A DNA stretch of 64,000 nt from Lachnospiraceae bacterium (lineage in GTDB: Bacteria; Bacillota; Clostridia; Lachnospirales; Lachnospiraceae): positions 1 to 64,000 of the forward strand of contig JAETQH010000016.1 of assembly GCA_021770785.1 (NCBI GenBank), written 5' to 3'. The first letter of the stretch is position 1. Each line of letters starts with the position of its first letter. The notes under the pieces are model-generated. The model made no database searches. It was not told the origin of the DNA and saw only the letters and a program-made list of their open reading frames with translations. The translations under genes were made by a program, and so were the position numbers. This document shows positions 1 through 64,000 of this stretch, in pieces.

Positions 1-41
1 ATAAAAATAAGAGATGGAATAATATTGAATTGTAAATATGA

Positions 42-65
42 GTTTCGGGAAATATTTCCCGAAAC
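42..65. repeat. perfect 24-bp palindrome upstream of amidase
   Basis: The arm GTTTCGGGAAAT is followed directly by its exact reverse complement, with only four Ts after it. It could be the terminator of a gene left of the window or an operator. The short tract AACTTTTGACAAAAA also occurs twice just downstream (near 63 and 85), so this junction looks rearranged. Confidence 0.7.
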
Positions 66-89
66 TTTTGACAAAAAAAATAAGAACTT

Positions 90-740
90 TTGACAAAAAT
101 TTTGAGCGGCTACAGAAAATTGGTGGTGATTGATGCGGGGCATCAGGGAAAGGGAAACAGTGAAAAGGAGCCGGTAGGACCGGGAGCGTCGGAGATGAAG
201 GCGAAGGTGGCCTCCGGAACTTCCGGTGTGGCGAGCGGGCTGGCGGAGTATGAGCTGACGTTACAGGTTTCTTTAAAATTGGAGCAGGAATTGTTAAATC
301 GTGGTTATCGGGTGATTATGGTGCGTACCACGAATGATGTAAATATCAGCAATGCAGAGAGAGCGGCTCTTGCTAATAATAACAATGCGGACGCTTTTTT
401 ACGTATTCACGCTAACGGCAGTACGGACAGTGCGGTAAATGGGGCGATGACTATTTGTCCGACGGCGGCAAATCCTTATTGTTCTAATATTTACAGCAGT
501 TCGAGAAAATTGTCAGAGAATGTGCTGGACAGTCTTTGTGCGGCGACAGGGGCGAAAAAAGAAAGGGTCTGGGAGACGGATACTATGAGTGGTATTAACT
601 GGTGTCAGGTTCCCGTTACGATTGTGGAAATGGGTTATATGTCTAATGCCAATGAGGATTTGCTGATGGCGACGGAGGATTATCAGAATAAGATTGTGAC
701 AGGGATTGCCAACGGAGTGGATGCTTATTTCGGGGAATAA
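90..740 (+). CDS. N-acetylmuramoyl-L-alanine amidase (Amidase_3), no signal peptide
   Basis: This is a zinc amidase of the Amidase_3 family, which cuts the bond between N-acetylmuramic acid and L-alanine in peptidoglycan. The whole catalytic domain is present: DAGHQG near residue 15 (zinc His), YEL near 55 (zinc Glu), RIHAN near 106 (zinc His) and VEMGYMSN near 180 (catalytic Glu). The frame opens right after a stop at 81-83. The first usable codon is TTG at 90, with no ribosome site, and the domain begins only about ten residues later. Related clostridial proteins normally carry a signal or membrane segment in front, so this copy is either a 5'-truncated gene or an intracellular form. Domain assignment is firm; start and functionality are uncertain. 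Confidence 0.75.
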
Positions 741-830
741 TAAATGTGGATGATTTTCCTTTGGCTCACGTGTGGAACAGAAAAAAATAACAGGCGCAGG
801 AATAGCTTAATTTCTAAGAAAATCATCATG

Positions 831-874
831 TGAAAAGGCGGAATTTCTCAGGGAAGAGAAATTCCGCCTTTTCA
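831..874. terminator. bidirectional intrinsic terminator between amidase and pyrG
   Basis: An 18-bp perfect stem (831-848 with 857-874) encloses an 8-nt loop. The stem ends are A-rich on one side and T-rich on the other, so it can serve the convergent pyrG and amidase transcripts. A longer-range 10-bp inverted repeat (749-758 with 818-827) lies just inside it. Confidence 0.8.
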
Positions 875-879
875 CAAAC

Positions 880-2487
880 TTATTTCGAACTGTTTTTTAA
901 CGCAGCTTCCACAAATCCTTTAAACAGCGGGTGCGGTCTGTTCGGTCTGGATTTTAATTCCGGGTGTGCCTGAGTGGCAAGGAACCACGGGTGCCCCGGG
1001 ATTTCAATCATTTCCACAATTCTTCCGTCCGGGGAAGTGCCACAGAGCTTCATGCCGTTTTCTGTCAGGGCAGCACGGAAATCGTTGTTTACCTCGTACC
1101 GGTGACGGTGTCTCTCCTGAATTTCCTCAGCGGCGTAAAGCTCATAAGCCTTGGAGGTTTTGTCCAATACACAGGGATAAGAACCTAATCTTAAAGTACC
1201 GCCAATATCTTCCACCCCATTTTGATCCGGCATTAAAGCGATGACCGGATGGGTGGTGCCTGGGTCAAGTTCCACGCTGTGGGCGTCGTTGAAGCCGCAG
1301 ACATGTCTTGCGAATTCAATGATGGCAACCTGCATACCAAGGCAGAGCCCCAGATAAGGCACGTTGTGCTCACGGGCATATTTTGCTGCGGTAATCATGC
1401 CTTCCACGCCGCGGGAACCGAAACCGCCGGGAACGATGATACCTGCCATATCACCTAAGATTTCCTCCACATTGTCCTCGTTTAAATCCTCGGAATCAAT
1501 CCAGTGAAGGTCCACGGTGGCGCGCTCTGCAATACCGCCGTGCTTTAAGGCTTCCACCACGGAAATATAGGCGTCATGCAGTGCAATATATTTTCCGACT
1601 AAGGCAATTTTTACCTCTTTGTTTGGATGGCGCAGAGCATCTACCATTGCTTCCCAGTCTTTTAAATCCGGTTCGGGGCATTCTAAATGTAAAGCCTTGC
1701 AGGCAACCTTGGCAAGATTTTCCTTTTCCATTGCCAGCGGCGCTTCGTATAAATATTCCACATCGAGGTTCTGCAAGACGTTGCCGTTTGGAACGTTACA
1801 GAATAAGGCAATCTTGTCTTTTAAGTTCTGCTCAAGGGGGTGCTCCGAACGGCAGACAATGATATCCGGCTGAATGCCCATTCCCTGAAGCTCTTTTACA
1901 CTTGCCTGAGTGGGTTTGGTCTTTAACTCGCCGGAGGCCTTAATGTACGGAATTAAGGTAACATGAATGAGAATGGCGTTTTCCCGTCCTACTTCATGCT
2001 GGAACTGCCGGATTGCCTCTAAAAAGGGCTGGCTTTCAATATCTCCCACGGTGCCGCCCACCTCAATGATGGCAATATGAGTCTCGTCCGAGGTAAAGTT
2101 ACGGTAGAAACGGCTCTTGATTTCGTTGGTAATATGAGGAATTACCTGAACCGTACCTCCGCCGAAATCGCCCCGGCGCTCCTTTTGAAGAACAGACCAG
2201 TAAACCTTTCCGGTGGTTACGTTGGATTGTTTTGTCAGGCTTTCATCAATAAAACGTTCATAATGTCCTAAGTCTAAATCAGTTTCTGCACCGTCATCTG
2301 TTACGAAAACTTCACCATGCTGGATGGGGTTCATGGTTCCGGGATCGATATTGATGTAAGGGTCGAATTTCTGCATGGTCACTTTGTAGCCACGGGCCTT
2401 TAAAAGCCTCCCGAGGGAAGCAGCCGTGATACCTTTTCCAAGACCGGAAACAACACCGCCGGTGACAAAGACGTATTTTACAGGCAT
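880..2487 (-). CDS. pyrG: CTP synthase
   Basis: CTP synthase makes CTP from UTP, ATP and glutamine, the last step of pyrimidine nucleotide synthesis. The 535-residue length is normal. The N-terminal amidoligase half starts with the family signature [17 protein letters not shown] and has the [11 protein letters not shown] and [10 protein letters not shown] blocks. The C-terminal class I glutaminase half carries GLCLGMQ with the nucleophile Cys near 380 and the His/Glu pair in AHPELKSRP. The start is set by AGGAGG eight bases before ATG. It is monocistronic and divergent from ftsH. I did not find a Bacillus-type GGGC initially transcribed segment with a matching attenuator in the leader. Confidence 0.97.
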
Positions 2488-2789
2488 AGGGTTATCCTCC
2501 TCAATGATATTTATAAAAAATGTAAATTAAAAACCAAAATGTGCTGTCATACAACACGCTATAACCAATATAGTATACAACTAAGTCTCACTAAAATCCA
2601 GCAAAATATAAAAAAGATAGGATGAAATTTATAAAAACTTTAGAAATAACAAGAAAAGTTCATGAACTGCGTATTGCTTTTAAACTGTCTTTTCAATATA
2701 ATAAAGTAGAAATTCGTAAGATTAGGTACAGTAAGAAAATAAAATCCGGCTGCGGCTTGGGCTGTAACTGTGGAAAGGATAAAGACTTT
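2488..2789. other. divergent intergenic region pyrG/ftsH
   Basis: This AT-rich 302-bp spacer must hold the promoters of both genes. I see TATACT-like and TATAGT-like hexamers near 2570-2577 but no convincing -35 at proper distance on either strand. The ftsH frame stays open upstream to an ATG at 2622. That 56-residue extension is basic, lacks a spaced ribosome site and does not resemble FtsH, so I treat it as untranslated. Confidence 0.5.
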
Positions 2790-4907
2790 ATGGACAATCA
2801 GGGACCGAATAATTATAGTAATGGAAATAACAATTATAACAATAACGGAAACGGCGGCGGAAATGGAAACGGCGGAAATGGAGGCGGCAGCGGCGGCAAG
2901 GACAACCGCAACGGACAGCTTATCATGGCATTTATTCTGGTTTCCCTCGTGGTTTTGTTTATTATGAGCATGGTGACAAACCAGTTTAACCAGATGAGTA
3001 CCCAGGAAATTTCCTACACGGAGTTTCTTGCCAAGGTAGAGGCGGGAGAAGTAGAATCCGTAGAGATTGGATCTTATGAGATTAACATTACCCCGGTTAC
3101 TAAAAACGAGAATGTGAACAGAGCTTATCAGATTACGTATTACTGCGGCAGAGTCGCCGACGAGGATTTGCTCCCTCTGTTAAAGGAAAAGGGCGTGGAG
3201 ATTTACGGTGTGATACCGGACAATACCTCCACCTGGATTTACAGCATTTTAAGCTATCTGATACCGCTGGCGCTTATCTGGATCTTGCTGGGCTTTCTCA
3301 TGCGCCGTATGGGCGGGGGAGCCATGGGTGTGGGAAAAAGCACCGCAAAGGTTTATGTGGAAAAACAGACCGGAGTTACCTTCAAGGACGTGGCAGGACA
3401 GGACGAAGCGAAGGAATCCTTGCAGGAGGTGGTGGACTTTTTACACAATCCGGGGCGTTATAAGGAAATCGGTGCGAAACTGCCGAAGGGAGCCCTTTTG
3501 GTGGGACCTCCGGGAACCGGTAAAACTCTTCTGGCAAAAGCAGTGGCAGGGGAGGCAAAGGTGCCGTTTTTCTCCTTGGCAGGCTCTGATTTTGTGGAAA
3601 TGTTCGTGGGCGTAGGTGCTTCCCGTGTCCGTGATCTATTCAAAGAGGCGCAGAAACAGGCACCCTGTATCATTTTTATTGACGAGATTGACGCCATCGG
3701 CAAGAGCCGTGACAGCCGTTACGGCGGAAATGATGAGCGGGAACAGACCTTAAACCAGCTCCTTGCGGAAATGGACGGTTTCGATACTTCCAAGGGACTT
3801 TTGATTTTAGCAGCCACCAACCGTCCGGAGGTCTTAGACAAGGCACTGCTTCGTCCGGGACGTTTTGACAGGAGAATTATCGTGGATAAACCGGATTTAA
3901 AGGGCAGGCTTGAGACGTTAAAGGTTCACTCCAAGGACGTTATGATGGATCAGACCGTGGACTTAGATGCCCTGGCGTTAGCGACAGCGGGGCTGGTGGG
4001 GTCCGACCTTGCCAATATGATTAATGAGGCGGCAATCAATGCCGTGAAGAACGGCAGACGTTTTGTGAACCAGTCCGATTTGTTTGACGCCTTTGAGCTG
4101 GTTGCTGTGGGCGGCAAGGAAAAGAAAGATCGTATCATGAGCGACAAGGAAAGAAAGATTGTGGCTTATCACGAGGTGGGTCATGCTATGGTGACAGCGC
4201 TTCAGAAAAATACCGAACCGGTGCAGAAGATTACGATTGTCCCCCGTACCATGGGGGCTTTGGGATATACCCTGCAGACCCCGGAGGAGGAGAAGTTCTT
4301 ACAGACCAAAGAGGAGCTTTATGCGAAGATTACCACCTATATGGCAGGACGTGCGGCGGAAATGCTGGTATTTCACTCTGCCACCAGCGGTGCGGCGAAT
4401 GATATCGAGCATGCCACCGCCATCGCCAGAGCCATGGTGACACAGTATGGTATGTCTGATAAATTCGGCATGATGTGCCTTGCCACAGTGGAAAACCAGT
4501 ACTTAGACAACCGTGCTGGACTGATTTGTGGTGAAGATACGGCGGCAATGATTGATGAAGAGGTACTTTCCATTATTAACAAATGCTATGATGATGCCAT
4601 GAATCTTTTAATTGAGAACAGGGAAGTATTAGATAAGATTTCCGATTACCTCTATGAGCATGAGACCATTACCGGAAAAGAATTTATGAAGATTTTCCGT
4701 GAATTAAAGGGCATTCCTGAGCCGGAGGAGGAGAAGGAGAAAAAGACCTTCTTTGAGCAGGCGCAGGAGGCAAAGACTGAATTGAGAAAAGACCCTCCGC
4801 TTAAGAATGCAGGAGATGTGACGGAGGATATGTTCGAGGAAGAAGCGCCAAAAGGAAATTTTATCGACCAGACAATAGATGATAATACAGGTCATAATGG
4901 TGAATAA
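2790..4907 (+). CDS. ftsH: ATP-dependent zinc metalloprotease FtsH
   Basis: FtsH is a membrane-anchored AAA+ protease that removes unassembled membrane proteins and short-lived regulators. In order: an Asn/Gly-rich low-complexity N-terminus (to about residue 45), a first membrane helix, a short extracellular domain, a second membrane helix, the AAA module (GPPGTGKT Walker A, FIDEID Walker B, second region of homology ending RPGRFDR) and the protease motif HEVGH. The acidic C-tail is family-typical. I chose ATG 2790 (MDNQGPN) because GGAAAGG precedes it and other clostridial FtsH proteins begin similarly; the frame extends back to 2622. The stop overlaps the uvrC start by one base (TAATG), implying translational coupling. 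Confidence 0.95.
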
Positions 4908-6781
4908 TGTTTAATATTGAAGAAGAATTAAAAAAACTCCCGGATACGCCGGGAGTTTATATTATGCACGACGCACGTGATGCCATTATTTATATCGGAA
5001 AGGCAGTGAGCCTTAGAAAACGGGTACACCAGTATTTTCAGGCGAGCCATAATGAGGGGATAAAAAAAGCCCGGATGGTGAAGCAGATTGCCCGCTTTGA
5101 GTATATCATTACCGATTCAGAGTTGGAGGCTCTGGTGTTAGAGTGCAATTTAATCAAAGAGCACAGACCAAAATACAATACCATGCTGCGGGACGATAAG
5201 ACCTATCCCTATATCCGGGTGACGGTGGGAGAGGATTTCCCGAGGGTTCTCTTTTCCCGTCAGCAGAAGAAGGACAAGTCCAGATATTTCGGTCCCTATA
5301 CCAGCGCCGGGGCGGTGAAGGATACCATAGAGCTGATAAATAAGCTATACCAGCTCCGTACCTGTAACCGCAGTCTGCCGAAGGACACAGGAAAGGACCG
5401 TCCCTGCTTAAATTACCATATCCATCAGTGTATGGCACCCTGCCAGGGGTATATCACAAAGGAGGAATACCGCAAGCGGGTGGATGCGGCGGTGGAATTT
5501 CTAAACGGTAATTATGCCCCCATGATGAAATCCTTAGAGGAAAAAATGCAGGAGGCATCGGAACGGTTAGAATTTGAAAAAGCCATTGAGTATCGGGAAT
5601 TGTTAGGCAGTGTGAAGCAGATTGCCCAGAAACAGAAAATCACCCACACCGACGGGGAGGATAAGGATATCGTGGCATTAGCGGCGGACGACAGGGACGC
5701 CGTGGTACAGGTCTTTTTTATCCGGGACGGCAAACTTATCGGCAGGGACCATTTTTACGTGAAAATCGGAAACGAGGATTCCAAGGGGCAGATTTTAAAC
5801 ACCTTTTTGAAACAGTTTTATTCCGGGACGCCTTTTATTCCAAAGGAAATCATGTTACAGCAGGACATTGAAGAACGGGAGGTGTTAGCGGAGTGGCTTA
5901 GTGAAAAGCGGGGCGGAAAGGTATATATCCGGGTGCCTCAAAAGGGCATGAAGGAGAAACTGGTGGAGCTGGCAAAGAAAAATGCCCAGCTGGTGCTGTC
6001 TCAGGACCGGGAGAAAATGAAGCGGGAAGAGGGACGCACCATCGGAGCCTTAAAGGAAATCGAAAAGCTCTTAGGATTAGAGGGCTTAAACAGGGTGGAG
6101 GCATTTGATATTTCCAACATCAACGGCTTTGAGACGGTAGGCTCCATGATTGTCTATGAAAAGGGAAAGCCGAAACGCAGCGATTACCGCAAATTTAAGC
6201 TGCGCAGCGTCACCGGGCCTGACGATTATGCCTCTATGTACGAGGTGCTCACCCGGAGGTTTACCCACGGCATGAAGGAGCAGGAGGAACTGGAGGATAA
6301 GGAGCTTTCTAAAGAGTATGGCAGTTTTACCCGTTTTCCGGATTTGATTATGATGGATGGCGGCAGGGGGCAGGTGAACATTGCCTTAAAGGTGTTAGAA
6401 GAGTTAAAGTTAAATATCCCGGTGTCCGGCATGGTAAAGGATGATAATCACAGGACAAGAGGGTTATATTATAATAATGTAGAAATCCCCATTGACCGCA
6501 GCAGCGAAGGATTTAAGCTGATTACCCGAATCCAGGACGAAGCCCATCGTTTCGCTATTGAGTACCACCGCTCTTTAAGGAGTAAGGAACAGGTGCATTC
6601 GGTGTTAGACGATATCCCGGGGATTGGACCGGCGAGAAGAAAAGCCCTGATGCGCCGTTTCCAGTCGTTAGACGCCATAAAAGAAGCTTCTCTGGAAGAG
6701 TTAGCGGGAACGGAGTCCATGAATGAGCAGTCCGCCCAGGCGGTGTATGAATTTTTCCATAAGCAGGCGGGGCAGGTGTAG
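4907..6781 (+). CDS. uvrC: excinuclease ABC subunit C
   Basis: UvrC makes both incisions in nucleotide excision repair after UvrAB has marked a lesion. The protein of 624 residues has the full set of modules: an N-terminal GIY-YIG nuclease (TPGVYIM ... IYIGKA, residues 13-40), the UVR coiled-coil motif that binds UvrB (around 205-240), the RNase H-like 5' nuclease ([20 protein letters not shown], then MMDGGRGQ) and C-terminal helix-hairpin-helix motifs ([17 protein letters not shown]). It shares one base with ftsH and is probably cotranscribed with it. uvrC next to hprK is an arrangement I also associate with other Lachnospiraceae. Confidence 0.97.
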
Positions 6782-6923
6782 CGGCATGCCGGTATCAATG
6801 TGCCGGTACACCAGTTGAAGAATAGGCATGTTTGTGCTATATTAAAACTAGCATAGGACAGCAGTATGCTGGCGCATTGATATCGGGCAAAATACTTTGT
6901 GCCTGTATCAATCTGTGCCGGTA
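6782..6923. repeat. repeat-flanked region between uvrC and hprK
   Basis: GTATCAATGTGCCGGTA at 6792-6808 recurs as GTATCAATCTGTGCCGGTA at 6905-6923, differing by a 2-base insertion. The inverted form ATTGATA lies between them and pairs with the second copy (hairpin 6876-6912, ATTGATA/TATCAAT plus GGGCA/UGCCU). A 10-bp palindrome CGGCATGCCG sits at 6782-6791. Confidence 0.6.
6815..6843 (+). promoter_or_regulatory. sigma-A promoter of hprK operon
   Basis: TTGAAG (6815-6820), a 17-bp spacer and TATATT (6838-6843) predict initiation near 6850. This leaves a leader of about 120 nt that contains the 6876-6912 hairpin. Confidence 0.75.
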
Positions 6924-6972
6924 TGCCGGGAGACTTGACTGGGAAAACAAAACAAGAAGAGGAGACTAAGGT

Positions 6973-7911
6973 ATGAGTGGAGTTAGTGTATCAAAGGTAG
7001 CGCAGCTGATGGATTTGTACAATTTTCTGCCGGATTTGGAGTTGAAAGGCCACCGGATTATGGTGAGTGATGTCAACCGTCCGGCATTGCAGCTGAGCGG
7101 ATATTTTAAGCATTTCGAGCAGTCCCGTGTGCAGATCATCGGTACGGTAGAATATACCTATTTACAGCAGTTAGACAGTGAAAAGAGGGAGGAAATTTAC
7201 CGGGAATTTATGAATTATGATATTCCCGCTGTGATTTTCTGCCGTGATTTGCAGCCGGACGAAACATTTTTAGACATTGCTATGGAAAAACAGCTTCCGG
7301 TATTCGGCAGCAAAAGAGGCACTTCCGAATTTATGGCAGAGCTGATTTACTGTCTGAGTGAGCAGTTAGCACCCTGTATTACGATACACGGTGTGTTGGT
7401 GGATGTTTACGGTGAGGGGCTTCTGATTATGGGAGAAAGTGGTATCGGCAAGAGTGAGGCTGCTCTGGAGCTGGTACGCCGCGGACATCGTCTGGTTACA
7501 GATGATGTGGTTGAAATTCGTAAAATTAACGAACATATGCTGGTGGGGACATCACCGGATATTACCCGTTACTTTATCGAGCTTCGCGGCATCGGCATCA
7601 TCGATGTCAAGACCCTGTTCGGTGTAGAGTGTGTCAAGGAAAAACAGCAGATTGACCTGGTCATTAAACTGGAGGACTGGAAGAAGGACAACGAGTATGA
7701 CCGTCTTGGCTTAGAGGAAGAATACACCGAGTTTCTTGGAAACAAAGTGGTCTGTCATTCCCTGCCTATCCGTCCCGGCAGAAACTTAGCCGTTATCTGT
7801 GAGGCGGCAGCAGTCAACCACAGACAGAAAAAGATGGGCTACAACGCAGCACAGGAATTATACCGTCGTGTCCAGGAAAATCTCACCAAAAAATCAGAAG
7901 ATGACGAATAG
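6973..7911 (+). CDS. hprK: HPr kinase/phosphorylase
   Basis: HprK phosphorylates and dephosphorylates Ser46 of HPr and Crh and so sets carbon catabolite repression in Firmicutes. The protein of 312 residues has the normal length. The C-terminal kinase domain shows the P-loop GESGIGKS near residue 154, the catalytic segment HRLVTDDVVEI near 173 and the family signature IELRGIGIIDVKTLFG near 203. AGAGGAG precedes the ATG. Its substrate-type protein, a Crh-like HPr, is encoded 4 kb downstream in the same direction. It is followed within three bases by a large nested palindrome. Confidence 0.96.
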   Translation: MSGVSVSKVAQLMDLYNFLPDLELKGHRIMVSDVNRPALQLSGYFKHFEQSRVQIIGTVEYTYLQQLDSEKREEIYREFMNYDIPAVIFCRDLQPDETFLDIAMEKQLPVFGSKRGTSEFMAELIYCLSEQLAPCITIHGVLVDVYGEGLLIMGESGIGKSEAALELVRRGHRLVTDDVVEIRKINEHMLVGTSPDITRYFIELRGIGIIDVKTLFGVECVKEKQQIDLVIKLEDWKKDNEYDRLGLEEEYTEFLGNKVVCHSLPIRPGRNLAVICEAAAVNHRQKKMGYNAAQELYRRVQENLTKKSEDDE

Positions 7912-7913
7912 CA

Positions 7914-8042
7914 ATGAGCAGTGCCAAAGCAGCAAAACAGAATATCGTCGTGCTTGCACGTAAGAAATTCTGTTTTCCTGCTTTGATAGGGCGAATGCCC
8001 GCAGCGAGATGAAGCGAAGCGTAATCGAGCTACACTGCTCAT
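7914..8042 (+). repeat. nested-stem intergenic element A
   Basis: A 10-bp outer stem (7914-7923 with 8033-8042) encloses an inner stem of 18 pairs with one C-C mismatch (7925-7943 with 7967-7985). The inner stem carries a 23-nt apical loop holding the mini-hairpin CGTG-CTTG-CACG at offset 5. A small hairpin GGGC-GAAT-GCCC (7989-8000) and a purine-rich GCGA/AGCG segment follow. There is no open frame and no T-run, so it is not a simple terminator. It shares its architecture with 62874-62992. Confidence 0.85.
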
Positions 8043-8105
8043 CCCGTAATGTTGCAAATCAGAAAAACAGAAAGAATATAACAAAATATGGAGGCATAAA
8101 TAACA

Positions 8106-9509
8106 ATGGAAAGAAAGAACGCATGGGACAAATACCCAGAGGGAAAGAAGAGAGAGGAAGTATTTGCATTTGCTGAGGAATACCGGGGATTTATTTCCAG
8201 ATGCAAGACGGAACGTGAATGTGTGACAGAGTTGGCGGAGAAAGCCCAAAAGGCAGGCTTCGTGGATTTAGAGGAAATAATCGAAAAAGGTACAGCCTTA
8301 AAAGCGGGTGATAAAGTATTTGCCAACAACATGGGGAAAGGGCTTGCTCTGTTTGTCATGGGAAAAAAATCCTTAGAAGAGGGAATGAACATCTTAGGGG
8401 CGCATATTGATTCCCCGAGAATGGATTTAAAACAGGATCCGTTATATGAGGATACGGATTTTGCCATGTTAGACACCCATTATTACGGCGGTATCAAGAA
8501 ATACCAGTGGGTGACGCTGCCTTTAGCGCTCCACGGCGTCATTGCAAAAAAAGACGGCTCCTTAGTACAGGTAAATATCGGGGATAAGCCGGGAGATCCG
8601 GTATTCGGCGTCAGCGATTTGCTGGTTCATTTATCCGGGGAGCAGTTAGACAAAAAAGCAGCCAAGGTGATTGAAGGGGAAAACTTAGACCTTATCATCG
8701 GCAGCATTCCCATGGAGGCAAAGGAAGAGGACAAAGAGTCAGCTAAGGAAAAGGTAAAAGCCAATATCATGAAACTCTTAGAGGCGGAATATGGTATAGA
8801 GGAAGAGGACTTCCTGTCCGCAGAAATCGAGGTGGTTCCTGCCGGGGAGGCAAGGGACTACGGTTTCGACCGCAGTATGATTATGGGGTACGGCCATGAC
8901 GACAGGGTGTGCGCTTATCCTTCCTTTATGGCAATGTTAGAAGTAAAGGAGCCGGAGGTTACCGGCGTATGCCTTTTAGTGGATAAGGAGGAAATCGGAA
9001 GCGTGGGAGCCAGCGGAATGCAGTCCCGTTTCTTTGAGAACACTGTGGCAGAGATTATGAATGCGGCAGGAGACTACTCTGAATTAAAGGTGAGACGTGC
9101 GCTGAAAAACTCCAAGGTGCTGTCCTCAGACGTGTCCGCAGCCTTTGACCCGAATTTCCCGTCTGTTATGACAAAGCGCAATGCCGCATATTTTGGAAGA
9201 GGGCTGGTATTTAATAAATACACAGGCTCCAGAGGAAAAGCAGGCTCCAACGATGCCAATGCAGAATATGTGGGAGCTTTAAGAAATATTATGGATAAGC
9301 ATGAGGTGGCATTCCAGACAGCGGAGCTTGGAAAGGTAGACCAGGGCGGTGGCGGAACCATCGCTTACATTCTGGCAAACTACGGCATGAACGTCATTGA
9401 CAGCGGCGTGGCGGTATTGAATATGCACGCACCCTGGGAGATTATCAGCAAGGTAGACTTGTATGAGGCATTCCGGGGCTATGTGGCATTTTTGGAGGAA
9501 GCTGTTTAA
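8106..9509 (+). CDS. M18 family aminopeptidase
   Basis: This is a cytosolic dinuclear-zinc aminopeptidase of family M18 (aspartyl aminopeptidase type), which trims N-terminal residues from peptides. The metal and catalytic motifs are present in order: GAHIDSPRMD (first zinc His and the base region), LLVDKEEIGSVG (catalytic Glu and zinc Glu), GHDDRVCAYP, the block DVSAAFDPNFP and a final NMHAPWEI with the last zinc His. The 467 residues match the clostridial M18 type. GGAGG precedes the start by a rather long eleven bases. It lies between hprK and murB and could be read from the hprK promoter through element A. Confidence 0.92.
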   Translation: MERKNAWDKYPEGKKREEVFAFAEEYRGFISRCKTERECVTELAEKAQKAGFVDLEEIIEKGTALKAGDKVFANNMGKGLALFVMGKKSLEEGMNILGAHIDSPRMDLKQDPLYEDTDFAMLDTHYYGGIKKYQWVTLPLALHGVIAKKDGSLVQVNIGDKPGDPVFGVSDLLVHLSGEQLDKKAAKVIEGENLDLIIGSIPMEAKEEDKESAKEKVKANIMKLLEAEYGIEEEDFLSAEIEVVPAGEARDYGFDRSMIMGYGHDDRVCAYPSFMAMLEVKEPEVTGVCLLVDKEEIGSVGASGMQSRFFENTVAEIMNAAGDYSELKVRRALKNSKVLSSDVSAAFDPNFPSVMTKRNAAYFGRGLVFNKYTGSRGKAGSNDANAEYVGALRNIMDKHEVAFQTAELGKVDQGGGGTIAYILANYGMNVIDSGVAVLNMHAPWEIISKVDLYEAFRGYVAFLEEAV

Positions 9510-9550
9510 GAAATACAGGCAGAAGCAAAAAAGCAGAATAGAGGGCAGGC

Positions 9551-10459
9551 ATGACAGAAGAGTTTTTAACAGAATTGGAAACAATCATAGAGAAAGATCG
9601 TATTTTCGAAAAAGAACCGATGAAAAAACATACAACCTTTCGTGTGGGCGGGCCTGCTGATGTGCTGATACAGCCGCGGAAAGAGGAATTGCCGGGGGTG
9701 TTAGAGCTCTGCCGCCGGCGGGAGGTTCCTTTCTACGTGATTGGAAACGGAAGCAATCTTCTGGTGGGAGATAAAGGTATCCGGGGCGTTGTACTAGAGA
9801 TGTCTGCCGGGGAAGAGGCGGTCACAGTGAAAGGAAGGGTACTGCGGGCAGCTGCCGGGGTTATGCTGTCGAAAGCGGCAAACGTTGCTGCTGCTGCGGG
9901 GCTTACGGGAATGGAATTTGCAGCGGGAATCCCCGGAACGGTAGGAGGTGCGGTGGTGATGAACGCAGGTGCTTACGGAGGGGAGATGAAGGACATTCTC
10001 GTCTCTGTTACGGTGGTAGATGAGCATGGAACGACAAAAGAAGTGAAAACCGGGGACTTGGAGTTAGGCTATCGCCAGAGCAATGTTTTAAAAAATCACT
10101 GGATTGTGACAGAAGCGGTATTTCAGTTAGCGGAAGGCGAAGAAGCGGCAATCCGTGAAAAAATGAATACATTAGCGGAGCAAAGAAGAGAAAAGCAGCC
10201 GTTGCAATATCCCAGTGCCGGGAGTACCTTTAAGCGCCCGGAGGGGTATTTTGCAGGAAAACTGATTATGGACGCAGGACTGCGGGGCTATCGGGCAGGC
10301 GGTGCCCAGGTTTCCGAAAAGCACTGCGGTTTTGTGATAAACAGCGGGGAAGCCACAGCCTCAGATATCCGCAGGCTGATGGAGGAAGTCATTGCGGAGG
10401 TGGAACGGCAGTTTGGCGTCACTTTAGAGCCGGAAGTAAAAATGTTGGGGGAATTTTAA
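9551..10459 (+). CDS. murB: UDP-N-acetylenolpyruvoylglucosamine reductase
   Basis: MurB is the FAD- and NADPH-dependent reductase that turns enolpyruvyl-UDP-GlcNAc into UDP-N-acetylmuramate for peptidoglycan. The sequence shows the FAD-binding opening HTTFRVGGPAD, GNGSNLLVGD, the GIPGTVGGAVVMNAGAYGGE segment, YRQSNVL and the catalytic-serine motif SAGSTFKRP near residue 225. The end EPEVKMLGEF is typical. The 302 residues fit the type II (Gram-positive) enzyme. It lies 41 bases after the aminopeptidase and 15 bases before rapZ. Confidence 0.97.
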   Translation: MTEEFLTELETIIEKDRIFEKEPMKKHTTFRVGGPADVLIQPRKEELPGVLELCRRREVPFYVIGNGSNLLVGDKGIRGVVLEMSAGEEAVTVKGRVLRAAAGVMLSKAANVAAAAGLTGMEFAAGIPGTVGGAVVMNAGAYGGEMKDILVSVTVVDEHGTTKEVKTGDLELGYRQSNVLKNHWIVTEAVFQLAEGEEAAIREKMNTLAEQRREKQPLQYPSAGSTFKRPEGYFAGKLIMDAGLRGYRAGGAQVSEKHCGFVINSGEATASDIRRLMEEVIAEVERQFGVTLEPEVKMLGEF

Positions 10460-10474
10460 AAAGAGGGCAGAGGT

Positions 10475-11350
10475 ATGAGATTTGTAATATTGACAGGAAT
10501 GTCCGGGGCAGGAAAGAGTACTGCCATCAAAATGATGGAAGATATGGGATTTTATTGTGTGGATAATCTTCCGATTCCGTTGCTGGAAAAGTTTGTGGAG
10601 CTGTCAAGCCTGCAGAGCGGCGAGCTGCAGAAAGTGGCGGTGGGAATTGACATCCGCAGCGGACAGGCGTTGGAGGAATTGCGGGACGTACTGGATAATG
10701 TTGAAAAAAGCGGCGTGAAATACGAGATTCTGTTTTTGGATGCGGAGGATTCTGTTCTGGTAAAACGCTACAAAGAAACCAGAAGAAACCACCCCCTATC
10801 CGGCGGAGAGCGGGTGGACAAGGGCATTGAGGAAGAGCGGAGGCGGCTTGCTTTTTTAAAGGAGCGGGCAGATTATATCATTGACACCAGCCAGCTGCTG
10901 ACAAGAGAACTGAAAGCGGAAATGGAAAAAATTTTCGTAAAAAACCAGGACTATAAAAACCTCTTTATTACCATACTATCTTTTGGGTTTAAATATGGAA
11001 TGCCGGCGGATTCGGATTTGGTGTTTGATGTGAGGTTTCTGCCAAACCCCTATTATGTGGAGGGGCTTAGGGCAAAGACCGGAAACGATAAGGAGATACA
11101 GGACTATGTGCTTCAGTTTAAAGAGGCTCATATCTTTTTGCAGAAGCTAGAGGATATGCTGGATTTTCTGATTCCAAATTACATTGCTGAGGGGAAAAAC
11201 CAGTTAGTTATTTCCATCGGCTGTACCGGAGGAAAGCACCGTTCTGTCACTCTGGCAAATGAGATTTATAAATGCCTTTCGAAGCGGACAGAGTACGGAA
11301 TCAAAATCGAACACAGGGATATCGGAAAGGATACCCTCAGAGGGAAATAG
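10475..11350 (+). CDS. rapZ: RNase adapter / nucleotide-binding protein RapZ
   Basis: RapZ (YvcJ in Bacillus) is a P-loop protein. In enterobacteria it directs RNase E to a small RNA that controls amino-sugar synthesis, while its Gram-positive role is less clear. Visible are the Walker A motif GMSGAGKS at residues 8-15, the DNLP segment, RRNHPL in the middle and the conserved C-terminal block SIGCTGGKHRSV followed by HRD. The 291 residues are normal. Only one base separates its stop from the whiA start. In Bacillus the gene glmR (yvcK) lies between these two; it is missing here. Confidence 0.95.
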   Translation: MRFVILTGMSGAGKSTAIKMMEDMGFYCVDNLPIPLLEKFVELSSLQSGELQKVAVGIDIRSGQALEELRDVLDNVEKSGVKYEILFLDAEDSVLVKRYKETRRNHPLSGGERVDKGIEEERRRLAFLKERADYIIDTSQLLTRELKAEMEKIFVKNQDYKNLFITILSFGFKYGMPADSDLVFDVRFLPNPYYVEGLRAKTGNDKEIQDYVLQFKEAHIFLQKLEDMLDFLIPNYIAEGKNQLVISIGCTGGKHRSVTLANEIYKCLSKRTEYGIKIEHRDIGKDTLRGK

Positions 11351-11351
11351 T

Positions 11352-12200
11352 ATGTCATTTTCAAGCGAAGTAAAAGAGGAGCTGCTAAGGCAGGTGGGTA
11401 AGAGCCGGCACTGCCAGATAGCAGAGTTGGCGGCAATCATTGCCTTTGACGGGGCGGAAACCGAAAACCACCTGCTGAGGGAGAAGTATCAGCTGCTGGT
11501 GAAGGAACTCTTTCCTATAGAAGAAACAGGACAGACAGTGAAGGAATGGCGCATTTTAGAGCTGGTGAAGATGTGGGATGCCGGCAAAAAGCAGCCACGA
11601 AAAGGCAGTACCGTGAATGGAATTTTGCTTCAGCAGATGTGCTGTAGAAGGGCTTTTATCCGGGGAGCGTTTTTAGCGGGAGGATCCATCAGCGACCCGA
11701 ACAAATCCTATCATTTTGAGATTGTATGCAGAACCTTAGGGCAGGCAGAGCAGCTTCGGGACATGATTAACAGCTTTGAGATGGAAGCAAAGATTGTGGA
11801 ACGGAAAAAGTACCAGGTGGTCTATTTAAAGGAGGGTGCCCAGATTGTGGATATGTTAAATATCATGGAGGCGCATGTGGCGCTGATGAATCTGGAAAAT
11901 GTCCGCATTTTGAAGGAAATGCGCAACTCCGTAAACCGTAAGGTAAACTGTGAGACGGCAAATATCAGCAAGACGGTGAATGCTGCGGTAAAGCAGTTAG
12001 AAGATATTGAGTATATCCGGGATAAAGCAGGGTTAGACAGTCTGCCGGATAATCTGCGGGCGGTGGCGCTGATGCGGTTAGAAAATCCCGACGCACCGTT
12101 AAAGGAACTGGGAACATTATTAAATCCGCCAGTCGGAAAATCAGGAGTCAATCACAGGCTCCGGAAAATCAGCGAGATTGCGGAAGGCTTAAGAGGTTAA
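11352..12200 (+). CDS. whiA: DNA-binding protein WhiA
   Basis: WhiA combines a LAGLIDADG homing-endonuclease-like fold with a C-terminal helix-turn-helix and affects sporulation, chromosome segregation and division in Gram-positives. Recognisable parts are MSFSSEVKEEL at the start, RRAFIRGAFLAGGSISDPNKSYHFEI in the LAGLIDADG part and the C-terminal segment PPVGKSGVNHRLRKI of the HTH. The start is ATG 11352, preceded by AGAGGG; the frame extends upstream only inside rapZ. At 282 residues it is somewhat shorter than the roughly 310 usual. Confidence 0.95.
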   Translation: MSFSSEVKEELLRQVGKSRHCQIAELAAIIAFDGAETENHLLREKYQLLVKELFPIEETGQTVKEWRILELVKMWDAGKKQPRKGSTVNGILLQQMCCRRAFIRGAFLAGGSISDPNKSYHFEIVCRTLGQAEQLRDMINSFEMEAKIVERKKYQVVYLKEGAQIVDMLNIMEAHVALMNLENVRILKEMRNSVNRKVNCETANISKTVNAAVKQLEDIEYIRDKAGLDSLPDNLRAVALMRLENPDAPLKELGTLLNPPVGKSGVNHRLRKISEIAEGLRG

Positions 12201-12220
12201 AGAAAGGGAAAGGTGTCAGT

Positions 12221-12469
12221 ATGAGAAAGAATGTGACGGTGGAGATGGAAGAAGGGTTAGAGGCCAGGCCAATCGCCTTGCTGGTGCAGACTGCGAATCA
12301 GTTCAGCAGTAAAATTTATCTGGAAATCGGTGAGAAGAGAGTCAACGCTAAGAGCATTATGGGCGTGATGAGCCTTGCCCTGTTAAACGGCGATAATGTG
12401 GTGTTGGACGCAGAGGGTGAGGATGAGGCAGAGGCGGTTGCAGCATTAGAGGCATTTTTAAAGAAATAG
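12221..12469 (+). CDS. crh: Crh-type HPr-like protein lacking the PTS histidine
   Basis: This is an 82-residue HPr fold. In true HPr the sequence GLHARPA carries the His15 phosphorylated by enzyme I; here it is GLEARPI, with Glu at that position. The HprK target is intact (VNAKSIMGVMSL, Ser46). Bacillus Crh has Gln at position 15, lies directly after whiA and has near-identical flanking residues, so position and sequence both support a Crh orthologue: a catabolite co-repressor for CcpA that cannot carry sugar phosphate in the PTS. The Glu might mimic a permanently modified His15; that is inference. Confidence 0.9.
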   Translation: MRKNVTVEMEEGLEARPIALLVQTANQFSSKIYLEIGEKRVNAKSIMGVMSLALLNGDNVVLDAEGEDEAEAVAALEAFLKK

Positions 12470-12482
12470 CAGTATAGGGTGT

Positions 12483-13397
12483 ATGGAATTTATGGAGAGT
12501 AAGAAAAAGTTGTTGTTTGTGTTTAACCCCTTCTCGGGAAAGGCACAGATAAAAAATCAGTTGTTGGATATTGTGGATACCATGGTAAAGGCAGATTATG
12601 AGGTTACCATTTATCCCACGCAGGCCCCGGGGGATGCCATACATAAGGTGGAAGAAGAAACAGGAGATTATGACTTAGTGGTCTGCAGCGGCGGTGACGG
12701 CACCTTAGACGAAGTGGTGACGGGAATGATGCGCCGGGAGGAAAAAGTGCCCTTAGGCTATATTCCGGCAGGCAGCACCAATGATTTTGCTACTTCCCTC
12801 GGCATTCCAAAGGAGATGGTAAAATCTGCCGAGGCAGCGGTGACAGGCGTGCCCTTTGCCTGTGATATCGGAGCCTTTAACGAAGACTATTTTGTGTATG
12901 TAGCAGCCTTCGGGCTCTTTACGGCAGTTTCCTATAAGACGAGCCAGGAGTGGAAAAATGTGTTGGGACATGCCGCCTATATCTTAGAGGGCATGCGGAG
13001 CCTCCACGATATTCCTTCCTACCGGATGCAGGTGGAGTATGACAATATCCGGCTTCAGGATGAATTTATTTACGGAATGATAAGTAATTCCACCTCCGTG
13101 GGCGGGTTTAAGGGAATGACGGGAAAGGATGTGCTCTTAGATGACGGTATTTTCGAGGTGACGTTAATTAAGAAGCCGAGAAATCCCATTGAGCTGAATG
13201 AGATTATCGCTTCCCTGATTAATCTGGTGGACGATACGGATATGATATATTCCTTTAAGACCAGCCGCGTTACCATCACTGCGGCGGAGGCGGTTCCCTG
13301 GACCTTAGACGGGGAATTTGGCGGCGACCACGAGATTGTGACGGTGGGAAATCTCTGCAAAGCGGTGGAAATTATGGTGCCGGAAAAAGATAGTTAA
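12483..13397 (+). CDS. YegS/DgkB-type lipid kinase
   Basis: This is a member of the diacylglycerol-kinase catalytic family (YegS, DgkB, BmrU), soluble enzymes that phosphorylate lipids such as diacylglycerol in lipid recycling. Key features are FVFNPFSGKA near the start, the nucleotide-binding SGGDGTLDEVVTGM near residues 65-80, GSTNDFATSLGIP and the C-terminal WTLDGEFGG block. The 304 residues are typical. The start is ambiguous: ATG 12483 has AGGG only three bases away, while ATG 12492 is twelve away. It closes the hprK-whiA block; an A/T-only hairpin followed by TTATTTTTTT overlaps its stop. Lipid substrate unknown. Confidence 0.88.
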   Translation: MEFMESKKKLLFVFNPFSGKAQIKNQLLDIVDTMVKADYEVTIYPTQAPGDAIHKVEEETGDYDLVVCSGGDGTLDEVVTGMMRREEKVPLGYIPAGSTNDFATSLGIPKEMVKSAEAAVTGVPFACDIGAFNEDYFVYVAAFGLFTAVSYKTSQEWKNVLGHAAYILEGMRSLHDIPSYRMQVEYDNIRLQDEFIYGMISNSTSVGGFKGMTGKDVLLDDGIFEVTLIKKPRNPIELNEIIASLINLVDDTDMIYSFKTSRVTITAAEAVPWTLDGEFGGDHEIVTVGNLCKAVEIMVPEKDS

Positions 13398-13418
13398 AAA
13401 TTTAACTTTATTTTTTTG
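13392..13418 (+). terminator. weak A/T terminator after lipid kinase
   Basis: AGTTAA/TTAACT arms overlap the stop codon and are followed by TTATTTTTTT. The stem has little G+C, so readthrough is likely. Confidence 0.45.
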
Positions 13419-13429
13419 TTGAAGTAATA

Positions 13430-13435
13430 TATAAT
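13430..13435 (+). promoter_or_regulatory. -10 element of fba promoter
   Basis: A consensus TATAAT lies 45 bases before the fba start. No good -35 sits at 17 bp (TTTATT); an alternative pair TTAACT/TAATAT is also possible. The start point would fall near 13442. Confidence 0.5.
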
Positions 13436-13479
13436 AGCCCTAGGGTAAAATAAATATTTTATTTATGGAGGAATTTAAT

Positions 13480-14346
13480 ATGTTAGTATCTGCAAAAGAA
13501 ATGTTAGACAAAGCAAAAGCTGGACACTATGCAGTAGGTCAGTTCAACATCAACAACCTTGAGTGGACCAAATCCATTCTCCTTACTGCAGAAGAGTGCA
13601 AATCCCCGGTTATCCTTGGTGTTTCTGAGGGCGCCGGAAAATACATGACAGGCTATAAGACCGTAGCTGCCATGGTAAAGGCCATGATTGAAGAGTTAAA
13701 TATCACTGTTCCGGTGGCATTACACTTAGACCACGGTTCTTATGAAGGATGTCTGAAATGTGTAGAGGCTGGTTTCTCTTCCATCATGTTTGACGGTTCT
13801 CATTACCCAATTGACGAGAATGTTGCTAAGACAACAGAGTTAGTTGCATTGGCACACAAAAACGGTATGTCCATCGAGGCTGAGGTTGGTTCCATCGGCG
13901 GAGAAGAGGACGGCGTTGTAGGTATGGGCGAATGCGCTGATCCGGAAGAGTGTAAGAAAATCGCTGACCTTGGCGTGGACATGTTAGCAGCCGGTATCGG
14001 CAACATTCACGGAAAATATCCGGAGAACTGGGCGGGACTTAGCTTTGAGACTTTAGACGCTGTTCAGAAATTAACAGGAGCCATGCCCTTAGTACTTCAC
14101 GGAGGTACCGGTATCCCTGAGGATATGATTAAGAAAGCCATCTCCCTTGGAGTAGCTAAGATTAATGTAAATACAGAGTGTCAGTTATCTTTCGCAGATG
14201 CAACACGTAAATATATCGAGGCCGGAAAAGACTTAGAGGGCAAAGGATTTGACCCGCGTAAGCTCTTAGCCCCGGGCGCAGAAGCAATTAAAGCAACTGT
14301 AAAAGAGAAGATGGAGCTGTTTGGTTCCGTTGGAAAAGCAGAATAG
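13480..14346 (+). CDS. fba: class II fructose-bisphosphate aldolase
   Basis: This zinc-dependent aldolase splits fructose 1,6-bisphosphate in glycolysis. The class II marks are present: HLDHGSYEGC near residue 80 (zinc His and the catalytic Asp region), GSIGGEEDG, a zinc His in GIGNIHGKYP, HGGTGIPEDM with another zinc His, and KINVNTECQ for substrate phosphate binding. ATG 13480 follows GGAGG at ideal spacing; an upstream in-frame ATG at 13465 overlaps that ribosome site and is rejected. At 288 residues it is full length. It has its own promoter, is monocistronic and uses codons typical of highly expressed genes. Confidence 0.97.
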   Translation: MLVSAKEMLDKAKAGHYAVGQFNINNLEWTKSILLTAEECKSPVILGVSEGAGKYMTGYKTVAAMVKAMIEELNITVPVALHLDHGSYEGCLKCVEAGFSSIMFDGSHYPIDENVAKTTELVALAHKNGMSIEAEVGSIGGEEDGVVGMGECADPEECKKIADLGVDMLAAGIGNIHGKYPENWAGLSFETLDAVQKLTGAMPLVLHGGTGIPEDMIKKAISLGVAKINVNTECQLSFADATRKYIEAGKDLEGKGFDPRKLLAPGAEAIKATVKEKMELFGSVGKAE

Positions 14347-14441
14347 GTTTTTGTGGGCTAAGCTATTTTAACAAAAATTCTGAGGTTCTACTTTAATTCT
14401 TGTTGAAAATAGTAAAAGTTAAAAAAACATAAAATTTTCAC

Positions 14442-14470
14442 TTGCATTTTGAAAAGAAAAGTATTATCTT
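14442..14470 (+). promoter_or_regulatory. promoter of glnA leader
   Basis: TTGCAT (14442-14447), a 17-bp spacer and TATCTT (14465-14470) place initiation near 14477. About 155 nt of leader then precede the glnA start. Confidence 0.6.
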
Positions 14471-14503
14471 AAATACAACAAAACAATGTGAAGAGATGAA
14501 CAA

Positions 14504-14536
14504 GGGTGTTCCAAGAGGTTTGGAATGCCCTTTTTT
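14504..14536 (+). terminator. intrinsic terminator inside the glnA leader (attenuator)
   Basis: An 11-bp stem with two G-U pairs (14504-14514 with 14520-14530) and a 5-nt loop is followed by six Ts. It lies between a plausible promoter and glnA, so it can only attenuate. Imperfect copies of ATGTGAAGA...GAACAAG flank it (near 14487 and 14569) and may form the alternative state; no antiterminator is obvious. Confidence 0.75.
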
Positions 14537-14633
14537 AGTAAAATGAAAGGAAATCTCTCAAAAAGCATTGTGAAGAACAAGCAAATCAAAATCGCAAGGG
14601 GATTATGATTGTGAGAAAGAAAGGATGCAGAAT

Positions 14634-16754
14634 ATGAGCGAAACAGGATACCTTAATGTAGCAGAAATTTTTGGTGAGAACGTATTCAATGACGCAGTTA
14701 TGCAGGAACGTCTCCCGAAGAAAGTTTACAAGAAACTCAAACAAGTCATTCAGGAGGGCAGGGAGTTAGATTTAGAGACCGCTGATGTGGTTGCACATGA
14801 GATGAAAGAATGGGCAATCGAAAAGGGCGCAACTCATTACACCCACTGGTTCCAGCCATTAACAGGCGTGACCGCAGAGAAGCATGACTCTTTTATTACC
14901 GCTCCCATGGAGAACGGCAAAGTGTTAATGAGTTTTTCGGGAAAAGAGTTAATCAAAGGTGAGCCGGATGCATCTTCTTTCCCATCCGGTGGTTTAAGGG
15001 CAACCTTTGAGGCGAGAGGATATACAGCATGGGATTGTACCTCACCGGCATTTGTCAGACAGGACGCAGCAGGGGCAACGCTTTGTATTCCTACCGCTTT
15101 CTGCTCCTACACCGGGGAAGCCCTTGACCAGAAAACACCGCTGCTCCGTTCTATGGAAGCTATCAACGAGCAGGCGCTTCGTTTATTGAAATTATTCGGA
15201 AATACAACTTCTAAGAAAGTAACCCCATCCGTTGGACCGGAGCAGGAATACTTCATCGTAGACAGAGAGAAATATTTACAGAGAAAAGACTTAATCTTCA
15301 CTGGACGTACCTTATTCGGAGCAATGCCTCCCAAGGGACAGGAGATGGAGGATCATTACTTCGGGGCTATCCGTGAGAGAATTGCTGCTTTTATGAAGGA
15401 TGTCAACGAAGAACTCTGGAAATTAGGCGTTACCGCTAAAACCCAACACAATGAGGTTGCTCCGGCACAGCACGAGTTAGCGCCGATTTATGCAGAGGCG
15501 AACATTGCAGTTGACCACAATCAGCTGGTTATGGAAACTTTAAAGAAGGTTGCCGGACGCCACGGCTTACAGTGCTTGCTTCATGAGAAGCCATTTGCAG
15601 GTGTTAACGGTTCCGGTAAACACAATAACTGGTCGATTACAACAGATGACGGCATTAACTTATTAGAGCCGGGTACCACACCTCACGAGAACGTGCAGTT
15701 CTTACTGGTACTGACCTGTATTTTAAAAGCAGTGGATATTCATGCAGATCTGTTGAGGGAATCTGCAGCGGATGTGGGAAATGATCACAGATTAGGCGCC
15801 AACGAGGCACCGCCGGCAATTATTTCTGTTTACCTTGGAGAACAGTTACAGGATGTGCTGACACAGTTAATTGATACCGGAGCTGCAACCCACAGCCTTA
15901 CCGGACAAAAATTAGAGACTGGAGTTAAGACTTTACCGGACTTTATGAAGGACGCTACCGATAGAAACAGAACCTCACCTTTTGCATTTACCGGAAACAA
16001 ATTCGAGTTCCGTATGGTGGGTTCCCAGGACTCTATTGCACAGCCGAACGTTGTATTAAATACCATCGTTGCAGAGGCGTTTGCAGAGGCATGTGATATT
16101 CTTGAAAAAGCAGATGACTTCGACATGGCAGTACATGATTTGATTAAGAAATATGCAACCGAGCACCAGAGAATCGTATTCAACGGAAACGGTTATTCCG
16201 ATGAGTGGGTGGAAGAGGCGGAAAAACGCGGTTTACCGAACATCAGATCCATGGTAGACGCAATCCCTGCATTAAATACAGAGAAAGCGGTTGCATTATT
16301 TGAGAAATTCAAGGTATTCACCAAGGCGGAGTTAGACTCCCGTGTGGAAATCGAGTACGAGACCTACGCAAAGGAGATTAATATCGAAGCGAAAGCGATG
16401 ATTGATATTGCTACCAAACAGATTATTCCGGCGGTTATCAGATATACCACCGTACTTGCAGAATCCATCTCCGCAGTAAAGAACGCATGCGGCGCAGATG
16501 TCAGTGCTCAGACAGAAATTTTAACCGAGGTATCTTCTTTACTGGCAGCTTCTAAGAAAGCTCTTGTAAAATTGCAGGAGGTAACAGAGAAGGCTGCTGT
16601 TATGGAAGAGGGCAGAGAGCAGGCAGTCTACTACAGAGATACCGTAAAAACCGCTATGGATGAGCTGAGAGCTCCGGTAGATAAGCTTGAAATGCTAGTG
16701 GATAAGGCTATGTGGCCAATGCCTTCTTACGGCGATTTAATCTTTGAAGTGTAA
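14634..16754 (+). CDS. glnN: glutamine synthetase, type III
   Basis: This enzyme makes glutamine from glutamate, ammonium and ATP, the entry of ammonium into metabolism. The roughly 706 residues identify the large type III family (GlnN), unlike the 440-470 of type I. Visible are the N-terminal type III domain, [20 protein letters not shown], the catalytic [10 protein letters not shown], a [12 protein letters not shown] segment, [16 protein letters not shown] with the ATP-binding His and [10 protein letters not shown]. The start at 14634 has AAAGG nine bases before; ATG 14625 touches that site and is less likely. It is controlled through the attenuated leader and followed by a strong hairpin. 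Its neighbour amt-PII fits joint ammonium assimilation. Confidence 0.96.
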
Positions 16755-16840
16755 GCTTCAAGGAATGAGAAAAATTTTCCCAAAAGGGGAGGCTGTCAGG
16801 CGGAAACTGCCCGGCAGATTATGAAAAATTAAAAAAGTAT

Positions 16841-16904
16841 ATAAAAAGCGGTGCTTTTTTCGAACCACGAAGCTGTGGAACAAGGAAAAAGTGCCGCTTT
16901 TTAT
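16841..16904 (+). terminator. long hairpin terminator after glnN
   Basis: A 19-bp stem (16841-16859 with 16886-16904, including two G-U pairs) ends in CCGCTTTTTAT. Its 26-nt loop contains a smaller CCAC-GAAGCT-GTGG hairpin. It ends two bases before the tandem repeats begin. Confidence 0.75.
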
Positions 16905-16905
16905 G

Positions 16906-17079
16906 CACAGGCCCGCCCGGAGGAAGCTAGCTGCAAAAGCAGCAGGTCGGGCCGCGCGCAAGCAGGGAAAAGAAGCCCTGCTTGATAGAAAGACACAGGC
17001 CCGCCCGGAGGAAGATAGCTGCAAAAGCAGCAGGTCGGGCCGCGCGCAAGCAGGGAAAAGAAGCCCTGCTTGATAGAAA
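16906..17079 (+). repeat. two tandem copies of an 88-bp double-hairpin unit before amt
   Basis: Copies at 16906-16993 and 16994-17079 differ by one base (C at 16927, A at 17015). Each unit is GC-rich and folds into two hairpins: GGCCCG...CGGGCC enclosing GCTGC-AAAA-GCAGC, then AAGCAGGG...CCCTGCTT with an 8-nt loop. Neither hairpin has a T-run. The second copy ends about 18 bases before the amt start, so the pair forms part of its leader if transcription starts upstream. The period is not a multiple of three and no real protein is encoded. Confidence 0.85.
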
Positions 17080-17097
17080 TATTAGGAGGATAGTGTT

Positions 17098-18846
17098 ATG
17101 ACAGAAGAAACAATTATGCAGTTAGTGACGGAAAATGTGTTTGGCGTCTGGTTCCTTATCGGTGCGGCGCTGGTATTCTGGATGCAGGCTGGTTTTGCAA
17201 TGGTGGAGGCAGGCTTTACCAGAGCGAAAAATACAGGTAACATCTTAATGAAAAACCTGATGGACTTTTGTATCGGTACGGTAGTATTCATCTTAATCGG
17301 TTTCTCTCTTCTTTTAGGTGAGGATTTGCTGGGATTTATCGGAAAACCGGGTTTTGATATTTTTACCGCCTATGGGGATTTTGATTTTTCAAGCTTTGTA
17401 TTTAACTTGGTATTCTGCGCAACCACAGCGACCATCGTATCCGGTGCTATGGCAGAGCGTACCAAATTTTTATCCTATTGTATCTATTCCGGAGTTATCT
17501 CTGCATTGATTTATCCCATTGAAGCCCACTGGATTTGGGGCGGCGGCTGGTTAGCACAGCTTGGTTTCCACGATTTTGCAGGTTCCTGCTGTATCCATAT
17601 GGTAGGCGGCATTTCCGCATTGATTGGAGCTGCTTTCCTTGGACCCCGTATCGGTAAATTTACAAAAGATAAAGCCGGTAAGATTGTGAAAGTAAACGCA
17701 TTTCCGGGCCACAACTTAGCCCTTGGCTGCTTGGGATGTTTTATCCTCTGGTTTGGATGGTATGGATTTAACGGCGCTGCATGTACCAGCGTAGAGCAGT
17801 TAGGCTCCGTTCTTCTTACAACAACTGTAGCTCCTGCTATTGCAACTGTCGTATGTATGGTTTTCACATGGTTAAAATATGGCAAACCGGATGTATCTAT
17901 GTGTATGAATGCTTCTCTGGCGGGCTTAGTAGCAATTACGGCTCCCTGTGATGTAACCGATTGTCTTGGTGCAATTATCATCGGCATTGTGGCAGGCTTA
18001 TTGGTGGTATTCGGTGTATGGTTATTAGATTATAAGCTTCATGTGGATGACCCGGTGGGTGCTGTTGCCGTTCATATGATGAATGGTATCTGGGGTACAA
18101 TCGCAGTGGGTTTATTTGCAACCACATCCGCTCCCGGAAATGACAGCGTAGTTGGTTTGTTCTATGGCGGCGGTTTCCACCAGTTGGGGCTTCAGTTATT
18201 AGGCGTGATAAGCGTTGGCGCATGGGCAGCTGTCTGTATTACCGTCACCTTTGTTGTAATTAAGGCAACCGTTGGGCTTCGTGTAACAGAAGAGGAAGAG
18301 ATTATTGGTCTGGACGCTACCGAGCACGGTTTAAGCTCCGCATATGCAGGCTTTGCCCTGATGGATATTTCCAATACAATGACCATGGAAGTAAACGAGA
18401 ACACAGACCTTGGGGAGAGTGAGTATGAGACTGCTTCCGAGATACAGAAAAATGCAGCTATCAAGGTGGAGGCAATGCCGGTTTCTTCCACAGGCATTTA
18501 CAAAGTTGTTATTATTTCAAAACTGACAAAATACGACCACTTAAAGAAAGCAATGAACGAACTCGGCGTGACAGGTATGACCGTAACACAGGTTATGGGC
18601 TGTGGCATCCAGAAGGGGGCCGGCGAGAAATACCGTGGCGTTGAGATGGATGCAACCCTGCTTCCCAAAGTAAAGGTAGAGGTGGTTGTAAGCAAGATTC
18701 CGGTAGAGAAGGTAGTGGACGCTGCCAAGAAAGCACTTTATACAGGACATATCGGCGACGGAAAGATTTTCGTATACGATGTAGCCCAGGTAGTGAAGGT
18801 CCGTACCGGAGAGGAAGGCATCGCTGCACTGCAGGATGTGGAGTAG
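17098..18846 (+). CDS. amt: ammonium transporter fused to a PII signalling domain
   Basis: The first 400 residues or so are an Amt/AmtB channel: WMQAGFAMVEAGF at the start, paired pore histidines in EAHWIWGGG (near 141) and HMMNGIWG (near 325) and eleven expected membrane helices. After a linker of about 50 acidic residues comes a complete PII (GlnB/GlnK) domain from about 463. It has TGMTVTQVMGCG, a T-loop EKYRGVE with the Tyr (near 512) that is uridylylated in some PII proteins, LPKVKVEVVV, GDGKIFV and a VRTGEEG end. In most bacteria GlnK is a separate protein that plugs AmtB; here the plug is covalent. AGGAGG lies well placed before ATG. It follows glnN in the same direction. Confidence 0.95.
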   Translation: MTEETIMQLVTENVFGVWFLIGAALVFWMQAGFAMVEAGFTRAKNTGNILMKNLMDFCIGTVVFILIGFSLLLGEDLLGFIGKPGFDIFTAYGDFDFSSFVFNLVFCATTATIVSGAMAERTKFLSYCIYSGVISALIYPIEAHWIWGGGWLAQLGFHDFAGSCCIHMVGGISALIGAAFLGPRIGKFTKDKAGKIVKVNAFPGHNLALGCLGCFILWFGWYGFNGAACTSVEQLGSVLLTTTVAPAIATVVCMVFTWLKYGKPDVSMCMNASLAGLVAITAPCDVTDCLGAIIIGIVAGLLVVFGVWLLDYKLHVDDPVGAVAVHMMNGIWGTIAVGLFATTSAPGNDSVVGLFYGGGFHQLGLQLLGVISVGAWAAVCITVTFVVIKATVGLRVTEEEEIIGLDATEHGLSSAYAGFALMDISNTMTMEVNENTDLGESEYETASEIQKNAAIKVEAMPVSSTGIYKVVIISKLTKYDHLKKAMNELGVTGMTVTQVMGCGIQKGAGEKYRGVEMDATLLPKVKVEVVVSKIPVEKVVDAAKKALYTGHIGDGKIFVYDVAQVVKVRTGEEGIAALQDVE

Positions 18847-18853
18847 CAGCACT

Positions 18854-18946
18854 AATCTAATTTGATTAGATTGGTGAAATCTAATCCCCTTAGTTAGTAT
18901 ATACATCAACAGCAGGAAACCCGGAGAAATCCGGGTTTCCTGCTGT
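18854..18946 (+). terminator. alternative hairpins and 16-bp stem after amt
   Basis: AATCTAAT (18854-18861) pairs with ATTAGATT (18865-18872). The latter can instead pair with AATCTAATC at 18878-18886, so two hairpins exclude each other. A perfect 16-bp stem follows (18909-18924 with 18931-18946, loop AGAAAT). No T-run follows the last stem, but it is the likeliest transcript end. Confidence 0.55.
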
Positions 18947-18991
18947 ACACTTGAAAAAATCCTAAAGTTTTCGGGAGAGTATAACTATGAT

Positions 18992-19020
18992 TTGTAAAGA
19001 GACGGGGGTTGCGGTATAAT
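18992..19020 (+). promoter_or_regulatory. sigma-A promoter
   Basis: TTGTAA (18992-18997), a 17-bp spacer and a consensus TATAAT (19015-19020) drive the receiver-like gene at 19121, leaving a leader of about 95 nt. Confidence 0.75.
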
Positions 19021-19120
19021 ATTGGTATTAGAAAAGTGGTGGAGGAAATGATATCACCGGCAAAGACATATGTTGCGAATTAAGGAATTTATAGCTAAGC
19101 AGTATGGAGGGGGAAAGGTT

Positions 19121-19798
19121 ATGGCGAGAAAACTTTTGTTTATCAACAAGCGCAGGGAAATTATTCAGGAATTTTTAGACGCCATGCGGGACAGGGATAT
19201 TGTCATTGAAACGGCAGAGAACGGTGTAGAAGCGGCGACGCTGCTTAAGAAAAATGAATATCAGGTTGTGGTGACGGGACTGACCATGGACGGCTACAAC
19301 GGAGAGCAGATTATCAGTTATGTCAACCGTGCCCATCCCAATACGGTGTGCATTATTTACACCACCAATATCAGCGCGGCACAGCTTCATTTTTTTATCA
19401 ATAAAAGGGATGTATTCCGTGTGTTCCTGCGTCCGGTGAATTTTCGCATGGAGTTTTTCTCCGCCGTAGATGAAGCTTTCGAGTATTATGAAGTGAAGGT
19501 AAAGAGCAGCGAAGAGAATGAAGAGCGCCGTACAAAAATAACGGAATACAAAAAGAAAATACAGGGAATTCAGTATAAAATTGATAATCAGGATAACGCT
19601 AAGCTAGGAATGGTGCGCTACATGAAGCGGCTGACAAAGTTTACTCTGAATGAATACGACATGAATTTAAAGAAAGAGGAAAAAGAACGGTTAGCCGGAG
19701 TGGAATACGGGCTGATAGATTTATGTTGCGGAAGTTCTGCCAGTCTGCTGAAGGCGGAAAAAGCGGTCGTGCGATTGGGAGAGATTGTACATATGTGA
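19121..19798 (+). CDS. receiver-like protein without phosphorylation site
   Basis: The first 120 residues follow the response-regulator receiver pattern (KLLFINKRREIIQEFLDAM ... TAENGVEAATLL ... YQVVVTGLTMDGYNG ... VFRVFLRPV). The N-terminal acidic pair is replaced by Asn-Lys, the phospho-acceptor Asp by Thr/Gly, and the Lys of the KP motif by Arg. It should therefore not be phosphorylated and may sense by binding a partner or ligand. The C-terminal 100 residues contain a charged, probably helical stretch (SEENEERRTKITEYKKK) and no DNA-binding domain I recognise. Start ATG 19121 follows GGAGGGGGAAAGG; a frame extension to 19070 lacks a ribosome site. Function unknown; it may relate to the nitrogen genes upstream. 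Confidence 0.7.
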   Translation: MARKLLFINKRREIIQEFLDAMRDRDIVIETAENGVEAATLLKKNEYQVVVTGLTMDGYNGEQIISYVNRAHPNTVCIIYTTNISAAQLHFFINKRDVFRVFLRPVNFRMEFFSAVDEAFEYYEVKVKSSEENEERRTKITEYKKKIQGIQYKIDNQDNAKLGMVRYMKRLTKFTLNEYDMNLKKEEKERLAGVEYGLIDLCCGSSASLLKAEKAVVRLGEIVHM

Positions 19799-19830
19799 GG
19801 GGACGCCTTATGGCGTCCTCTCATTGTTTT
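19796..19830 (+). terminator. intrinsic terminator of receiver-like gene
   Basis: A 12-bp stem with one G-U pair (19796-19807 with 19812-19823) overlaps the TGA stop and is followed by TTGTTTT. The pbp1A gene converges on it from the other side. Confidence 0.8.
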
Positions 19831-19866
19831 AGAATGGATTTTTTATTAGAAATACGTCCGGCGGTG

Positions 19867-22572
19867 TTACTGCTGTCCCTCCTCTGCGGGCGGTGTATCT
19901 GCAGGCGGTGTGTCTGCGGGCGGTGTATCTGCAGGCGGTGTGTCTGCGGGCGGTGTATCTGCAGGCGGCGTGTCCGAAGGTGGCTGCTGTTCCTCCGGTG
20001 TGGTGACACCGGGAACCGGGGAAATCGGCTGGGAGCCTTGGTAAATAGCGTTTTCACCGTTGTGCAGCGCACAGGTGGAGGTAACGCCGTCTAACAGCAG
20101 ATAAGGGCTGTCCTCTGTGCCCTGGGTACCGCCGATGATAAATACTCTCTGGCCTAAGGAAGTAAGAGGGCAGTTGGCCCCGGCTAACTGCCCGGAGTCG
20201 TTACAGATATTTGTCAGGGTGTGGTGGTCACAGTATTCTGTGGGCTGGGTGCCCGCCGCAAAATATTCGGTATAGACAGCGCTTCCCCGGGGGTCATTGT
20301 CACAAACTCCTGCAATGGCAAGTTTTCCGGATTCTTTGCACACCGTTGCGGTGACAATGCCGTCGGGTCGGGTAAATTCTTTTTTGGGAAGATTTTCATG
20401 CAGCCTTGACATGACAGATTTCCATATCTTTTTGGGGTAGGTGGTCTGTCCGCCGCTCTGGACAGCGTTGTCATCGTAACCGCCCCATACCACACAGGTG
20501 TAATAAGGCGTATAGCCTGCAAAGAGGGCGTCACGGTTCTTAGTGGTGGTTCCGGATTTTCCTGCCTGGGCCATGGTGTTGCCGAAATAGGCGGGAGTAC
20601 CGGTTCCCTGGGTCATAACGTCCTCCATGGCGTTGGTTAAAAGCCATGCAGTGGTTTCCTTTAATACCGTATGGGAGGTGGAAACGGTGTTGTCTAACAG
20701 CACATTTCCGTCGTGGTCTAATACTTTGGTGTAAAATTTCGGTTTGATATAGGTTCCGTTGTTGGCGATGGTAGCGTAAGCTGCCGTCAGCTCTAAGTTG
20801 GTAACGCCGTAGGTCAGACCGCCGAGGGCAAGGGTTTCGTTGGAGCTTTCGTCCACGCCGATGGTGGTAAAGCCGAAATCAACGATATAGTCATATCCGA
20901 GGGACGGCCCAATCTGGGCTAAGGTTTTTACGGTTACAATATTGATAGAGTCGGTAATCGCCTCCCGCAGGGTCGTAAAACCTCGGTAACGGTTATCATA
21001 GTTGTTGACAGAAGCACCTTCCCCTGTGGTGTAGGTGTAAGGAGCGTCGTCCTGTACATCTGCTAAAGTCAGACCTCCTGCGTCAAGAGCAGCCGCATAG
21101 GCAGCAATAATCTTGAAGGTAGATCCGGGCTGTCTGGTGGTGTCGGTGGCACGGTTTAAGGTCTTGTTGGCAGTCTTATCGCCGCGTCCGCCCACAAGGG
21201 CTTTTACCTCTCCGGTGCTCTGCTCGATGATGGTCAGCGCTGACTGGGGCTGCAGGGTGTAGGTGACAGTCTCACTGCCGTTTACAATGGTGTCGCCCGC
21301 CTTCATAATATCTGCCTTGTACTGCTCGATGGCGGCAGCCGCATCCTCTTCCGAAGCAAAATTGATGTTGTAATCACGGCTCTTGGTGGCCTGATAGTAG
21401 GACAGCATGGTCTGCTCACTGTAATTGGAAATGGTACCGTCCTCCGAGAGAATAGAAACACGGTAGGAAAAAGATACCTTCGGCGCTGTGGGATAATTGT
21501 CTAAATTGTTGATTTCCTCATCACAGATGGCCTGGATTTCCGGGTCCTGGGTGGAATAAATCGTAAGTCCACCCTGATATAGGGTTTTGTATGCCTGAGT
21601 CTCCGTGTAGCCTTTCTGTTCCACTAAGTCGGTGATAATCTGGTCCGTCAGTTCATCTACAAAATAGGAGTTGATGCTATTGCCCTTGGTTTCCACGTTG
21701 ACTAACTGGATACGGTCATAAACATTATCCGCTATGGCTTCGTCGTATTCGTCCTGAGAGATGTACTCCTGCTCTAACATGTTGCCTAGCACCTTTTTCC
21801 GGCGCTCTGCGTTATCCTCCGGGTGGGAGATGGGATTGTACTTGGTAGGACTCTGGGTGATGGCGGCGAGAACCGCACATTCCGAGAGGGAAAGCTCCGA
21901 TACATCCTTGCCGAAATAGCGCTCGGAGGCAACGCCTACGCCTAAGGTATTCTGACCGAGGTTGATGGCGTTTAAGTAGTTTTCCAAAATCCAGTCCTTA
22001 TTCACCACTTTTTCTAACTGAAGGGCGAGATACTGCTCCTGGAATTTTCGTTCAAATTTTTCCGCCAGGGAGGATTCGCTGGTCCATCCGGTAAATACCG
22101 TATTTTTCAAAAGCTGCTGGGTGATGGTGCTGGCGCCCTCCGAAAAATGTCCGGTGGTGATACCCTTGACTCCCGCACGTAAAATGCCCTTTAAATCAAT
22201 ACCGTTATGCTCGTAGAAACGCTCGTCCTCGATGGCAACAAAGGCGTGCTGCAAATCTTTGGGAATTTCGTCAATCGTAACATACTTCCGGTTGGAACCG
22301 GAAGCCACTAAGGTGGCGGTTTCCTTTCCGGTGCTGTCTAATACGGTAGAAAGAAATCCCGTGGGAGTGGCATCAATATCCTCGATGGTAGGAGCGGAGT
22401 CGATGATACCGCTGATAACGCCGAGAGCAGAGCAGCCGCCTACAATAATGACAGCGAAAAAGCATATCAGTAATGCCTTACAAAAAATTACATAGAATTT
22501 TTTGCGAATCATGGTACTTTTGGAAACTAATGCCTTTTGCTGTTTCCGTGTACTTTTCTTTCCATAATTCAT
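19867..22572 (-). CDS. class A penicillin-binding protein (PBP1A)
   Basis: This bifunctional peptidoglycan synthase has a basic cytoplasmic N-terminus, one membrane anchor (near 25-55), a GT51 glycosyltransferase with EDERFYEHNGID, and a transpeptidase with PGSTFK (active Ser), SIN and KSGTT. The C-terminus is a low-complexity tail of six DTPPA repeats ending EEGQQ, probably an extracellular spacer. The start is set by AGGAGG five bases before ATG (MNYGKK); a longer frame from 22632 lacks a ribosome site. Length is about 901 residues. Candidate promoter on the minus strand: TTTATT (22666-22671), 17 bp, TATAAT (22643-22648). Confidence 0.95.
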   Translation of the reverse strand: MNYGKKSTRKQQKALVSKSTMIRKKFYVIFCKALLICFFAVIIVGGCSALGVISGIIDSAPTIEDIDATPTGFLSTVLDSTGKETATLVASGSNRKYVTIDEIPKDLQHAFVAIEDERFYEHNGIDLKGILRAGVKGITTGHFSEGASTITQQLLKNTVFTGWTSESSLAEKFERKFQEQYLALQLEKVVNKDWILENYLNAINLGQNTLGVGVASERYFGKDVSELSLSECAVLAAITQSPTKYNPISHPEDNAERRKKVLGNMLEQEYISQDEYDEAIADNVYDRIQLVNVETKGNSINSYFVDELTDQIITDLVEQKGYTETQAYKTLYQGGLTIYSTQDPEIQAICDEEINNLDNYPTAPKVSFSYRVSILSEDGTISNYSEQTMLSYYQATKSRDYNINFASEEDAAAAIEQYKADIMKAGDTIVNGSETVTYTLQPQSALTIIEQSTGEVKALVGGRGDKTANKTLNRATDTTRQPGSTFKIIAAYAAALDAGGLTLADVQDDAPYTYTTGEGASVNNYDNRYRGFTTLREAITDSINIVTVKTLAQIGPSLGYDYIVDFGFTTIGVDESSNETLALGGLTYGVTNLELTAAYATIANNGTYIKPKFYTKVLDHDGNVLLDNTVSTSHTVLKETTAWLLTNAMEDVMTQGTGTPAYFGNTMAQAGKSGTTTKNRDALFAGYTPYYTCVVWGGYDDNAVQSGGQTTYPKKIWKSVMSRLHENLPKKEFTRPDGIVTATVCKESGKLAIAGVCDNDPRGSAVYTEYFAAGTQPTEYCDHHTLTNICNDSGQLAGANCPLTSLGQRVFIIGGTQGTEDSPYLLLDGVTSTCALHNGENAIYQGSQPISPVPGVTTPEEQQPPSDTPPADTPPADTPPADTPPADTPPADTPPAEEGQQ
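19885..19974 (-). repeat. coding 15/30-bp tandem repeat in pbp1A tail
   Basis: Six 15-bp units encode six DTPPA peptides. Alternating codons (GTA/GTG as read on the plus strand) give a clean 30-bp superperiod. Copy number is likely to vary between strains by slippage. Confidence 0.9.
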
Positions 22573-22767
22573 AATGGCCTCCTTTTCTGAAATAAAAAAA
22601 TAGCCTATGATACAATAGTTTTCAGATATCATATCTTTCGATATTATAACAGAGAAATGTGTCAGAATAAAGAAAAAACTGAAAATATGGCGGTTTATTC
22701 ATATATTCTTAAGAATATCCAGGGCAAAAAAACAAATATGGTTGCGCTGCGGGGAGGAAACATGTTA

Positions 22768-22858
22768 CCATAGACACAAAGTGTCTATGGCATTCGCCGT
22801 GGGCGACCGATGCGCACTTCGGCGCGTATAATGTCTAGCGACATTATACTATAGACAC
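22768..22858 (+). repeat. multi-hairpin intergenic element B
   Basis: CCATAGACAC (22768-22777) pairs with GTGTCTATGG (22781-22790). GTGTCTAT can instead pair with ATAGACAC at 22851-22858 as an outer stem around three hairpins: TCGCC-GTG-GGCGA, GCGC-ACTTCG-GCGC and a 9-bp TATAATGTC/GACATTATA stem. GGCATTCGCC at 22789-22798 is the exact reverse complement of the small-hairpin 10-mer of element A (7990-7999). The rest of 22573-22896 holds the pbp1A promoter and the yigZ ribosome site. Confidence 0.75.
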
Positions 22859-22896
22859 AGAGCATTTATATTAGTATAAGGAAAAAGAAAGATATT

Positions 22897-23547
22897 ATGA
22901 AAACAGTTTATTCCGGCGGGGAAGCGGAAATCGTGGAAAAAAAATCCCGCTTTATCGCCACAGTGCGCCCGGTGGCTTCGGAGGAAGAAGCGGTGGCGTT
23001 TATCAGTGAAATGAAAAAAAAATACTGGGATGCGAAGCACAACTGTTCCGCTTTTGTCATTGGGGACAGACAGGAGATGAGCCGTTGTTCCGATGACGGG
23101 GAACCGGCACAGACTGCAGGCAGACCTATGCTTGATGTGCTGCTGCGGGAGGAAATCCACAATGCGGCGGTGGTGGTGACGAGGTATTTCGGTGGCGTGC
23201 TGTTAGGCACGGGCGGACTGGTTCGGGCTTACCAGAAAGCCACACAGGAGGGGTTAGCTGCCAGCATTATCATCGATAAGAGGGAGGGCAGGAAACTGAC
23301 GGTGGGCACAGATTACAACGGACTGGGAAAGCTGCAGTATCTGGTGGCGCAGAACGGGCTTACCACCATAGATACTCTTTATACCGAAAAAGTGGAACTG
23401 GTTTTGATGGTTCCGAAGGAATTACAGGAAAAAACCGAGAAAGAAATCATAGAGGCCACCAGTGGAAACGCCTGTATTTCCTGGGGTGACGAGGTTTTGT
23501 ATGCCCTGGTGGGAAAAAACTTGAAAATTTTTGAAAAAAACTCTTGA
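22897..23547 (+). CDS. yigZ: YigZ/IMPACT family protein
   Basis: This is a member of the UPF0029/IMPACT family (YigZ, YvyE). Its fold resembles translation-factor domains; the cellular role in bacteria is unsettled. The signature lies at residues 45-110: AKHNCSAFVIG, RCSDDGEPAQTAGRPMLDVL and VVVTRYFGGVLLGTGGLVRAYQKAT. A C-terminal UPF0029-associated domain follows. The 216 residues are typical. It is preceded by element B and ends at the promoter of the tRNA gene. AAGGAAAAAG gives a weak ribosome site. Confidence 0.92.
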   Translation: MKTVYSGGEAEIVEKKSRFIATVRPVASEEEAVAFISEMKKKYWDAKHNCSAFVIGDRQEMSRCSDDGEPAQTAGRPMLDVLLREEIHNAAVVVTRYFGGVLLGTGGLVRAYQKATQEGLAASIIIDKREGRKLTVGTDYNGLGKLQYLVAQNGLTTIDTLYTEKVELVLMVPKELQEKTEKEIIEATSGNACISWGDEVLYALVGKNLKIFEKNS

Positions 23548-23572
23548 TTTTTTTGGACAGCTCCTATATAAT
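23544..23572 (+). promoter_or_regulatory. promoter of tRNA-Gln
   Basis: TTGATT (23544-23549, overlapping the yigZ stop), a 17-bp spacer and TATAAT (23567-23572) predict initiation near 23579. Confidence 0.75.
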
Positions 23573-23614
23573 AGTTATTGTTGACAGCGCAACAGCGTGT
23601 CACACAAGAGATTT

Positions 23615-23686
23615 AGGGCTATCGCCAAACGGTAAGGCAACGGACTCTGACTCCGTCATTTCAAGGTTCGAATCCTTGTAGCCCTG
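23615..23686 (+). tRNA. tRNA-Gln (anticodon CUG)
   Basis: The cloverleaf reads directly: acceptor AGGGCTA/TAGCCCT, D-arm GCC...GGC, anticodon stem ACGGA/TCCGT with loop CTCTGAC (anticodon CTG, codon CAG), T-arm CAAGG-TTCGAAT-CCTTG and discriminator G. The 3' CCA is not encoded. It is a single gene with its own promoter. Confidence 0.95.
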
Positions 23687-23693
23687 CTAAGAG

Positions 23694-23725
23694 ACCTCAG
23701 TGGAGTAATCTGCTGAGGTTGTTTT
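23694..23725 (+). terminator. terminator after tRNA-Gln
   Basis: ACCTCAG/CTGAGGT arms (23694-23700, 23713-23719) are followed by TGTTTT. Confidence 0.55.
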
Positions 23726-23743
23726 CGTTTCGGGAGGTGTACC

Positions 23744-24469
23744 ATGTATCATTTTAACAGCCGTGTGAGCTATAGCGAAGTAAACAGTGAACGGACACTG
23801 ACATTGCCGGCGCTGCTGGACTATTTTCAGGACTGCTGTATTTTCCAGTCGGAGGATTTAGGGGTTGGAGTGGAGCATTTAGATGAGACAAAGACAGCGT
23901 GGGTGCTGTCCTCCTGGGAGATTCGCCTGAACCGTCTCCCGCAGATGTGCGAAGAAATCCGGATTTGTACCTGGCCCTATGATTTCAAGGGATTTTACGG
24001 ATACCGGAATTTTACCATGGAGGATGAACAGGGAGGTGTGCTGGCGGATGCCAATTCTGTGTGGATACATATGGATATGAATACCATGCGCCCGGTGCGC
24101 ATTGCCGAAGCCATGAAAGAAGCCTATGTCCCGGACATTTCAGCAGGGCTAGAGGGCAACTGGGCGCCGAGGAAAATCGCTGTCCCGGAAACCGGGCGGA
24201 TGGAGAAAAAGGAGCCGGTTCCGGTGGCGAGATTTTTTATTGACACAAACCATCATATGAACAACGGAAAATATGTTCTTGTGGCGGAGGAATATCTGCC
24301 GGAGGATTTTCCGGTGCGCAGGCTGAGGGTGGAATATAAAAAGGCGGCGGTGTTCGGGGATGTGCTGTACCCTTCTGTACTAACAGAGGAAAACTGCGTG
24401 ACAGTAGTTTTGGCAGAGGAAACGGGAACGCCCTATGCGGTGGTTCAGTTTATCGGAAAAGAGGCATAG
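23744..24469 (+). CDS. acyl-ACP thioesterase
   Basis: This double hot-dog fold of the FatA/FatB-like family releases fatty acids from acyl carrier protein. The N-terminal half has RVSYSEVNSERTLTLPALLDYFQDCC and WVLSSWEIRLNRLP. The C-terminal catalytic segment DTNHHMNNGKYV (residues about 165-176) holds the Asn/His pair typical of the family. The 241 residues are normal for the bacterial form. GGGAGGTG precedes the ATG well. The next gene (cvfB) follows in 71 bases and may be cotranscribed. Chain-length preference cannot be told from sequence. Confidence 0.88.
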   Translation: MYHFNSRVSYSEVNSERTLTLPALLDYFQDCCIFQSEDLGVGVEHLDETKTAWVLSSWEIRLNRLPQMCEEIRICTWPYDFKGFYGYRNFTMEDEQGGVLADANSVWIHMDMNTMRPVRIAEAMKEAYVPDISAGLEGNWAPRKIAVPETGRMEKKEPVPVARFFIDTNHHMNNGKYVLVAEEYLPEDFPVRRLRVEYKKAAVFGDVLYPSVLTEENCVTVVLAEETGTPYAVVQFIGKEA

Positions 24470-24540
24470 AAAACGGACGGCCGGAAGTTTTTGGAATTAG
24501 AAAAGAAAGCGGAGAGCCGCAGAAGCGGAATGAGGGAAAC

Positions 24541-25377
24541 ATGAGATTAGGTGAATATCAGAAATTAAAGGTCATAAAAAAAGTGGAGTTCGGCGTATAT
24601 CTTGCGGAGAAAGACGGAGATGAGATGCGGGTACTGCTGCCGGAAAAGCAGGTGCCGCAGGATTGCAAATGCGGGGACGAGTTAGAAGTTTTTTTATATA
24701 AAGATTCTAAGGACAGGCTTATTGCCACCACAAATCGTCCTGCATTGACTTTGGGCGGCCTTGCGGTTTTAAAGGTGTTGGAAGTGGGAAAAATCGGTGC
24801 ATTTTTAGACTGGGGCTTAGAAAAAGACCTGTTTCTTCCATATAAAGAAATGACGGTAAAGGTGCAGCCGGAGGATGAGGTTTTAGCGACCCTGTACATT
24901 GACAAGAGCCGCAGGCTCTGCGCCAGTATGAAAAAATTATATGATTTGCTGTCCACGGCTTCACCTTATCAGAAGGGGGATGTGGTAAACGGCAGAGTCT
25001 ATGAATTTAGCGGCAACTTTGGAACCTTTGTGGCAGTGGATGATAAGTATTCAGCCATGATACCTGCCCATGAGGATACCGGTATGCTGCGCATCGGTGA
25101 CGTAATCGAGGCTAAAGTTCTTGGTGTCAAGCCGGACGGCAAGTTAGACATTACCCTTCGGGAGAAAGCATATCTTCAGATGGATGCGGATGCTGAGAAG
25201 GTTATGGGCGTGATTGAAGAATTTGCAGGGGTGCTGCCATTTACGGATAAATCCTCCCCGGAGGTGATTAAGCGGGAGACAGGGCTGAGCAAAAATGCGT
25301 TTAAACGGGCGGTGGGACACCTTTACAAGGAGCGCCGCATTGAGATTACCGAAAAATCCATTCGTAAAATCAAATAG
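24541..25377 (+). CDS. cvfB: S1 RNA-binding protein, CvfB/YitL type
   Basis: This 278-residue protein contains several S1-like beta-barrel RNA-binding domains followed by a winged-helix end, as in CvfB of staphylococci. S1-like strands are visible at KVEFGVYLAEKDG, KVLEVGKIGAFLDWGLEKDLFLPY and GRVYEFSGNFGTFVAVDDKYSAMIP. The C-terminal GLSKNAFKRAVGHLYKERRI is the winged helix. It probably modulates RNA stability or translation of virulence or stress genes; targets here are unknown. GAGGG stands before the ATG. Confidence 0.88.
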   Translation: MRLGEYQKLKVIKKVEFGVYLAEKDGDEMRVLLPEKQVPQDCKCGDELEVFLYKDSKDRLIATTNRPALTLGGLAVLKVLEVGKIGAFLDWGLEKDLFLPYKEMTVKVQPEDEVLATLYIDKSRRLCASMKKLYDLLSTASPYQKGDVVNGRVYEFSGNFGTFVAVDDKYSAMIPAHEDTGMLRIGDVIEAKVLGVKPDGKLDITLREKAYLQMDADAEKVMGVIEEFAGVLPFTDKSSPEVIKRETGLSKNAFKRAVGHLYKERRIEITEKSIRKIK

Positions 25378-25381
25378 ATTA

Positions 25382-25390
25382 TGCTATAAT
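25382..25390 (+). promoter_or_regulatory. extended -10 promoter of ridA
   Basis: TGC-TATAAT (TATAAT at 25385-25390) forms an extended -10; the -35 region (TCGTAA at 17 bp) is poor. Confidence 0.55.
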
Positions 25391-25479
25391 AGTGCAGAAC
25401 GCTATCAGGAGCGGTAAAGCCATGATACCAGAAAGAAAAAATAAACGGAAAAAAGCAGGCAGAAAATAAGGAGGACACT

Positions 25480-25854
25480 ATGAAAACAGTTATCAGTACA
25501 GATAAGGCTCCGGCAGCCATCGGACCCTATTCTCAGGCAATCGAAGTAAACGGAATGGTTTATACATCAGGCATTATTCCGGTAGTACCGGAGACAGGGG
25601 AAATCCCGGAGGGCTCTGCGGCGCAGGCAAAGCAGGCATTGACCAATCTTTCTAACTTACTTGAAGCAGCAGGTACCGGGATGAACAATGTAATAAAGAC
25701 AACGGTTTTTATTAAGGAAATGAATGATTTTGGCGCAATTAACGAGGTGTATGCCACCTTCTTTTCCGGAGCATTTCCGGCAAGAAGCTGTGTGGAAGTG
25801 GCGCGCCTGCCAAAGGATGTGATGTTAGAGATTGAAGCGATTGCGATCAAATAA
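25480..25854 (+). CDS. ridA: RidA family enamine/imine deaminase
   Basis: RidA hydrolyses reactive enamines and imines such as 2-aminoacrylate that leak from PLP enzymes. At 124 residues it is full length. Typical blocks are KAPAAIGPYSQAI near the start, VYTSGIIPV, NLLEAAGTGMNNVIKTTVF and FPARSCVEVARLPKDVMLEIEAIA, with the Arg that binds the substrate carboxylate. AAGGAGG sits at ideal distance from the ATG. It is monocistronic, with an extended -10 promoter before and a strong stem-loop after. Confidence 0.96.
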   Translation: MKTVISTDKAPAAIGPYSQAIEVNGMVYTSGIIPVVPETGEIPEGSAAQAKQALTNLSNLLEAAGTGMNNVIKTTVFIKEMNDFGAINEVYATFFSGAFPARSCVEVARLPKDVMLEIEAIAIK

Positions 25855-25863
25855 GAAGGAATG

Positions 25864-25902
25864 AACAAGGGCAGAACCGATAGGATAGGTTCTGCCCTTG
25901 TT
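25864..25902. terminator. 15-bp stem terminator between ridA and yjfB
   Basis: A perfect 15-bp stem (25864-25878 with 25888-25902) lies between convergent ridA and yjfB. AACAA at one end and TTGTT at the other allow use from both sides. Confidence 0.75.
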
Positions 25903-25945
25903 TAAAGTCCGTCTTTTGCTGCCATGTGATTACTGTAAAGAAATG

Positions 25946-26158
25946 CTATGCGTAAACATCAATATTCCCGCCAAGGTGCGGTGTCACGGACTGCTCCATC
26001 ATCTGAATCATGGAGGCATTCAAAGCCTCATTCATTTCCAGCTGATTGCTCAATATAGCAGTACCCACTGCATAGGCAAGGCTTCCCTGGCTGACGGAAG
26101 AGGATGCATCATAGCCGTTCAATGTGCTTAATGCGGAAGATACATTTGTTAAATCCAT
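25946..26158 (-). CDS. YjfB family putative motility protein
   Basis: This small acidic protein of 70 residues matches the YjfB family, annotated as putative motility protein. The recognisable end is MMEQSVTPHLGGNIDVYA, with the near-invariant PHLGGNIDV, and the middle has VGTAILSNQLEMNEAL. GGAGGG precedes ATG. Upstream on the minus strand is a good sigma-A promoter with extended -10 (TTGTTT 26212-26217, 17 bp, CATAAT 26189-26194). A poorer sigma-D-like pair also occurs (TAAA at 26239-26242, TCCGAATT at 26216-26223). No flagellar gene is in the window. Confidence 0.8.
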   Translation of the reverse strand: MDLTNVSSALSTLNGYDASSSVSQGSLAYAVGTAILSNQLEMNEALNASMIQMMEQSVTPHLGGNIDVYA

Positions 26159-26262
26159 AAAAAGCCCTCCTTTTTCTCTTCTGTTTCCATTATGGCACAG
26201 GAAGGCAGAAAAAACAATTCGGAAAAATTCACAAAGAATTTAGAGTAATTTTTCTGGAAAGG

Positions 26263-26271
26263 TGCTATACT
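26263..26271 (+). promoter_or_regulatory. extended -10 promoter of trxB
   Basis: TGC-TATACT (TATACT at 26266-26271) makes a good extended -10; no clear -35 is visible. Confidence 0.5.
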
Positions 26272-26382
26272 GTTGGAAGATGTTTGAGCTTTGTAAAAAT
26301 GTAGAGGAAAACTGAAGCAGCGTATGCCGTGCTAGAGGAGCGGAACACTGCAGGCAAAATGATAAGTGAAATGAGGAAAACT

Positions 26383-27294
26383 ATGTACGATACGATTATT
26401 ATCGGCAGCGGCCCGGCAGGGCTTTCTGCGGCCATTTACGGGGAGCGGGCGAAATTAAAGGCGCTGACCTTAGAAAAACAGCCCATGAGCGGAGGGCAGA
26501 TTTTAAATACCTATGAGGTGGATAACTATCCGGGGCTGCCGGGACTGGGTGGATTTGATCTGGGAATGAAATTGCGCGGGCATGCGGAGGAGTTAGGTGC
26601 GCAAATCGTAACGGAAACTGTTGTATCCACAGAACTTACCGGGAAAATTAAAAAAATAGTCACGGATAAAAATACCTACGAGGCGAAAACCGTGATTATC
26701 GCCACCGGGGCAGGACACCGGAAATTAGGCGTGCCGGGGGAGGAAGAGTTCTGCGGCATGGGAGTTTCCTACTGTGCCACCTGCGACGGTGCATTTTTCC
26801 GGGGAAAAGATACTGTGGTTGTGGGCGGCGGCGACGTGGCGTTAGAGGATGCGTTGTTCCTGGCGAGAGGCTGCAGGAAGGTGTACCTTGTCCACAGAAG
26901 GGATGCCTTCCGGGGTGCGAAAACCTTGCAGGAAAAGGTGTTTGCAGCGGAAAATATCAAGGTAATCTGGGATACGGAAGTGACTGCCATTATCGGCAGT
27001 GGAAAAGTGGAAACCGTTTCCTTATATAATAAGAAAACAAAGGAGACTACAGAACTTGCGGTAAGCGGAGTTTTTGTGGCAGTGGGAATTGTTCCTCATA
27101 CGGAACTGTTTGAAGGACAGGTTGCCATGGATGGGGCAGGCTATATGAAAGCCGGGGAGGACTGTGGGACGCAGACTGCCGGGGTTTTTGCCGCCGGGGA
27201 TGTGCGGACGAAGCAGCTGCGCCAGGTGGTGACGGCGGCGGCTGACGGTGCCAATGCCATTGTCTCTGTGGAGCGTTATCTCTATCAATCGTAA
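26383..27294 (+). CDS. trxB: thioredoxin reductase
   Basis: This FAD enzyme passes electrons from a pyridine nucleotide to thioredoxin. It has the FAD-binding GSGPAGLSAAIY near residue 9, the redox motif CATC (in SYCATCDGAFF) near residue 133, a second nucleotide-binding GGGDVALEDALFLA and the closing FAAGDVRTKQLRQVVTAAADGA. The second motif reads GGGDVA rather than the GGGxSA usual for NADPH enzymes, so cofactor choice is worth testing. The start at 26383 follows GAGGA six bases upstream; earlier in-frame codons lack a ribosome site. Length is 303 residues. It is monocistronic. Confidence 0.92.
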   Translation: MYDTIIIGSGPAGLSAAIYGERAKLKALTLEKQPMSGGQILNTYEVDNYPGLPGLGGFDLGMKLRGHAEELGAQIVTETVVSTELTGKIKKIVTDKNTYEAKTVIIATGAGHRKLGVPGEEEFCGMGVSYCATCDGAFFRGKDTVVVGGGDVALEDALFLARGCRKVYLVHRRDAFRGAKTLQEKVFAAENIKVIWDTEVTAIIGSGKVETVSLYNKKTKETTELAVSGVFVAVGIVPHTELFEGQVAMDGAGYMKAGEDCGTQTAGVFAAGDVRTKQLRQVVTAAADGANAIVSVERYLYQS

Positions 27295-27338
27295 AGATGG
27301 AAAAAAATATAATTTTAGAGAATTATTGTGAATACCGG

Positions 27339-27367
27339 TTGACATAGAAATAGAGCTTTGCTATAAT
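27339..27367 (+). promoter_or_regulatory. consensus sigma-A promoter of NlpC/P60 gene
   Basis: Perfect TTGACA (27339-27344), 17-bp spacer, perfect TATAAT (27362-27367). It is the best promoter in the window and predicts strong constitutive expression with a leader of about 65 nt. Confidence 0.92.
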
Positions 27368-27437
27368 AATCACGTAATAAATGTAACAAATTCGTAATAA
27401 ATAATAGCAGATAAATTATATTGGAGGCAATATACGC

Positions 27438-28619
27438 ATGAAGAAAGGAAAGGTTAGGGTAACAGGCTGTTTGCTGGCAGCAGCATTGATGATGACGGGT
27501 CCGGGTACACAGGTTTACGGAAGCCCGTTGGCAGGAGCTGCAGAGGCGGCGGATATCGCATTGGAGTCAGGAAATACGCCTACTGCCGGAGTGTCAGAAG
27601 CGCTGGCACAGGTTCTGCTGGAGAGCAGTGAAAAAGCAATTCAGCTTGCAGCACAGGAGAAAGAACAGGTCAGCGAGAATGAGACACCGGTTGTTACATC
27701 TGAATATTCCGACATCGCCATCGCACAGGTTGATAATTATGTAAATGTCCGTTCTGAGTCTAATACGGACAGTGAGGTGGTTGGAAAGTTATATAACAAT
27801 TCCGCAGCTACCGTACTAGAAACCACCGATAACGGCTGGTACCGCATCAAGTCCGGTAATGTAGACGGATATGTAAAATGTGAATATGTGGTTACCGGAG
27901 ATGAGGATCTGGCGAAAAAAGTCAGCACCCGGTATGCAAAGGTAAACACCACCACCTTATTTGTAAGGTCAGAGCCGTCAACGGATGCCAGCATTATCTA
28001 TATGCTGCCGATGGGTGACGACCTGGTAGTGACAGATGAGTCCGTGGACGGATGGGCAAAGGTTACCACCGAGGTGGGCGAAGGATATATTTCCAAAGAG
28101 TATGTGGTTATGAGCACCGAATTTGTCCAGGCAGAGTCTAAGGCAGAGGAAGAAGCCAGACTTGCCAGGGAAGAAGAAGAGCGGAGACGTGCAGACGCTG
28201 CGGCAACGGCAGCCAGAAAGAAGAGCAGCAGCAGCTCTGGTAGTTCCGGCAGCAAGAGCTATTCTTCACCGGGCAGCTCCAATGGACAGGCAGTAGCCTC
28301 CTATGCTTCACAGTTTATCGGAAATCCGTATGTATACGGTGGAACCAGCCTGACAAACGGCGCAGACTGCTCCGGTTTCGTTATGAGTGTATATGCAGCA
28401 TTCGGAGTAGGACTTCCCCATTCCTCCAGCGGAATGAGAGGTTGTGGCTATGAAGTAAGCTTGTCGGAAGCGCAGCCAGGAGATATCGTATGTTACAGTG
28501 GACACGTTGCGATCTATGTAGGCGGCGGTACTATCGTTCATGCCAGCACACCGGAGAGCGGCATTAAGTATTCCAGTGTAAATTACAGAAGTCCAATCTG
28601 TGTGAGAAGAATTTTCTAA
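27438..28619 (+). CDS. secreted NlpC/P60 endopeptidase with two SH3 domains
   Basis: This is a peptidoglycan endopeptidase. A signal peptide (basic start, hydrophobic core GCLLAAALMMTG) is followed by two bacterial SH3 domains that bind cell wall (DNYVNVRSESNTDSEVVGKL and TTLFVRSEPSTDASIIYML). A charged helical and Ser/Gly-rich linker follows, then the NlpC/P60 domain. The catalytic Cys is in ADCSGFV, the His in GHVAIYVG and the third polar residue in VHAST. The 393 residues and domain order match clostridial wall hydrolases used in daughter-cell separation. The consensus promoter implies abundance. Confidence 0.94.
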   Translation: MKKGKVRVTGCLLAAALMMTGPGTQVYGSPLAGAAEAADIALESGNTPTAGVSEALAQVLLESSEKAIQLAAQEKEQVSENETPVVTSEYSDIAIAQVDNYVNVRSESNTDSEVVGKLYNNSAATVLETTDNGWYRIKSGNVDGYVKCEYVVTGDEDLAKKVSTRYAKVNTTTLFVRSEPSTDASIIYMLPMGDDLVVTDESVDGWAKVTTEVGEGYISKEYVVMSTEFVQAESKAEEEARLAREEEERRRADAAATAARKKSSSSSGSSGSKSYSSPGSSNGQAVASYASQFIGNPYVYGGTSLTNGADCSGFVMSVYAAFGVGLPHSSSGMRGCGYEVSLSEAQPGDIVCYSGHVAIYVGGGTIVHASTPESGIKYSSVNYRSPICVRRIF

Positions 28620-28633
28620 ATACATATAAAAAT

Positions 28634-28681
28634 AAAAAAGCTGTTGTGCTTGCGGGAAAATGCAGTACAGCAGCTTTTTTT
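28634..28681 (+). terminator. intrinsic terminator after NlpC/P60 gene
   Basis: A long stem with G-U pairs (AAAAAAGCTG... with ...CAGCTTTTTTT) around a 10-nt loop ends in seven Ts. Confidence 0.85.
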
Positions 28682-28962
28682 GTGGATAGAAGTGCAGAGC
28701 AAAATCTGCGGCATTTTCATAAATGTGTATCTAAACTTAAGGAACTGTCCAAAAATAACAGGAAGAGATGATTTTTTTCAGGGAAAATTCCCTAATATAC
28801 AAGTTGCACAAAATAGTTGCCACTATGGAAAAAAAGTAGACAAAAGGAAAAAGTTATTCCAAAAGTTATCCACAATGAAAGGGGTGAAAAACAGGAAAAA
28901 ATAAAGTTATACACCAAGTTATTCACATTATCCACATAAAAACAAGGAAAAAATGTGGTTTA
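28681..28962. promoter_or_regulatory. DnaA-box cluster in AT-rich noncoding DNA
   Basis: Two perfect DnaA boxes TTATCCACA stand at 28866-28874 and 28928-28936. The second is joined head-to-tail to TTATTCACA (28919-28927, one mismatch). Further matches are TGTGGATAG at 28681-28689 (minus-strand box, one mismatch), TTATACACC at 28907-28915 and TGTGGTTTA at 28954-28962 (two mismatches each). The 28682-29131 stretch has no gene and is very A/T-rich. dnaA and dnaN are not here. Confidence 0.75.
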
Positions 28963-29131
28963 CATAGTAAAAAAATCGAATGTTCGTTTTGTAAAAAAAT
29001 AATAAAGTTGATAAAAAAGCGAAAAAGTGAGAAAAAGACATTGACATTTTAGATATGAAAAAACAGGAAAAAGCAACGGGAGAAGTCTGTCAATTTAAAA
29101 AATAAGAGGAAAGGCAGGTGGCAGAAGCTTC

Positions 29132-29160
29132 TTGAAAAATATAATGAAGTTTGTTATACT
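29132..29160 (+). promoter_or_regulatory. promoter of GT26-like gene
   Basis: TTGAAA (29132-29137), 17-bp spacer, TATACT (29155-29160) with a TGT extension; start point near 29167. Confidence 0.7.
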
Positions 29161-29192
29161 ACTCCATATTTATTTTTTCTCAATAGAGAAGT

Positions 29193-29879
29193 ATGGGTGT
29201 AGGTATGATAAAAAAGATAGATATTCTTGGGATACAATTAGATGACTATACGGTGCGGGAGGCAATACGCCAGGTGGAGGCATTTTCGGAGGAGAATGTC
29301 CCGAAGGTAATTGAGCGTATTTCCATGCAGATGATTATGGAGACAGAACAGGACCCGGTGGTCAGGGAGGTATTGTCCTCGCTGGATTTGGCAGTGATCG
29401 GAGAGAAAGAGATTCTTGAGGTTGCCGGGGCAAAGACCATGCAGCGGATGAAGGAGACAGAGGAAAACGATTTTTTCTTCGAATTTTTCAAACGGATTGA
29501 GCGGAACCGAAAGCGGCTTTTCCTGCTGGGAGAGACGGAAGAAAAAAACGAAAAATTCAAACAGTGGATTCTGGAGGAATATCCGAAGCTTCTGATAGAG
29601 GGGGAATACGCACTGGAAAACTGTGTCGGTGATTTGGAAGCGGTGATTAATGAACTGAATGCAGCTACACCGGACATTGTGGTTTCCATTCTGCCGACAC
29701 CGAGACAGGAATATTTTTTTGCAGAGCACCGGGACAAGATTAACGCAAAGGTATGGTATGGCTTAGGAGAGTTTGAAGGGAAAAAGAAGCGCAGCGTAAA
29801 AAAAACCCTTCGGAATTTGCTACATAGAGGCAGGCTGAAAAACAGCATGGAGAAGTATGAGAAAAGAATGAATCCTTAA
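29193..29879 (+). CDS. WecG/TagA-like (GT26) protein with altered active site
   Basis: The 228-residue protein aligns by eye with the WecG/TagA/CpsF glycosyltransferases that add the second sugar to undecaprenyl-linked wall polymers. It has DILGIQLDDYTVREAIRQVE at the start, FLLG in the second half and a TPRQEYFF segment. The usual PDG with the catalytic Asp reads GEK (LDLAVIGEKEI), and the Thr/Asn-Pro-Glu stretch before it is also lost. I infer a divergent or inactive relative rather than a normal enzyme. The start is unclear (ATG 29193 or 29205). Monocistronic, with promoter and terminator. Confidence 0.65.
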   Translation: MGVGMIKKIDILGIQLDDYTVREAIRQVEAFSEENVPKVIERISMQMIMETEQDPVVREVLSSLDLAVIGEKEILEVAGAKTMQRMKETEENDFFFEFFKRIERNRKRLFLLGETEEKNEKFKQWILEEYPKLLIEGEYALENCVGDLEAVINELNAATPDIVVSILPTPRQEYFFAEHRDKINAKVWYGLGEFEGKKKRSVKKTLRNLLHRGRLKNSMEKYEKRMNP

Positions 29880-29973
29880 CTTTTTCAAGGTAAAAGTTAA
29901 GACGAAAGCAGGACATAATTCCTGTTTGTGAACTATGTACATGCCAAAAAACGGGGAAAAACGAAAAAAAGTT

Positions 29974-30015
29974 GAGGAAGTGCATAAAAATTGTGCATTT
30001 CCTCTTTCTTTTTTT
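29974..30015 (+). terminator. intrinsic terminator after GT26-like gene
   Basis: Stem GAGGAAGTGCA/TGCATTTCCTC with one G-U pair (29974-30004), followed by TTTCTTTTTTT. Confidence 0.8.
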
Positions 30016-30165
30016 GCTGTTTTGCATTAAAATAGAAACTAGGTGATTTTCGGTGGAACGGGGTTTAGAAAATTTATTGTGAAAGTTGCCTAGGTAAAAT
30101 TTCCGGCAGGCGGGGTTTTCCGGAAAACTGTTTCAAAAGAAACAAAAGGAGAAGGAGCAAAGAGT

Positions 30166-31254
30166 ATGATTTCAAATCAGATACTTCAGAATACGATTGA
30201 CGGTTTAAAAGGGATTACAAGGATTGATTTATGTATCATTGATGTGGAGGGGAAAGTCCTTGCGGCAACTTTTCCGGAAGCGGACCAGTATGTTGAGCCG
30301 GCAATGGCATTCGTAGAATCGCCGGCGGACAGCCAGGTGGTAAACGGTTGCCAGTTTTTTAAAGTATTTGATGAGCATCAGTTAGAATATATTCTGCTTG
30401 CCAATGGGGACAGCGATGACGTTTATATGGTGGGCAAGATTGCCAGCTTTCAGATACAGAATCTTCTGGTGGCGTATAAGGAGAGGTTTGACAAGGATAA
30501 TTTCATTAAGAACCTGTTATTGGATAACCTTCTGCTGGTGGATATTTACAACCGGGCGAAGAAGTTGCACATTGATACGGAGGTGCGCCGGGTGGTATTT
30601 ATCGTGGAGACAAACAGGGATAAGGACGGTAATGAATTAGAGCGTATCCGCAGCATTTTCGGCGGAAAGACTAAGGATTTTGTCACTGCGGTGGACGAGA
30701 AAAATATTATCGTTGTCCGGGAAGTGGCGGAAAATGAAGGGTACGAAGAACTGAATAAGACGGCTGAGGTGATTGTGAATCTGTTTCGCTCCGATGCGGA
30801 GAATGATATCCATGTGGCATACGGCACGATTGTGGGCGAGATTAAAGAAGTTTCACGCTCCTACAAGGAGGCAAGGATGGCGCTTGATGTAGGCAAGATT
30901 TTCTTTGAGGACAGGGATGTCATTGCTTATTCTACGTTAGGTATTGGACGTCTGATTTATCAGTTGCCGATTCCGCTGTGCAAGATGTTTATCAAAGAAA
31001 TATTTGACGGCAAGTCGCCGGATGATTTTGATGAGGAAACCCTTATCACCATCAATAAATTCTTTGAGAACAGCCTCAATGTCTCCGAGACTTCCAGACA
31101 GTTATATATCCACAGAAATACGCTGGTGTACCGCTTAGACAAATTGCAGAAGTCTACCGGGCTGGATTTGCGGGTGTTTGAAGATGCCATCACCTTCAAA
31201 ATTGCACTTATGGTTGTGAAATACATGAAGTACATGGAGTCGTTAGACTACTAG
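30166..31254 (+). CDS. CdaR/PucR-type transcriptional regulator
   Basis: This 362-residue protein has an N-terminal sensory part (IDLCIIDVEGKVLAATFPEA), a central GGDEF-related region typical of CdaR proteins and a C-terminal helix-turn-helix of the PucR/CdaR type (LNVSETSRQLYIHRNTLVYRL). The family contains activators for sugar-diacid and purine catabolism, but the ligand cannot be inferred. It lies 12 bases upstream of ftsE in the same direction and is probably cotranscribed, so a link to division or wall hydrolysis is more likely than sugar-acid use. GGAGAAGGAG precedes ATG. Confidence 0.85.
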   Translation: MISNQILQNTIDGLKGITRIDLCIIDVEGKVLAATFPEADQYVEPAMAFVESPADSQVVNGCQFFKVFDEHQLEYILLANGDSDDVYMVGKIASFQIQNLLVAYKERFDKDNFIKNLLLDNLLLVDIYNRAKKLHIDTEVRRVVFIVETNRDKDGNELERIRSIFGGKTKDFVTAVDEKNIIVVREVAENEGYEELNKTAEVIVNLFRSDAENDIHVAYGTIVGEIKEVSRSYKEARMALDVGKIFFEDRDVIAYSTLGIGRLIYQLPIPLCKMFIKEIFDGKSPDDFDEETLITINKFFENSLNVSETSRQLYIHRNTLVYRLDKLQKSTGLDLRVFEDAITFKIALMVVKYMKYMESLDY

Positions 31255-31266
31255 AAAGGAATTACT

Positions 31267-31980
31267 ATGATAAAGTTAGAGCATGTCAGCAAAGCTTATT
31301 CGGCAGGGATTCCTGCGCTTAATGACGTGAGTCTCAACATTGAGGAGGGAGAGTTTGTATTCATTGTCGGCGACAGCGGTTCCGGGAAATCTACCTTGAT
31401 TAAGCTGCTGCTTAAGGAGCTTGAGCCGACAGACGGTACAATAACTATAAACGGAAGAAAGCTAAATAAGATTAAAAGAAGGCAAATCCCGAAATTCCGC
31501 CGTAACATCGGTGTGGTATTTCAGGATTTCCGCTTATTAAAAGACCGGAACATTTACGATAATGTGGCGTTCGCCCAGAAAGTAATCGGGGAGTCGAACC
31601 GCTCCGTCAAAAAGAATGTTCCGTTAATGCTGTCATTGGTGGGATTAGCGGCAAAATACCGCTCCTATCCGAAGCAGCTTTCCGGCGGCGAGCAGCAGAG
31701 GGTTGCCATCGCAAGGGCACTGATAAATAAGCCGAAGATTCTTTTGGCGGACGAGCCCACCGGAAATCTTGATAATAATAATGCCTGGGAAATTATGAAA
31801 CTGATGGAGGAAATCAACAACAACGGCACAACGGTGGTTGTGGTTACCCATAACATGGAGATTGTGAAGGCGATGAACAAGCGTGTCATTACCATGCAGC
31901 AGGGTGTTGTGGTGGAGGACAGCGGGGAAAGCTTTGGAAACGGGTTAGAAAGTACAGGTGATTATCGGGATGAGGATTAG
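31267..31980 (+). CDS. ftsE: cell division ATP-binding protein FtsE
   Basis: FtsE is the ATPase of the FtsEX complex, which switches on peptidoglycan hydrolases at the septum. The 237 residues contain Walker A GDSGSGKST (near 36), the Q-loop VFQDFRLL, the ABC signature LSGGEQQRVAIARAL and Walker B ILLADEPTGNLD, then the switch His in VVTHNMEI. AAAGGA precedes ATG. The ftsX start lies inside the last codons (11-base overlap), so the two are translationally coupled. Confidence 0.97.
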   Translation: MIKLEHVSKAYSAGIPALNDVSLNIEEGEFVFIVGDSGSGKSTLIKLLLKELEPTDGTITINGRKLNKIKRRQIPKFRRNIGVVFQDFRLLKDRNIYDNVAFAQKVIGESNRSVKKNVPLMLSLVGLAAKYRSYPKQLSGGEQQRVAIARALINKPKILLADEPTGNLDNNNAWEIMKLMEEINNNGTTVVVVTHNMEIVKAMNKRVITMQQGVVVEDSGESFGNGLESTGDYRDED

Positions 31981-32878
31981 TACATTTTTTTATACAATCA
32001 AGCAGGGGTTAGTCAACATCTGGAAAAATAAGATGTTTTCGTTGGCATCCATAGCCACCATGACCGCCTGCATTTTTCTGTTTGGTCTGTTTTATGCCAT
32101 TGTCACCAATTTTCAGTCCACGGTAAAGGAGATTGAGTCTGGGGTTGCAGTGACGGTCTTTTTCGATAAGGATATCAGCGAGCAGCGCATCGAGGAAATC
32201 GGTGAACTGATTCGGGAACGGGTAGAGGTCTCCCACTGTGATTTTGTCAGTGCCGATGAAGCATGGGAAAATTACAAGGACATTTACTTTGAAGGCAACG
32301 AGGAGGCGGCTGCAAGCTTCGCGGGGGATAACCCGCTGGCAAATTCAGCCAGTTATTCTATTTATATGAATGATGTTTCCATGCAGGGGACGCTTGTGAC
32401 CTATTTGAAATCCATCGATGGGATCCGTGACGTGAAACAGTCAGAGCTAGTGGCAAATACTCTGACGGATTTTAACAGCCTCATCGGTTATATCTCTGCC
32501 GGAATCATCCTTATTCTGTTGGGCGTAGCAATCTTTTTGATTAGCAATACCATTACGGTGGGTATTTCCGTGCGCCGGGAAGAAATCGGCATTATGAAGC
32601 TTATTGGTGCGACCGATTACTTTGTCCGTGCACCCTTCGTGGTGGAGGGGATTGTAATTGGACTGATTGGAGCGGCAATTCCCCTTGGAATTTTGTATGT
32701 GCTCTATGAAAAGATTATCTTCTATATCTCGGATAATTTCAGCTTTATCGGCAGTATGGTGAAGTTTTTAAGTGTGGATACGGTATTCCGTACTTTATTG
32801 CCTGTGGCGCTGATACTGGGCGTGGGTATTGGATTTATCGGAAGTAAGATAACCATTCGGAAACATTTGAAAGTATAG
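31970..32878 (+). CDS. ftsX: cell division permease FtsX
   Basis: FtsX is the membrane half of FtsEX. About 302 residues: an N-terminal membrane helix (MFSLASIATMTACIFLFGLFYAI), an extracellular domain of about 120 residues that contacts the hydrolase partner, and three C-terminal helices (IGYISAGIILILLGVAIFLI and two more). The conserved segment VSVRREEIGIMKLIGAT is recognisable as GISVRREEIGIMKLIGAT. ATG 31970 (MRISTF) is chosen; a GTG at 31958 is in frame but less usual. It is followed in 12 bases by an M23 hydrolase, its likely partner. Confidence 0.96.
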   Translation: MRISTFFYTIKQGLVNIWKNKMFSLASIATMTACIFLFGLFYAIVTNFQSTVKEIESGVAVTVFFDKDISEQRIEEIGELIRERVEVSHCDFVSADEAWENYKDIYFEGNEEAAASFAGDNPLANSASYSIYMNDVSMQGTLVTYLKSIDGIRDVKQSELVANTLTDFNSLIGYISAGIILILLGVAIFLISNTITVGISVRREEIGIMKLIGATDYFVRAPFVVEGIVIGLIGAAIPLGILYVLYEKIIFYISDNFSFIGSMVKFLSVDTVFRTLLPVALILGVGIGFIGSKITIRKHLKV

Positions 32879-32890
32879 TGTAGGAAGTTG

Positions 32891-34093
32891 ATGGAAAAAG
32901 GAAAACGGTTCTATAAAATAGCAGTTTTGTGCTTTGTTCTTCTCTTAGGGGCGGGACTGCCGCTCCATGCAGCGGCCTCTTCTTCGGATTCAAAAGCAGC
33001 GTCGACTTCTCTGAAGGAGGCGGAAAAGGAGAAGGAAGCCCTAGAGGAAGAGCTTGAGGCGGCAAAACAGGCAGTGGCGGATTTAAAGGAATCAAAAGGA
33101 AATGTGGAAGAGAAGCTGGCTGCCTTAAATACCAGGCTTATGAATATTTCTGAACGCATCACTGTCTTAGAAGGGCAGTTAGAAGAGAAAAACCGGGATA
33201 TTTCAGAGACACAGGAGGAATTAGAAGAGGCAAAACGGGTGCAGGCGCAGCAGTATGAGGACATGAAGCTGCGGATTCAGTTTATGTATGAAAATTCCCA
33301 GACCACCTATTTACAGCTTCTCTTAGAGGCAAAAGATATCACGTCTTTGCTTAATTCGGTAGAATATATTTCTGAGATACAGCGCTATGACAGGCGAAAG
33401 CTGGAGGAATACACGGAGATGGTGGAATATATCGCCGGAGTGGAGGCGCAGTTAGAGCAGGACTACGAAGAACTGCAGGAGATGAAAGCATCTGTGGAGG
33501 AGGAAAAGGCGTCGGTAGCTGCGCTGATGAAGCAGAAGGAGACGGAGCTTGCCAATATCGCCAGCAATATTATGGATGCCCAGAGCGAAGCGGATTATTA
33601 TGCGGCGGAGATACAGGCGCAGGAAGAGCTGATTGCGGAGATTAAGCGGATCGAGGCGGAGAAGGCGGCAGCGGGAAAGCAAAACCATCCTTATACCGGA
33701 GGCGTATTTACCTGGCCCTGCCCTAGCAGCACGAGGATTACCAGCGATTATGGAGTCCGTACCTCACCCACTAGCGGAGCCTCCACTAATCACAAGGGCA
33801 TAGATATCGGAGCGGATGGCGGGGCGGATATTGTGGCTGCGGCGGCAGGCATGGTAACATCGGCAGCTTACAGCAGTGCGGCGGGAAACTATGTGATGAT
33901 TGACCATGGCGGCGGGCTGTATACGGTTTATATGCACGCTTCGGCGCTGCTGGTATCTCCGGGGCAGGAGGTATCGGCGGGACAGGTGATTGCAAAAGTG
34001 GGAAGTACAGGTATTTCCACTGGAAATCATTTGCATTTTGGAGTATCATTAAACGGAAGCTATGTAAGTCCCTGGAGTTATCTTGGCGGCTGA
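32891..34093 (+). CDS. coiled-coil M23 murein hydrolase, FtsEX partner
   Basis: A signal peptide (IAVLCFVLLLGAGLPLHA) is followed by a long coiled coil (about 30-260) of the PcsB/EnvC/CwlO type and a C-terminal M23 (LytM) peptidase. The zinc motifs are intact: NHKGIDIG (near 301) and GNHLHFG (near 380), unlike E. coli EnvC, whose M23 domain is degenerate. It is therefore likely to cut peptidoglycan itself when FtsEX pulls on the coil. Position directly after ftsX supports this. The conserved coil segment IQFMYENSQTTYLQLLLEA reappears in the protein at 57863. AGGAAG precedes the start (TTG 32888 is also possible). Confidence 0.93.
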   Translation: MEKGKRFYKIAVLCFVLLLGAGLPLHAAASSSDSKAASTSLKEAEKEKEALEEELEAAKQAVADLKESKGNVEEKLAALNTRLMNISERITVLEGQLEEKNRDISETQEELEEAKRVQAQQYEDMKLRIQFMYENSQTTYLQLLLEAKDITSLLNSVEYISEIQRYDRRKLEEYTEMVEYIAGVEAQLEQDYEELQEMKASVEEEKASVAALMKQKETELANIASNIMDAQSEADYYAAEIQAQEELIAEIKRIEAEKAAAGKQNHPYTGGVFTWPCPSSTRITSDYGVRTSPTSGASTNHKGIDIGADGGADIVAAAAGMVTSAAYSSAAGNYVMIDHGGGLYTVYMHASALLVSPGQEVSAGQVIAKVGSTGISTGNHLHFGVSLNGSYVSPWSYLGG

Positions 34094-34127
34094 CGCTTTG
34101 CGGCAACGATATGGAATAGAGCGACAA

Positions 34128-34160
34128 GAAATTTTCCCTGTCAGTTGACAGGGAATTTTT
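34128..34160 (+). terminator. intrinsic terminator after M23 hydrolase gene
   Basis: A near-perfect stem with core TTTCCCTGTCA/TGACAGGGAA ends in TTTTT and is followed by a further run of eight Ts. Confidence 0.8.
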
Positions 34161-34180
34161 GATTTTTTTTCACATATGAA

Positions 34181-34189
34181 TGTTATAAT
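34181..34189 (+). promoter_or_regulatory. extended -10 promoter of ctpA
   Basis: TGT-TATAAT (TATAAT 34184-34189) with no good -35; it lies about 50 bases before the ctpA start. Confidence 0.55.
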
Positions 34190-34237
34190 GAGGGGGCACA
34201 GAACGAAAACGGATGTTTTGACATCAGAAAGGGAAAA

Positions 34238-35539
34238 ATGGACAGACAGTTTATGGAAAATAAGGAAAATACCAATGATTTAAAACCGCTAGAGGATTTT
34301 GAGGCGGGACGGAAAAAGGGAACCGGCAGGGGCGTGGTGTATGGCGTTGTGGGAACCGTTTTAGCAGGGGCGCTGCTGTTCACAGGGATTGCCAGAGTGG
34401 CAGGCGTAAAGATTTTAGTCACCGGAAAGGCAGGAAATACCCGGAATAGCAGCACGGTGTTAGACAACGATACCATTCAGAAAATTGAAGAGCTGAAAGC
34501 ATATGCGGACCTGTACTACTATGATGAGATTGATGATACCGCTTTGCAGGATGGGCTTTATGAGGGGCTTATCAGCGGCTTGGGAGATAAATATTCTGTT
34601 TACTATAATGCGGAGGATAATGCCCAGATGCAGTTAGATACCACCGGCCAGTATTACGGCATTGGCGCAGGACTGCGGCAGGACGTGGATACCATGGTGG
34701 TTTCCGTGTCAAAGGTGTATGAGGGAACACCCTCGGAGGCAGCGGGGCTTTTAGCGGATGATATTATTCTGTCGGTGGACGGAACAGACGCTGCCAGCAT
34801 GGAGGTGACGGAGTTAGTAAAGCTGATTCGCGGGGAAGAGGGTACTACCGTCCATTTGGAGGTGTACCGTGCTGCTACGGGAGAGTACCTCTCCTTTGAT
34901 GTGGAACGCGCCAATGTGACGCTGCCCAGCATTACCTGTGAGATGTTAGATAACGGTATCGGTTACATTCATATTGATTCCTTTGAAAAAGAGACAGCGG
35001 CACAGTTTGAAAAAGCGGTGGCGGAGTTCGAAGGACAGGGTTTAAAGGGACTGATTTTAGATGTGCGCTACAACGGCGGTGGTCTTGTGACGGCAGTGGT
35101 GCAGATATTAGATGATATTCTGCCGGAGGGGACGGTGGTTTACACCGAGGATAAAAACGGCAACCGTCAGGACTATACCTCTGACGGGGACACCAGTATG
35201 GATTACCCCTTGGCTGTGCTGATTAACGGGGACAGCGCCAGCGCCTCCGAGATTTTGGCGGGAGCCATCAAAGATTACGAGTACGGAACCTTAATCGGAA
35301 CCACCACCTTTGGAAAGGGCATTGTGCAGACGATTTTCCAGTTAGAGGACGGAGATGCGGTAAAACTCACTACGGCAAAATATTTTACCCCCAAGGGAAA
35401 TTATATCCACGGCGTAGGCATTGAGCCGGATATTACCTTGGAATATGAGTATTTAGACCCGGAGGGGGAAGAATACGAAATGCAATATGACAACCAGATA
35501 CAGAAAGCCATTGAGGTCCTTACGGAGGAGATCGAGTAA
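34238..35539 (+). CDS. ctpA: carboxyl-terminal processing protease (S41)
   Basis: This membrane-anchored serine protease degrades or trims extracytoplasmic proteins. The 433 residues comprise a cytoplasmic start, one membrane helix (GVVYGVVGTVLAGALLF), a PDZ domain (ISVSKVYEG-like block VVSVSKVYEGTPSEAAGLLADD) and the S41 catalytic core, with the active Ser in GDSASASEILAGA and the catalytic Lys in TTFGKGIVQT. It resembles Bacillus CtpA/CtpB. AAAGGG precedes ATG. Two bases separate it from the VanZ-like gene. Being next to FtsEX and an M23 hydrolase suggests a role in controlling wall enzymes, as reported for some CtpA proteins. Confidence 0.95.
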   Translation: MDRQFMENKENTNDLKPLEDFEAGRKKGTGRGVVYGVVGTVLAGALLFTGIARVAGVKILVTGKAGNTRNSSTVLDNDTIQKIEELKAYADLYYYDEIDDTALQDGLYEGLISGLGDKYSVYYNAEDNAQMQLDTTGQYYGIGAGLRQDVDTMVVSVSKVYEGTPSEAAGLLADDIILSVDGTDAASMEVTELVKLIRGEEGTTVHLEVYRAATGEYLSFDVERANVTLPSITCEMLDNGIGYIHIDSFEKETAAQFEKAVAEFEGQGLKGLILDVRYNGGGLVTAVVQILDDILPEGTVVYTEDKNGNRQDYTSDGDTSMDYPLAVLINGDSASASEILAGAIKDYEYGTLIGTTTFGKGIVQTIFQLEDGDAVKLTTAKYFTPKGNYIHGVGIEPDITLEYEYLDPEGEEYEMQYDNQIQKAIEVLTEEIE

Positions 35540-35541
35540 TT

Positions 35542-36042
35542 ATGAGAAAAACGGTGCTTCGGCTGGTGACAGGTGTTCTGCTGATTGGCTGGATGACGGT
35601 AATTTTCCTCTTTTCCCACCAGCCGGCGGTCACTTCCTCGGAAATCAGCGGCGGAGTGTCCTTAGGACTGGTGGGCAGGCTGGATGCGCTGTTTGACCTG
35701 GAACTGCCGGAAGAAACCTTGGAGAAGCTGGCACAGATGATAGATTATCCGGTGCGGAAGGCGGCGCATATGACGGAGTATGCCGTACTGGGACTGCTGG
35801 CATTTGCTTTTTTCAAAGCCATGGCGCCGGGACGGGGATGGCATTACCGGGCGGCGTGGCTCTTTGCCCTCTGTTATGCGGCAACGGACGAATTTCACCA
35901 GTTGTTTGTGGCGGGGCGTTCCGGCAGGATTTCCGATATCTGTATCGACAGTGTGGGAGCTGCTATTGGATTATTGGTTTTGTTTCTGCTGCAAAAAATT
36001 TGGCGAAAACATTGCGAAAAAAAGGCATATCCGATAGAATAG
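35542..36042 (+). CDS. VanZ-like membrane protein
   Basis: This is a 166-residue integral membrane protein of the VanZ-like family. It shows an N-terminal helix ending in FLFSHQPA, then RKAAHMTEYAVLGLLAFAFF and YAATDEFHQLFVAGRSGRISDICID, the family's conserved charged/His motifs (HxxEY, DExxQ, GR, D). VanZ confers teicoplanin tolerance in enterococci, but most family members have unknown roles in the envelope. It starts two bases after ctpA and is surely cotranscribed. No glycopeptide resistance genes are nearby, so resistance should not be inferred. Confidence 0.88.
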   Translation: MRKTVLRLVTGVLLIGWMTVIFLFSHQPAVTSSEISGGVSLGLVGRLDALFDLELPEETLEKLAQMIDYPVRKAAHMTEYAVLGLLAFAFFKAMAPGRGWHYRAAWLFALCYAATDEFHQLFVAGRSGRISDICIDSVGAAIGLLVLFLLQKIWRKHCEKKAYPIE

Positions 36043-36093
36043 AGATAACCATGTACTTTAGTCATGGATTAATGATAAGAAAGAGGTGATACT

Positions 36094-37231
36094 GTGGTAG
36101 AACTTGATCAATTTAAAGTGACCCTGAACTCTTACAGGGAACCGCTGCAGGAAGTGAGGGATTCACTTTGACCTGGCTAACAAGGAGCAGCGGATTGAAG
36201 AGTTAGAACGGGAAATGGAGGCGTCGGATTTTTGGGACGACCCGGTGGTTTCCCAGAAGAAAATGAAAGAATTAAAGAGCATGAAGGATGATGTGGAAAC
36301 CTATGCTTCTTTAAAGACACAGTTTGAAGATATTGAGACACTTTTAGAGATGGGATATGAGGAAAACGATGCGTCCCTTATCCCGGAGATTGAAGAGAAT
36401 TTGCAGGAACTGATAAAGACCTACGACGGAATCCGCATTAAGACCCTGCTTTCCGGGGAGTATGACGGCGACAATGCCATCGTTTCCTTACATGCGGGGG
36501 CAGGCGGTACGGAGTCCTGTGACTGGGCGGCAATGCTGTACCGTATGTTTACCAGATGGGCGGCGGATAAAGGTTTTGGGGTGGAAGTGTTAGATTCCCT
36601 TGACGGGGAAGAAGCGGGCATTAAGTCCATTACTTTCCAGGTTAACGGAGAGAATGCCTACGGTTATCTGAAATCCGAGAAGGGCGTACACCGTCTGGTG
36701 CGTATTTCCCCCTTTAATGCGGCGGGCAAGCGGCAGACCTCCTTTGTGTCCTGTGATGTGATGCCGGACATTGAGGAAGATTTGGATATTGAGATTAACG
36801 AGGATGACCTCCGGATTGACACCTACCGTTCCAGCGGAGCGGGGGGGCAGCATATCAACAAGACCTCCTCGGCAATCCGAATCACCCACCTTCCTACGGG
36901 AATTGTGGTACAATGCCAGAACGAGCGTTCCCAGTTCCAGAATAAGGATAAGGCAATGCAGATGTTAAAGGCAAAGCTGTACCTGTTAAAGCAGCAGGAG
37001 AATGCCGAAAAAGCGGCGGGAATCCGCGGTGAGGTGACAGAAATCGGCTGGGGCAACCAGATTCGCTCCTATGTCATGCAGCCATACACCATGGTGAAAG
37101 ACCACCGTACCGGGGTGGAAACCGGAAATGTGGACAGTGTGTTAGACGGAAAGATTGACTTATTTATCAATGGTTATTTGAAATGGCTTTCCTTAGGCTG
37201 CCCGAAGGGACTTGGAGGCGGAGATGAGTAG
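36094..37231 (+). CDS. prfB: peptide chain release factor 2, programmed +1 frameshift
   Basis: RF2 ends translation at UAA and UGA. The gene is in two frames: codons from GTG 36094 run to CTT-TGA, where the in-frame UGA is at 36169-36171, and the main frame resumes at GAC 36170. The slip sequence CTTTGAC, with purine-rich GAGGG six bases before CTT, is the classic autoregulatory site: low RF2 favours the +1 shift. The joined product is about 378 residues with SPF (SPFNAAGKRQTSF), the UGA-reading tripeptide, and GAGGQHINKTSS, whose GGQ enters the peptidyl-transferase centre. AGAGGTG precedes GTG. The two frames are not a sequencing error. Confidence 0.96.
36166..36172 (+). promoter_or_regulatory. 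RF2 programmed frameshift site
   Basis: CTTTGAC, codon 25 of prfB: the ribosome moves from CTT to TTT-type pairing and reads GAC next. An SD-like GAGGG lies at 36156-36160. Confidence 0.95.
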
Positions 37232-38009
37232 CGGTATCATTCTCTGGATGGTGCCTGTGGTATTGTTAGCAGCGGTTTTGGTTGGCGCTGCGGTGGTAAT
37301 GCAGAAGATAAAACGGTTTTCCCGGGGTGTCTTTGGGACGGATTCTCTGGCGGAGGGGCTGGAGCGTCAGGCGGATGAGCTGGCGCTGACTCCGAAATCC
37401 GTTTCCGCCATGACCCGGATTTTTGCACCCCAGATTCAGAAGGATTTCCCGGAATTTCATTTAGAGGAATTTGAGGATAAGGTGGAAAATGTGCTGGTGG
37501 CGGCGTTGCAGGCAATCAGCGCAGGGACTTCCTTTGCAGGCGGTATTTCGGAAAATGCAGAGGGAACGGTAAAGCTGTCGGAGGACTTCAAGCTGCAGGT
37601 GGAAAACCGTATTAGGGAGAATCAGGCGTCAGGCATCAGAGAGCGCTATGAGCAGATAACGGTACACCAGACAGAAATTGCCAATTATACGAAACAAAAG
37701 GGAAAATGTGTGATTACCTTCCAGAGCGCTGTAGGCCATCTCCATTATAAGGAGAAGGAGGGGGCAGTGACGGAGGGGGATAAAAATCGTTTAGGGCAGA
37801 CGAAATATAACGTGGAAGTGATGTATATCCAGAATGAGGCTTTGGCGGGGGAGGACAATGCCTTTGGCACCACCTGCCCAAACTGTGGAGCGCCTGTTAC
37901 CAACCTTGGGGCGATGTACTGCGAGTACTGCGGCTCGGCAGTCACTCCGGTGAATGTGAAGGTCTGGTCAGTCCACAGTTTTTATGAGGTGAATTATAAA
38001 CGTCTCTGA
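37224..38009 (+). CDS. membrane protein with C-terminal zinc ribbon
   Basis: About 261 residues: one N-terminal membrane helix (IILWMVPVVLLAAVLVGAAVV), a soluble middle part whose segment DFPEFHLEEFEDKVENVLVAAL reminds me of Tim44-like/NTF2-type domains (weak), and a zinc ribbon CPNCGAPVTNLGAMYCEYCG near the end. ATG 37224 follows GGAGG and overlaps the prfB stop by eight bases, so it is coupled to prfB translation. The three following genes are zinc-ribbon, SPFH and TPM proteins, so it probably belongs to the same envelope module. Function unknown. Confidence 0.8.
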   Translation: MSSGIILWMVPVVLLAAVLVGAAVVMQKIKRFSRGVFGTDSLAEGLERQADELALTPKSVSAMTRIFAPQIQKDFPEFHLEEFEDKVENVLVAALQAISAGTSFAGGISENAEGTVKLSEDFKLQVENRIRENQASGIRERYEQITVHQTEIANYTKQKGKCVITFQSAVGHLHYKEKEGAVTEGDKNRLGQTKYNVEVMYIQNEALAGEDNAFGTTCPNCGAPVTNLGAMYCEYCGSAVTPVNVKVWSVHSFYEVNYKRL

Positions 38010-38108
38010 TGAAGTTCCGGCAGAGCTTTTCGGGTAAAAATACAAATTCTGACAGAAAAGTGCTCTGTACAAATACAGGGATAGCAAACAGGATACAGGA
38101 GGAAAACT

Positions 38109-39326
38109 ATGGGAATTATTAAAGCGATTACACAGGCGGTGGGAAGCGGTTTTGCGGACCAGTGGCTTGAGGTTTATGAAGCGGACGACATGGGTGAAAA
38201 AACGGTATTTACCAGCGGTGTGCTACTTCGCAAGGGACAGAACAGGAAAGGGACGGAGAATACCGTCAGCAACGGTTCTATTATCCATGTTTATGACAAT
38301 CAGTTTATGATGTTAGTGGATGGGGGAAAAGTGGTGGATTACACCGCAGAGCCGGGCTATTATAAAGTAGACAATTCTTCCATGCCCTCTTTATTTAACG
38401 GAGAGTTCGGGGAGACCTTAAAGGAATCCTTTAACCGTATCAAATTCGGAGGTCAGACTCCTACGGCACAGAAGGTATTTTTCGTCAATTTACAGGAAAT
38501 CAAGGGCATTAAGTTCGGCACCAGAAATCCGATTAATTACTTTGATAATTTCTATAATGCGGAATTGTTTCTGCGGGCCCATGGAACCTACTCCATTAAG
38601 ATTACAAACCCGTTACAGTTTTATGCAGAGGTGATTCCGAGAAATAAGGACAGAGTAGAAATTGACAGTATTAACGAACAGTATTTGTCCGAATTTTTAG
38701 AGGCGCTGCAGTCTTCCATCAATCAGATGTCAGCGGATGGTACCCGTATTTCCTATGTTTCTTCTAAGGCGAGGGAATTAGGAAAATATATGTCAGACAC
38801 CTTAGACGAAGAGTGGAACCAGCTGCGCGGTATGGAAATCCAGAGCGTGGGTATTGCCAGTGTTTCTTATGATGAAGCCTCCCAGAAGCTCATCAATATG
38901 AGAAACGAAGGGGCGATGTTAGGCTCGGACTTCAATGTTATGCGTGGTATGGCAGTCAAGAACATCACCGAGGGCATCCGGGATGCGGGAAGCAATTCCG
39001 GTGGTGCCATGGCAGGATTTATGGGAGTAGGCATGGGAATGAATGCCATGAATCAGACCATGTCAGGCCTGAGTGGTTTACAGACACCGGGAGATATGCA
39101 GGGAGGTGCTATGCCACAGGGCGGTATGCAGCCGGGAGCTACGCAGGGAACGCCTCAGAATGGTGCACAGCCGGGAGACGGCTGGACCTGTGAGTGTGGT
39201 CAGGTGAATACGGGAAAATTCTGCAGCGAGTGCGGAAAACCTGCTCCGGCGGCAGAATGGATCTGCGAATGCGGTCAGACCAATAAAGGTAAATTTTGTA
39301 GCAACTGTGGAAAAGAGAGGAAATAA
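38109..39326 (+). CDS. SPFH/Band-7 protein of the YdjI type with zinc ribbons
   Basis: This 405-residue protein has an SPFH-like core of the kind annotated as virion core or YdjI family (VFFVNLQEIKGIKFGTRNPINY, RAHGTYSIKITNPLQFY, then GMEIQSVGIASVSYDEAS). A Gly/Met/Gln-rich flexible stretch follows (about 300-360), then two C-terminal zinc ribbons (CECGQVNTGKFCSECGK and CECGQTNKGKFCSNCGK). In Bacillus, ydjI lies in the pspA-ydjGHI envelope-stress operon. AGGAGG before ATG. The next gene starts two bases after its stop. Confidence 0.88.
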   Translation: MGIIKAITQAVGSGFADQWLEVYEADDMGEKTVFTSGVLLRKGQNRKGTENTVSNGSIIHVYDNQFMMLVDGGKVVDYTAEPGYYKVDNSSMPSLFNGEFGETLKESFNRIKFGGQTPTAQKVFFVNLQEIKGIKFGTRNPINYFDNFYNAELFLRAHGTYSIKITNPLQFYAEVIPRNKDRVEIDSINEQYLSEFLEALQSSINQMSADGTRISYVSSKARELGKYMSDTLDEEWNQLRGMEIQSVGIASVSYDEASQKLINMRNEGAMLGSDFNVMRGMAVKNITEGIRDAGSNSGGAMAGFMGVGMGMNAMNQTMSGLSGLQTPGDMQGGAMPQGGMQPGATQGTPQNGAQPGDGWTCECGQVNTGKFCSECGKPAPAAEWICECGQTNKGKFCSNCGKERK

Positions 39327-39328
39327 GG

Positions 39329-40411
39329 ATGGCAATTATCAGTTATAAATGTCCAAACTGTGACGGTGAACTGATTTTCGAACCATCGACACAAAAGTAT
39401 AAATGCGAGTACTGCGGCAGCCTGTTTTCTCAGGAAGAATTAGATGCCATGAAACCGGCGGAGGGCAGCGAGAGGATAGATGACGGGGCGCAGACCGCAG
39501 AGGAAAGCCCCCGGGAAGAAAACGGGGAGACTGCCGCTGCCGGAGCGGTGATTTACAGCTGTCCCAGCTGCGGCGCCCAGATTGTGACAGATGACACCAC
39601 GGCGGCAACCTTCTGTTACTACTGCCATAATCCGGTGGTGTTAGGGGGACGTTTAGAGGGGAAATATCTCCCGGATAAAATCATTCCCTTTGCCGTCACC
39701 AGAGAAGCGGCAGAAAAGGGCTTTGGCGAATATATCAGTAAGAAAAAATTTGTGCCGAAGGCATTTTTCAGCAAAAAGCAGATAGAAAGCATGACGGGTG
39801 TCTATTTTCCTTACTGGATTTATGATACGAAGCTTGAGGGCTCCATGCAGGCGGAGGGACGCAATATCAGGGTATGGCGTTCCGGAGATACGGAATTTAC
39901 CGAAACAAAGTTTTATCACGTGCAGAGAGAGGGCGAGGTGGAGCTTTCCAATTTATCGGAAAATGCGTTGAAAAAAGCCAATGCCAAACTGGCGAAGAAC
40001 ATGCTGCCCTATGATTTTTCTAAGATGAAGGAATTTAAGACAGGGTATCTGTCCGGTTTTTTAGCGGAGCGCCGGGATATTGAGAAACAGGAAGTGGAAG
40101 GGAAAATGCAGCAGGAAATGCGGGAGAACGCAGAGCGTTTACTGCGGGAAACCATAAAGGGCTATAATTCCGTTTCTGTACGGAATACCAGGATTGTACC
40201 TAAAAAAGAAAACTGGTCCTATGTATTATTTCCTGTCTGGACTCTTACCTACAAGGCGAAAGGCGGCCAGATTTATTACTATTCCATGAACGGGCAGACC
40301 GGGAAAGTCAGCGGAGAATTACCCATTGATTATGCCAAGGTAACGGTTGTGAGCGCGGTGTGCGCAGCAGCAGCCTTAGTGCTGGCGTTGATAGGAGGGT
40401 TTTTCTTATGA
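39329..40411 (+). CDS. zinc-ribbon membrane protein of the YdjG type
   Basis: The protein of 360 residues has two N-terminal zinc ribbons (CPNCDGELIF...CEYCGSLF and CPSCGAQI...CYYCHNPV) separated by an acidic stretch. A soluble domain follows (PYWIYDTKLEGSMQAEG, VLFPVWTLTYKAKGGQIYYY), and then one C-terminal membrane helix (VVSAVCAAAALVLALIGGFFL). The layout matches Bacillus YdjG. Its TGA overlaps the next start (ATGA). I infer a membrane partner of the SPFH protein; no enzymatic motif is visible. Confidence 0.85.
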   Translation: MAIISYKCPNCDGELIFEPSTQKYKCEYCGSLFSQEELDAMKPAEGSERIDDGAQTAEESPREENGETAAAGAVIYSCPSCGAQIVTDDTTAATFCYYCHNPVVLGGRLEGKYLPDKIIPFAVTREAAEKGFGEYISKKKFVPKAFFSKKQIESMTGVYFPYWIYDTKLEGSMQAEGRNIRVWRSGDTEFTETKFYHVQREGEVELSNLSENALKKANAKLAKNMLPYDFSKMKEFKTGYLSGFLAERRDIEKQEVEGKMQQEMRENAERLLRETIKGYNSVSVRNTRIVPKKENWSYVLFPVWTLTYKAKGGQIYYYSMNGQTGKVSGELPIDYAKVTVVSAVCAAAALVLALIGGFFL

Positions 40412-41253
40412 GAAAAAGAGTGAGACAGTGGTTTTTAGGCATCAGTTTGCTGCTGTTTTCCCTGCAAGTGAATGGCTTTTCTATGGAAAATGCTGTTTTT
40501 GCGGCGCAGAAGGGGAATGTCTATGATGAGGCAGAACTTTTGACGGATGAGGAAATGGATGCCCTGGATGAGAAAATCGGTGCATTGATGGAAACCACCG
40601 GATGGAATATTTATGCGGTAACCACCGATGATGCCGGAGGAAAGAGTGCTGCGGCATACGCAGATGATTTTTTTGACAGTCATTCTACGGAACAAGAGGA
40701 TGGTGTGGCTGCATTAATTGATATGGATAACCGGGAAATCTACCTTTCCGCCTGCGGAGAGGCAATCCGTTACCTGACAGATGAGAGGCTGGATTACATA
40801 CTGGATGAGGCTTACGGGGAAATCACTGAGGGTTATTATGCGGATTGTCTGGGCGCTATGATAGACGGTGCGGCGGAATACTATGAGAGAGGCATTCCGG
40901 AAAATCAGTATAATTATGATGAAGAAACCGGAGAGATTTCCGTTTACCACAGTATTACCCTTTGGGAGGCGCTGATAGCGGCAGCCATCGCTGTTGGAGT
41001 TTTTGGGGTAGTCTTTGGCGGCATTGTAGGGAAATACCGGCTGAAATTCGGAAATTATGAGTATGACTTCCGGCAGTTTAGCAGTATGGATTTAAAAGAC
41101 AGCAGTGACATGCTGGTAAACACTGCCGTTACCCACCGCAAAATTCCGCAGAATAACGGAGACGGGGGAAGCTCCCATAGCAACAGCGGCAGGAGTACGA
41201 CCCACCACAGCAGCAGCGGCAGAAGCCACGGTGGTTCCGGCAGGAAATTCTAA
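40408..41253 (+). CDS. TPM-domain membrane protein of the YdjH type
   Basis: A signal peptide is followed by a TPM domain (VYDEAELLTDEEMDALDEKI ... WNIYAVTTDDAGG ... GVAALIDMDNREIYLSACG), as in YdjH and thylakoid TLP18.3. One membrane helix (ALIAAAIAVGVFGVVFGGIV) and a cytoplasmic Ser/His/Gly-rich tail follow. ATG 40408 has AGGAGGG before it; the frame reads further upstream only inside the previous gene. About 281 residues. It completes a ydjG-ydjH-ydjI-like set in the order I-G-H, but without pspA. Confidence 0.85.
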   Translation: MRKRVRQWFLGISLLLFSLQVNGFSMENAVFAAQKGNVYDEAELLTDEEMDALDEKIGALMETTGWNIYAVTTDDAGGKSAAAYADDFFDSHSTEQEDGVAALIDMDNREIYLSACGEAIRYLTDERLDYILDEAYGEITEGYYADCLGAMIDGAAEYYERGIPENQYNYDEETGEISVYHSITLWEALIAAAIAVGVFGVVFGGIVGKYRLKFGNYEYDFRQFSSMDLKDSSDMLVNTAVTHRKIPQNNGDGGSSHSNSGRSTTHHSSSGRSHGGSGRKF

Positions 41254-41353
41254 TGCAACGCTGTACTAGTGTTTTGCGCCGTTGATAAGCAGGCATGACA
41301 TTGGTACATAGGTATTATAGCTTATATGAAAAAAAGTTATGATTAACATGGAA

Positions 41354-41392
41354 GAAAAGAGGTTGCGTCTGCAGCCTCTTTATGTTATTATC
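41354..41392 (+). terminator. terminator after TPM gene
   Basis: Stem AAAGAGGTTGC/GCAGCCTCTTT with a GTCT loop (41357-41382), followed by a T-rich tract. Confidence 0.6.
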
Positions 41393-41501
41393 TTCCTCAT
41401 GAGGACAAATGTTGGTGTGCAACAAACACAATGTAAAAAATGTAATACATAAAGGAAAGCGAAAAGAAAAACGGCAAAATAAGAGGGAAAGAGGCTGAGT
41501 T

Positions 41502-41951
41502 GTGAACATGAAAGAAAAATGCCAATATTTTGTTTTGAAAGAAAAGGCAGTGCCTGAGGTTCTTTTAAAAGTGGTAGAGGCAAAGAGACTTATCGATTCC
41601 GGAAAGATTGCTTCGGTGCAGGAAGCCACAGAGAAAGTGGGAATCAGCAGAAGTTCTTTTTATAAATATAAGGATGATATTTTCCCGTTCCACGAGACGG
41701 CGAGAGGGAAAACCATTACTATGGTGATTCAGTTAGAGGATGAGCCGGGGCTGTTGTCGGTGGTGTTAAAGACCATTGCGGAGTTTCATGCCAATATCTT
41801 GACCATTCATCAGAGTATCCCCATTAACGGGATTGCGTCTTTAACGTTAAGTGTGGATGTGCTGCCCCAGACCGGAGATGTTGCGGAAATGGTGGCACGG
41901 ATTGAGGAGCAGGACGGGATACATTATGTAAAGATTTTGGCACGTGAATAG
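41502..41951 (+). CDS. ACT domain protein (UPF0735, PheB-like)
   Basis: This 149-residue protein has an N-terminal helix-turn-helix-like part (SVQEATEKVGISRSSFYKYKDDIFPF) and a C-terminal ACT domain (ITMVIQLEDEPGLLSVVLKTIAEFHANI), the amino-acid-binding module. It belongs to the PheB/UPF0735 family. It precedes hom by 37 bases in the same direction, so a role in sensing threonine, methionine or aromatic amino acids for this operon is reasonable but unproven. The start is GTG 41502 (AGAGG seven bases before) or ATG 41508. Confidence 0.87.
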   Translation: MNMKEKCQYFVLKEKAVPEVLLKVVEAKRLIDSGKIASVQEATEKVGISRSSFYKYKDDIFPFHETARGKTITMVIQLEDEPGLLSVVLKTIAEFHANILTIHQSIPINGIASLTLSVDVLPQTGDVAEMVARIEEQDGIHYVKILARE

Positions 41952-41988
41952 TTTGCCAGAGTGATATCTATTAACCAGGAGGAAAATT

Positions 41989-43194
41989 ATGATAAAAGCA
42001 GCGATTATGGGATACGGAACCATCGGTTCCGGCGTTATGGAAGTGTTGGAGATCAATCAGGGCAGCATTGCGAAACGTGTGGGCGAAGGGATTGAGATAA
42101 AATATGTCTTAGACCTCCGTGATTTTCCGGGGGAACCGGTGCAGGAAAAAATCGTTCATGATTATAAAGCGATTGCAGAGGATACAGAGGTAAAAATCGT
42201 GGTGGAAACCATGGGAGGTGTGGAGCCTGCCTATACTTTTGTGAAAGCGATGTTAGAAGCAGGAAAGCATGTGACCACATCTAATAAGGCGTTAGTAGCG
42301 GTCAAGGGAGCGGAACTGATTGCCCTTGCGAAGGAAAAAAATGTAAACTTTATGTTTGAGGCAAGCGTCGGCGGAGGTATCCCCATTATCCGTCCGTTAA
42401 ATTCCTGCCTGACCGCAGATGAAATTGAGGAAATTACCGGAATTGTCAATGGTACTACCAACTATATGATGACAAAAATGACAGAGGAAGGCTCTGAGTT
42501 TGCGGACGTGTTAAAGGATGCCCAGGCAAAGGGATATGCGGAGAAAGACCCGACAGCGGATATTGAGGGCTATGATGCCTGCCGTAAAATCGCAATCTTA
42601 ACCTCTTTAGTCTGCGGACAGCAGGTGGATTTTGAGGATATTCACACCGAGGGTATTACCAAAATTACCGCAACGGATATCAGATATGCCAAGGCAATGG
42701 GAAGAGCCATCAAGCTGTTAGCTTCCAGCAAAAAGACGGGGGACGGCTATGTGGCAATGGTAGCGCCGTATTTACTGCCAAAGACACATCCGCTTTACAG
42801 TGTCAACGACGTATTTAACGCCATTTTTGTACATGGCAATGTGTTGGGAGATGCAATGTTCTACGGCAGTGGTGCAGGAAAGCTTCCGACGGCAAGTGCA
42901 GTGGTTGCCGATATTGTGGAGATGGCAAAACATCTGGATATGAATATTCCGGTGGAATGGAGTTCTAAGAAATTAGAGTTAGTGGACTATAAAAAATCCG
43001 TGAACCGGTTCTTTGTGCGGGTAACGGGGGAGGATAAAGCAGCAGTGGAAAACACCTTTGGCAGCGTAACCTATGTCAGTGCAGAGGGCGTTACCGGGGA
43101 ACTGGGCTTTGTGACAGAGAGCATGACAGAGGCAGAATTTGAGCAGAAGGCAGATGCGCTTGGAACGGTAGTGCAGACTATTCGTGTTGCATAA
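41989..43194 (+). CDS. hom: homoserine dehydrogenase
   Basis: This enzyme reduces aspartate semialdehyde to homoserine, the branch point to threonine and methionine. The 401 residues show the nucleotide-binding MGYGTIGSGV (residues 6-15), the catalytic segments TSNKALVAVKG, EASVGGGIPIIRPL, GIVNGTTNYMMTKM and KDPTADIEGYDACRKIAIL with the substrate Lys, and a C-terminal ACT-like region (FFVRVTGEDKAAV...). AGGAGG precedes ATG. It lies between an ACT regulator and the apgM-like gene. Confidence 0.96.
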   Translation: MIKAAIMGYGTIGSGVMEVLEINQGSIAKRVGEGIEIKYVLDLRDFPGEPVQEKIVHDYKAIAEDTEVKIVVETMGGVEPAYTFVKAMLEAGKHVTTSNKALVAVKGAELIALAKEKNVNFMFEASVGGGIPIIRPLNSCLTADEIEEITGIVNGTTNYMMTKMTEEGSEFADVLKDAQAKGYAEKDPTADIEGYDACRKIAILTSLVCGQQVDFEDIHTEGITKITATDIRYAKAMGRAIKLLASSKKTGDGYVAMVAPYLLPKTHPLYSVNDVFNAIFVHGNVLGDAMFYGSGAGKLPTASAVVADIVEMAKHLDMNIPVEWSSKKLELVDYKKSVNRFFVRVTGEDKAAVENTFGSVTYVSAEGVTGELGFVTESMTEAEFEQKADALGTVVQTIRVA

Positions 43195-43299
43195 GATAAC
43201 GAGACAGGACATTCGGATTGACAGAACAAGGTCTGCGTCTGCAGGACATACGCAGCTTTGCCGGAAAAAGAGAAAGTCCTGCGGAAATGGAGAATTGAC

Positions 43300-44502
43300 A
43301 TGAAATATTTGGTAATATTAGGTGACGGAATGGCAGACCGCCCCATCGAGAGTCTGGGAGGAAAGACGCCCCTGGAATATGCAGACACCCCGAAAATGGA
43401 CGAGTTGGCGTCGAAAGGGGAAATCGGCATGGTACATACCATACCGGACGGAATGAAGCCGGGCAGTGATACGGCAAATCTCTCTGTATTAGGCTACGAC
43501 CCAAGAGAGTTTTATTCCGGTCGTTCACCCCTTGAGGCGCTTTCCATCGGCGTTCCCATGAAAGACACGGATATCGCTCTCCGCTGCAACATTGTAACTC
43601 TTTCCGAGGAAGAGGAAAATTACGAGGACCGTACCATCATTGACCACAGTTCCGGCGAAATCAGCACGGAGGACTGTGCCGTATTGTTAGAGGCAGTCAA
43701 AAAAGAATTAGAGACAGACATCTATCATTTTTATGTGGGAACCAGCTACCGCCACTGTTTCATCTGGGAAAATGGCGAGGTGGTGGATTTAGTGCAGCCC
43801 CATGATGTATTAGGGCAGAAAATCGGCGATAAGCTGCCGGAGAATGAAGTTCTTCGCAATATGATGAAGAAAAGCTACGATATTCTGGTGGATCATCCTA
43901 TTAATATCGAGCGTAAGAAAAAGGGATTGAATCCGGCAAATTCCTGCTGGTTCTGGGGAGCGGGAACGAAACCCGCATTGTATCCTTTCACAGAGCGCAC
44001 CCACAAAAACGGAGCCATGATTTCCGCCGTAGACCTGTTGAAGGGAATTGCCGTAGGAACCTCCATGAAGGTTATCACTGTAGACGGGGCGAACGGCGGT
44101 CTTGACACCAACTACGAGGGAAAAGCCCAGGCGGCCATCGATGTACTCACCAAGGGCGGTTACGATTTTGTCTATGTACATTTAGAGGGGCCGGACGAGA
44201 TGGGACATCAGGGAAGCGTGGAGAAAAAAGTCAAAGCCATTGAAAATCTGGATTCCAGAATTATCAGACCGATTGTAGAGAGACTAGAAGCGGCAGGCGA
44301 AGATTTCCGCATGGTAATCTTACCTGACCACCCAACCCCCATCTGCATCCGTACCCACTCCGCAGACAATGTCCCCTATCTGCTCTACGACAGCAGAAAT
44401 CCCCGTCAGGAGACATGGCACTACAACGAGCGGGAAGCAGAAGCCACAGATAATTTTGTAGCAGAAGGACATAAAATGATAGACTATTTATTTGAAATGT
44501 AA
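43300..44502 (+). CDS. ApgM-like phosphomutase, probable homoserine kinase
   Basis: The 400-residue protein is of the archaeal cofactor-independent phosphoglycerate mutase type (alkaline phosphatase superfamily). It has LGDGMADRPI, SDTANLSVLGYDP with the active-site Ser/Thr, LEGPDEMGHQGSVEKKVKAIE and LPDHPTPI...THS with metal ligands. In bacteria that lack ThrB, members of this family next to hom have been shown or proposed to be homoserine kinases (seen genetically in Desulfovibrio and Bacteroides). The neighbourhood here (ACT-hom-apgM) fits that role better than glycolysis. ATG 43300 follows GGAG; the longer frame from 43258 has none. Confidence 0.9.
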   Translation: MKYLVILGDGMADRPIESLGGKTPLEYADTPKMDELASKGEIGMVHTIPDGMKPGSDTANLSVLGYDPREFYSGRSPLEALSIGVPMKDTDIALRCNIVTLSEEEENYEDRTIIDHSSGEISTEDCAVLLEAVKKELETDIYHFYVGTSYRHCFIWENGEVVDLVQPHDVLGQKIGDKLPENEVLRNMMKKSYDILVDHPINIERKKKGLNPANSCWFWGAGTKPALYPFTERTHKNGAMISAVDLLKGIAVGTSMKVITVDGANGGLDTNYEGKAQAAIDVLTKGGYDFVYVHLEGPDEMGHQGSVEKKVKAIENLDSRIIRPIVERLEAAGEDFRMVILPDHPTPICIRTHSADNVPYLLYDSRNPRQETWHYNEREAEATDNFVAEGHKMIDYLFEM

Positions 44503-44516
44503 GGATATAGAAGAAA

Positions 44517-44564
44517 AAGGAGAACTCCCATCTGACGTTAAAAAGCCAGGTGGGAGTTCTCTTT
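44517..44564 (+). terminator. intrinsic terminator of hom operon
   Basis: A 14-bp stem with one G-U pair (44521-44534 with 44547-44560), extended by the flanking AAGG/CTTT pairs. Confidence 0.8.
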
Positions 44565-44569
44565 CGATG

Positions 44570-44842
44570 CTATAGTCCCTTGAGTATTTTCCATTCGTCC
44601 TCTAAAATGGACATTAGTATGTCATCCGCATAATTAGTTCCATCCATAATGGCATCACGGAGAACGCCTTCCTGCTTGAAACCGGCTTTTCGATAGACGC
44701 TCTCTGCCTTGGGATTGAAAGAATAGACGTCTAACTCTAAACGGTGAAGATTTAGATTTTCGAAAGCAAAATCACGGGTGGTTCATTGATGACGCTTTCA
44801 CCGATAATGCGGCCGTCCGGAGTAATAATCAAAAAGAAATAA
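44570..44842 (-). pseudogene. GNAT N-acetyltransferase remnant
   Basis: Read on the minus strand, one frame gives NHYFFLIITPDGRIIGESVI and a second gives ENLNLHRLELDVYSFNPKAE then VYRKAGFKQEGVLRDAI and a stop at 44570-44572. Together they form the C-terminal two thirds of a RimJ/RimL-like acetyltransferase. They are broken by a frameshift near 44776 and have no start. It lies directly after the merR stop, so it may be an old target or partner gene now decayed. Confidence 0.85.
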
Positions 44843-44858
44843 TGGTTCTAATACCGTG

Positions 44859-45617
44859 CTACTGTTCATTCCGGCTTCCTACGTCTGTATTGTTTGCAGC
44901 ATAGATGCGGAGTGCCTGTCTCACAAAAGTAGCAGTCCCTTCTCCGCCCGCTTTGTCAATGTTTCTTCTGAAGCGTTCATCTTCCACGTACATTTCCCCC
45001 AAACTTTTCAGAATTTCCGGTGTGCAGCGATAATAATTATCGGTGATAAACGCCTGCAACGTCCCAATCTTTTCCTGTACGGCGGCATCTGCAGGCGAAA
45101 GGTCTTTCATCTTCCCGATTTCGGCAAAGATTCCCATCAGCTTCTTTCCCGTTTCCTCAAATTCCTCACTGCTTTTCTGCTTTGCTTTTTCCTGGTATTC
45201 CTCATATGCTTTGGTAGCGCCCCACTTTTCCGTCACCTCTCTTGCATACTGTTCCATTTCATTTTTACTAAATGCTTCAAAATTCATAGTTCTTACTCCT
45301 TTTTCTTTTATTTCACGGGCAAAGGCAATCAGTTCCTCGATATGTTTTTTTTGCAATTCCAGCAGGTGGATTTGCTGGCTTAAAGCCTCTTTGGGGTCAA
45401 AAACCGGGCTGTCGAGTATTTTTTTGATTTCTTTTAGCGGAAATTGCAGCTCGCGGAACATTAGAATGTTTTGCAAACGGCAGAGGGCTGTATCGTCATA
45501 CAGCCGGTAGCCTGCCCCGGTGGTTTCTGTTGGGTGTAACAGACCGATGGCATCATAGTAGTGAAGCGTGCGCACACTTACACCTGTGAGTTTGCTGATT
45601 TCATTTACTGTTTTCAT
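44859..45617 (-). CDS. MerR regulator with TipAS antibiotic-binding domain
   Basis: This 252-residue regulator has an N-terminal winged HTH (VNEISKLTGVSVRTLHYYD, then GYRLYDD) and dimer coil. Its C-terminal TipAS domain (EKWGATKAYEEY ... SPADAAVQEKI ... CTPEILKSLGEMYVEDERF) binds thiopeptides and similar drugs in the TipA/Mta-like group. These proteins activate their own promoter by untwisting a 19-bp spacer, and that promoter is present upstream. ATG 45617 (MKTVNEI) has AAAGGA twelve bases before; earlier starts overlap that site. Its only downstream neighbour is a dead GNAT gene. Confidence 0.92.
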   Translation of the reverse strand: MKTVNEISKLTGVSVRTLHYYDAIGLLHPTETTGAGYRLYDDTALCRLQNILMFRELQFPLKEIKKILDSPVFDPKEALSQQIHLLELQKKHIEELIAFAREIKEKGVRTMNFEAFSKNEMEQYAREVTEKWGATKAYEEYQEKAKQKSSEEFEETGKKLMGIFAEIGKMKDLSPADAAVQEKIGTLQAFITDNYYRCTPEILKSLGEMYVEDERFRRNIDKAGGEGTATFVRQALRIYAANNTDVGSRNEQ

Positions 45618-45664
45618 GGTTAGATTCATTCCTTTCACGTTGGTCTAAGACACCGTGTGATTGT

Positions 45665-45695
45665 ATCATAAGCTATGACGTAACGTCAGGGTCAA
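45665..45695 (-). promoter_or_regulatory. MerR-type promoter/operator with 19-bp spacer
   Basis: On the minus strand TTGACC (45690-45695), a 19-bp spacer and TATGAT (45665-45670). The spacer holds the palindrome TGACGT-T-ACGTCA, the core of TipA/Mta-type operators. The 19-bp spacing is diagnostic of MerR-activated promoters. Confidence 0.88.
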
Positions 45696-45789
45696 GAGGA
45701 AATTTTCATTTTTCTTAAAAATGTGTCGAAAAGCAAAAATCGGTAAACTGAATATGATAGAAAGAAGAGAGGATTTTGAGGTAAATAAT

Positions 45790-46413
45790 GTGCAGACAGT
45801 TCTTCTCGTAATCGCACTTTCCTTAGATGTATTTTTGGCATGTGTGGCATGTGGGACGGAAAAAATTCAAATAAAAAATGCTTCGGCGTTTACCATCAGC
45901 GGCATCTGCAGCGGGGTGCTTCTGTTATCCCTTTTAGCAGGCAGTTTTTTAGAGGGAGTGATAAAGGAGACTTATACGGAAATCCTGTGCTTTCTGGGAT
46001 TGTTTCTGGTGGGGATTTTTAAATTAATAGAATATGTAATCAAAAGATATATCAAGAAACATAAGTTTTTGTGTAAACGGGTGAAAATTACGTTTTCACA
46101 GTTAAATTTTATTTTAAGTATTTATAACAATCCGGTGATGGCAGACAGGGACCATTCTTCCGTGATGTCTGTCTCGGAGGCGGTATTTTTTGCACTGGCA
46201 ATGTCCATGGACGGACTGGTGGGAGGTCTTTCTGCCGGGCTTTTAAATATCAATGTACCGTTTACCATTCTATGTAATTTTCTGGTGGGATTTCTTGCAG
46301 TCAAAGCGGGGAGTGCCATTGGAATGCAGGCAGCATTAAAGCGGGAAACGGACATTTCCTGGCTGGGTGGGGCGTTGTTTGTGGCTCTCGCTTTTAGCAA
46401 AGTATTGCGGTGA
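45790..46413 (+). CDS. ytaF: MntP/YtaF family membrane protein
   Basis: This is a 207-residue membrane protein with about six helices and an internal duplication. The two similar motifs SLDVFLACVACG near the start and SMDGLVGGLSAG in the second half carry the intramembrane Asp residues of the MntP manganese-efflux family. Sporulating Firmicutes have a relative called YtaF. The start is GTG 45790 with GAGG eight bases before; earlier frames to 45721 are unsupported. It is divergent from merR across the operator but not obviously regulated by it. Confidence 0.85.
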   Translation: MQTVLLVIALSLDVFLACVACGTEKIQIKNASAFTISGICSGVLLLSLLAGSFLEGVIKETYTEILCFLGLFLVGIFKLIEYVIKRYIKKHKFLCKRVKITFSQLNFILSIYNNPVMADRDHSSVMSVSEAVFFALAMSMDGLVGGLSAGLLNINVPFTILCNFLVGFLAVKAGSAIGMQAALKRETDISWLGGALFVALAFSKVLR

Positions 46414-46511
46414 AAATGCAGATTGGGTGGAAGTAGTCCAAAGAGTGTGTTACAATATCAGTAACATGGTTCAGGAATCTTTGAGAAAGCAGGCGGAAAG
46501 GACAGACAGGG

Positions 46512-47339
46512 ATGACGGAAGTAAGAGTGTTGTATGGCAATGAAATACAGTGGGCGGTAAATGTGGCGAGGGAGGCGTTTGTGGCAGGAATGTCTAATGC
46601 TATCCGCTCTAAGGAGGAAATCGACAGGTTTTACAATGAAGTGACGCCGGAACGGCTCTGGCAGGAGGGAAATACCGGAAATTTATTTCTCTGGGGCGTA
46701 TTCCGGGAGGGCGCACTCTGTGCAGTAGGTGCAATGCAGAAGGACGGGCGTATCACAATGCTGTACGTCCGCCCGGATTGTCAGCATCGGGGTATGGGGC
46801 TTCTTCTGTTAAATGCCATGCGGAATCAGGCAGCCGCATTACACCTGCCCCAGGTAACCATCGAAGTGACCCCGGTGACACTGGCGCCGTATTTTTACAA
46901 GAGGGGCTTTGGGGTGGCACCGATGGGGACAGAGGGAAACGGCAGTGTGCTTTTAGAGTGCAGGCTGTGTCCCCAGGTGCAGAATATGCCGAATATCGGG
47001 ACAGCGCAGCCCCCACAGCAAAGCGCTCCTAATGTGGGCATGATGCCGCAAATGCAAAATATGCCGAATGTGCAGCCGACAGTGCAGATAGCGGCAGATT
47101 TGAACAATATATCCGGAGAAAAACAGTCGGAAATCTTACAGCAGAAAAACGAAAGAGGCCGGCTGAGGGTAACATATCAGAAGAAAAAAGTCAGCGCCAG
47201 GGCGGTACTTTGTGTGACAGCGGCAGCGTTGGCAGCCTCTTTTAGCGTGATTGCAGGAATTACACTATATCATCTGGCGGCAGAGGAACGCTACACCATG
47301 AAGGATTATTATGATACGAGGGTGGAAAATGAGGTGTAA
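46512..47339 (+). CDS. GNAT domain tethered to a membrane helix
   Basis: Residues 1-150 are a GNAT acetyltransferase (GRITMLYVRPDCQHRGMGLLLLNAM, with the Q/R-x-x-G-x-G/A acetyl-CoA loop as QHRGMG). A proline/glutamine/asparagine-rich linker follows with repeated PQ(V/M)QNMPN units (about 155-195). Then come a basic stretch (KKKVSARAVL), one membrane helix (CVTAAALAASFSVIAGITLYHLA) and a short acidic end. Both termini and the catalytic domain placement suggest a cytoplasmic enzyme tethered at the membrane. The substrate is unknown. Promoter with -10 TACAAT near 46450. Confidence 0.8.
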   Translation: MTEVRVLYGNEIQWAVNVAREAFVAGMSNAIRSKEEIDRFYNEVTPERLWQEGNTGNLFLWGVFREGALCAVGAMQKDGRITMLYVRPDCQHRGMGLLLLNAMRNQAAALHLPQVTIEVTPVTLAPYFYKRGFGVAPMGTEGNGSVLLECRLCPQVQNMPNIGTAQPPQQSAPNVGMMPQMQNMPNVQPTVQIAADLNNISGEKQSEILQQKNERGRLRVTYQKKKVSARAVLCVTAAALAASFSVIAGITLYHLAAEERYTMKDYYDTRVENEV

Positions 47340-47352
47340 GTTTCCTTTGTCC

Positions 47353-47398
47353 ATAATGTATAATTTTTATGCAGTAATGTATAAAAATTATACATTAT
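47353..47398 (+). terminator. 18-bp all-AT-rich inverted repeat
   Basis: Arms 47353-47370 and 47381-47398 are perfect complements around GCAGTAATGT, and TTTG follows. It probably terminates the GNAT gene; such a long AT dyad could also extrude or bind protein. Confidence 0.65.
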
Positions 47399-47415
47399 TT
47401 GTTTCGGCAAAAAGG

Positions 47416-47444
47416 TTGCAAAATAGCTGTCGATATGATACACT
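47416..47444 (+). promoter_or_regulatory. promoter of carA
   Basis: TTGCAA (47416-47421), 17-bp spacer, TACACT (47439-47444) with TGA extension; start point near 47451. Confidence 0.65.
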
Positions 47445-47455
47445 TTTTACAATTT

Positions 47456-47566
47456 AGAAACAAAATAGGCTGGTCTATTTTGTTTCTGTGAGCAAGAAGT
47501 GAAGCGGATTGCGAATAATCGTAATATTGAAAGAAAGTAAGAAAAAACGGTGACGTTTTTTTTTTT
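47456..47566 (+). promoter_or_regulatory. carA leader with hairpin and terminator-like stem
   Basis: A perfect 13-bp stem with loop GCTGGT (47456-47487) stands at the 5' end of the leader. AAAAAACG-GTGA-CGTTTTTT followed by more Ts (47542-47566) stands near its 3' end, which is an attenuator layout. No PyrR-type binding sequence is obvious. Confidence 0.6.
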
Positions 47567-47595
47567 GGAAAAAAGGTGAAAGGATAGGGAAAGGA

Positions 47596-48663
47596 ATGAA
47601 AGCTCATTTAATACTCGAAGACGGGAATGTATTTACCGGAACCAGTATCGGTTCTACCAGGGAAGTGATTAGTGAAATCGTATTTAACACTTCCATGACC
47701 GGATATTTAGAGGTTTTGACAGACCCATCTTATGCAGGACAGGCAGTGGTAATGACTTATCCGTTAATCGGAAATTATGGTATTACACCGGATATGGAGT
47801 CCGGCAGACCATGGCCGGACGGATATATTGTGAGGGAATTGTCAAGAATGCCAAGCAACTTCCGTGAGGAGGGCACCATTCAGGATTTCCTGAAAAAATA
47901 TGATATTCCGGGCATTGCGGGAATCGATACCAGGGCGCTGACCAAAATCCTCCGGGAAAAAGGAACGATGAACGGTATGATTACCACCAATGAGAACTAT
48001 AATTTAGAAGAAATTATTCCCAAGTTAAAGGCATACACCACTGGAAATGTCGTTGATAAAGTGACCTGTGAGGAAAAACGAGTATTAAAGGGCAAAGGCA
48101 AAAAGGTAGCGCTCCTCGATTTGGGTGCGAAAAATAATATTGCCCGGTCTTTAAATAAACGGGGCTGTGAGGTGACCATTTATCCGGCACATACCACAGC
48201 GGAAGAAATTCTCTCCACCAATCCGGATGGAATTATGCTGAGCAACGGTCCTGGCGACCCGAAGGAGTGTAAGGAAATCATTGCAGAGATTAAGAAATTG
48301 TATGACTCCGATACACCGATTTTCGCTATCTGCTTAGGACATCAGCTCATGGCACTTGCCACTGGATCAGATACCCACAAGATGAAGTACGGCCACCGCG
48401 GAGGAAACCATCCGGTGAAGGACTTAAAAACCAACCGGGTATACATTTCTTCCCAGAATCACGGTTACGTGGTGGACACCGACAAATTGGACCCCAATGT
48501 GGCAAAGCCGGCATTTATTAACGTCAATGACGGAACCAACGAGGGGCTTGAGTATGTAGGCAAAAATATCTTTACCGTGCAGTTTCACCCGGAAGCCTGC
48601 CCCGGTCCCCAGGATTCAGCATATCTGTTTGACAGGTTTATCGATATGATGTCAAAAAATTAA
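47596..48663 (+). CDS. carA: carbamoyl-phosphate synthase small subunit
   Basis: CarA is the glutaminase subunit that feeds ammonia to CarB to make carbamoyl phosphate for arginine and pyrimidines. The 355 residues show the N-terminal small-subunit domain (LEDGNVFTGTSIGS, FNTSMTGYLEVLTDPSYAGQ, GIAGIDTRALTKILREKG) and a class I glutamine amidotransferase with the nucleophile Cys in FAICLGHQLMALA and His/Glu in FHPEACPGP. GGGAAAGGA precedes the ATG. It is separated from carB by a 200-bp spacer holding a repeated hairpin unit. Confidence 0.97.
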   Translation: MKAHLILEDGNVFTGTSIGSTREVISEIVFNTSMTGYLEVLTDPSYAGQAVVMTYPLIGNYGITPDMESGRPWPDGYIVRELSRMPSNFREEGTIQDFLKKYDIPGIAGIDTRALTKILREKGTMNGMITTNENYNLEEIIPKLKAYTTGNVVDKVTCEEKRVLKGKGKKVALLDLGAKNNIARSLNKRGCEVTIYPAHTTAEEILSTNPDGIMLSNGPGDPKECKEIIAEIKKLYDSDTPIFAICLGHQLMALATGSDTHKMKYGHRGGNHPVKDLKTNRVYISSQNHGYVVDTDKLDPNVAKPAFINVNDGTNEGLEYVGKNIFTVQFHPEACPGPQDSAYLFDRFIDMMSKN

Positions 48664-48685
48664 GAGCAGAGGCTCTTAATTTTTG
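48651..48685 (+). terminator. terminator overlapping the carA stop
   Basis: AAAAATTAAGAGC-AGAG-GCTCTTAATTTTT: 13-bp stem and five Ts, overlapping the TAA stop. It would reduce carB expression unless overridden. Confidence 0.75.
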
Positions 48686-48835
48686 AAAGAATTTCCTGTG
48701 GGAAATTCTTTCGGTGTGTAGAAAATCTGGGGGAGCAGAGGCTCTTAATTTTTGAAAGAATTTCCTGTGGGAAATTCTTTCGGTGTGTAGAAAATCTGGG
48801 GGAGCAGAGGCTCTTAATTTTTGAAAGAATTTCGG
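48664..48835 (+). repeat. 2.5 copies of a 69-bp hairpin repeat between carA and carB
   Basis: Units begin at 48664, 48733 and 48802. The first two are identical and each holds GAGC-AGAG-GCTC plus a 12-bp stem GAAAGAATTTCC-TGTG-GGAAATTCTTTC. The third is cut short and lacks the second half of that stem. No coding potential. Confidence 0.9.
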
Positions 48836-48862
48836 TGTTTGAAAAAGTTTAGGAGGAAGAAA

Positions 48863-51800
48863 ATGCCAAGAAATCAGGATATAAAGAAAGTATTAGTAAT
48901 CGGATCCGGGCCCATTGTCATTGGACAGGCTGCAGAGTTTGACTATGCGGGAACGCAGGCATGCCGTTCTTTAAAGGAAGAGGGCGTGGAGGTAGTTCTG
49001 GTAAACTCTAACCCGGCGACCATTATGACAGATAAAGATATTGCAGATCAGGTTTACATCGAGCCCCTTACGGTTTCTGTCTTAGAGCAGATTATCGCAA
49101 AGGAAAGGCCCGACAGCGTGCTGCCCACATTAGGAGGACAGGCGGGGTTAAACCTTGGTATGGAATTAGAGGAAAAGGGTATCTTAGCAAAATACGGCGT
49201 AAAATTAATCGGTACTACGGCGGAGACTATTTTCAAGGCAGAGGATCGTCAGGCGTTTAAAGATACCATGGAAAAAATCGGTGAGCCCTGTGCGGCGTCC
49301 CAGGTGGTGAACAATGTGCAGGACGGTATCAAATTCACCAATACTATCGGTTATCCGGTGGTACTCCGTCCGGCATTTACCCTTGGAGGCAGCGGCGGCG
49401 GGATTGCCCACAATGAGACAGAATTGGTGGAAATTTTGACCAACGGTCTCCGTCTTTCCCGCGTGGGAGAGGTATTGGTGGAACGCTGTATCGCAGGCTG
49501 GAAAGAGATTGAGTACGAGGTAATGCGTGACGCAGGCGGCAACTGCATCACCGTATGTAATATGGAAAATATTGACCCGGTAGGCGTACATACCGGTGAC
49601 TCCATTGTAGTGGCTCCTTCCCAGACCTTAGGGGACAAGGAATACCAGATGCTCCGTACCTCTGCCTTAAACATTATTTCTGAATTAAATATCACCGGAG
49701 GCTGTAACGTACAGTACGCACTGCACCCGGAGAGCTTTGAATACTGCGTGATCGAGGTAAATCCCCGTGTATCCCGTTCCTCTGCGTTAGCGTCCAAGGC
49801 AACCGGATATCCCATTGCAAAGGTAGCGGCAAAAATTGCATTAGGCTACACCTTAGACGAAATCAAAAACGCCATTACCGGAAAAACCTACGCCAGCTTC
49901 GAGCCCATGCTTGATTACTGTGTGGTAAAAATTCCGAGACTTCCTTTTGATAAATTTATCACAGCAAAGAGAACGCTGACAACCCAGATGAAAGCAACCG
50001 GAGAGGTTATGAGTATCTGTAATAACTTTGAAGGAGCTCTCATGAAGGCAATCCGTTCCTTAGAGCAGCATGTGGACAGCTTAATGTCCTACGATTTTAC
50101 AGGGCTTTCCGACAATGAGATAAAAGAGCAGTTAGAGGTGGTGGATGACAGAAGAATCTGGGTAATCGCCGAAGCGCTGCGCCGGAAAATGAGCTACGAT
50201 ACTATTCATGAAATTACTAAGATTGATAAATGGTTCATTGACAAGCTGGCAATTCTGGTAGAGATGGAAGAAAACTTAAAGAATCAGCCGCTGACTGTGG
50301 AATTATTAAAAGAGGCAAAACGTATCGAGTTTCCGGACAATGTGATTGCAAGCCTTACCGGAAAAACAGAAAAAGAAATTCACGATATGCGTTATGAAAA
50401 CGGCATTGTGGCAGCCTATAAGATGGTAGACACCTGTGCCGCAGAATTTGAGGCAACCACACCTTATTATTATTCCGTATTTGGCAGTGAAAATGAGGCG
50501 GCGGAAACCAAACCCCAGAAGAAAGTGCTGGTGCTTGGCTCCGGTCCTATCCGTATCGGACAGGGGATCGAGTTCGACTATTGCTCCGTACATTGTACCT
50601 GGGCGTTTGCCAAGGAAGGCTGGGAGACCGTCATCGTCAACAACAATCCGGAGACGGTTTCCACCGACTTTGATATTGCTGACAAACTTTATTTTGAGCC
50701 TTTAACCCCGGAGGATGTGGAGAACATTGTAAGGCTGGAAAAACCGGACGGCGCTGTTGTCCAGTTCGGCGGACAGACCGCCATCAAGCTGACGGAAAGC
50801 CTGATGAAAATGGGCGTGAAAATCCTTGGAACAAAGGCGGAGGACGTGGACGCTGCAGAGGACAGGGAGTTATTTGATAAAATCTTAGAGCAGACCCAAA
50901 TCCCCAGGGCTGCCGGGGGAACGGTATTTACCGCAGAAGAGGCAAAAGAGGTAGCAAACCGCCTGGGTTATCCGGTACTGGTAAGGCCGTCTTACGTGCT
51001 TGGCGGACAGGGCATGAAGATTGCCTTTAATGATGAGGAAATTGAAGAGTTTATCGGAATCATCAACCGGATTGCCCAGGATCACCCGATTTTGGTAGAC
51101 AAGTATTTACAGGGAAAAGAAATCGAGGTCGATGCGGTCTGCGACGGAACGGATATTTTAATTCCGGGTATCATGGAGCATATTGAGCGTACCGGTGTGC
51201 ATTCCGGTGACAGTATTTCCGTATATCCGGCACCAACCATCAGCGACCATGTAAAAGAGACGATTGTGGAATACACCAAACGTCTGGCGCAGGCGCTTCA
51301 TGTGGTGGGACTGATTAACATTCAGTTTATTGCCATGGACGAGGAAGTGTATGTCATTGAGGTAAACCCCCGTTCCTCAAGAACTGTGCCGTATATCAGT
51401 AAAGTAACAGGTATTCCTATCGTAGATTTGGCAACTAAGGTTATCATCGGCAATACCATCCGCGGACTTGGTTATGAGCCGGGCTTAGCGCCGACGGCAG
51501 ATTATATTGCCATCAAGATGCCGGTGTTCTCTTTTGAGAAGCTGCGCGGTGCAGAAATTTCCTTAGGACCGGAAATGAAATCCACCGGAGAGTGTTTGGG
51601 TATCGCCACCAATTTTAACGAAGCCCTTTACAAGGCGTTCTTAGGAGCAGGCGTGACGCTGCCGAAGTATAAGCAGATGATTATGACCGTGAAAGACGCG
51701 GACAAGCCGGAGGCAGTGGATGTGGCAAAACGTTTTGAGGCGTTGGGCTATAAGATTTACGCCACCAGAAGCACGGCGAAATATTTGCAGGAGCACGGCG

Positions 51801-52069
51801 TAAATGCCCTTCGGGTCAATAAAATTTCCCAGGAGTCCCCCAATGTGATGGACTTAATCTTAGGACATAAGATTGACCTTGTGATTGATACGCCAACCCA
51901 GGGAAATGGGGATAAGAGCAGGGACGGTTTCTTAATCCGCCGGAATGCCATCGAGACAGGCGTTTACTGTATCACGGCGATGGATACCGCCAATGCGCTG
52001 GCACGCAGCCTAGAGACTGCCACCGACACATTGACGCCCATTGATATTGCAAAGGTGAAGAATATTTAA
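48863..52069 (+). CDS. carB: carbamoyl-phosphate synthase large subunit
   Basis: CarB uses two ATP-grasp halves to build carbamoyl phosphate from bicarbonate, ammonia and two ATP. The 1068 residues include a duplicated opening ([21 protein letters not shown] and [20 protein letters not shown]), the two biotin-carboxylase-like folds ([17 protein letters not shown] and [17 protein letters not shown]), and the C-terminal allosteric MGS-like domain. AGGAGG precedes ATG 48863; an upstream frame from 48821 reads into the repeat and is not used. Terminator follows at 52079-52117. Confidence 0.97.
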
Positions 52070-52078
52070 GAGAAACGG

Positions 52079-52118
52079 AAACAGCAGTATTGCTTAGATG
52101 CGGTACTGCTGTTTTTTT
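52079..52118 (+). terminator. terminator after carB
   Basis: AAACAGCAGTA/TACTGCTGTTT with a 14-nt loop, followed by a run of Ts. Confidence 0.85.
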
Positions 52119-52162
52119 GCAAAAATAACAAAATCTAAAATTTATAAACTATTTCTAAATTA

Positions 52163-52189
52163 TTAGCACTCCCCATTGACGAGTGCTAA
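52163..52189. promoter_or_regulatory. CIRCE element (HrcA operator)
   Basis: TTAGCACTC, nine bases, GAGTGCTAA: a perfect match to the CIRCE consensus. It overlaps the -35 of the hsp20 promoter, so HrcA should block RNA polymerase until heat stress. Confidence 0.95.
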
Positions 52190-52204
52190 TAATAGTGGTA
52201 TAAC
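52176..52204 (+). promoter_or_regulatory. promoter of hsp20
   Basis: TTGACG (52176-52181, inside CIRCE), 17-bp spacer, TATAAC (52199-52204). Leader about 105 nt. Confidence 0.8.
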
Positions 52205-52315
52205 ATAATCAAACGAAGGGAAAAGAAATTTCCACAGAGTTTTAAAATCAAAACCACAAGAAACCAGTAGTCAGACGGCTGATATGCCGCGTGTATAAGA
52301 ATGGAGGAATGACTT

Positions 52316-52759
52316 ATGTTAGTACCTAGTATTTTTGGAGAAAGTTTATTTGATGATTTTTTCGACGATTTTGCACGTCCGGCAAATACCTCTGCCAGAT
52401 ATCAGAATATGACAGCAGGCATTATGAGAACCGATGTGAAGGAAAGCGACAACGGATTTGAACTGGATATCGACCTTCCGGGCTGTAAGAAAGAGAATGT
52501 AAAGGCGGAGCTGAAAGACGGATATCTGACCATCTCAGCAGAAACCAATACATCAAACGACCAGAAAGATGATAACGGCAAATATATCCGCAGAGAGCGT
52601 TATTACGGAACCTGCAGCAGAAACTTCTATGTGGGAGAAACTGTGGAGCAGGAGGATATCAAAGCAAAATTTGAAGATGGTATCCTGAAAGTATTTGTGC
52701 CGAAGAAAGAAGCGAGACCTCAGGTAGAGGATAAAAAATATATTCCTATTGAAGGTTAA
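52316..52759 (+). CDS. small heat-shock protein Hsp20
   Basis: This 147-residue ATP-independent chaperone holds unfolding proteins. The alpha-crystallin domain runs from about 38 to 130: MRTDVKESDNGFELDIDLPG, KENVKAELKDGYLTISAE, RRERYYGTCSRNFYVGETV and the FEDGILKVFVPK near the end; the short N-terminal arm contains FDDFFDDF. GGAGG lies nine bases before the ATG. CIRCE control links it to the HrcA regulon. Hairpin with T-run at 52793-52833 ends the transcript. Confidence 0.96.
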   Translation: MLVPSIFGESLFDDFFDDFARPANTSARYQNMTAGIMRTDVKESDNGFELDIDLPGCKKENVKAELKDGYLTISAETNTSNDQKDDNGKYIRRERYYGTCSRNFYVGETVEQEDIKAKFEDGILKVFVPKKEARPQVEDKKYIPIEG

Positions 52760-52792
52760 AAACAAAACATTGGCGGAACGTCGACAGACAGA

Positions 52793-52833
52793 AAAACGGT
52801 CATATCCCAACTGCGGGGTATGGCCGTTTTTTC
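52793..52833 (+). terminator. terminator after hsp20
   Basis: AAAACGGTCATATCCC pairs with GGGGTATGGCCGTTTT (two G-U pairs), then TT. Confidence 0.8.
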
Positions 52834-52844
52834 GTAATAACCCC

Positions 52845-52873
52845 TTGACAAAACTGTTCATATACTGTATATA
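52845..52873 (+). promoter_or_regulatory. promoter of GntR/ABC operon
   Basis: Perfect TTGACA (52845-52850), 17-bp spacer, TATATA (52868-52873); the -10 lies inside the large operator. Confidence 0.85.
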
Positions 52874-52897
52874 TAATTATATACAGTATATGAACAG
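52854..52897. promoter_or_regulatory. 44-bp perfect dyad operator
   Basis: Two perfect 20-bp arms (52854-52873 and 52878-52897) around TAAT. The dyad covers spacer, -10 and start point, and its end abuts the ribosome site. The most likely ligand is the YtrA-type GntR protein encoded at 54489. Confidence 0.9.
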
Positions 52898-52909
52898 GAG
52901 GGACAGGAC

Positions 52910-53758
52910 ATGCTAAAGATGACAAATATCAGCAAGCGTCTCGGCGCATTTCATCTAGAACAGATTTCCTTTGAACTTCCGCCGGGCTATATCATGGGGC
53001 TTATCGGTTTAAACGGAGCCGGGAAAACCACGCTACTGCACCTGATATTGGGTTTATACCGACCCGACGGTGGGAGCCTTTCCATAGAGGGGAAAACCTA
53101 TGACACAGACCGGAAAGAAATCTTAGAAAAGATAGGAACCGTGCTTGCCGAGGATTTGTTTGACGGTTATGACACCCTGCTGCACAACGCCAGACAGTAC
53201 GGAAAATATTATCAAAACTACGATGAACCGCTGCTTTGCCAATATCTTTCCCGCTTTGCACTGTGTCCGGCTAAAAAATTCAGTGAACTTTCCAAAGGAG
53301 AAAAATTAAAATTCCAGCTTGCCTTTGCGCTGGCACATCACCCGAAGCTGTTGGTGTTAGATGAACCTACCGGAAATTTTGATCCGGAATTTCGCAGGGA
53401 GTTCTTTTCCATTCTAAAGGAATTTATTGCTGATGGGACAAACAGTGTGATTTTAGCCACTCACCTCACCGAGGATTTAGACCGGATGGCAGATTACATC
53501 GTCTATCTGGAAAAAGGAAAGCTTCTGCTTGCCGAGGATATTGAGACACTGCGGCAGCAGTACCGTCTGCTGGTTGGTGAGACTTACAAATTAAAGCTGC
53601 TCCCCAAAGAAAGCATTATTTATATGGAAGAAACTGCTTACGGAACAAGGGCGCTGATCCGCCACAGAAACCGGAATATATATGACAGGGAGCTGACTGT
53701 GACAGTGCCTTCCATAGAGGAAATCATGTATTTTATGACAAAGAGGGGAAAAGGTTGA
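52910..53758 (+). CDS. ABC transporter ATP-binding protein
   Basis: This 282-residue ATPase has Walker A GLNGAGKTTLLHLILG, signature LSKGEKLKFQLAFAL and Walker B LLVLDEPTGNFDPEFRREF, followed by the switch His in ATHLTED. The C-terminal 80 residues are an extra domain. It is most like YtrB/YhaQ-type ATPases for drug or peptide efflux and immunity. It is first gene of an operon with a membrane protein, a GntR regulator, a second ATPase and a second membrane protein. AGGAGG overlaps the end of the operator. The stop overlaps the next gene's region. Confidence 0.93.
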   Translation: MLKMTNISKRLGAFHLEQISFELPPGYIMGLIGLNGAGKTTLLHLILGLYRPDGGSLSIEGKTYDTDRKEILEKIGTVLAEDLFDGYDTLLHNARQYGKYYQNYDEPLLCQYLSRFALCPAKKFSELSKGEKLKFQLAFALAHHPKLLVLDEPTGNFDPEFRREFFSILKEFIADGTNSVILATHLTEDLDRMADYIVYLEKGKLLLAEDIETLRQQYRLLVGETYKLKLLPKESIIYMEETAYGTRALIRHRNRNIYDRELTVTVPSIEEIMYFMTKRGKG

Positions 53759-53763
53759 AAAAG

Positions 53764-54477
53764 ATGATAAAAAAGCTATTACAGGAATATTTTGCGGCCT
53801 TCCGCTGGGGAAGGATAGAAGAGTGTTATCAGGGAAATAACTGGTGGTTTTTTCTCTATTCCGTAACCTTTCTGCCGTTTAGCCTTTTGGGGAATTTTTC
53901 ACGCTCTCCGAAAAATATCGGAGCGTATTTTCTCCTGATGCTGCCGCTGCTGTTTCATCTGTTTTCCTTACCGCTACATCCAATCCGTCTGCCCAAAATC
54001 ATGTGCCTATGCCCCATGACGGAAGAGGAACGCAGAGGTTATCTGAAAAGGACACTTGAAATAAAAATAGGTATTTCACTCCTGATAGAATTGTTGGCGG
54101 CTGCCGTACTGGCTTTTCTGGGAAAATATTCCTCCTTTTTGCTGCTTTTGGCGCTGGGTTTGAGCATTATGATTATCTTGGCAACAGCCATGCAGGAAAG
54201 AACCATAGGCAGTACAGGTACGCTGACAACTACCTGGGAATGGTGGGAAGGGGGAACGCTGATTATTTTTATGATTGAGTTTTGGGTGTTGATAAGCAGA
54301 ATTTTTTGGCCGGAACCCTGTAGTTTTACAGAAAAAGTATTATACCCGACAGTGCTTTTTGCAGTGGATTTGCCGTTGCTCCTTAAGGTGCTGAGTTTTT
54401 GGAAAAAAAAGTTGAAAATGGGAATAGTCTATGAAACCGCAGCAGGGCGGGAAACTGTCAGAAACAGGAAAGGATAA
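53764..54477 (+). CDS. membrane subunit, first ABC transporter
   Basis: This 237-residue hydrophobic protein has about six membrane segments (WWFFLYSVTFLPFSLLG, LLMLPLLFHLF, GISLLIELLAAAVLAFLG, LLLLALGLSIMIILATAM, TLIIFMIEFWVLIS, VLFAVDLPLLLKVLSF). It starts five bases after the ATPase stop with AAAAGG before ATG. There is no recognised family; by position it should be the permease of the 52910 ATPase. PMTEEERRGYL in a loop resembles the second membrane protein's KYLPLDIRQVKL-type coupling region. Confidence 0.75.
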   Translation: MIKKLLQEYFAAFRWGRIEECYQGNNWWFFLYSVTFLPFSLLGNFSRSPKNIGAYFLLMLPLLFHLFSLPLHPIRLPKIMCLCPMTEEERRGYLKRTLEIKIGISLLIELLAAAVLAFLGKYSSFLLLLALGLSIMIILATAMQERTIGSTGTLTTTWEWWEGGTLIIFMIEFWVLISRIFWPEPCSFTEKVLYPTVLFAVDLPLLLKVLSFWKKKLKMGIVYETAAGRETVRNRKG

Positions 54478-54488
54478 GAGACATCGGA

Positions 54489-54863
54489 ATGAAACTTGTG
54501 ATACAGCCTCAGGGCACCATGGCAATCTATGAGCAGATTGTTAACCAACTGAAAAATGCCATAGTTTCCGGTGAGCTTACCGCAGGGGAGGCGCTGCCCT
54601 CCATCCGTGGGCTGGCGGGGGAACTGCAGGTCAGCGTCATTACCACGAAGCGGGCATATGAGGAACTGGAAAAGGAGGGACTGATTCGCTCGGCGCCTGG
54701 AAAGGGCTTTTATGTCTGCGAATACAACACAGATTATCTGAAAGAAAAGCAGTTGATGCTGTTAGAGGAACGGTTGGGAGAGTTGATAACAGCCGCAAAA
54801 TCTGCAGGAATTTCCTGTGAGGAGCTGTTGGAAATGACACAGACCCTGTATGAAAGTACCTGA
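54489..54863 (+). CDS. GntR regulator, YtrA subfamily
   Basis: This 124-residue repressor has a winged HTH (IYEQIVNQLKNAIVSGELTAGEALPSIR, then LQVSVITTKRAYEELEKEGLI) and a short C-terminal helical dimer part (KSAGISCEELLEMTQTLYE), the layout of the YtrA subfamily. YtrA members control ABC transporters and often lie in the same operon, as here. The 44-bp dyad at 52854-52897 is the obvious operator. An inducer (cell-wall drug or peptide) is likely but not readable. Confidence 0.92.
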   Translation: MKLVIQPQGTMAIYEQIVNQLKNAIVSGELTAGEALPSIRGLAGELQVSVITTKRAYEELEKEGLIRSAPGKGFYVCEYNTDYLKEKQLMLLEERLGELITAAKSAGISCEELLEMTQTLYEST

Positions 54864-54928
54864 GACGAAAATGCGGGGAAGTTAGGGCAAAAGAAAATGA
54901 TATCTGTTGTAAAAAAGGAGGAGCAGAA

Positions 54929-55615
54929 ATGCTATTGGAACTGGAACATGTGTCAGGGATTGGAAAAAAGAAATTTCTTTCGGATATCAGCTTTTCTCTT
55001 CCGGCAGGGTATCTTATGGGATTGGCAGGGAAAAACGGAGCAGGGAAAACCACGCTGCTGGAGTGCATGGTGAGCAGAAAAAAGCAGTATAGCGGAACAA
55101 TCCGCTTAAACGGGGAGGACATCCGGGCGGATTATGGAAAAACCATGCAGCAGATTGGCTTTGTTTCCGAGGAAAATCCTTTTTTGCTTGATTATACGGC
55201 ACGGCAGAACGGCGAGATTTTCGGTATGGCATATGAAAAATGGGATATGGAAATTTTTTTAGCGCAGATGAACCGGATGGGCGTTGCTACGGGACAAAAG
55301 GTAGGAAAGCTGTCCCGGGGAGAATTTATCAAATTCCAGACCGCCTTTGCCATGGCGCACGGCAGCGTGCTTTATCTGTTGGACGAGGCAACTGCCGGAA
55401 TGGATCCGGTATTCCGGCGGGAATTTTTCGGGATACTCCATGAGATTATCGGGACAGAGCAGGCATCCGTTTTGATGACAAGCCATATCGAAACCGAAAT
55501 TTCTCAGAAAATGGATTATGTGGCTATCTTAGAGGAGGGAAAATTGGTTTCCTTTGGGGAGGCAGGCAATGCTTGCAAGAATGCAGTCCGGATAGTGGAA
55601 TTACAGAACTTTTAA
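54929..55615 (+). CDS. second ABC transporter ATP-binding protein
   Basis: The 228-residue ATPase has Walker A GKNGAGKTTLLECMVS, signature LSRGEFIKFQTAFAM and Walker B LYLLDEATAGMDPVFRREF, with MTSHIETEI as switch region. It is clearly related to the 52910 ATPase (same GEKLKFQ/GEFIKFQ and DPEFRREF/DPVFRREF pattern), so the operon arose by duplication. AAGGAGG precedes ATG. Its partner membrane protein follows after 76 bases. Confidence 0.92.
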   Translation: MLLELEHVSGIGKKKFLSDISFSLPAGYLMGLAGKNGAGKTTLLECMVSRKKQYSGTIRLNGEDIRADYGKTMQQIGFVSEENPFLLDYTARQNGEIFGMAYEKWDMEIFLAQMNRMGVATGQKVGKLSRGEFIKFQTAFAMAHGSVLYLLDEATAGMDPVFRREFFGILHEIIGTEQASVLMTSHIETEISQKMDYVAILEEGKLVSFGEAGNACKNAVRIVELQNF

Positions 55616-55691
55616 GAAAACTACAGAAAGACTGATGTAGAGAAATCGATGCAGAAAAAAGCAGTAAGGACAGAAGAGGAAGATTGTGCTT

Positions 55692-56285
55692 ATGAATAAA
55701 AAGTGGAACAGAAAAGCATGTCAGCAGGAAAACCAACCAGGCGAAAAGAAACTGCTGATAAATGAAAAGCGGGACAGAAAAGCATGCCGGCAGGAAAAAA
55801 GGAAACAGCGGGAAATTATCCGGCGGATGGACGAAAAACTCATAACGTACCGTGAGGACAGCGCCATGCTCCAGATCGTAAAATGGTTTTATATCGGCAT
55901 CAGTGTTTTACTTCTGTTTCTGCCTCCAGAGATATGCTTAGAGAAAGACGAGCGGAGTATTGCAATTACGGTGCTGCTGTGGACGGCAGTCATCAGTCCC
56001 ATGGGCTATCTCGCTAGTTACAGGAATCTGAAGGAGCAGGGAAAAACGGTTTCTTACCTGAAAAAAATCAAATACCTGCCGTTAGACATCCGGCAGGTAA
56101 AATTGGTACGTATCGGGTATCTGGCACAATTTTTAAAGAAAATTGTGCTGATTGCCTGTGTAGAACAGATGATATTCGGTACGCTGATTTGCGGGCAGAA
56201 TATCATCTTTGGAATTGCGTATGCGGTTATGGTGGGCGGGCTGATTCCTCTGGCGTGGAATAGCCTGATTATCTGGCTGGAATGA
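55692..56285 (+). CDS. membrane subunit, second ABC transporter
   Basis: This 197-residue protein has a very basic N-terminus with an internal duplication (NRKACQQE and DRKACRQEK). About four membrane segments follow (IVKWFYIGISVLLLFLP, AITVLLWTAVISPMGYLA, IVLIACVEQMIFGTLI, IIFGIAYAVMVGGLIPLAW). No family is recognised; position implies that it is permease to the 54929 ATPase. ATG 55692 has AGAGGAAG nine bases before; GTG 55686 is in frame. It converges on the HD-GYP gene with only 19 bases between. Confidence 0.7.
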   Translation: MNKKWNRKACQQENQPGEKKLLINEKRDRKACRQEKRKQREIIRRMDEKLITYREDSAMLQIVKWFYIGISVLLLFLPPEICLEKDERSIAITVLLWTAVISPMGYLASYRNLKEQGKTVSYLKKIKYLPLDIRQVKLVRIGYLAQFLKKIVLIACVEQMIFGTLICGQNIIFGIAYAVMVGGLIPLAWNSLIIWLE

Positions 56286-56304
56286 CCCGGCTCAAAAAGA
56301 AAAT

Positions 56305-57588
56305 TTATAGCAGCTTCATTTTCTTCCGGGGGTTTTTCAACGTTTTTTCTTCGTCCTCTTCCGTAAGTACCTCCGCACTGTTTATCAGAGAATCCATCGC
56401 TTTCTTCTGGATTTTATTCTGCCTGCGCTGGGCGGCCTCTAATTTCCTCTTGCGGAAACGGTCTGCGGTTTCCTTTATGTAAGAGTCCGCTACAAAATGC
56501 TCTAAGGTGTGCTCGTCGATGGCAATGCGGTTATCCATGGTTTTCATGATATCCACCACCTTTAGGCCCTTGTGGATGGCGGGGTCGCTGAGGTCATAGA
56601 TTAAGTTGTTGGAGAACTTCAAAATCATAGGACGTGTAAAGTCCGCAGGGTTTTCCACCAGAACCAGAGCCTTTTCGCCGTCGGAAAGGTCTACGCAGGC
56701 ACCGGTGGGGAGAATATGGATACATTCTGCCAGAGCAGCTAAAACCAGAGGATTGTAGGCGCCCCTCTGTTTGCGGAGTTGTGCCATGGCGGCAACCTCA
56801 GAAATAGGAGCTTTATTAATGTTCATGGCAGTCAGGCGGTCAAATTTATCCGCTGCCCGTAAAATATCGGTTAAGAGCTTTACGTTCTTTGAGGGTTCTT
56901 TAATCTTTAAGGAGGTGCTGTTGCGGAAAATCACCTGCTGGATAATCTCTAAAGACGGCTCCGGCAACCCGAAATTCTGGTACTGCGGACGCAGTGTTTC
57001 ATATCCGCGCTCTAAGTTTAACTGGATAAACTCCTTATCGTCATCCGTTAAATCGTCACCCTTATCTAACACAGACTGGGGAATATAAAGATAGCCGAAA
57101 TCATAGAGTAAAGCTGCAGTAATCAGCGCCGCCTGTTCCTGTTCGGGAATGCGCATCTGGTTAGAAATCAGTGCGCAGAGAATTGCCGCACTGATGGCAT
57201 GCTTATACACAAAATCGGCGGAACTGCGGAGATTCTGTGCAAAATTCATCTTGTGGTCTAGTACACCATAGTGGGACTGGATATCTTTCACTAAAGCTAA
57301 CAGTGACACCGGAGGCTGGTTTGCCTGAAGACGGTCTAAATTTTCCTTTATTTTAAACATATAAATGGTCTGGAACTGCTCAAACTCCAAATCTTCCCTG
57401 GTAAGAGGGGGAACCGGTTCCGCAGGCTCAAGAATAAAGATACCAATTAAACCGAAATTCTCAATACTGTTAATACCCTGAACGGTCAGGTTTGTGTTCC
57501 TCTCATACAGCAATACACCCATCTTGTTGTAAATAGGTTTTGCTAAGCGCATACCGGGTTTTAAATCAGCTGTTTTTACAAATTGCAT
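56305..57588 (-). CDS. degenerate HD-GYP domain protein
   Basis: The 427 residues have an N-terminal domain (MQFVKTADLKPGMRLAKPIYN, typical of HD-GYP proteins) and a C-terminal HD-GYP-like helical domain from about 130. The usual HD pair reads LLYDFGYLYIP (His replaced by Tyr), the HHExxDGxGYP segment reads VIFRNSTSLKIK, and the second His is gone. It cannot bind the metals needed for c-di-GMP hydrolysis; it may instead bind the nucleotide or a protein. A charged, basic C-tail (RKRKLEAAQRRQNK...) follows. GGAGG seven bases before ATG; the frame continues to 57612. Confidence 0.85.
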   Translation of the reverse strand: MQFVKTADLKPGMRLAKPIYNKMGVLLYERNTNLTVQGINSIENFGLIGIFILEPAEPVPPLTREDLEFEQFQTIYMFKIKENLDRLQANQPPVSLLALVKDIQSHYGVLDHKMNFAQNLRSSADFVYKHAISAAILCALISNQMRIPEQEQAALITAALLYDFGYLYIPQSVLDKGDDLTDDDKEFIQLNLERGYETLRPQYQNFGLPEPSLEIIQQVIFRNSTSLKIKEPSKNVKLLTDILRAADKFDRLTAMNINKAPISEVAAMAQLRKQRGAYNPLVLAALAECIHILPTGACVDLSDGEKALVLVENPADFTRPMILKFSNNLIYDLSDPAIHKGLKVVDIMKTMDNRIAIDEHTLEHFVADSYIKETADRFRKRKLEAAQRRQNKIQKKAMDSLINSAEVLTEEDEEKTLKNPRKKMKLL

Positions 57589-57648
57589 AGTCACGCCTCC
57601 TGTCATGGTCAATAAAAATATTCCGAACCTGTCTCTGAAATCCCATAA

Positions 57649-57683
57649 TTGCAGAATATACGATATATATGTTATAATAACAT
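57649..57683 (+). promoter_or_regulatory. promoter with overlapping dyad for SleB-type hydrolase
   Basis: TTGCAG (57649-57654), 18-bp spacer, TATAAT (57673-57678). The palindrome ATGTTAT-A-ATAACAT (57669-57683) covers the -10 and could be a repressor site. Confidence 0.65.
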
Positions 57684-57723
57684 ATCAAAGGCTGAAATAC
57701 AATCGAATATCAGGCAGAATTTG

Positions 57724-57821
57724 GATATCAGGTAACAGTTCAGTCCCTTCCTGTGCCTTGGGATTCCGGATAGCGCTATCTGACCCCCAAGGCACGGGGA
57801 AGGCTAAACTGTTACGATATC
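57724..57821 (+). repeat. 98-nt long imperfect hairpin in the leader of the 57863 gene
   Basis: From outside in: GATATC/GATATC, GTAACAGTT/AACTGTTAC, CCTTCC/GGAAGG, a perfect GTGCCTTGGG/CCCAAGGCAC and a terminal GATAGC/GCTATC. Small internal loops separate the blocks. It lies downstream of the predicted promoter, so it should be transcribed as a stable rod; there is no T-run after it. Confidence 0.85.
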
Positions 57822-57862
57822 GGAGAGAAGAAACGGCAGAGAAAGAGTAGGGGCAGACAGGG

Positions 57863-59017
57863 ATGAAAAAAAACGGTAGGAAAAAATGGTGTGGCATTAT
57901 ACTGGTTTTTTGTATGCTTGTGGTGAATACATCTTATGCCGCCGCAACACAGAAGGAAATCGACAACACCAAAGATAAAATTACAGATTTACAGAAACAG
58001 AAAGAAGAGACAGAAGAGCAGGTCGACAGCTTAAACGACGAAAAACAGGCCTTGGAAACAGACCTTAGCGGGTTAAACAGCCAGCTGAATGAGATTGTGT
58101 CATCCATGAACCGGCTGGAAACGGAGATTGATACGAAAGAGCAGGATATTGAGACGGCAAAGCAGCAGTTGGCGGCAGCGGAGGAACAATCGGCAGAGCA
58201 GTATGAGGCGATGAAAATCCGGATACAGTACATGTATGAAAACAGCAGTACCACAATCTGGGAGATGCTGTTGGAGTCCGAATCCGTTGCAGAATTTTTA
58301 AACCGGACGGAATACGCTTCTGAAGTGCAGCAGTATGACAGGGAAATGCTGGCACAGTATCAGGAACTGCAGCAGCAGATAGCGGAGCAGAAAAGCAGTC
58401 TGGAAGAAGAACTGACGGAGCTTGTGGCATTAGAAAACCAGATGCAGGAAAAGCAGACTTCCGTCAACAGTTTAATTGCGGAAACCAGGGATAAAATTAA
58501 CCGGTCCAGTGCCGAAATTGCAGACGCCGAGGCAGATATGGAGAGTCTGGAGGCAAAAATAGCCAAAATGGAGGCGTATGAGAAAGAGCTTGAAATAAAA
58601 AAAGCGAAGGAAGATGCGGCGCGGTTGGCAAAGATTAAGGAACAGGAGAAGGAAGATACCTCTGGGACCACCTATGTTCCGGCGGACAGCGATGCCTATC
58701 TGCTGGGGGCAATCATTGAATGCGAGGCGGGCGGTGAGCCCTATGAGGGAAAAATGGCAGTGGGAAGCGTCATTATGAACCGGGTGAAAAGCTCCTATTT
58801 CCCCAACACCATATCCGGGGTGATTTACCAGAGCGGACAGTTTTCTCCGGTGGCAAGCGGACGTTTGGCTTACCGGTTAGAGGCGGGAGTGAGCAGCAGC
58901 TGCCTTGGGGCAGCCCAGGAAGTGTTAAACGGCAGTATTACTACAAAATGTCTGTACTTCCGGGTGAATAACGGTATTATCTCCGGAACAGTCATCGGAA
59001 ATCATGTATTTTATTAA
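57863..59017 (+). CDS. coiled-coil SleB-type cell wall hydrolase
   Basis: A signal peptide (CGIILVFCMLVVNTSYA) is followed by a long coiled coil (about 30-260) and a C-terminal hydrolase_2/SleB domain (AIIECEAGGEPYEGKMAVGSV, with the catalytic Glu near 283). The coil segment IRIQYMYENSSTTIWEMLLES, then EYASEVQQYDR, is clearly homologous to that of the M23 protein at 32891 (IQFMYENSQTTYLQLLLEA, EYISEIQRYDR). Thus the same FtsX-binding type of coil is attached to a lytic transglycosylase/amidase-like domain instead. 384 residues. GGGGCAGACAGGG precedes the ATG. Confidence 0.92.
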   Translation: MKKNGRKKWCGIILVFCMLVVNTSYAAATQKEIDNTKDKITDLQKQKEETEEQVDSLNDEKQALETDLSGLNSQLNEIVSSMNRLETEIDTKEQDIETAKQQLAAAEEQSAEQYEAMKIRIQYMYENSSTTIWEMLLESESVAEFLNRTEYASEVQQYDREMLAQYQELQQQIAEQKSSLEEELTELVALENQMQEKQTSVNSLIAETRDKINRSSAEIADAEADMESLEAKIAKMEAYEKELEIKKAKEDAARLAKIKEQEKEDTSGTTYVPADSDAYLLGAIIECEAGGEPYEGKMAVGSVIMNRVKSSYFPNTISGVIYQSGQFSPVASGRLAYRLEAGVSSSCLGAAQEVLNGSITTKCLYFRVNNGIISGTVIGNHVFY

Positions 59018-59025
59018 TTAAGAAG

Positions 59026-59075
59026 AAACAGGCGGATTTTTGTTGAAATTATACAAAAATCTGCCTGTTTTTTCC
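59026..59075 (+). terminator. terminator after SleB-type gene
   Basis: An 18-bp stem AAACAGGCGGATTTTTGT/ACAAAAATCTGCCTGTTT (one G-U), then TTT. Confidence 0.88.
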
Positions 59076-59190
59076 AAAACAGGGAAAATGGTGTGATAAA
59101 TTTTTAACAAAAAAAACGGGAGAAAATGGTGAAAAAAGAGAGCAAAAGTATGGTGTAAAAATTTTTGGCGGAGGAAAAGGAAGAAAGCTA

Positions 59191-59219
59191 TTGCAATTAA
59201 ACATGAAATATGGTAGCAT
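59191..59219 (+). promoter_or_regulatory. possible promoter in the thl upstream region
   Basis: TTGCAA (59191-59196), 17-bp spacer, TAGCAT (59214-59219). The 59076-59442 stretch holds no gene; this element, the Rex site and a second -35/-10 pair (TTAACA 59348-59353, TATTTC 59371-59376) are all I see in it. Confidence 0.5.
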
Positions 59220-59336
59220 AGAAAAGTAGAAAAAAGCTAGAAAAACCGCTGATTGTTTAGAACTTACATACTGTAACAATATGAAGAAAACAGATAAATT
59301 CCAACCAAAAGTCAGAATTTATTTTTTTTGGAAAGA

Positions 59337-59354
59337 TTGTTAAAAAATTAACAG
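59337..59354. promoter_or_regulatory. Rex operator upstream of thl
   Basis: TTGTTAA-AAAA-TTAACAG matches the clostridial Rex consensus TTGTTAANNNNTTAACAA at all but the last base. It overlaps a possible -35. Rex senses NADH/NAD and represses fermentation genes. Confidence 0.8.
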
Positions 59355-59442
59355 CGTTTTTCGGCAAATTTATTTCGAAAAGGTAACAAAACCTCTGCAA
59401 AGAAAGCAGGTTTTTGTGCGAAAGCTGAAAGGAGAATTCAAA

Positions 59443-60627
59443 ATGGCAAAAAAAGTAGTTTTGGCAGGTGCTTGTCGTACTGCAATCGGTAAAATGGGTG
59501 GAGCATTAAGCAATACACCGGTAGCAGATTTAGGCGCAATCGTAATCAAAGAAGCATTAAACAGAGCCGGTGTAAAACCGGAGCAGGTAGATGAAGTATT
59601 AATGGGTTGTGTAATCCAGGCTGCACAGGGACAGAACGTTGCACGTCAGTCTTCTATCAAGGCAGGTCTGCCAATTGAAGTTCCGGCTGTTACCTTAAAC
59701 GTTGTATGTGGTTCCGGATTAAAATGTGTCAACGAAGCGGCAGCTCAGATTTTAGCAGGACAGGCAGACATCGTGGTGGCCGGCGGTATGGAAAACATGT
59801 CCATGGCTCCCTACGCTATGACAAAAGCCCGTTTTGGATATCGTATGAACAATGCGACCATCATTGATACCATGGTAAACGATGCGTTGACAGACGCTTT
59901 CAATCATTACCACATGATGATTACAGCAGAGAACGTTTGTGATAAATACGGCATTACACGTCAGGAGTTAGATGAGTTTGCAGCAAACAGCCAGCAGAAA
60001 TGTGAGAAGGCAATGGCTGAGGGCAAATTCAAAGACGAAATCGTTCCTGTACCGGTGAAAGTGAAAAAAGAAATCGTTGATTTCGTTACCGATGAAGGAC
60101 CTCGTGCCGGTACAACCGCAGAGACCTTAGCAAACTTAAAATGCTGTTCCGGTAAAGAGGGCGGCTTAGTTACCGCCGGTAACGCTTCCGGTATCAACGA
60201 CGGTGCAGCAGCAATCGTTGTAATGAGCGAAGAGAAAGCAAAAGAACTTGGCGTTACACCGATGGCTACCTGGGTTGCCGGAGCACTTGGCGGTGTAGAA
60301 CCGGAGATTATGGGAGTTGGTCCTGTAGCATCTACCAGAAAGGTATTTGAGAGAACAGGTCTTACCATTGACGATATGGATTTAGTAGAGGCAAACGAGG
60401 CATTTGCAGCACAGTCCATCGCAGTTGCAAGAGACTTAAACTTTGATATGTCCAAAGTTAATGTAAACGGCGGCGCTATCGCATTAGGACACCCGGTAGG
60501 AGCTTCCGGCTGCCGTATTCTCGTTACATTATTATATGAGATGCAGAAAAGAGATGCGAAGAAAGGTCTTGCTACCCTGTGTATCGGCGGCGGTATGGGA
60601 TGTTCTACCATCGTTGAAAGAGAATAA
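59443..60627 (+). CDS. thl: acetyl-CoA acetyltransferase (thiolase)
   Basis: Thiolase condenses two acetyl-CoA into acetoacetyl-CoA, the first step to butyrate. The 394 residues have the acyl-accepting Cys89 in [11 protein letters not shown], the catalytic His in [10 protein letters not shown] and the base Cys in [16 protein letters not shown] precedes ATG 59443; an upstream frame to 59416 lacks a site. It opens the operon thl-hbd-bcd-etfB-etfA and is preceded by the Rex operator. Codon use (AAA, GGT, GCA-rich, few rare codons) suggests high expression. The usual crt gene does not follow. Confidence 0.97.
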
Positions 60628-60773
60628 GAAAAGTGAACCAGCCGGACGGACAGGCGCAAAGCCTGTTCTTTCGGCGAATGTTTATGTAAGCATAACCTGC
60701 ATTTGAACTGGCTGTAAAAGGTGAGGGAAAATGCAATATAAATTATGAAATAAAATTTTAGGAGGTAACCGAC

Positions 60774-61646
60774 ATGAAGGTTGGTGTTATTGGTGCAGGA
60801 ACTATGGGACAGGGCATTGCAAAAGCATTTGCTCAGGTAGAAGGCTATGAAGTAGCTCTTTGTGATATCAAACAGGAGTGGGCAGAAGGCGGAAAAGAAA
60901 AAATTAAAAAAGGTTACGCAAGACTGGTAGAAAAAGGAAAAATGACACAGGAAGCAGTTGACGGCATCCTTGCAAAAATCACCCCGGGATTAAAAGAAGA
61001 CCTTTGCGCTGATTGCGATTTAATCGTAGAGGCAGCATTCGAGAATATGGAAGTTAAGAAAACTACATTTTCTGAGTTAGACAAGATTGCAAAACCGGAG
61101 TGTATCTTTGCTTCTAATACATCCAGCCTTTCTATTACAGAAATTGGAAACGGACTTACCCGTCCGATGGTAGGTATGCACTTCTTTAATCCGGCAGACC
61201 GTATGAAACTTATCGAAGTAATCGCCGGTGTAAATACTCCTGCCGAGACAGTAGAAGCTATTAAGAAAATTTCCGAAGAAATCGGAAAAACACCGGTACA
61301 GGTGAACGAAGCTGCCGGTTTTGTTGTAAACCGTATTTTAATCCCGATGATTAACGAAGCTGCTTTCATCAAGATGGAAGGTGTATCTGATATCGCAGGT
61401 ATTGACGCAGCTATGAAACTCGGTGCAAACCATCCAATGGGGCCTCTTGAGTTAGGTGACTTCATCGGTCTTGATATCTGCCTTGCCATCATGGACGTTC
61501 TTTACAATGAAACAGGTGACAGCAAATACCGTGCATGTCCGTTAATCCGTAAGATGGTTCGCGGCGGAAACCTTGGAGCTAAGACAGGAAAAGGCTTTTA
61601 TGTATACAATGCAGACCGCACAAAAACACCGGTGGATGCACAGTAG
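60774..61646 (+). CDS. hbd: 3-hydroxybutyryl-CoA dehydrogenase
   Basis: This NAD(P)-dependent enzyme reduces acetoacetyl-CoA to 3-hydroxybutyryl-CoA. The 290 residues contain the nucleotide fold GVIGAGTMGQGIAKAFA, the catalytic segment SNTSSLSITEI, MHFFNPADRMKLIEV with the catalytic His, and GFVVNRILIPMINEAAFI. AGGAGG is well placed before ATG. 146 bases separate it from thl. In most related clusters crt (3-hydroxybutyryl-CoA dehydratase) lies between or beside; its absence means crotonase is encoded elsewhere. Confidence 0.97.
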   Translation: MKVGVIGAGTMGQGIAKAFAQVEGYEVALCDIKQEWAEGGKEKIKKGYARLVEKGKMTQEAVDGILAKITPGLKEDLCADCDLIVEAAFENMEVKKTTFSELDKIAKPECIFASNTSSLSITEIGNGLTRPMVGMHFFNPADRMKLIEVIAGVNTPAETVEAIKKISEEIGKTPVQVNEAAGFVVNRILIPMINEAAFIKMEGVSDIAGIDAAMKLGANHPMGPLELGDFIGLDICLAIMDVLYNETGDSKYRACPLIRKMVRGGNLGAKTGKGFYVYNADRTKTPVDAQ

Positions 61647-61708
61647 ATTTATCTGCCGAAGAACAGACAGATATTGATAAATAAATAGTAAATGGAGGAA
61701 TTTTTATC

Positions 61709-62863
61709 ATGGATTTTGCTTTAGATAAAAAACATGAAATGGCGCGTTCTCTGTTCAGAGAATTTGCCGAGACAGAAGTAAAACCATTGGCACAGGAAGT
61801 TGACGAGACAGAGCAGTTCCCAATGGAGACAGTGAAAAAGATGCAGAAATACGGTTTCATGGGAATCCCGGTACCGAAGGAGTATGGCGGACAGGGCTGT
61901 GACCCTCTTACCTATGTCATGTGTGTAGAAGAGTTATCTAAGGTTTGCGCTACTACAGGCGTTGTTGTTTCCGCACACACCTCTCTCTGCATTGATCCGA
62001 TTTTGACTTACGGCACAGAAGAGCAGAAACAGAAATATGTAAAAGCTCTTGCAACCGGAGAGAAAATCGGTGCTTTCGCTTTAACAGAGCCGGGCGCCGG
62101 TACTGACGCTCAGGGCGCTCAGACCAAGGCTGTTTTAGACGGTGACGAGTGGGTATTAAACGGTTCTAAATGTTTCATCACCAACGGTAAAGTTGCAGAT
62201 GTTTACATTGTAATCGCAATCACAAGCATTACCGAGGACAAGAGAGGCAGAAAGAAAAAGAACTTCTCCGCATTTATCGTAGATAAGGGAGCTCCAGGCT
62301 TCTCCTTTGGTACAAAAGAGAAAAAAATGGGTATCCGTGGTTCTTCTACATACGAATTAATCTTCGAGGATTGCAGAATCCCGAAGGAGAACCTTTTAGG
62401 AACAGAGGGAAAAGGTTTCCCAATCGCAATGCACACCCTTGACGGTGGACGTATCGGTATCGCTGCGCAGGCTCTTGGTATTGCGGAGGGCGCATTAGAG
62501 CGTGCTATTGCTTACACCAAAGAGAGAAAACAGTTCGGACGTTCCATCGCACAGCAGCAGAACACACAGTTCAAATTAGCTGATATGGCAACCAGAGTAG
62601 AAGCTGCCCAGATGTTAGTTTACAAAGCTGCAATGGCAAAAGCTACTCAGAAGGTATATTCCGTAGAGGCTGCAAAAGCAAAATTATTCGCGGCAGAGAC
62701 AGCAATGGCTGTTACAACAGAGGTTGTTCAATTATTCGGTGGATACGGATATATCAGAGAGTACGACGTAGAGCGTATGATGCGTGATGCTAAGATTACA
62801 GAGATTTACGAAGGAACCAGCGAGGTTCAGAGAATGGTAATCTCCGGCGCACTTTTGAAATAG
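61709..62863 (+). CDS. bcd: butyryl-CoA dehydrogenase
   Basis: Bcd reduces crotonyl-CoA to butyryl-CoA. With EtfBA it bifurcates electrons from NADH to crotonyl-CoA and ferredoxin. The 384 residues are a normal acyl-CoA dehydrogenase: FALTEPGAGTDA for the FAD/substrate region, a middle beta domain and YEGTSEVQRMVI with the catalytic Glu near 367. ATGGAGGAA precedes the start. Codon use matches thl. It is followed by element C and then etfB. Confidence 0.97.
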   Translation: MDFALDKKHEMARSLFREFAETEVKPLAQEVDETEQFPMETVKKMQKYGFMGIPVPKEYGGQGCDPLTYVMCVEELSKVCATTGVVVSAHTSLCIDPILTYGTEEQKQKYVKALATGEKIGAFALTEPGAGTDAQGAQTKAVLDGDEWVLNGSKCFITNGKVADVYIVIAITSITEDKRGRKKKNFSAFIVDKGAPGFSFGTKEKKMGIRGSSTYELIFEDCRIPKENLLGTEGKGFPIAMHTLDGGRIGIAAQALGIAEGALERAIAYTKERKQFGRSIAQQQNTQFKLADMATRVEAAQMLVYKAAMAKATQKVYSVEAAKAKLFAAETAMAVTTEVVQLFGGYGYIREYDVERMMRDAKITEIYEGTSEVQRMVISGALLK

Positions 62864-62873
62864 CCGCAATACA

Positions 62874-62992
62874 GCGGAGCGAGAATGGCTGATAGAAATA
62901 TGGAGCCATGCTTGCATGAGCGGAATATTTCTATTAGCCATTTGAGGGCGCAACGCGCACGAAAGATGCACAGCATCTTGAGTTCGCTCCGC
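62874..62992 (+). repeat. nested-stem intergenic element C (relative of element A)
   Basis: A 9-bp outer stem (62874-62882 with 62984-62992) encloses an inner 18-pair stem with one G-U (62884-62901 with 62925-62942). That stem has a 23-nt apical loop with mini-hairpin CATG-CTTG-CATG at offset 5. Then follow a small GCGC/GCGC-type hairpin (62947-62958) and an AAGATGC-ACA-GCATCTT hairpin (62963-62979). It lies inside the bcd-etfB operon. Confidence 0.88.
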
Positions 62993-63027
62993 GTCGAACA
63001 TATAATAAATATAAGGAGTGAAAATAC

Positions 63028-63810
63028 ATGAATATCGTAGTATGTATTAAACAGGTTCCTGATACAAAGGGTGGAGTAAAATTCAATCCGGACGGAACTC
63101 TTGATAGAGCAGCAATGCTTGCTATCATGAATCCAGATGACAAAGCTGGTCTTGAAGCAGCGCTTAGAATTAAAGATGAGACAGGTGCAAAGGTTACCGT
63201 ACTTACCATGGGACTTCCAAAAGCAGATGCGATTCTCCGTGAGGCAATGGCAATGGGAGCAGACGAAGCAGTTCTTGTAACAGACAGGGTATTAGGCGGA
63301 GCTGATACATGGGCAACCTCCACCACCATCGCCGGAGCGCTTCGTAATCTGGACTATGATTTAATTATTACAGGCCGTCAGGCTATCGATGGTGATACCG
63401 CACAGGTTGGTCCGCAGATTGCAGAGCACCTTGGACTTCCGGTTATTTCCTATGCTGCTGATATCAAGGTAGAGGGAGATTCTGTTGTAGTAAAACGTCA
63501 GTACGAGGACAGATACCATGAGTTAAAAACAAAAATGCCTTGCTTGATTACAGCTCTTTCTGAGTTAAATGTTCCACGTTACATGACACCGGGTGGCATC
63601 TTTGACGCATGCGAAAAAGAAGTTACCGTTTGGGGAAGAGCAGATCTGAAGGATGTTGATGATTCTGACTTAGGTTTAAAGGGTTCACCGACTAAGATTG
63701 CAAAGGCTTCTGATAAAGTAGCAAAAGGCGCTGGTGAGAAAGTAAACCTTGACCCGACAGAGTCTGTAAACTATTTGATTGGTAAATTCAAAGAGAAACA
63801 CATTATCTAA
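63028..63810 (+). CDS. etfB: electron transfer flavoprotein, beta subunit
   Basis: EtfB, with EtfA, carries the FAD and AMP/FAD needed for electron bifurcation with Bcd. The 260 residues open with MNIVVCIKQVPDTKGGVKFN and contain the adenine-nucleotide segment LIITGRQAIDGDTAQVGPQIAEHLGLP, then KMPCLITALSELNVPRYMTP. AAGGAG is eight bases before ATG. It is 26 bases upstream of etfA. The whole set thl-hbd-bcd-etfBA is probably one transcript plus internal processing at element C. Confidence 0.96.
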   Translation: MNIVVCIKQVPDTKGGVKFNPDGTLDRAAMLAIMNPDDKAGLEAALRIKDETGAKVTVLTMGLPKADAILREAMAMGADEAVLVTDRVLGGADTWATSTTIAGALRNLDYDLIITGRQAIDGDTAQVGPQIAEHLGLPVISYAADIKVEGDSVVVKRQYEDRYHELKTKMPCLITALSELNVPRYMTPGGIFDACEKEVTVWGRADLKDVDDSDLGLKGSPTKIAKASDKVAKGAGEKVNLDPTESVNYLIGKFKEKHII

Positions 63811-63836
63811 TAAAAAAAGGAAAAGTGGTGAATAAA

Positions 63837-64000
63837 ATGGCTTTAGAAGAATATAAAGGAGTATTTGTCTTTGCTCAGCAGGTAGATAACGTATTAGATG
63901 GCGTTGCATTTGAATTACTTGGAAAAGGCAAAGACTTAGCAAAAGATTTAGGTACTGATGTTACTGCTGTTTTGATTGGCTCTGAAGTAAAAGGTCTCGC
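63837..64000 (+). CDS. etfA: electron transfer flavoprotein, alpha subunit (partial, 3' end outside)
   Basis: The first 54 codons are present, reading MALEEYKGVFVFAQQVDN, then VLDGVAFELLGKGKDLAKDL and TDVTAVLIGSEVKGL. These match the N-terminal domain of EtfA. GGTG with weak AAAAGG precedes the ATG. The gene runs off the right edge, so the C-terminal FAD domain and any N-terminal ferredoxin variant question cannot be judged beyond noting that no ferredoxin domain precedes this start. Confidence 0.92.
   Translation, partial: MALEEYKGVFVFAQQVDNVLDGVAFELLGKGKDLAKDLGTDVTAVLIGSEVKGL

Follow-up and report, generated by a model that had tools for sequence, protein, structure and literature searches.

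A compact, Clostridiales-1-related structured RNA between bcd and etfB in a Lachnospiraceae butyrate operon

In the butyrate operon of a Lachnospiraceae bacterium, a strongly folded stretch (element C) lies between bcd and etfB. It raises the question of whether a fold shared between loci serves as a signal for transcript processing or stability in core operons, among them the butyrate operon of gut bacteria. We examined it in the window (the whole 64,000-nt stretch of DNA analysed), in its own genome, which is listed with 6.93% contamination, and in the draft genomes of relatives.

The bcd–etfB gap and the family of its element

The bcd–etfB gap is 164 nt long, lying between the bcd stop codon (TAG, 62861–62863) and the etfB start at 63028. 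The features discussed here, all on the + strand, are the following:

61709–62863, +, bcd (butyryl-CoA / acyl-CoA dehydrogenase); open reading frame, best NCBIfam matches to acyl-CoA dehydrogenase-type models (E 3.8e-154, under curated cut-offs)
62864–62873, +, 5′ segment CCGCAATACA between the bcd stop codon and the outer stem; comparison of left flanks
62874–62992, +, element C, compact-branch structured RNA of 119 nt; fold z-score, RF01699 match, models R1 and R2 (trained with C)
62874–62882, +, P1 outer stem, 5′ arm (GCGGAGCGA), partner 62984–62992; fold, two pairs compensated in orthologues
62883–62901, +, P2 long stem, 5′ arm, partner 62925–62943; fold and orthologue alignment
62902–62924, +, 23-nt apical loop with mini-hairpin CATG-CTTG-CATG (62907–62918); sequence and fold
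62925–62943, +, P2 long stem, 3′ arm; fold and orthologue alignment
62946–62958, +, P3 mini-hairpin region GGGCGCAACGCGC; fold
62963–62979, +, P4 hairpin AAGATGC-ACA-GCATCTT; fold and orthologue alignment
62984–62992, +, P1 outer stem, 3′ arm (TCGCTCCGC); fold
63013–63018, +, AAGGAG, presumed Shine-Dalgarno sequence of etfB, 20 nt 3′ of element C; sequence
63028–63810, +, etfB; NF040731, E 2e-95, under the curated cut-off
7914–8042, +, element A, second compact-branch copy in the window; fold, RF01699 match, R1 and R2 matches (trained with A)

Element C is a three-hairpin fold enclosed by P1, which runs straight into P2; the P3 and P4 hairpins come after P2. The minimum free energy (MFE) of the element reaches −61.3 kcal/mol, whereas 200 dinucleotide shuffles give −33.0 ± 3.5 and none of them folds as stably (z −8.1; 0/200). 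A covariance model with C as one of its seven training rows sets the limits at 62874–62992 (+), and RF01699, which was trained without C, sets them at 62875–62991; the fold that a preliminary description had placed at 62874–62992 is thus borne out. Within 280 nt of context, the MFE structure swaps P1 for another pairing, with the P1 3′ arm paired differently, and the etfB start region is mostly self-paired. On reading the sequence, we saw neither a −10 box beside element C nor a T-run after it.

Element A (MFE −58.0, z −7.1 against dinucleotide shuffles) lies between hprK (6973–7911) and an M18-type aminopeptidase gene (8106–9509), recognized by TIGR00679 and NF002600 above their cut-offs. The same description had held that A and C share one architecture, and this is supported: one model detects both, having been trained on both, and RF01699 also detects both. 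Its counts were right as well, namely a 23-nt apical loop and a mini-hairpin offset of 5 in each copy (C, GGAGC-CATGCTTGCATG-AGCGGA; A, ATCGT-CGTGCTTGCACG-TAAGAA), and ten unbroken apical pairs followed by G·U in C or C-C in A. Elsewhere in the window, the thl–hbd spacer (60628–60760) has an unusually stable fold (MFE −41.0, z −4.4) with no match of model R1, and at 48685–48781 a palindromic unit (GAAAGAATTTCCTGTGGGAAATTCTTTC) stands twice in direct tandem, forming a very long predicted hairpin.

In gathering mode, Rfam returned only a tRNA from the window, with no match to RF01699 (Clostridiales-1). When short stretches were searched with an E-value threshold, RF01699 matched element C at full length (E 1.5e-6, 35.8 bits), element A (E 1.5e-4, 28.1 bits) and a further copy at C218 of the same genome (35.6 bits). 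All three align to model positions 1–166 of 166 and fall below the gathering cut-off of 48 bits; we therefore describe them as related to RF01699 and not as curated members. In a whole-genome search with RF01699, C and A were not among the listed matches; the control gave weak, sub-cut-off matches in 4 of 14 genomes. Among 20 compact loci outside both training sets, which we picked from 89 fetched (L219–L307), RF01699 gave five matches at E ≤ 0.054 and none above the cut-off.

Judged by sequence and predicted fold, element C belongs to a compact branch of dispersed copies, distantly related to Clostridiales-1. The two share an outer stem, a long hairpin and two more hairpins, and the apical GCUUGC of the RF01699 long hairpin is present as TGCTTGCA in C, in A and in the compact consensus; the TGCTTGCA apex is conserved across the compact family. 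They differ in that compact copies have shorter P3 and P4 hairpins (120–122 versus 166 model positions), that C, A, the C218 copy and all 20 sampled copies score below the cut-off, and that the right-hand inverted end of canonical Clostridiales-1 copies was not seen at C or A. Among the open-licence literature matches listed, we found neither a functional study of Clostridiales-1 nor a published Lachnospiraceae repeat of the compact-branch kind.

Compensatory changes and strand asymmetry

For the bcd–etfB gap we used a plain MAFFT alignment that was not fitted to structure, with rows from the window, G047, G018, G033, L139, L143 and R. hominis (L169), and took element C's own MFE structure as the reference. 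In these seven elements, 22 of 47 pairs have both sides changed with pairing kept. The alignment holds 42 such cells, compared with 14.8 ± 3.2 after shuffling (0/500), and sliding the partner leaves 2–7. Further pair types were not raised in this alignment (34 versus 33.7 shuffled). Relative to element C, the counts of compensated, one-sided kept and broken pairs were 8/4/3 for G018, 9/3/5 for G033, 14/3/6 for L139, 12/5/9 for L143 and 8/3/5 for L169; the G047 element is identical to C. Some of the orthologues fold much more weakly (MFE −35.5 in G033, −32.5 in L169 and −26.1 in L143).

The same pattern extends over the family. In model-fitted alignments, 35 of 41 pairs are doubly changed in 16 rows (156 cells versus 51.5 shuffled) and 39 of 41 in 92 rows (1,065 versus 302 ± 17). 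Pooled over seven orthologous junctions, 91 pairs are doubly changed and kept, 33 are kept with a one-sided change and 58 are broken; with the partner slid by −2 and +2, the doubly changed pairs number 21 and 18. Compensation in place is clear at bcd–etfB, pgk–tpiA, rplL and hprK, and the two-species junctions atpG–atpD, purF–purB and ilvB–ilvN contribute 3, 3 and 1 compensated pairs. From these alignments we conclude that the structure of element C is under selection. The preliminary description had reached the same view from base changes between A and C. Its conclusion stands, through orthologous and family-wide compensation; the A-versus-C argument, which compares two different loci, does not carry it alone.

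That the hairpin arose by chance, or as a palindrome perfected by template switching without selection, is very improbable. Stem sequences at different loci are largely unrelated, as such an origin would give, but P1, P2 and P4 all contain doubly changed pairs, and the P1 arms compensate although they lie ~100 nt apart. Chance or template switching would also leave unexplained an excess of G·U on one strand. G·U outnumbers A·C by 13 to 3 in the bcd–etfB set (six rows, the identical G047 being dropped), by 130 to 52 over the family and by 32 to 9 over the seven orthologous junctions, these sets overlapping. This excess points to the sense strand as RNA. The sense fold is also more stable than the antisense fold in 7/7 bcd–etfB elements and in 81/91 elements over the family.

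Spread, placement and mobility of compact copies

Within its own genome, a DNA search with element C returned C alone at E < 1, with seven other matches above E 1. As there was no second DNA-level copy, we dropped the sequence-level repeat search in favour of covariance models; nucleotide repeat searches thus miss the compact family, which is hardly visible to them because mainly its shape is conserved. Seven copies went into model R1: four came from the bcd–etfB gaps of other species, and the others were C, A and the C218 copy. R1 matched more copies in the own genome at C1, C18 and C109, and weakly at C34, and in the EtfB loci of other species at L188, L192 and L201. Model R2 was built from 16 matches. 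Of 116 related genomes, 49 (the own genome among them) had R2 matches at E ≤ 1e-4, with up to 21 per genome and at most 30 candidates scored in each. Of 299 genomes sampled across the phylum, with at most 12 candidates scored per genome, 3 had R2 matches at E ≤ 1e-6, namely the own genome and two of the same family. At C218 (L012:1–281), the 3′ portion of a compact copy, comprising P3, P4 and the P1 3′ arm, is tandemly repeated beside a different first hairpin, and similar 3′ repeats trail other compact copies, for example at L209 and L295.

We compared the surroundings of 95 compact loci using neighbour genes from our own simple ORF picker, which flagged 16 of these loci, and 3 of 80 canonical Clostridiales-1 loci, as ORF-overlapping. 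The compact loci comprise 62 tandem, 19 divergent and 5 convergent positions, with 9 unassigned. Between tandem genes, 59 copies are sense and 3 antisense, most copies having been collected with a strand-aware model that favours sense pairing. Once orthologous loci with similar flanking proteins are collapsed into 71 groups, the ratio is 43:3 (p 5e-10, or 0.01 against an assumed 80% baseline). The 80 canonical loci have 39 sense and 9 antisense copies in tandem positions.

Two positions recur. The stop codon of a long frame lies ≤16 nt upstream in 36 of 93 compact loci (the 95 minus two duplicates), compared with 2–10 of 89–93 for shifted controls; by collapsed group it does so in 22 of 71 (controls 2–10). 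Element C is such a stop-mode copy, starting 10 nt past the bcd stop codon. This spacing occurs in 9 of the 36, and its CCGCAATACA segment is similar to the TCGCGATTNA found 3′ of the stop codon in other stop-mode copies. An exact TATAAT lies 8–32 nt upstream in 34 of 93 loci, mostly at −23 or −21 (permuted patterns 0–4), and in 31 of 71 groups (0–4). Among 35 TATAAT copies, an extended TGn is present in 23, and 18 show a −35 sequence within two mismatches of TTGACA (permuted ACAGTT, 3). It may be that the −10 box travelled along as the element spread, in which case such copies are not independent. Fifteen of the 93 lack both a nearby stop codon and a TATAAT, even at one mismatch. The one-mismatch count itself was dropped, as the permuted pattern was nearly equal (56 versus 54 of 93), and exact counts were used. 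Insertion tolerance could partly explain the positions of copies.

By our reading of protein ends, the stop-mode junctions include pgk–tpiA (tpiA downstream in five genomes, the pgk end read in three of those), the 3′ end of rplL (four genomes, with L10-leader matches backing rplL in three), atpG–atpD, purF–purB and ilvB–ilvN (two genomes each), and thyA–folA-like and livG–livF-like pairs. A same-strand ORF is next downstream in 80 of 95 copies, at a median of 70 nt for the 74 in range. A conserved small ORF within the element (ATGAGCAGTGCC ... TGATAG) was considered and rejected, as its frame follows from the near-constant length of P2. Of 39 copies with an ATGA start, 24 have a TGATAG-type motif in frame, 7 and 1 have it in the other frames and 7 have none; 15 of the ATGA-start frames end at 22–23 codons and 15 stop by codon 11.

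This placement bears on two further explanations. Rfam types RF01699 as Gene; sRNA, and some compact copies have their own promoter-like box, as an independent small-RNA gene might. We consider this quite improbable for element C, which begins so close behind a stop codon and has no visible −10 box or T-run, and the frequency of same-strand downstream ORFs also argues against it. A sensor or protein-binding leader, in which the TGCTTGCA apex and the P3 loop would bind a protein (or a ligand) and control the downstream gene, is unlikely, although better founded than a small-RNA gene. The apex and P3 region are conserved (1.01–1.56 bits per column) while P2 drifts (0.37–0.54), and promoter-mode copies would be at the extreme 5′ end of leaders. 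However, the downstream genes as read (tpiA, atpD, purB, ilvN, etfB and a csoR-like gene) are unrelated, which fits poorly with one metabolite and differs from the functionally related target genes by which riboswitches are recognized.

To follow the history of the element, we read the bcd–etfB gap at 30 same-genus loci, out of 52 genomes with an EtfB match. Four (G000, G047, G018 and G033) have an intact element; the other 26 have short or unrelated spacers, apart from a 3′ remnant in G052 (TTTCGAATCAATCCGC). Among 79 gaps read from the best 80 of 535 named-genome loci, whose species overlap with the same-genus set, R1 matched five at E < 1e-6 (L139, L143, which is decayed, L169, L188 and L192) and L160 weakly; all of these but L143 and L160 had trained R1. 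As most relatives are without it, element C is not essential. A comparison of related gaps had been proposed earlier as a check on the fold, and its outcome is mixed: a few gaps keep the fold with compensation, some hold decayed copies and most are without the element. On a tree of EtfB plus the end of Bcd, which reads gain and loss alike, seven element-bearing gaps (the weak L160 included) require seven changes, compared with a shuffled mean of 6.8, and are not clustered. Losses are suggested by the G052 remnant and by TCGYRAT-like starts 3′ of bcd in L127, L130, L135 and L136 (strings too short as proof).

Other peculiarities were seen at these loci. Near relatives of the window (L126, 1697–1800; L312; L313) have two strong hairpins in the bcd–etfB gap, on an unrelated spacer of 104 nt, in L179 and L180 the bcd end is seemingly tandemly duplicated in the spacer, and at L311 (G046) the EtfB match has one internal TGA.

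Clean empty sites had been named earlier as a sign of mobility. Such a site and target duplications were found for the canonical branch only; the presence of C is scattered on the tree. The canonical copy L099 of G013 has an empty counterpart in G015, with flanks 98–99% identical, and near-identical canonical copies lie in different flanks. Inverted ends with exact 6–7-nt repeats beginning AT on both sides, where the AT may be part of the element's own end, occur in 12 of 24 canonical copies; these 24 are the copies, of 80 loci, with a script-picked right end, which is doubtful in L072, L089 and L090 (the latter two at contig ends). Reading the flanks of C and A, we saw no terminal inverted repeats or target duplication. 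A canonical copy lies 6 nt after the hbd stop codon at the hbd–bcd junction of G015 (L048:2567–2723, 118.5 bits, above the cut-off), in the same butyrate operon as that of element C in a species of the same genus. End stretches of ~45–55 bp of the canonical element (L099, L098) match many further sites in G013 and G015, as if they were a solo hairpin element.

The mobility of the canonical branch, with the dispersal of compact copies and their scatter on the gene tree, is what would be expected of a selfish, MITE-like DNA element whose hairpins serve transposition and which sits where it does least harm, to no benefit of the host. We regard this as possible, and as the most serious of the competing explanations, but both the sense bias and the surplus of G·U over A·C speak for RNA, compensatory changes occur in situ among orthologues, clearly so at four junctions, and no target duplication was seen at C or A.

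A putative boundary within the butyrate mRNA

We favour, at about an even chance, the reading that element C descends from a mobile repeat and acts in cis at an mRNA boundary. A boundary element best explains the sense-strand bias, the selection acting on RNA and the frequent starts close behind a stop codon or close to where transcription begins. Element C would then act in cis, as a structured RNA between two cistrons of the butyrate mRNA. The compact family from which it comes probably spread as a mobile repeat, and C would have been kept by a few lineages while others lost it. Less firmly, it may mark an mRNA boundary. After a stop codon, the element could serve as an endonuclease entry point and/or an exonuclease block, which would give the bcd and etfBA segments of the mRNA different decay rates; at a transcript 5′ end, it could protect the leader. 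In PMC3997798, 5′-to-3′ decay by RNase J1 is given as the reason for strong 5′ stabilizers in Bacilli. As a net outcome at element C, Bcd and EtfBA would be expressed unequally, which is plausible from sequence because copies recur at atpG–atpD, pgk–tpiA and rplL.

There is a parallel in the cip-cel operon of Ruminiclostridium cellulolyticum, where intergenic stem-loops are described in PMC10311766 as cleavage signals that set stoichiometry. Both cases concern structured intercistronic spacers in a clostridial operon. They differ in that cleavage and stabilization are reported to set the cip-cel stoichiometry, whereas processing at element C is only putative, and in that the cip-cel stem-loops belong to one operon and the compact copies to a dispersed, covarying family. 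The intergenic mini-repeats BOX (pneumococcus), ERIC, NEMIS/Correia and BIME, which act on mRNA according to PMC3049150 and PMC2229807, are likewise ~100–200 bp long, dispersed and intergenic, with strongly folded transcripts; some lie in operons, with effects reported there on RNA stability or cleavage. Those families are recognized as sequence repeats, whereas the stems of compact copies have little sequence in common from one locus to another. According to PMC3049150 (Table 1), BOX and RUP are moreover enriched between convergent genes, compared with 5 of 95 convergent compact loci.

A broader reading, which we hold only tentatively, is that a once-mobile RNA family has become a portable mRNA-boundary part of the Lachnospiraceae. 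A common factor would read the TGCTTGCA apex and the P3 loop, after the stop codons of core operons (bcd–etfB, pgk–tpiA, atpG–atpD, rplL, purF–purB, ilvB–ilvN) or at leader starts, and the element would set the ratios between cistrons. In the table of Weinberg et al. 2010 (PMC2864571), the row for Clostridiales-1 is marked 'y' for RNA and 'n' for both cis-regulation and switch, which makes it a probable RNA, probably not cis-regulatory. The placement of compact copies argues for a cis role of the relatives of Clostridiales-1, and the portable-boundary reading, if true, would give Clostridiales-1-like RNAs a cis-acting role.
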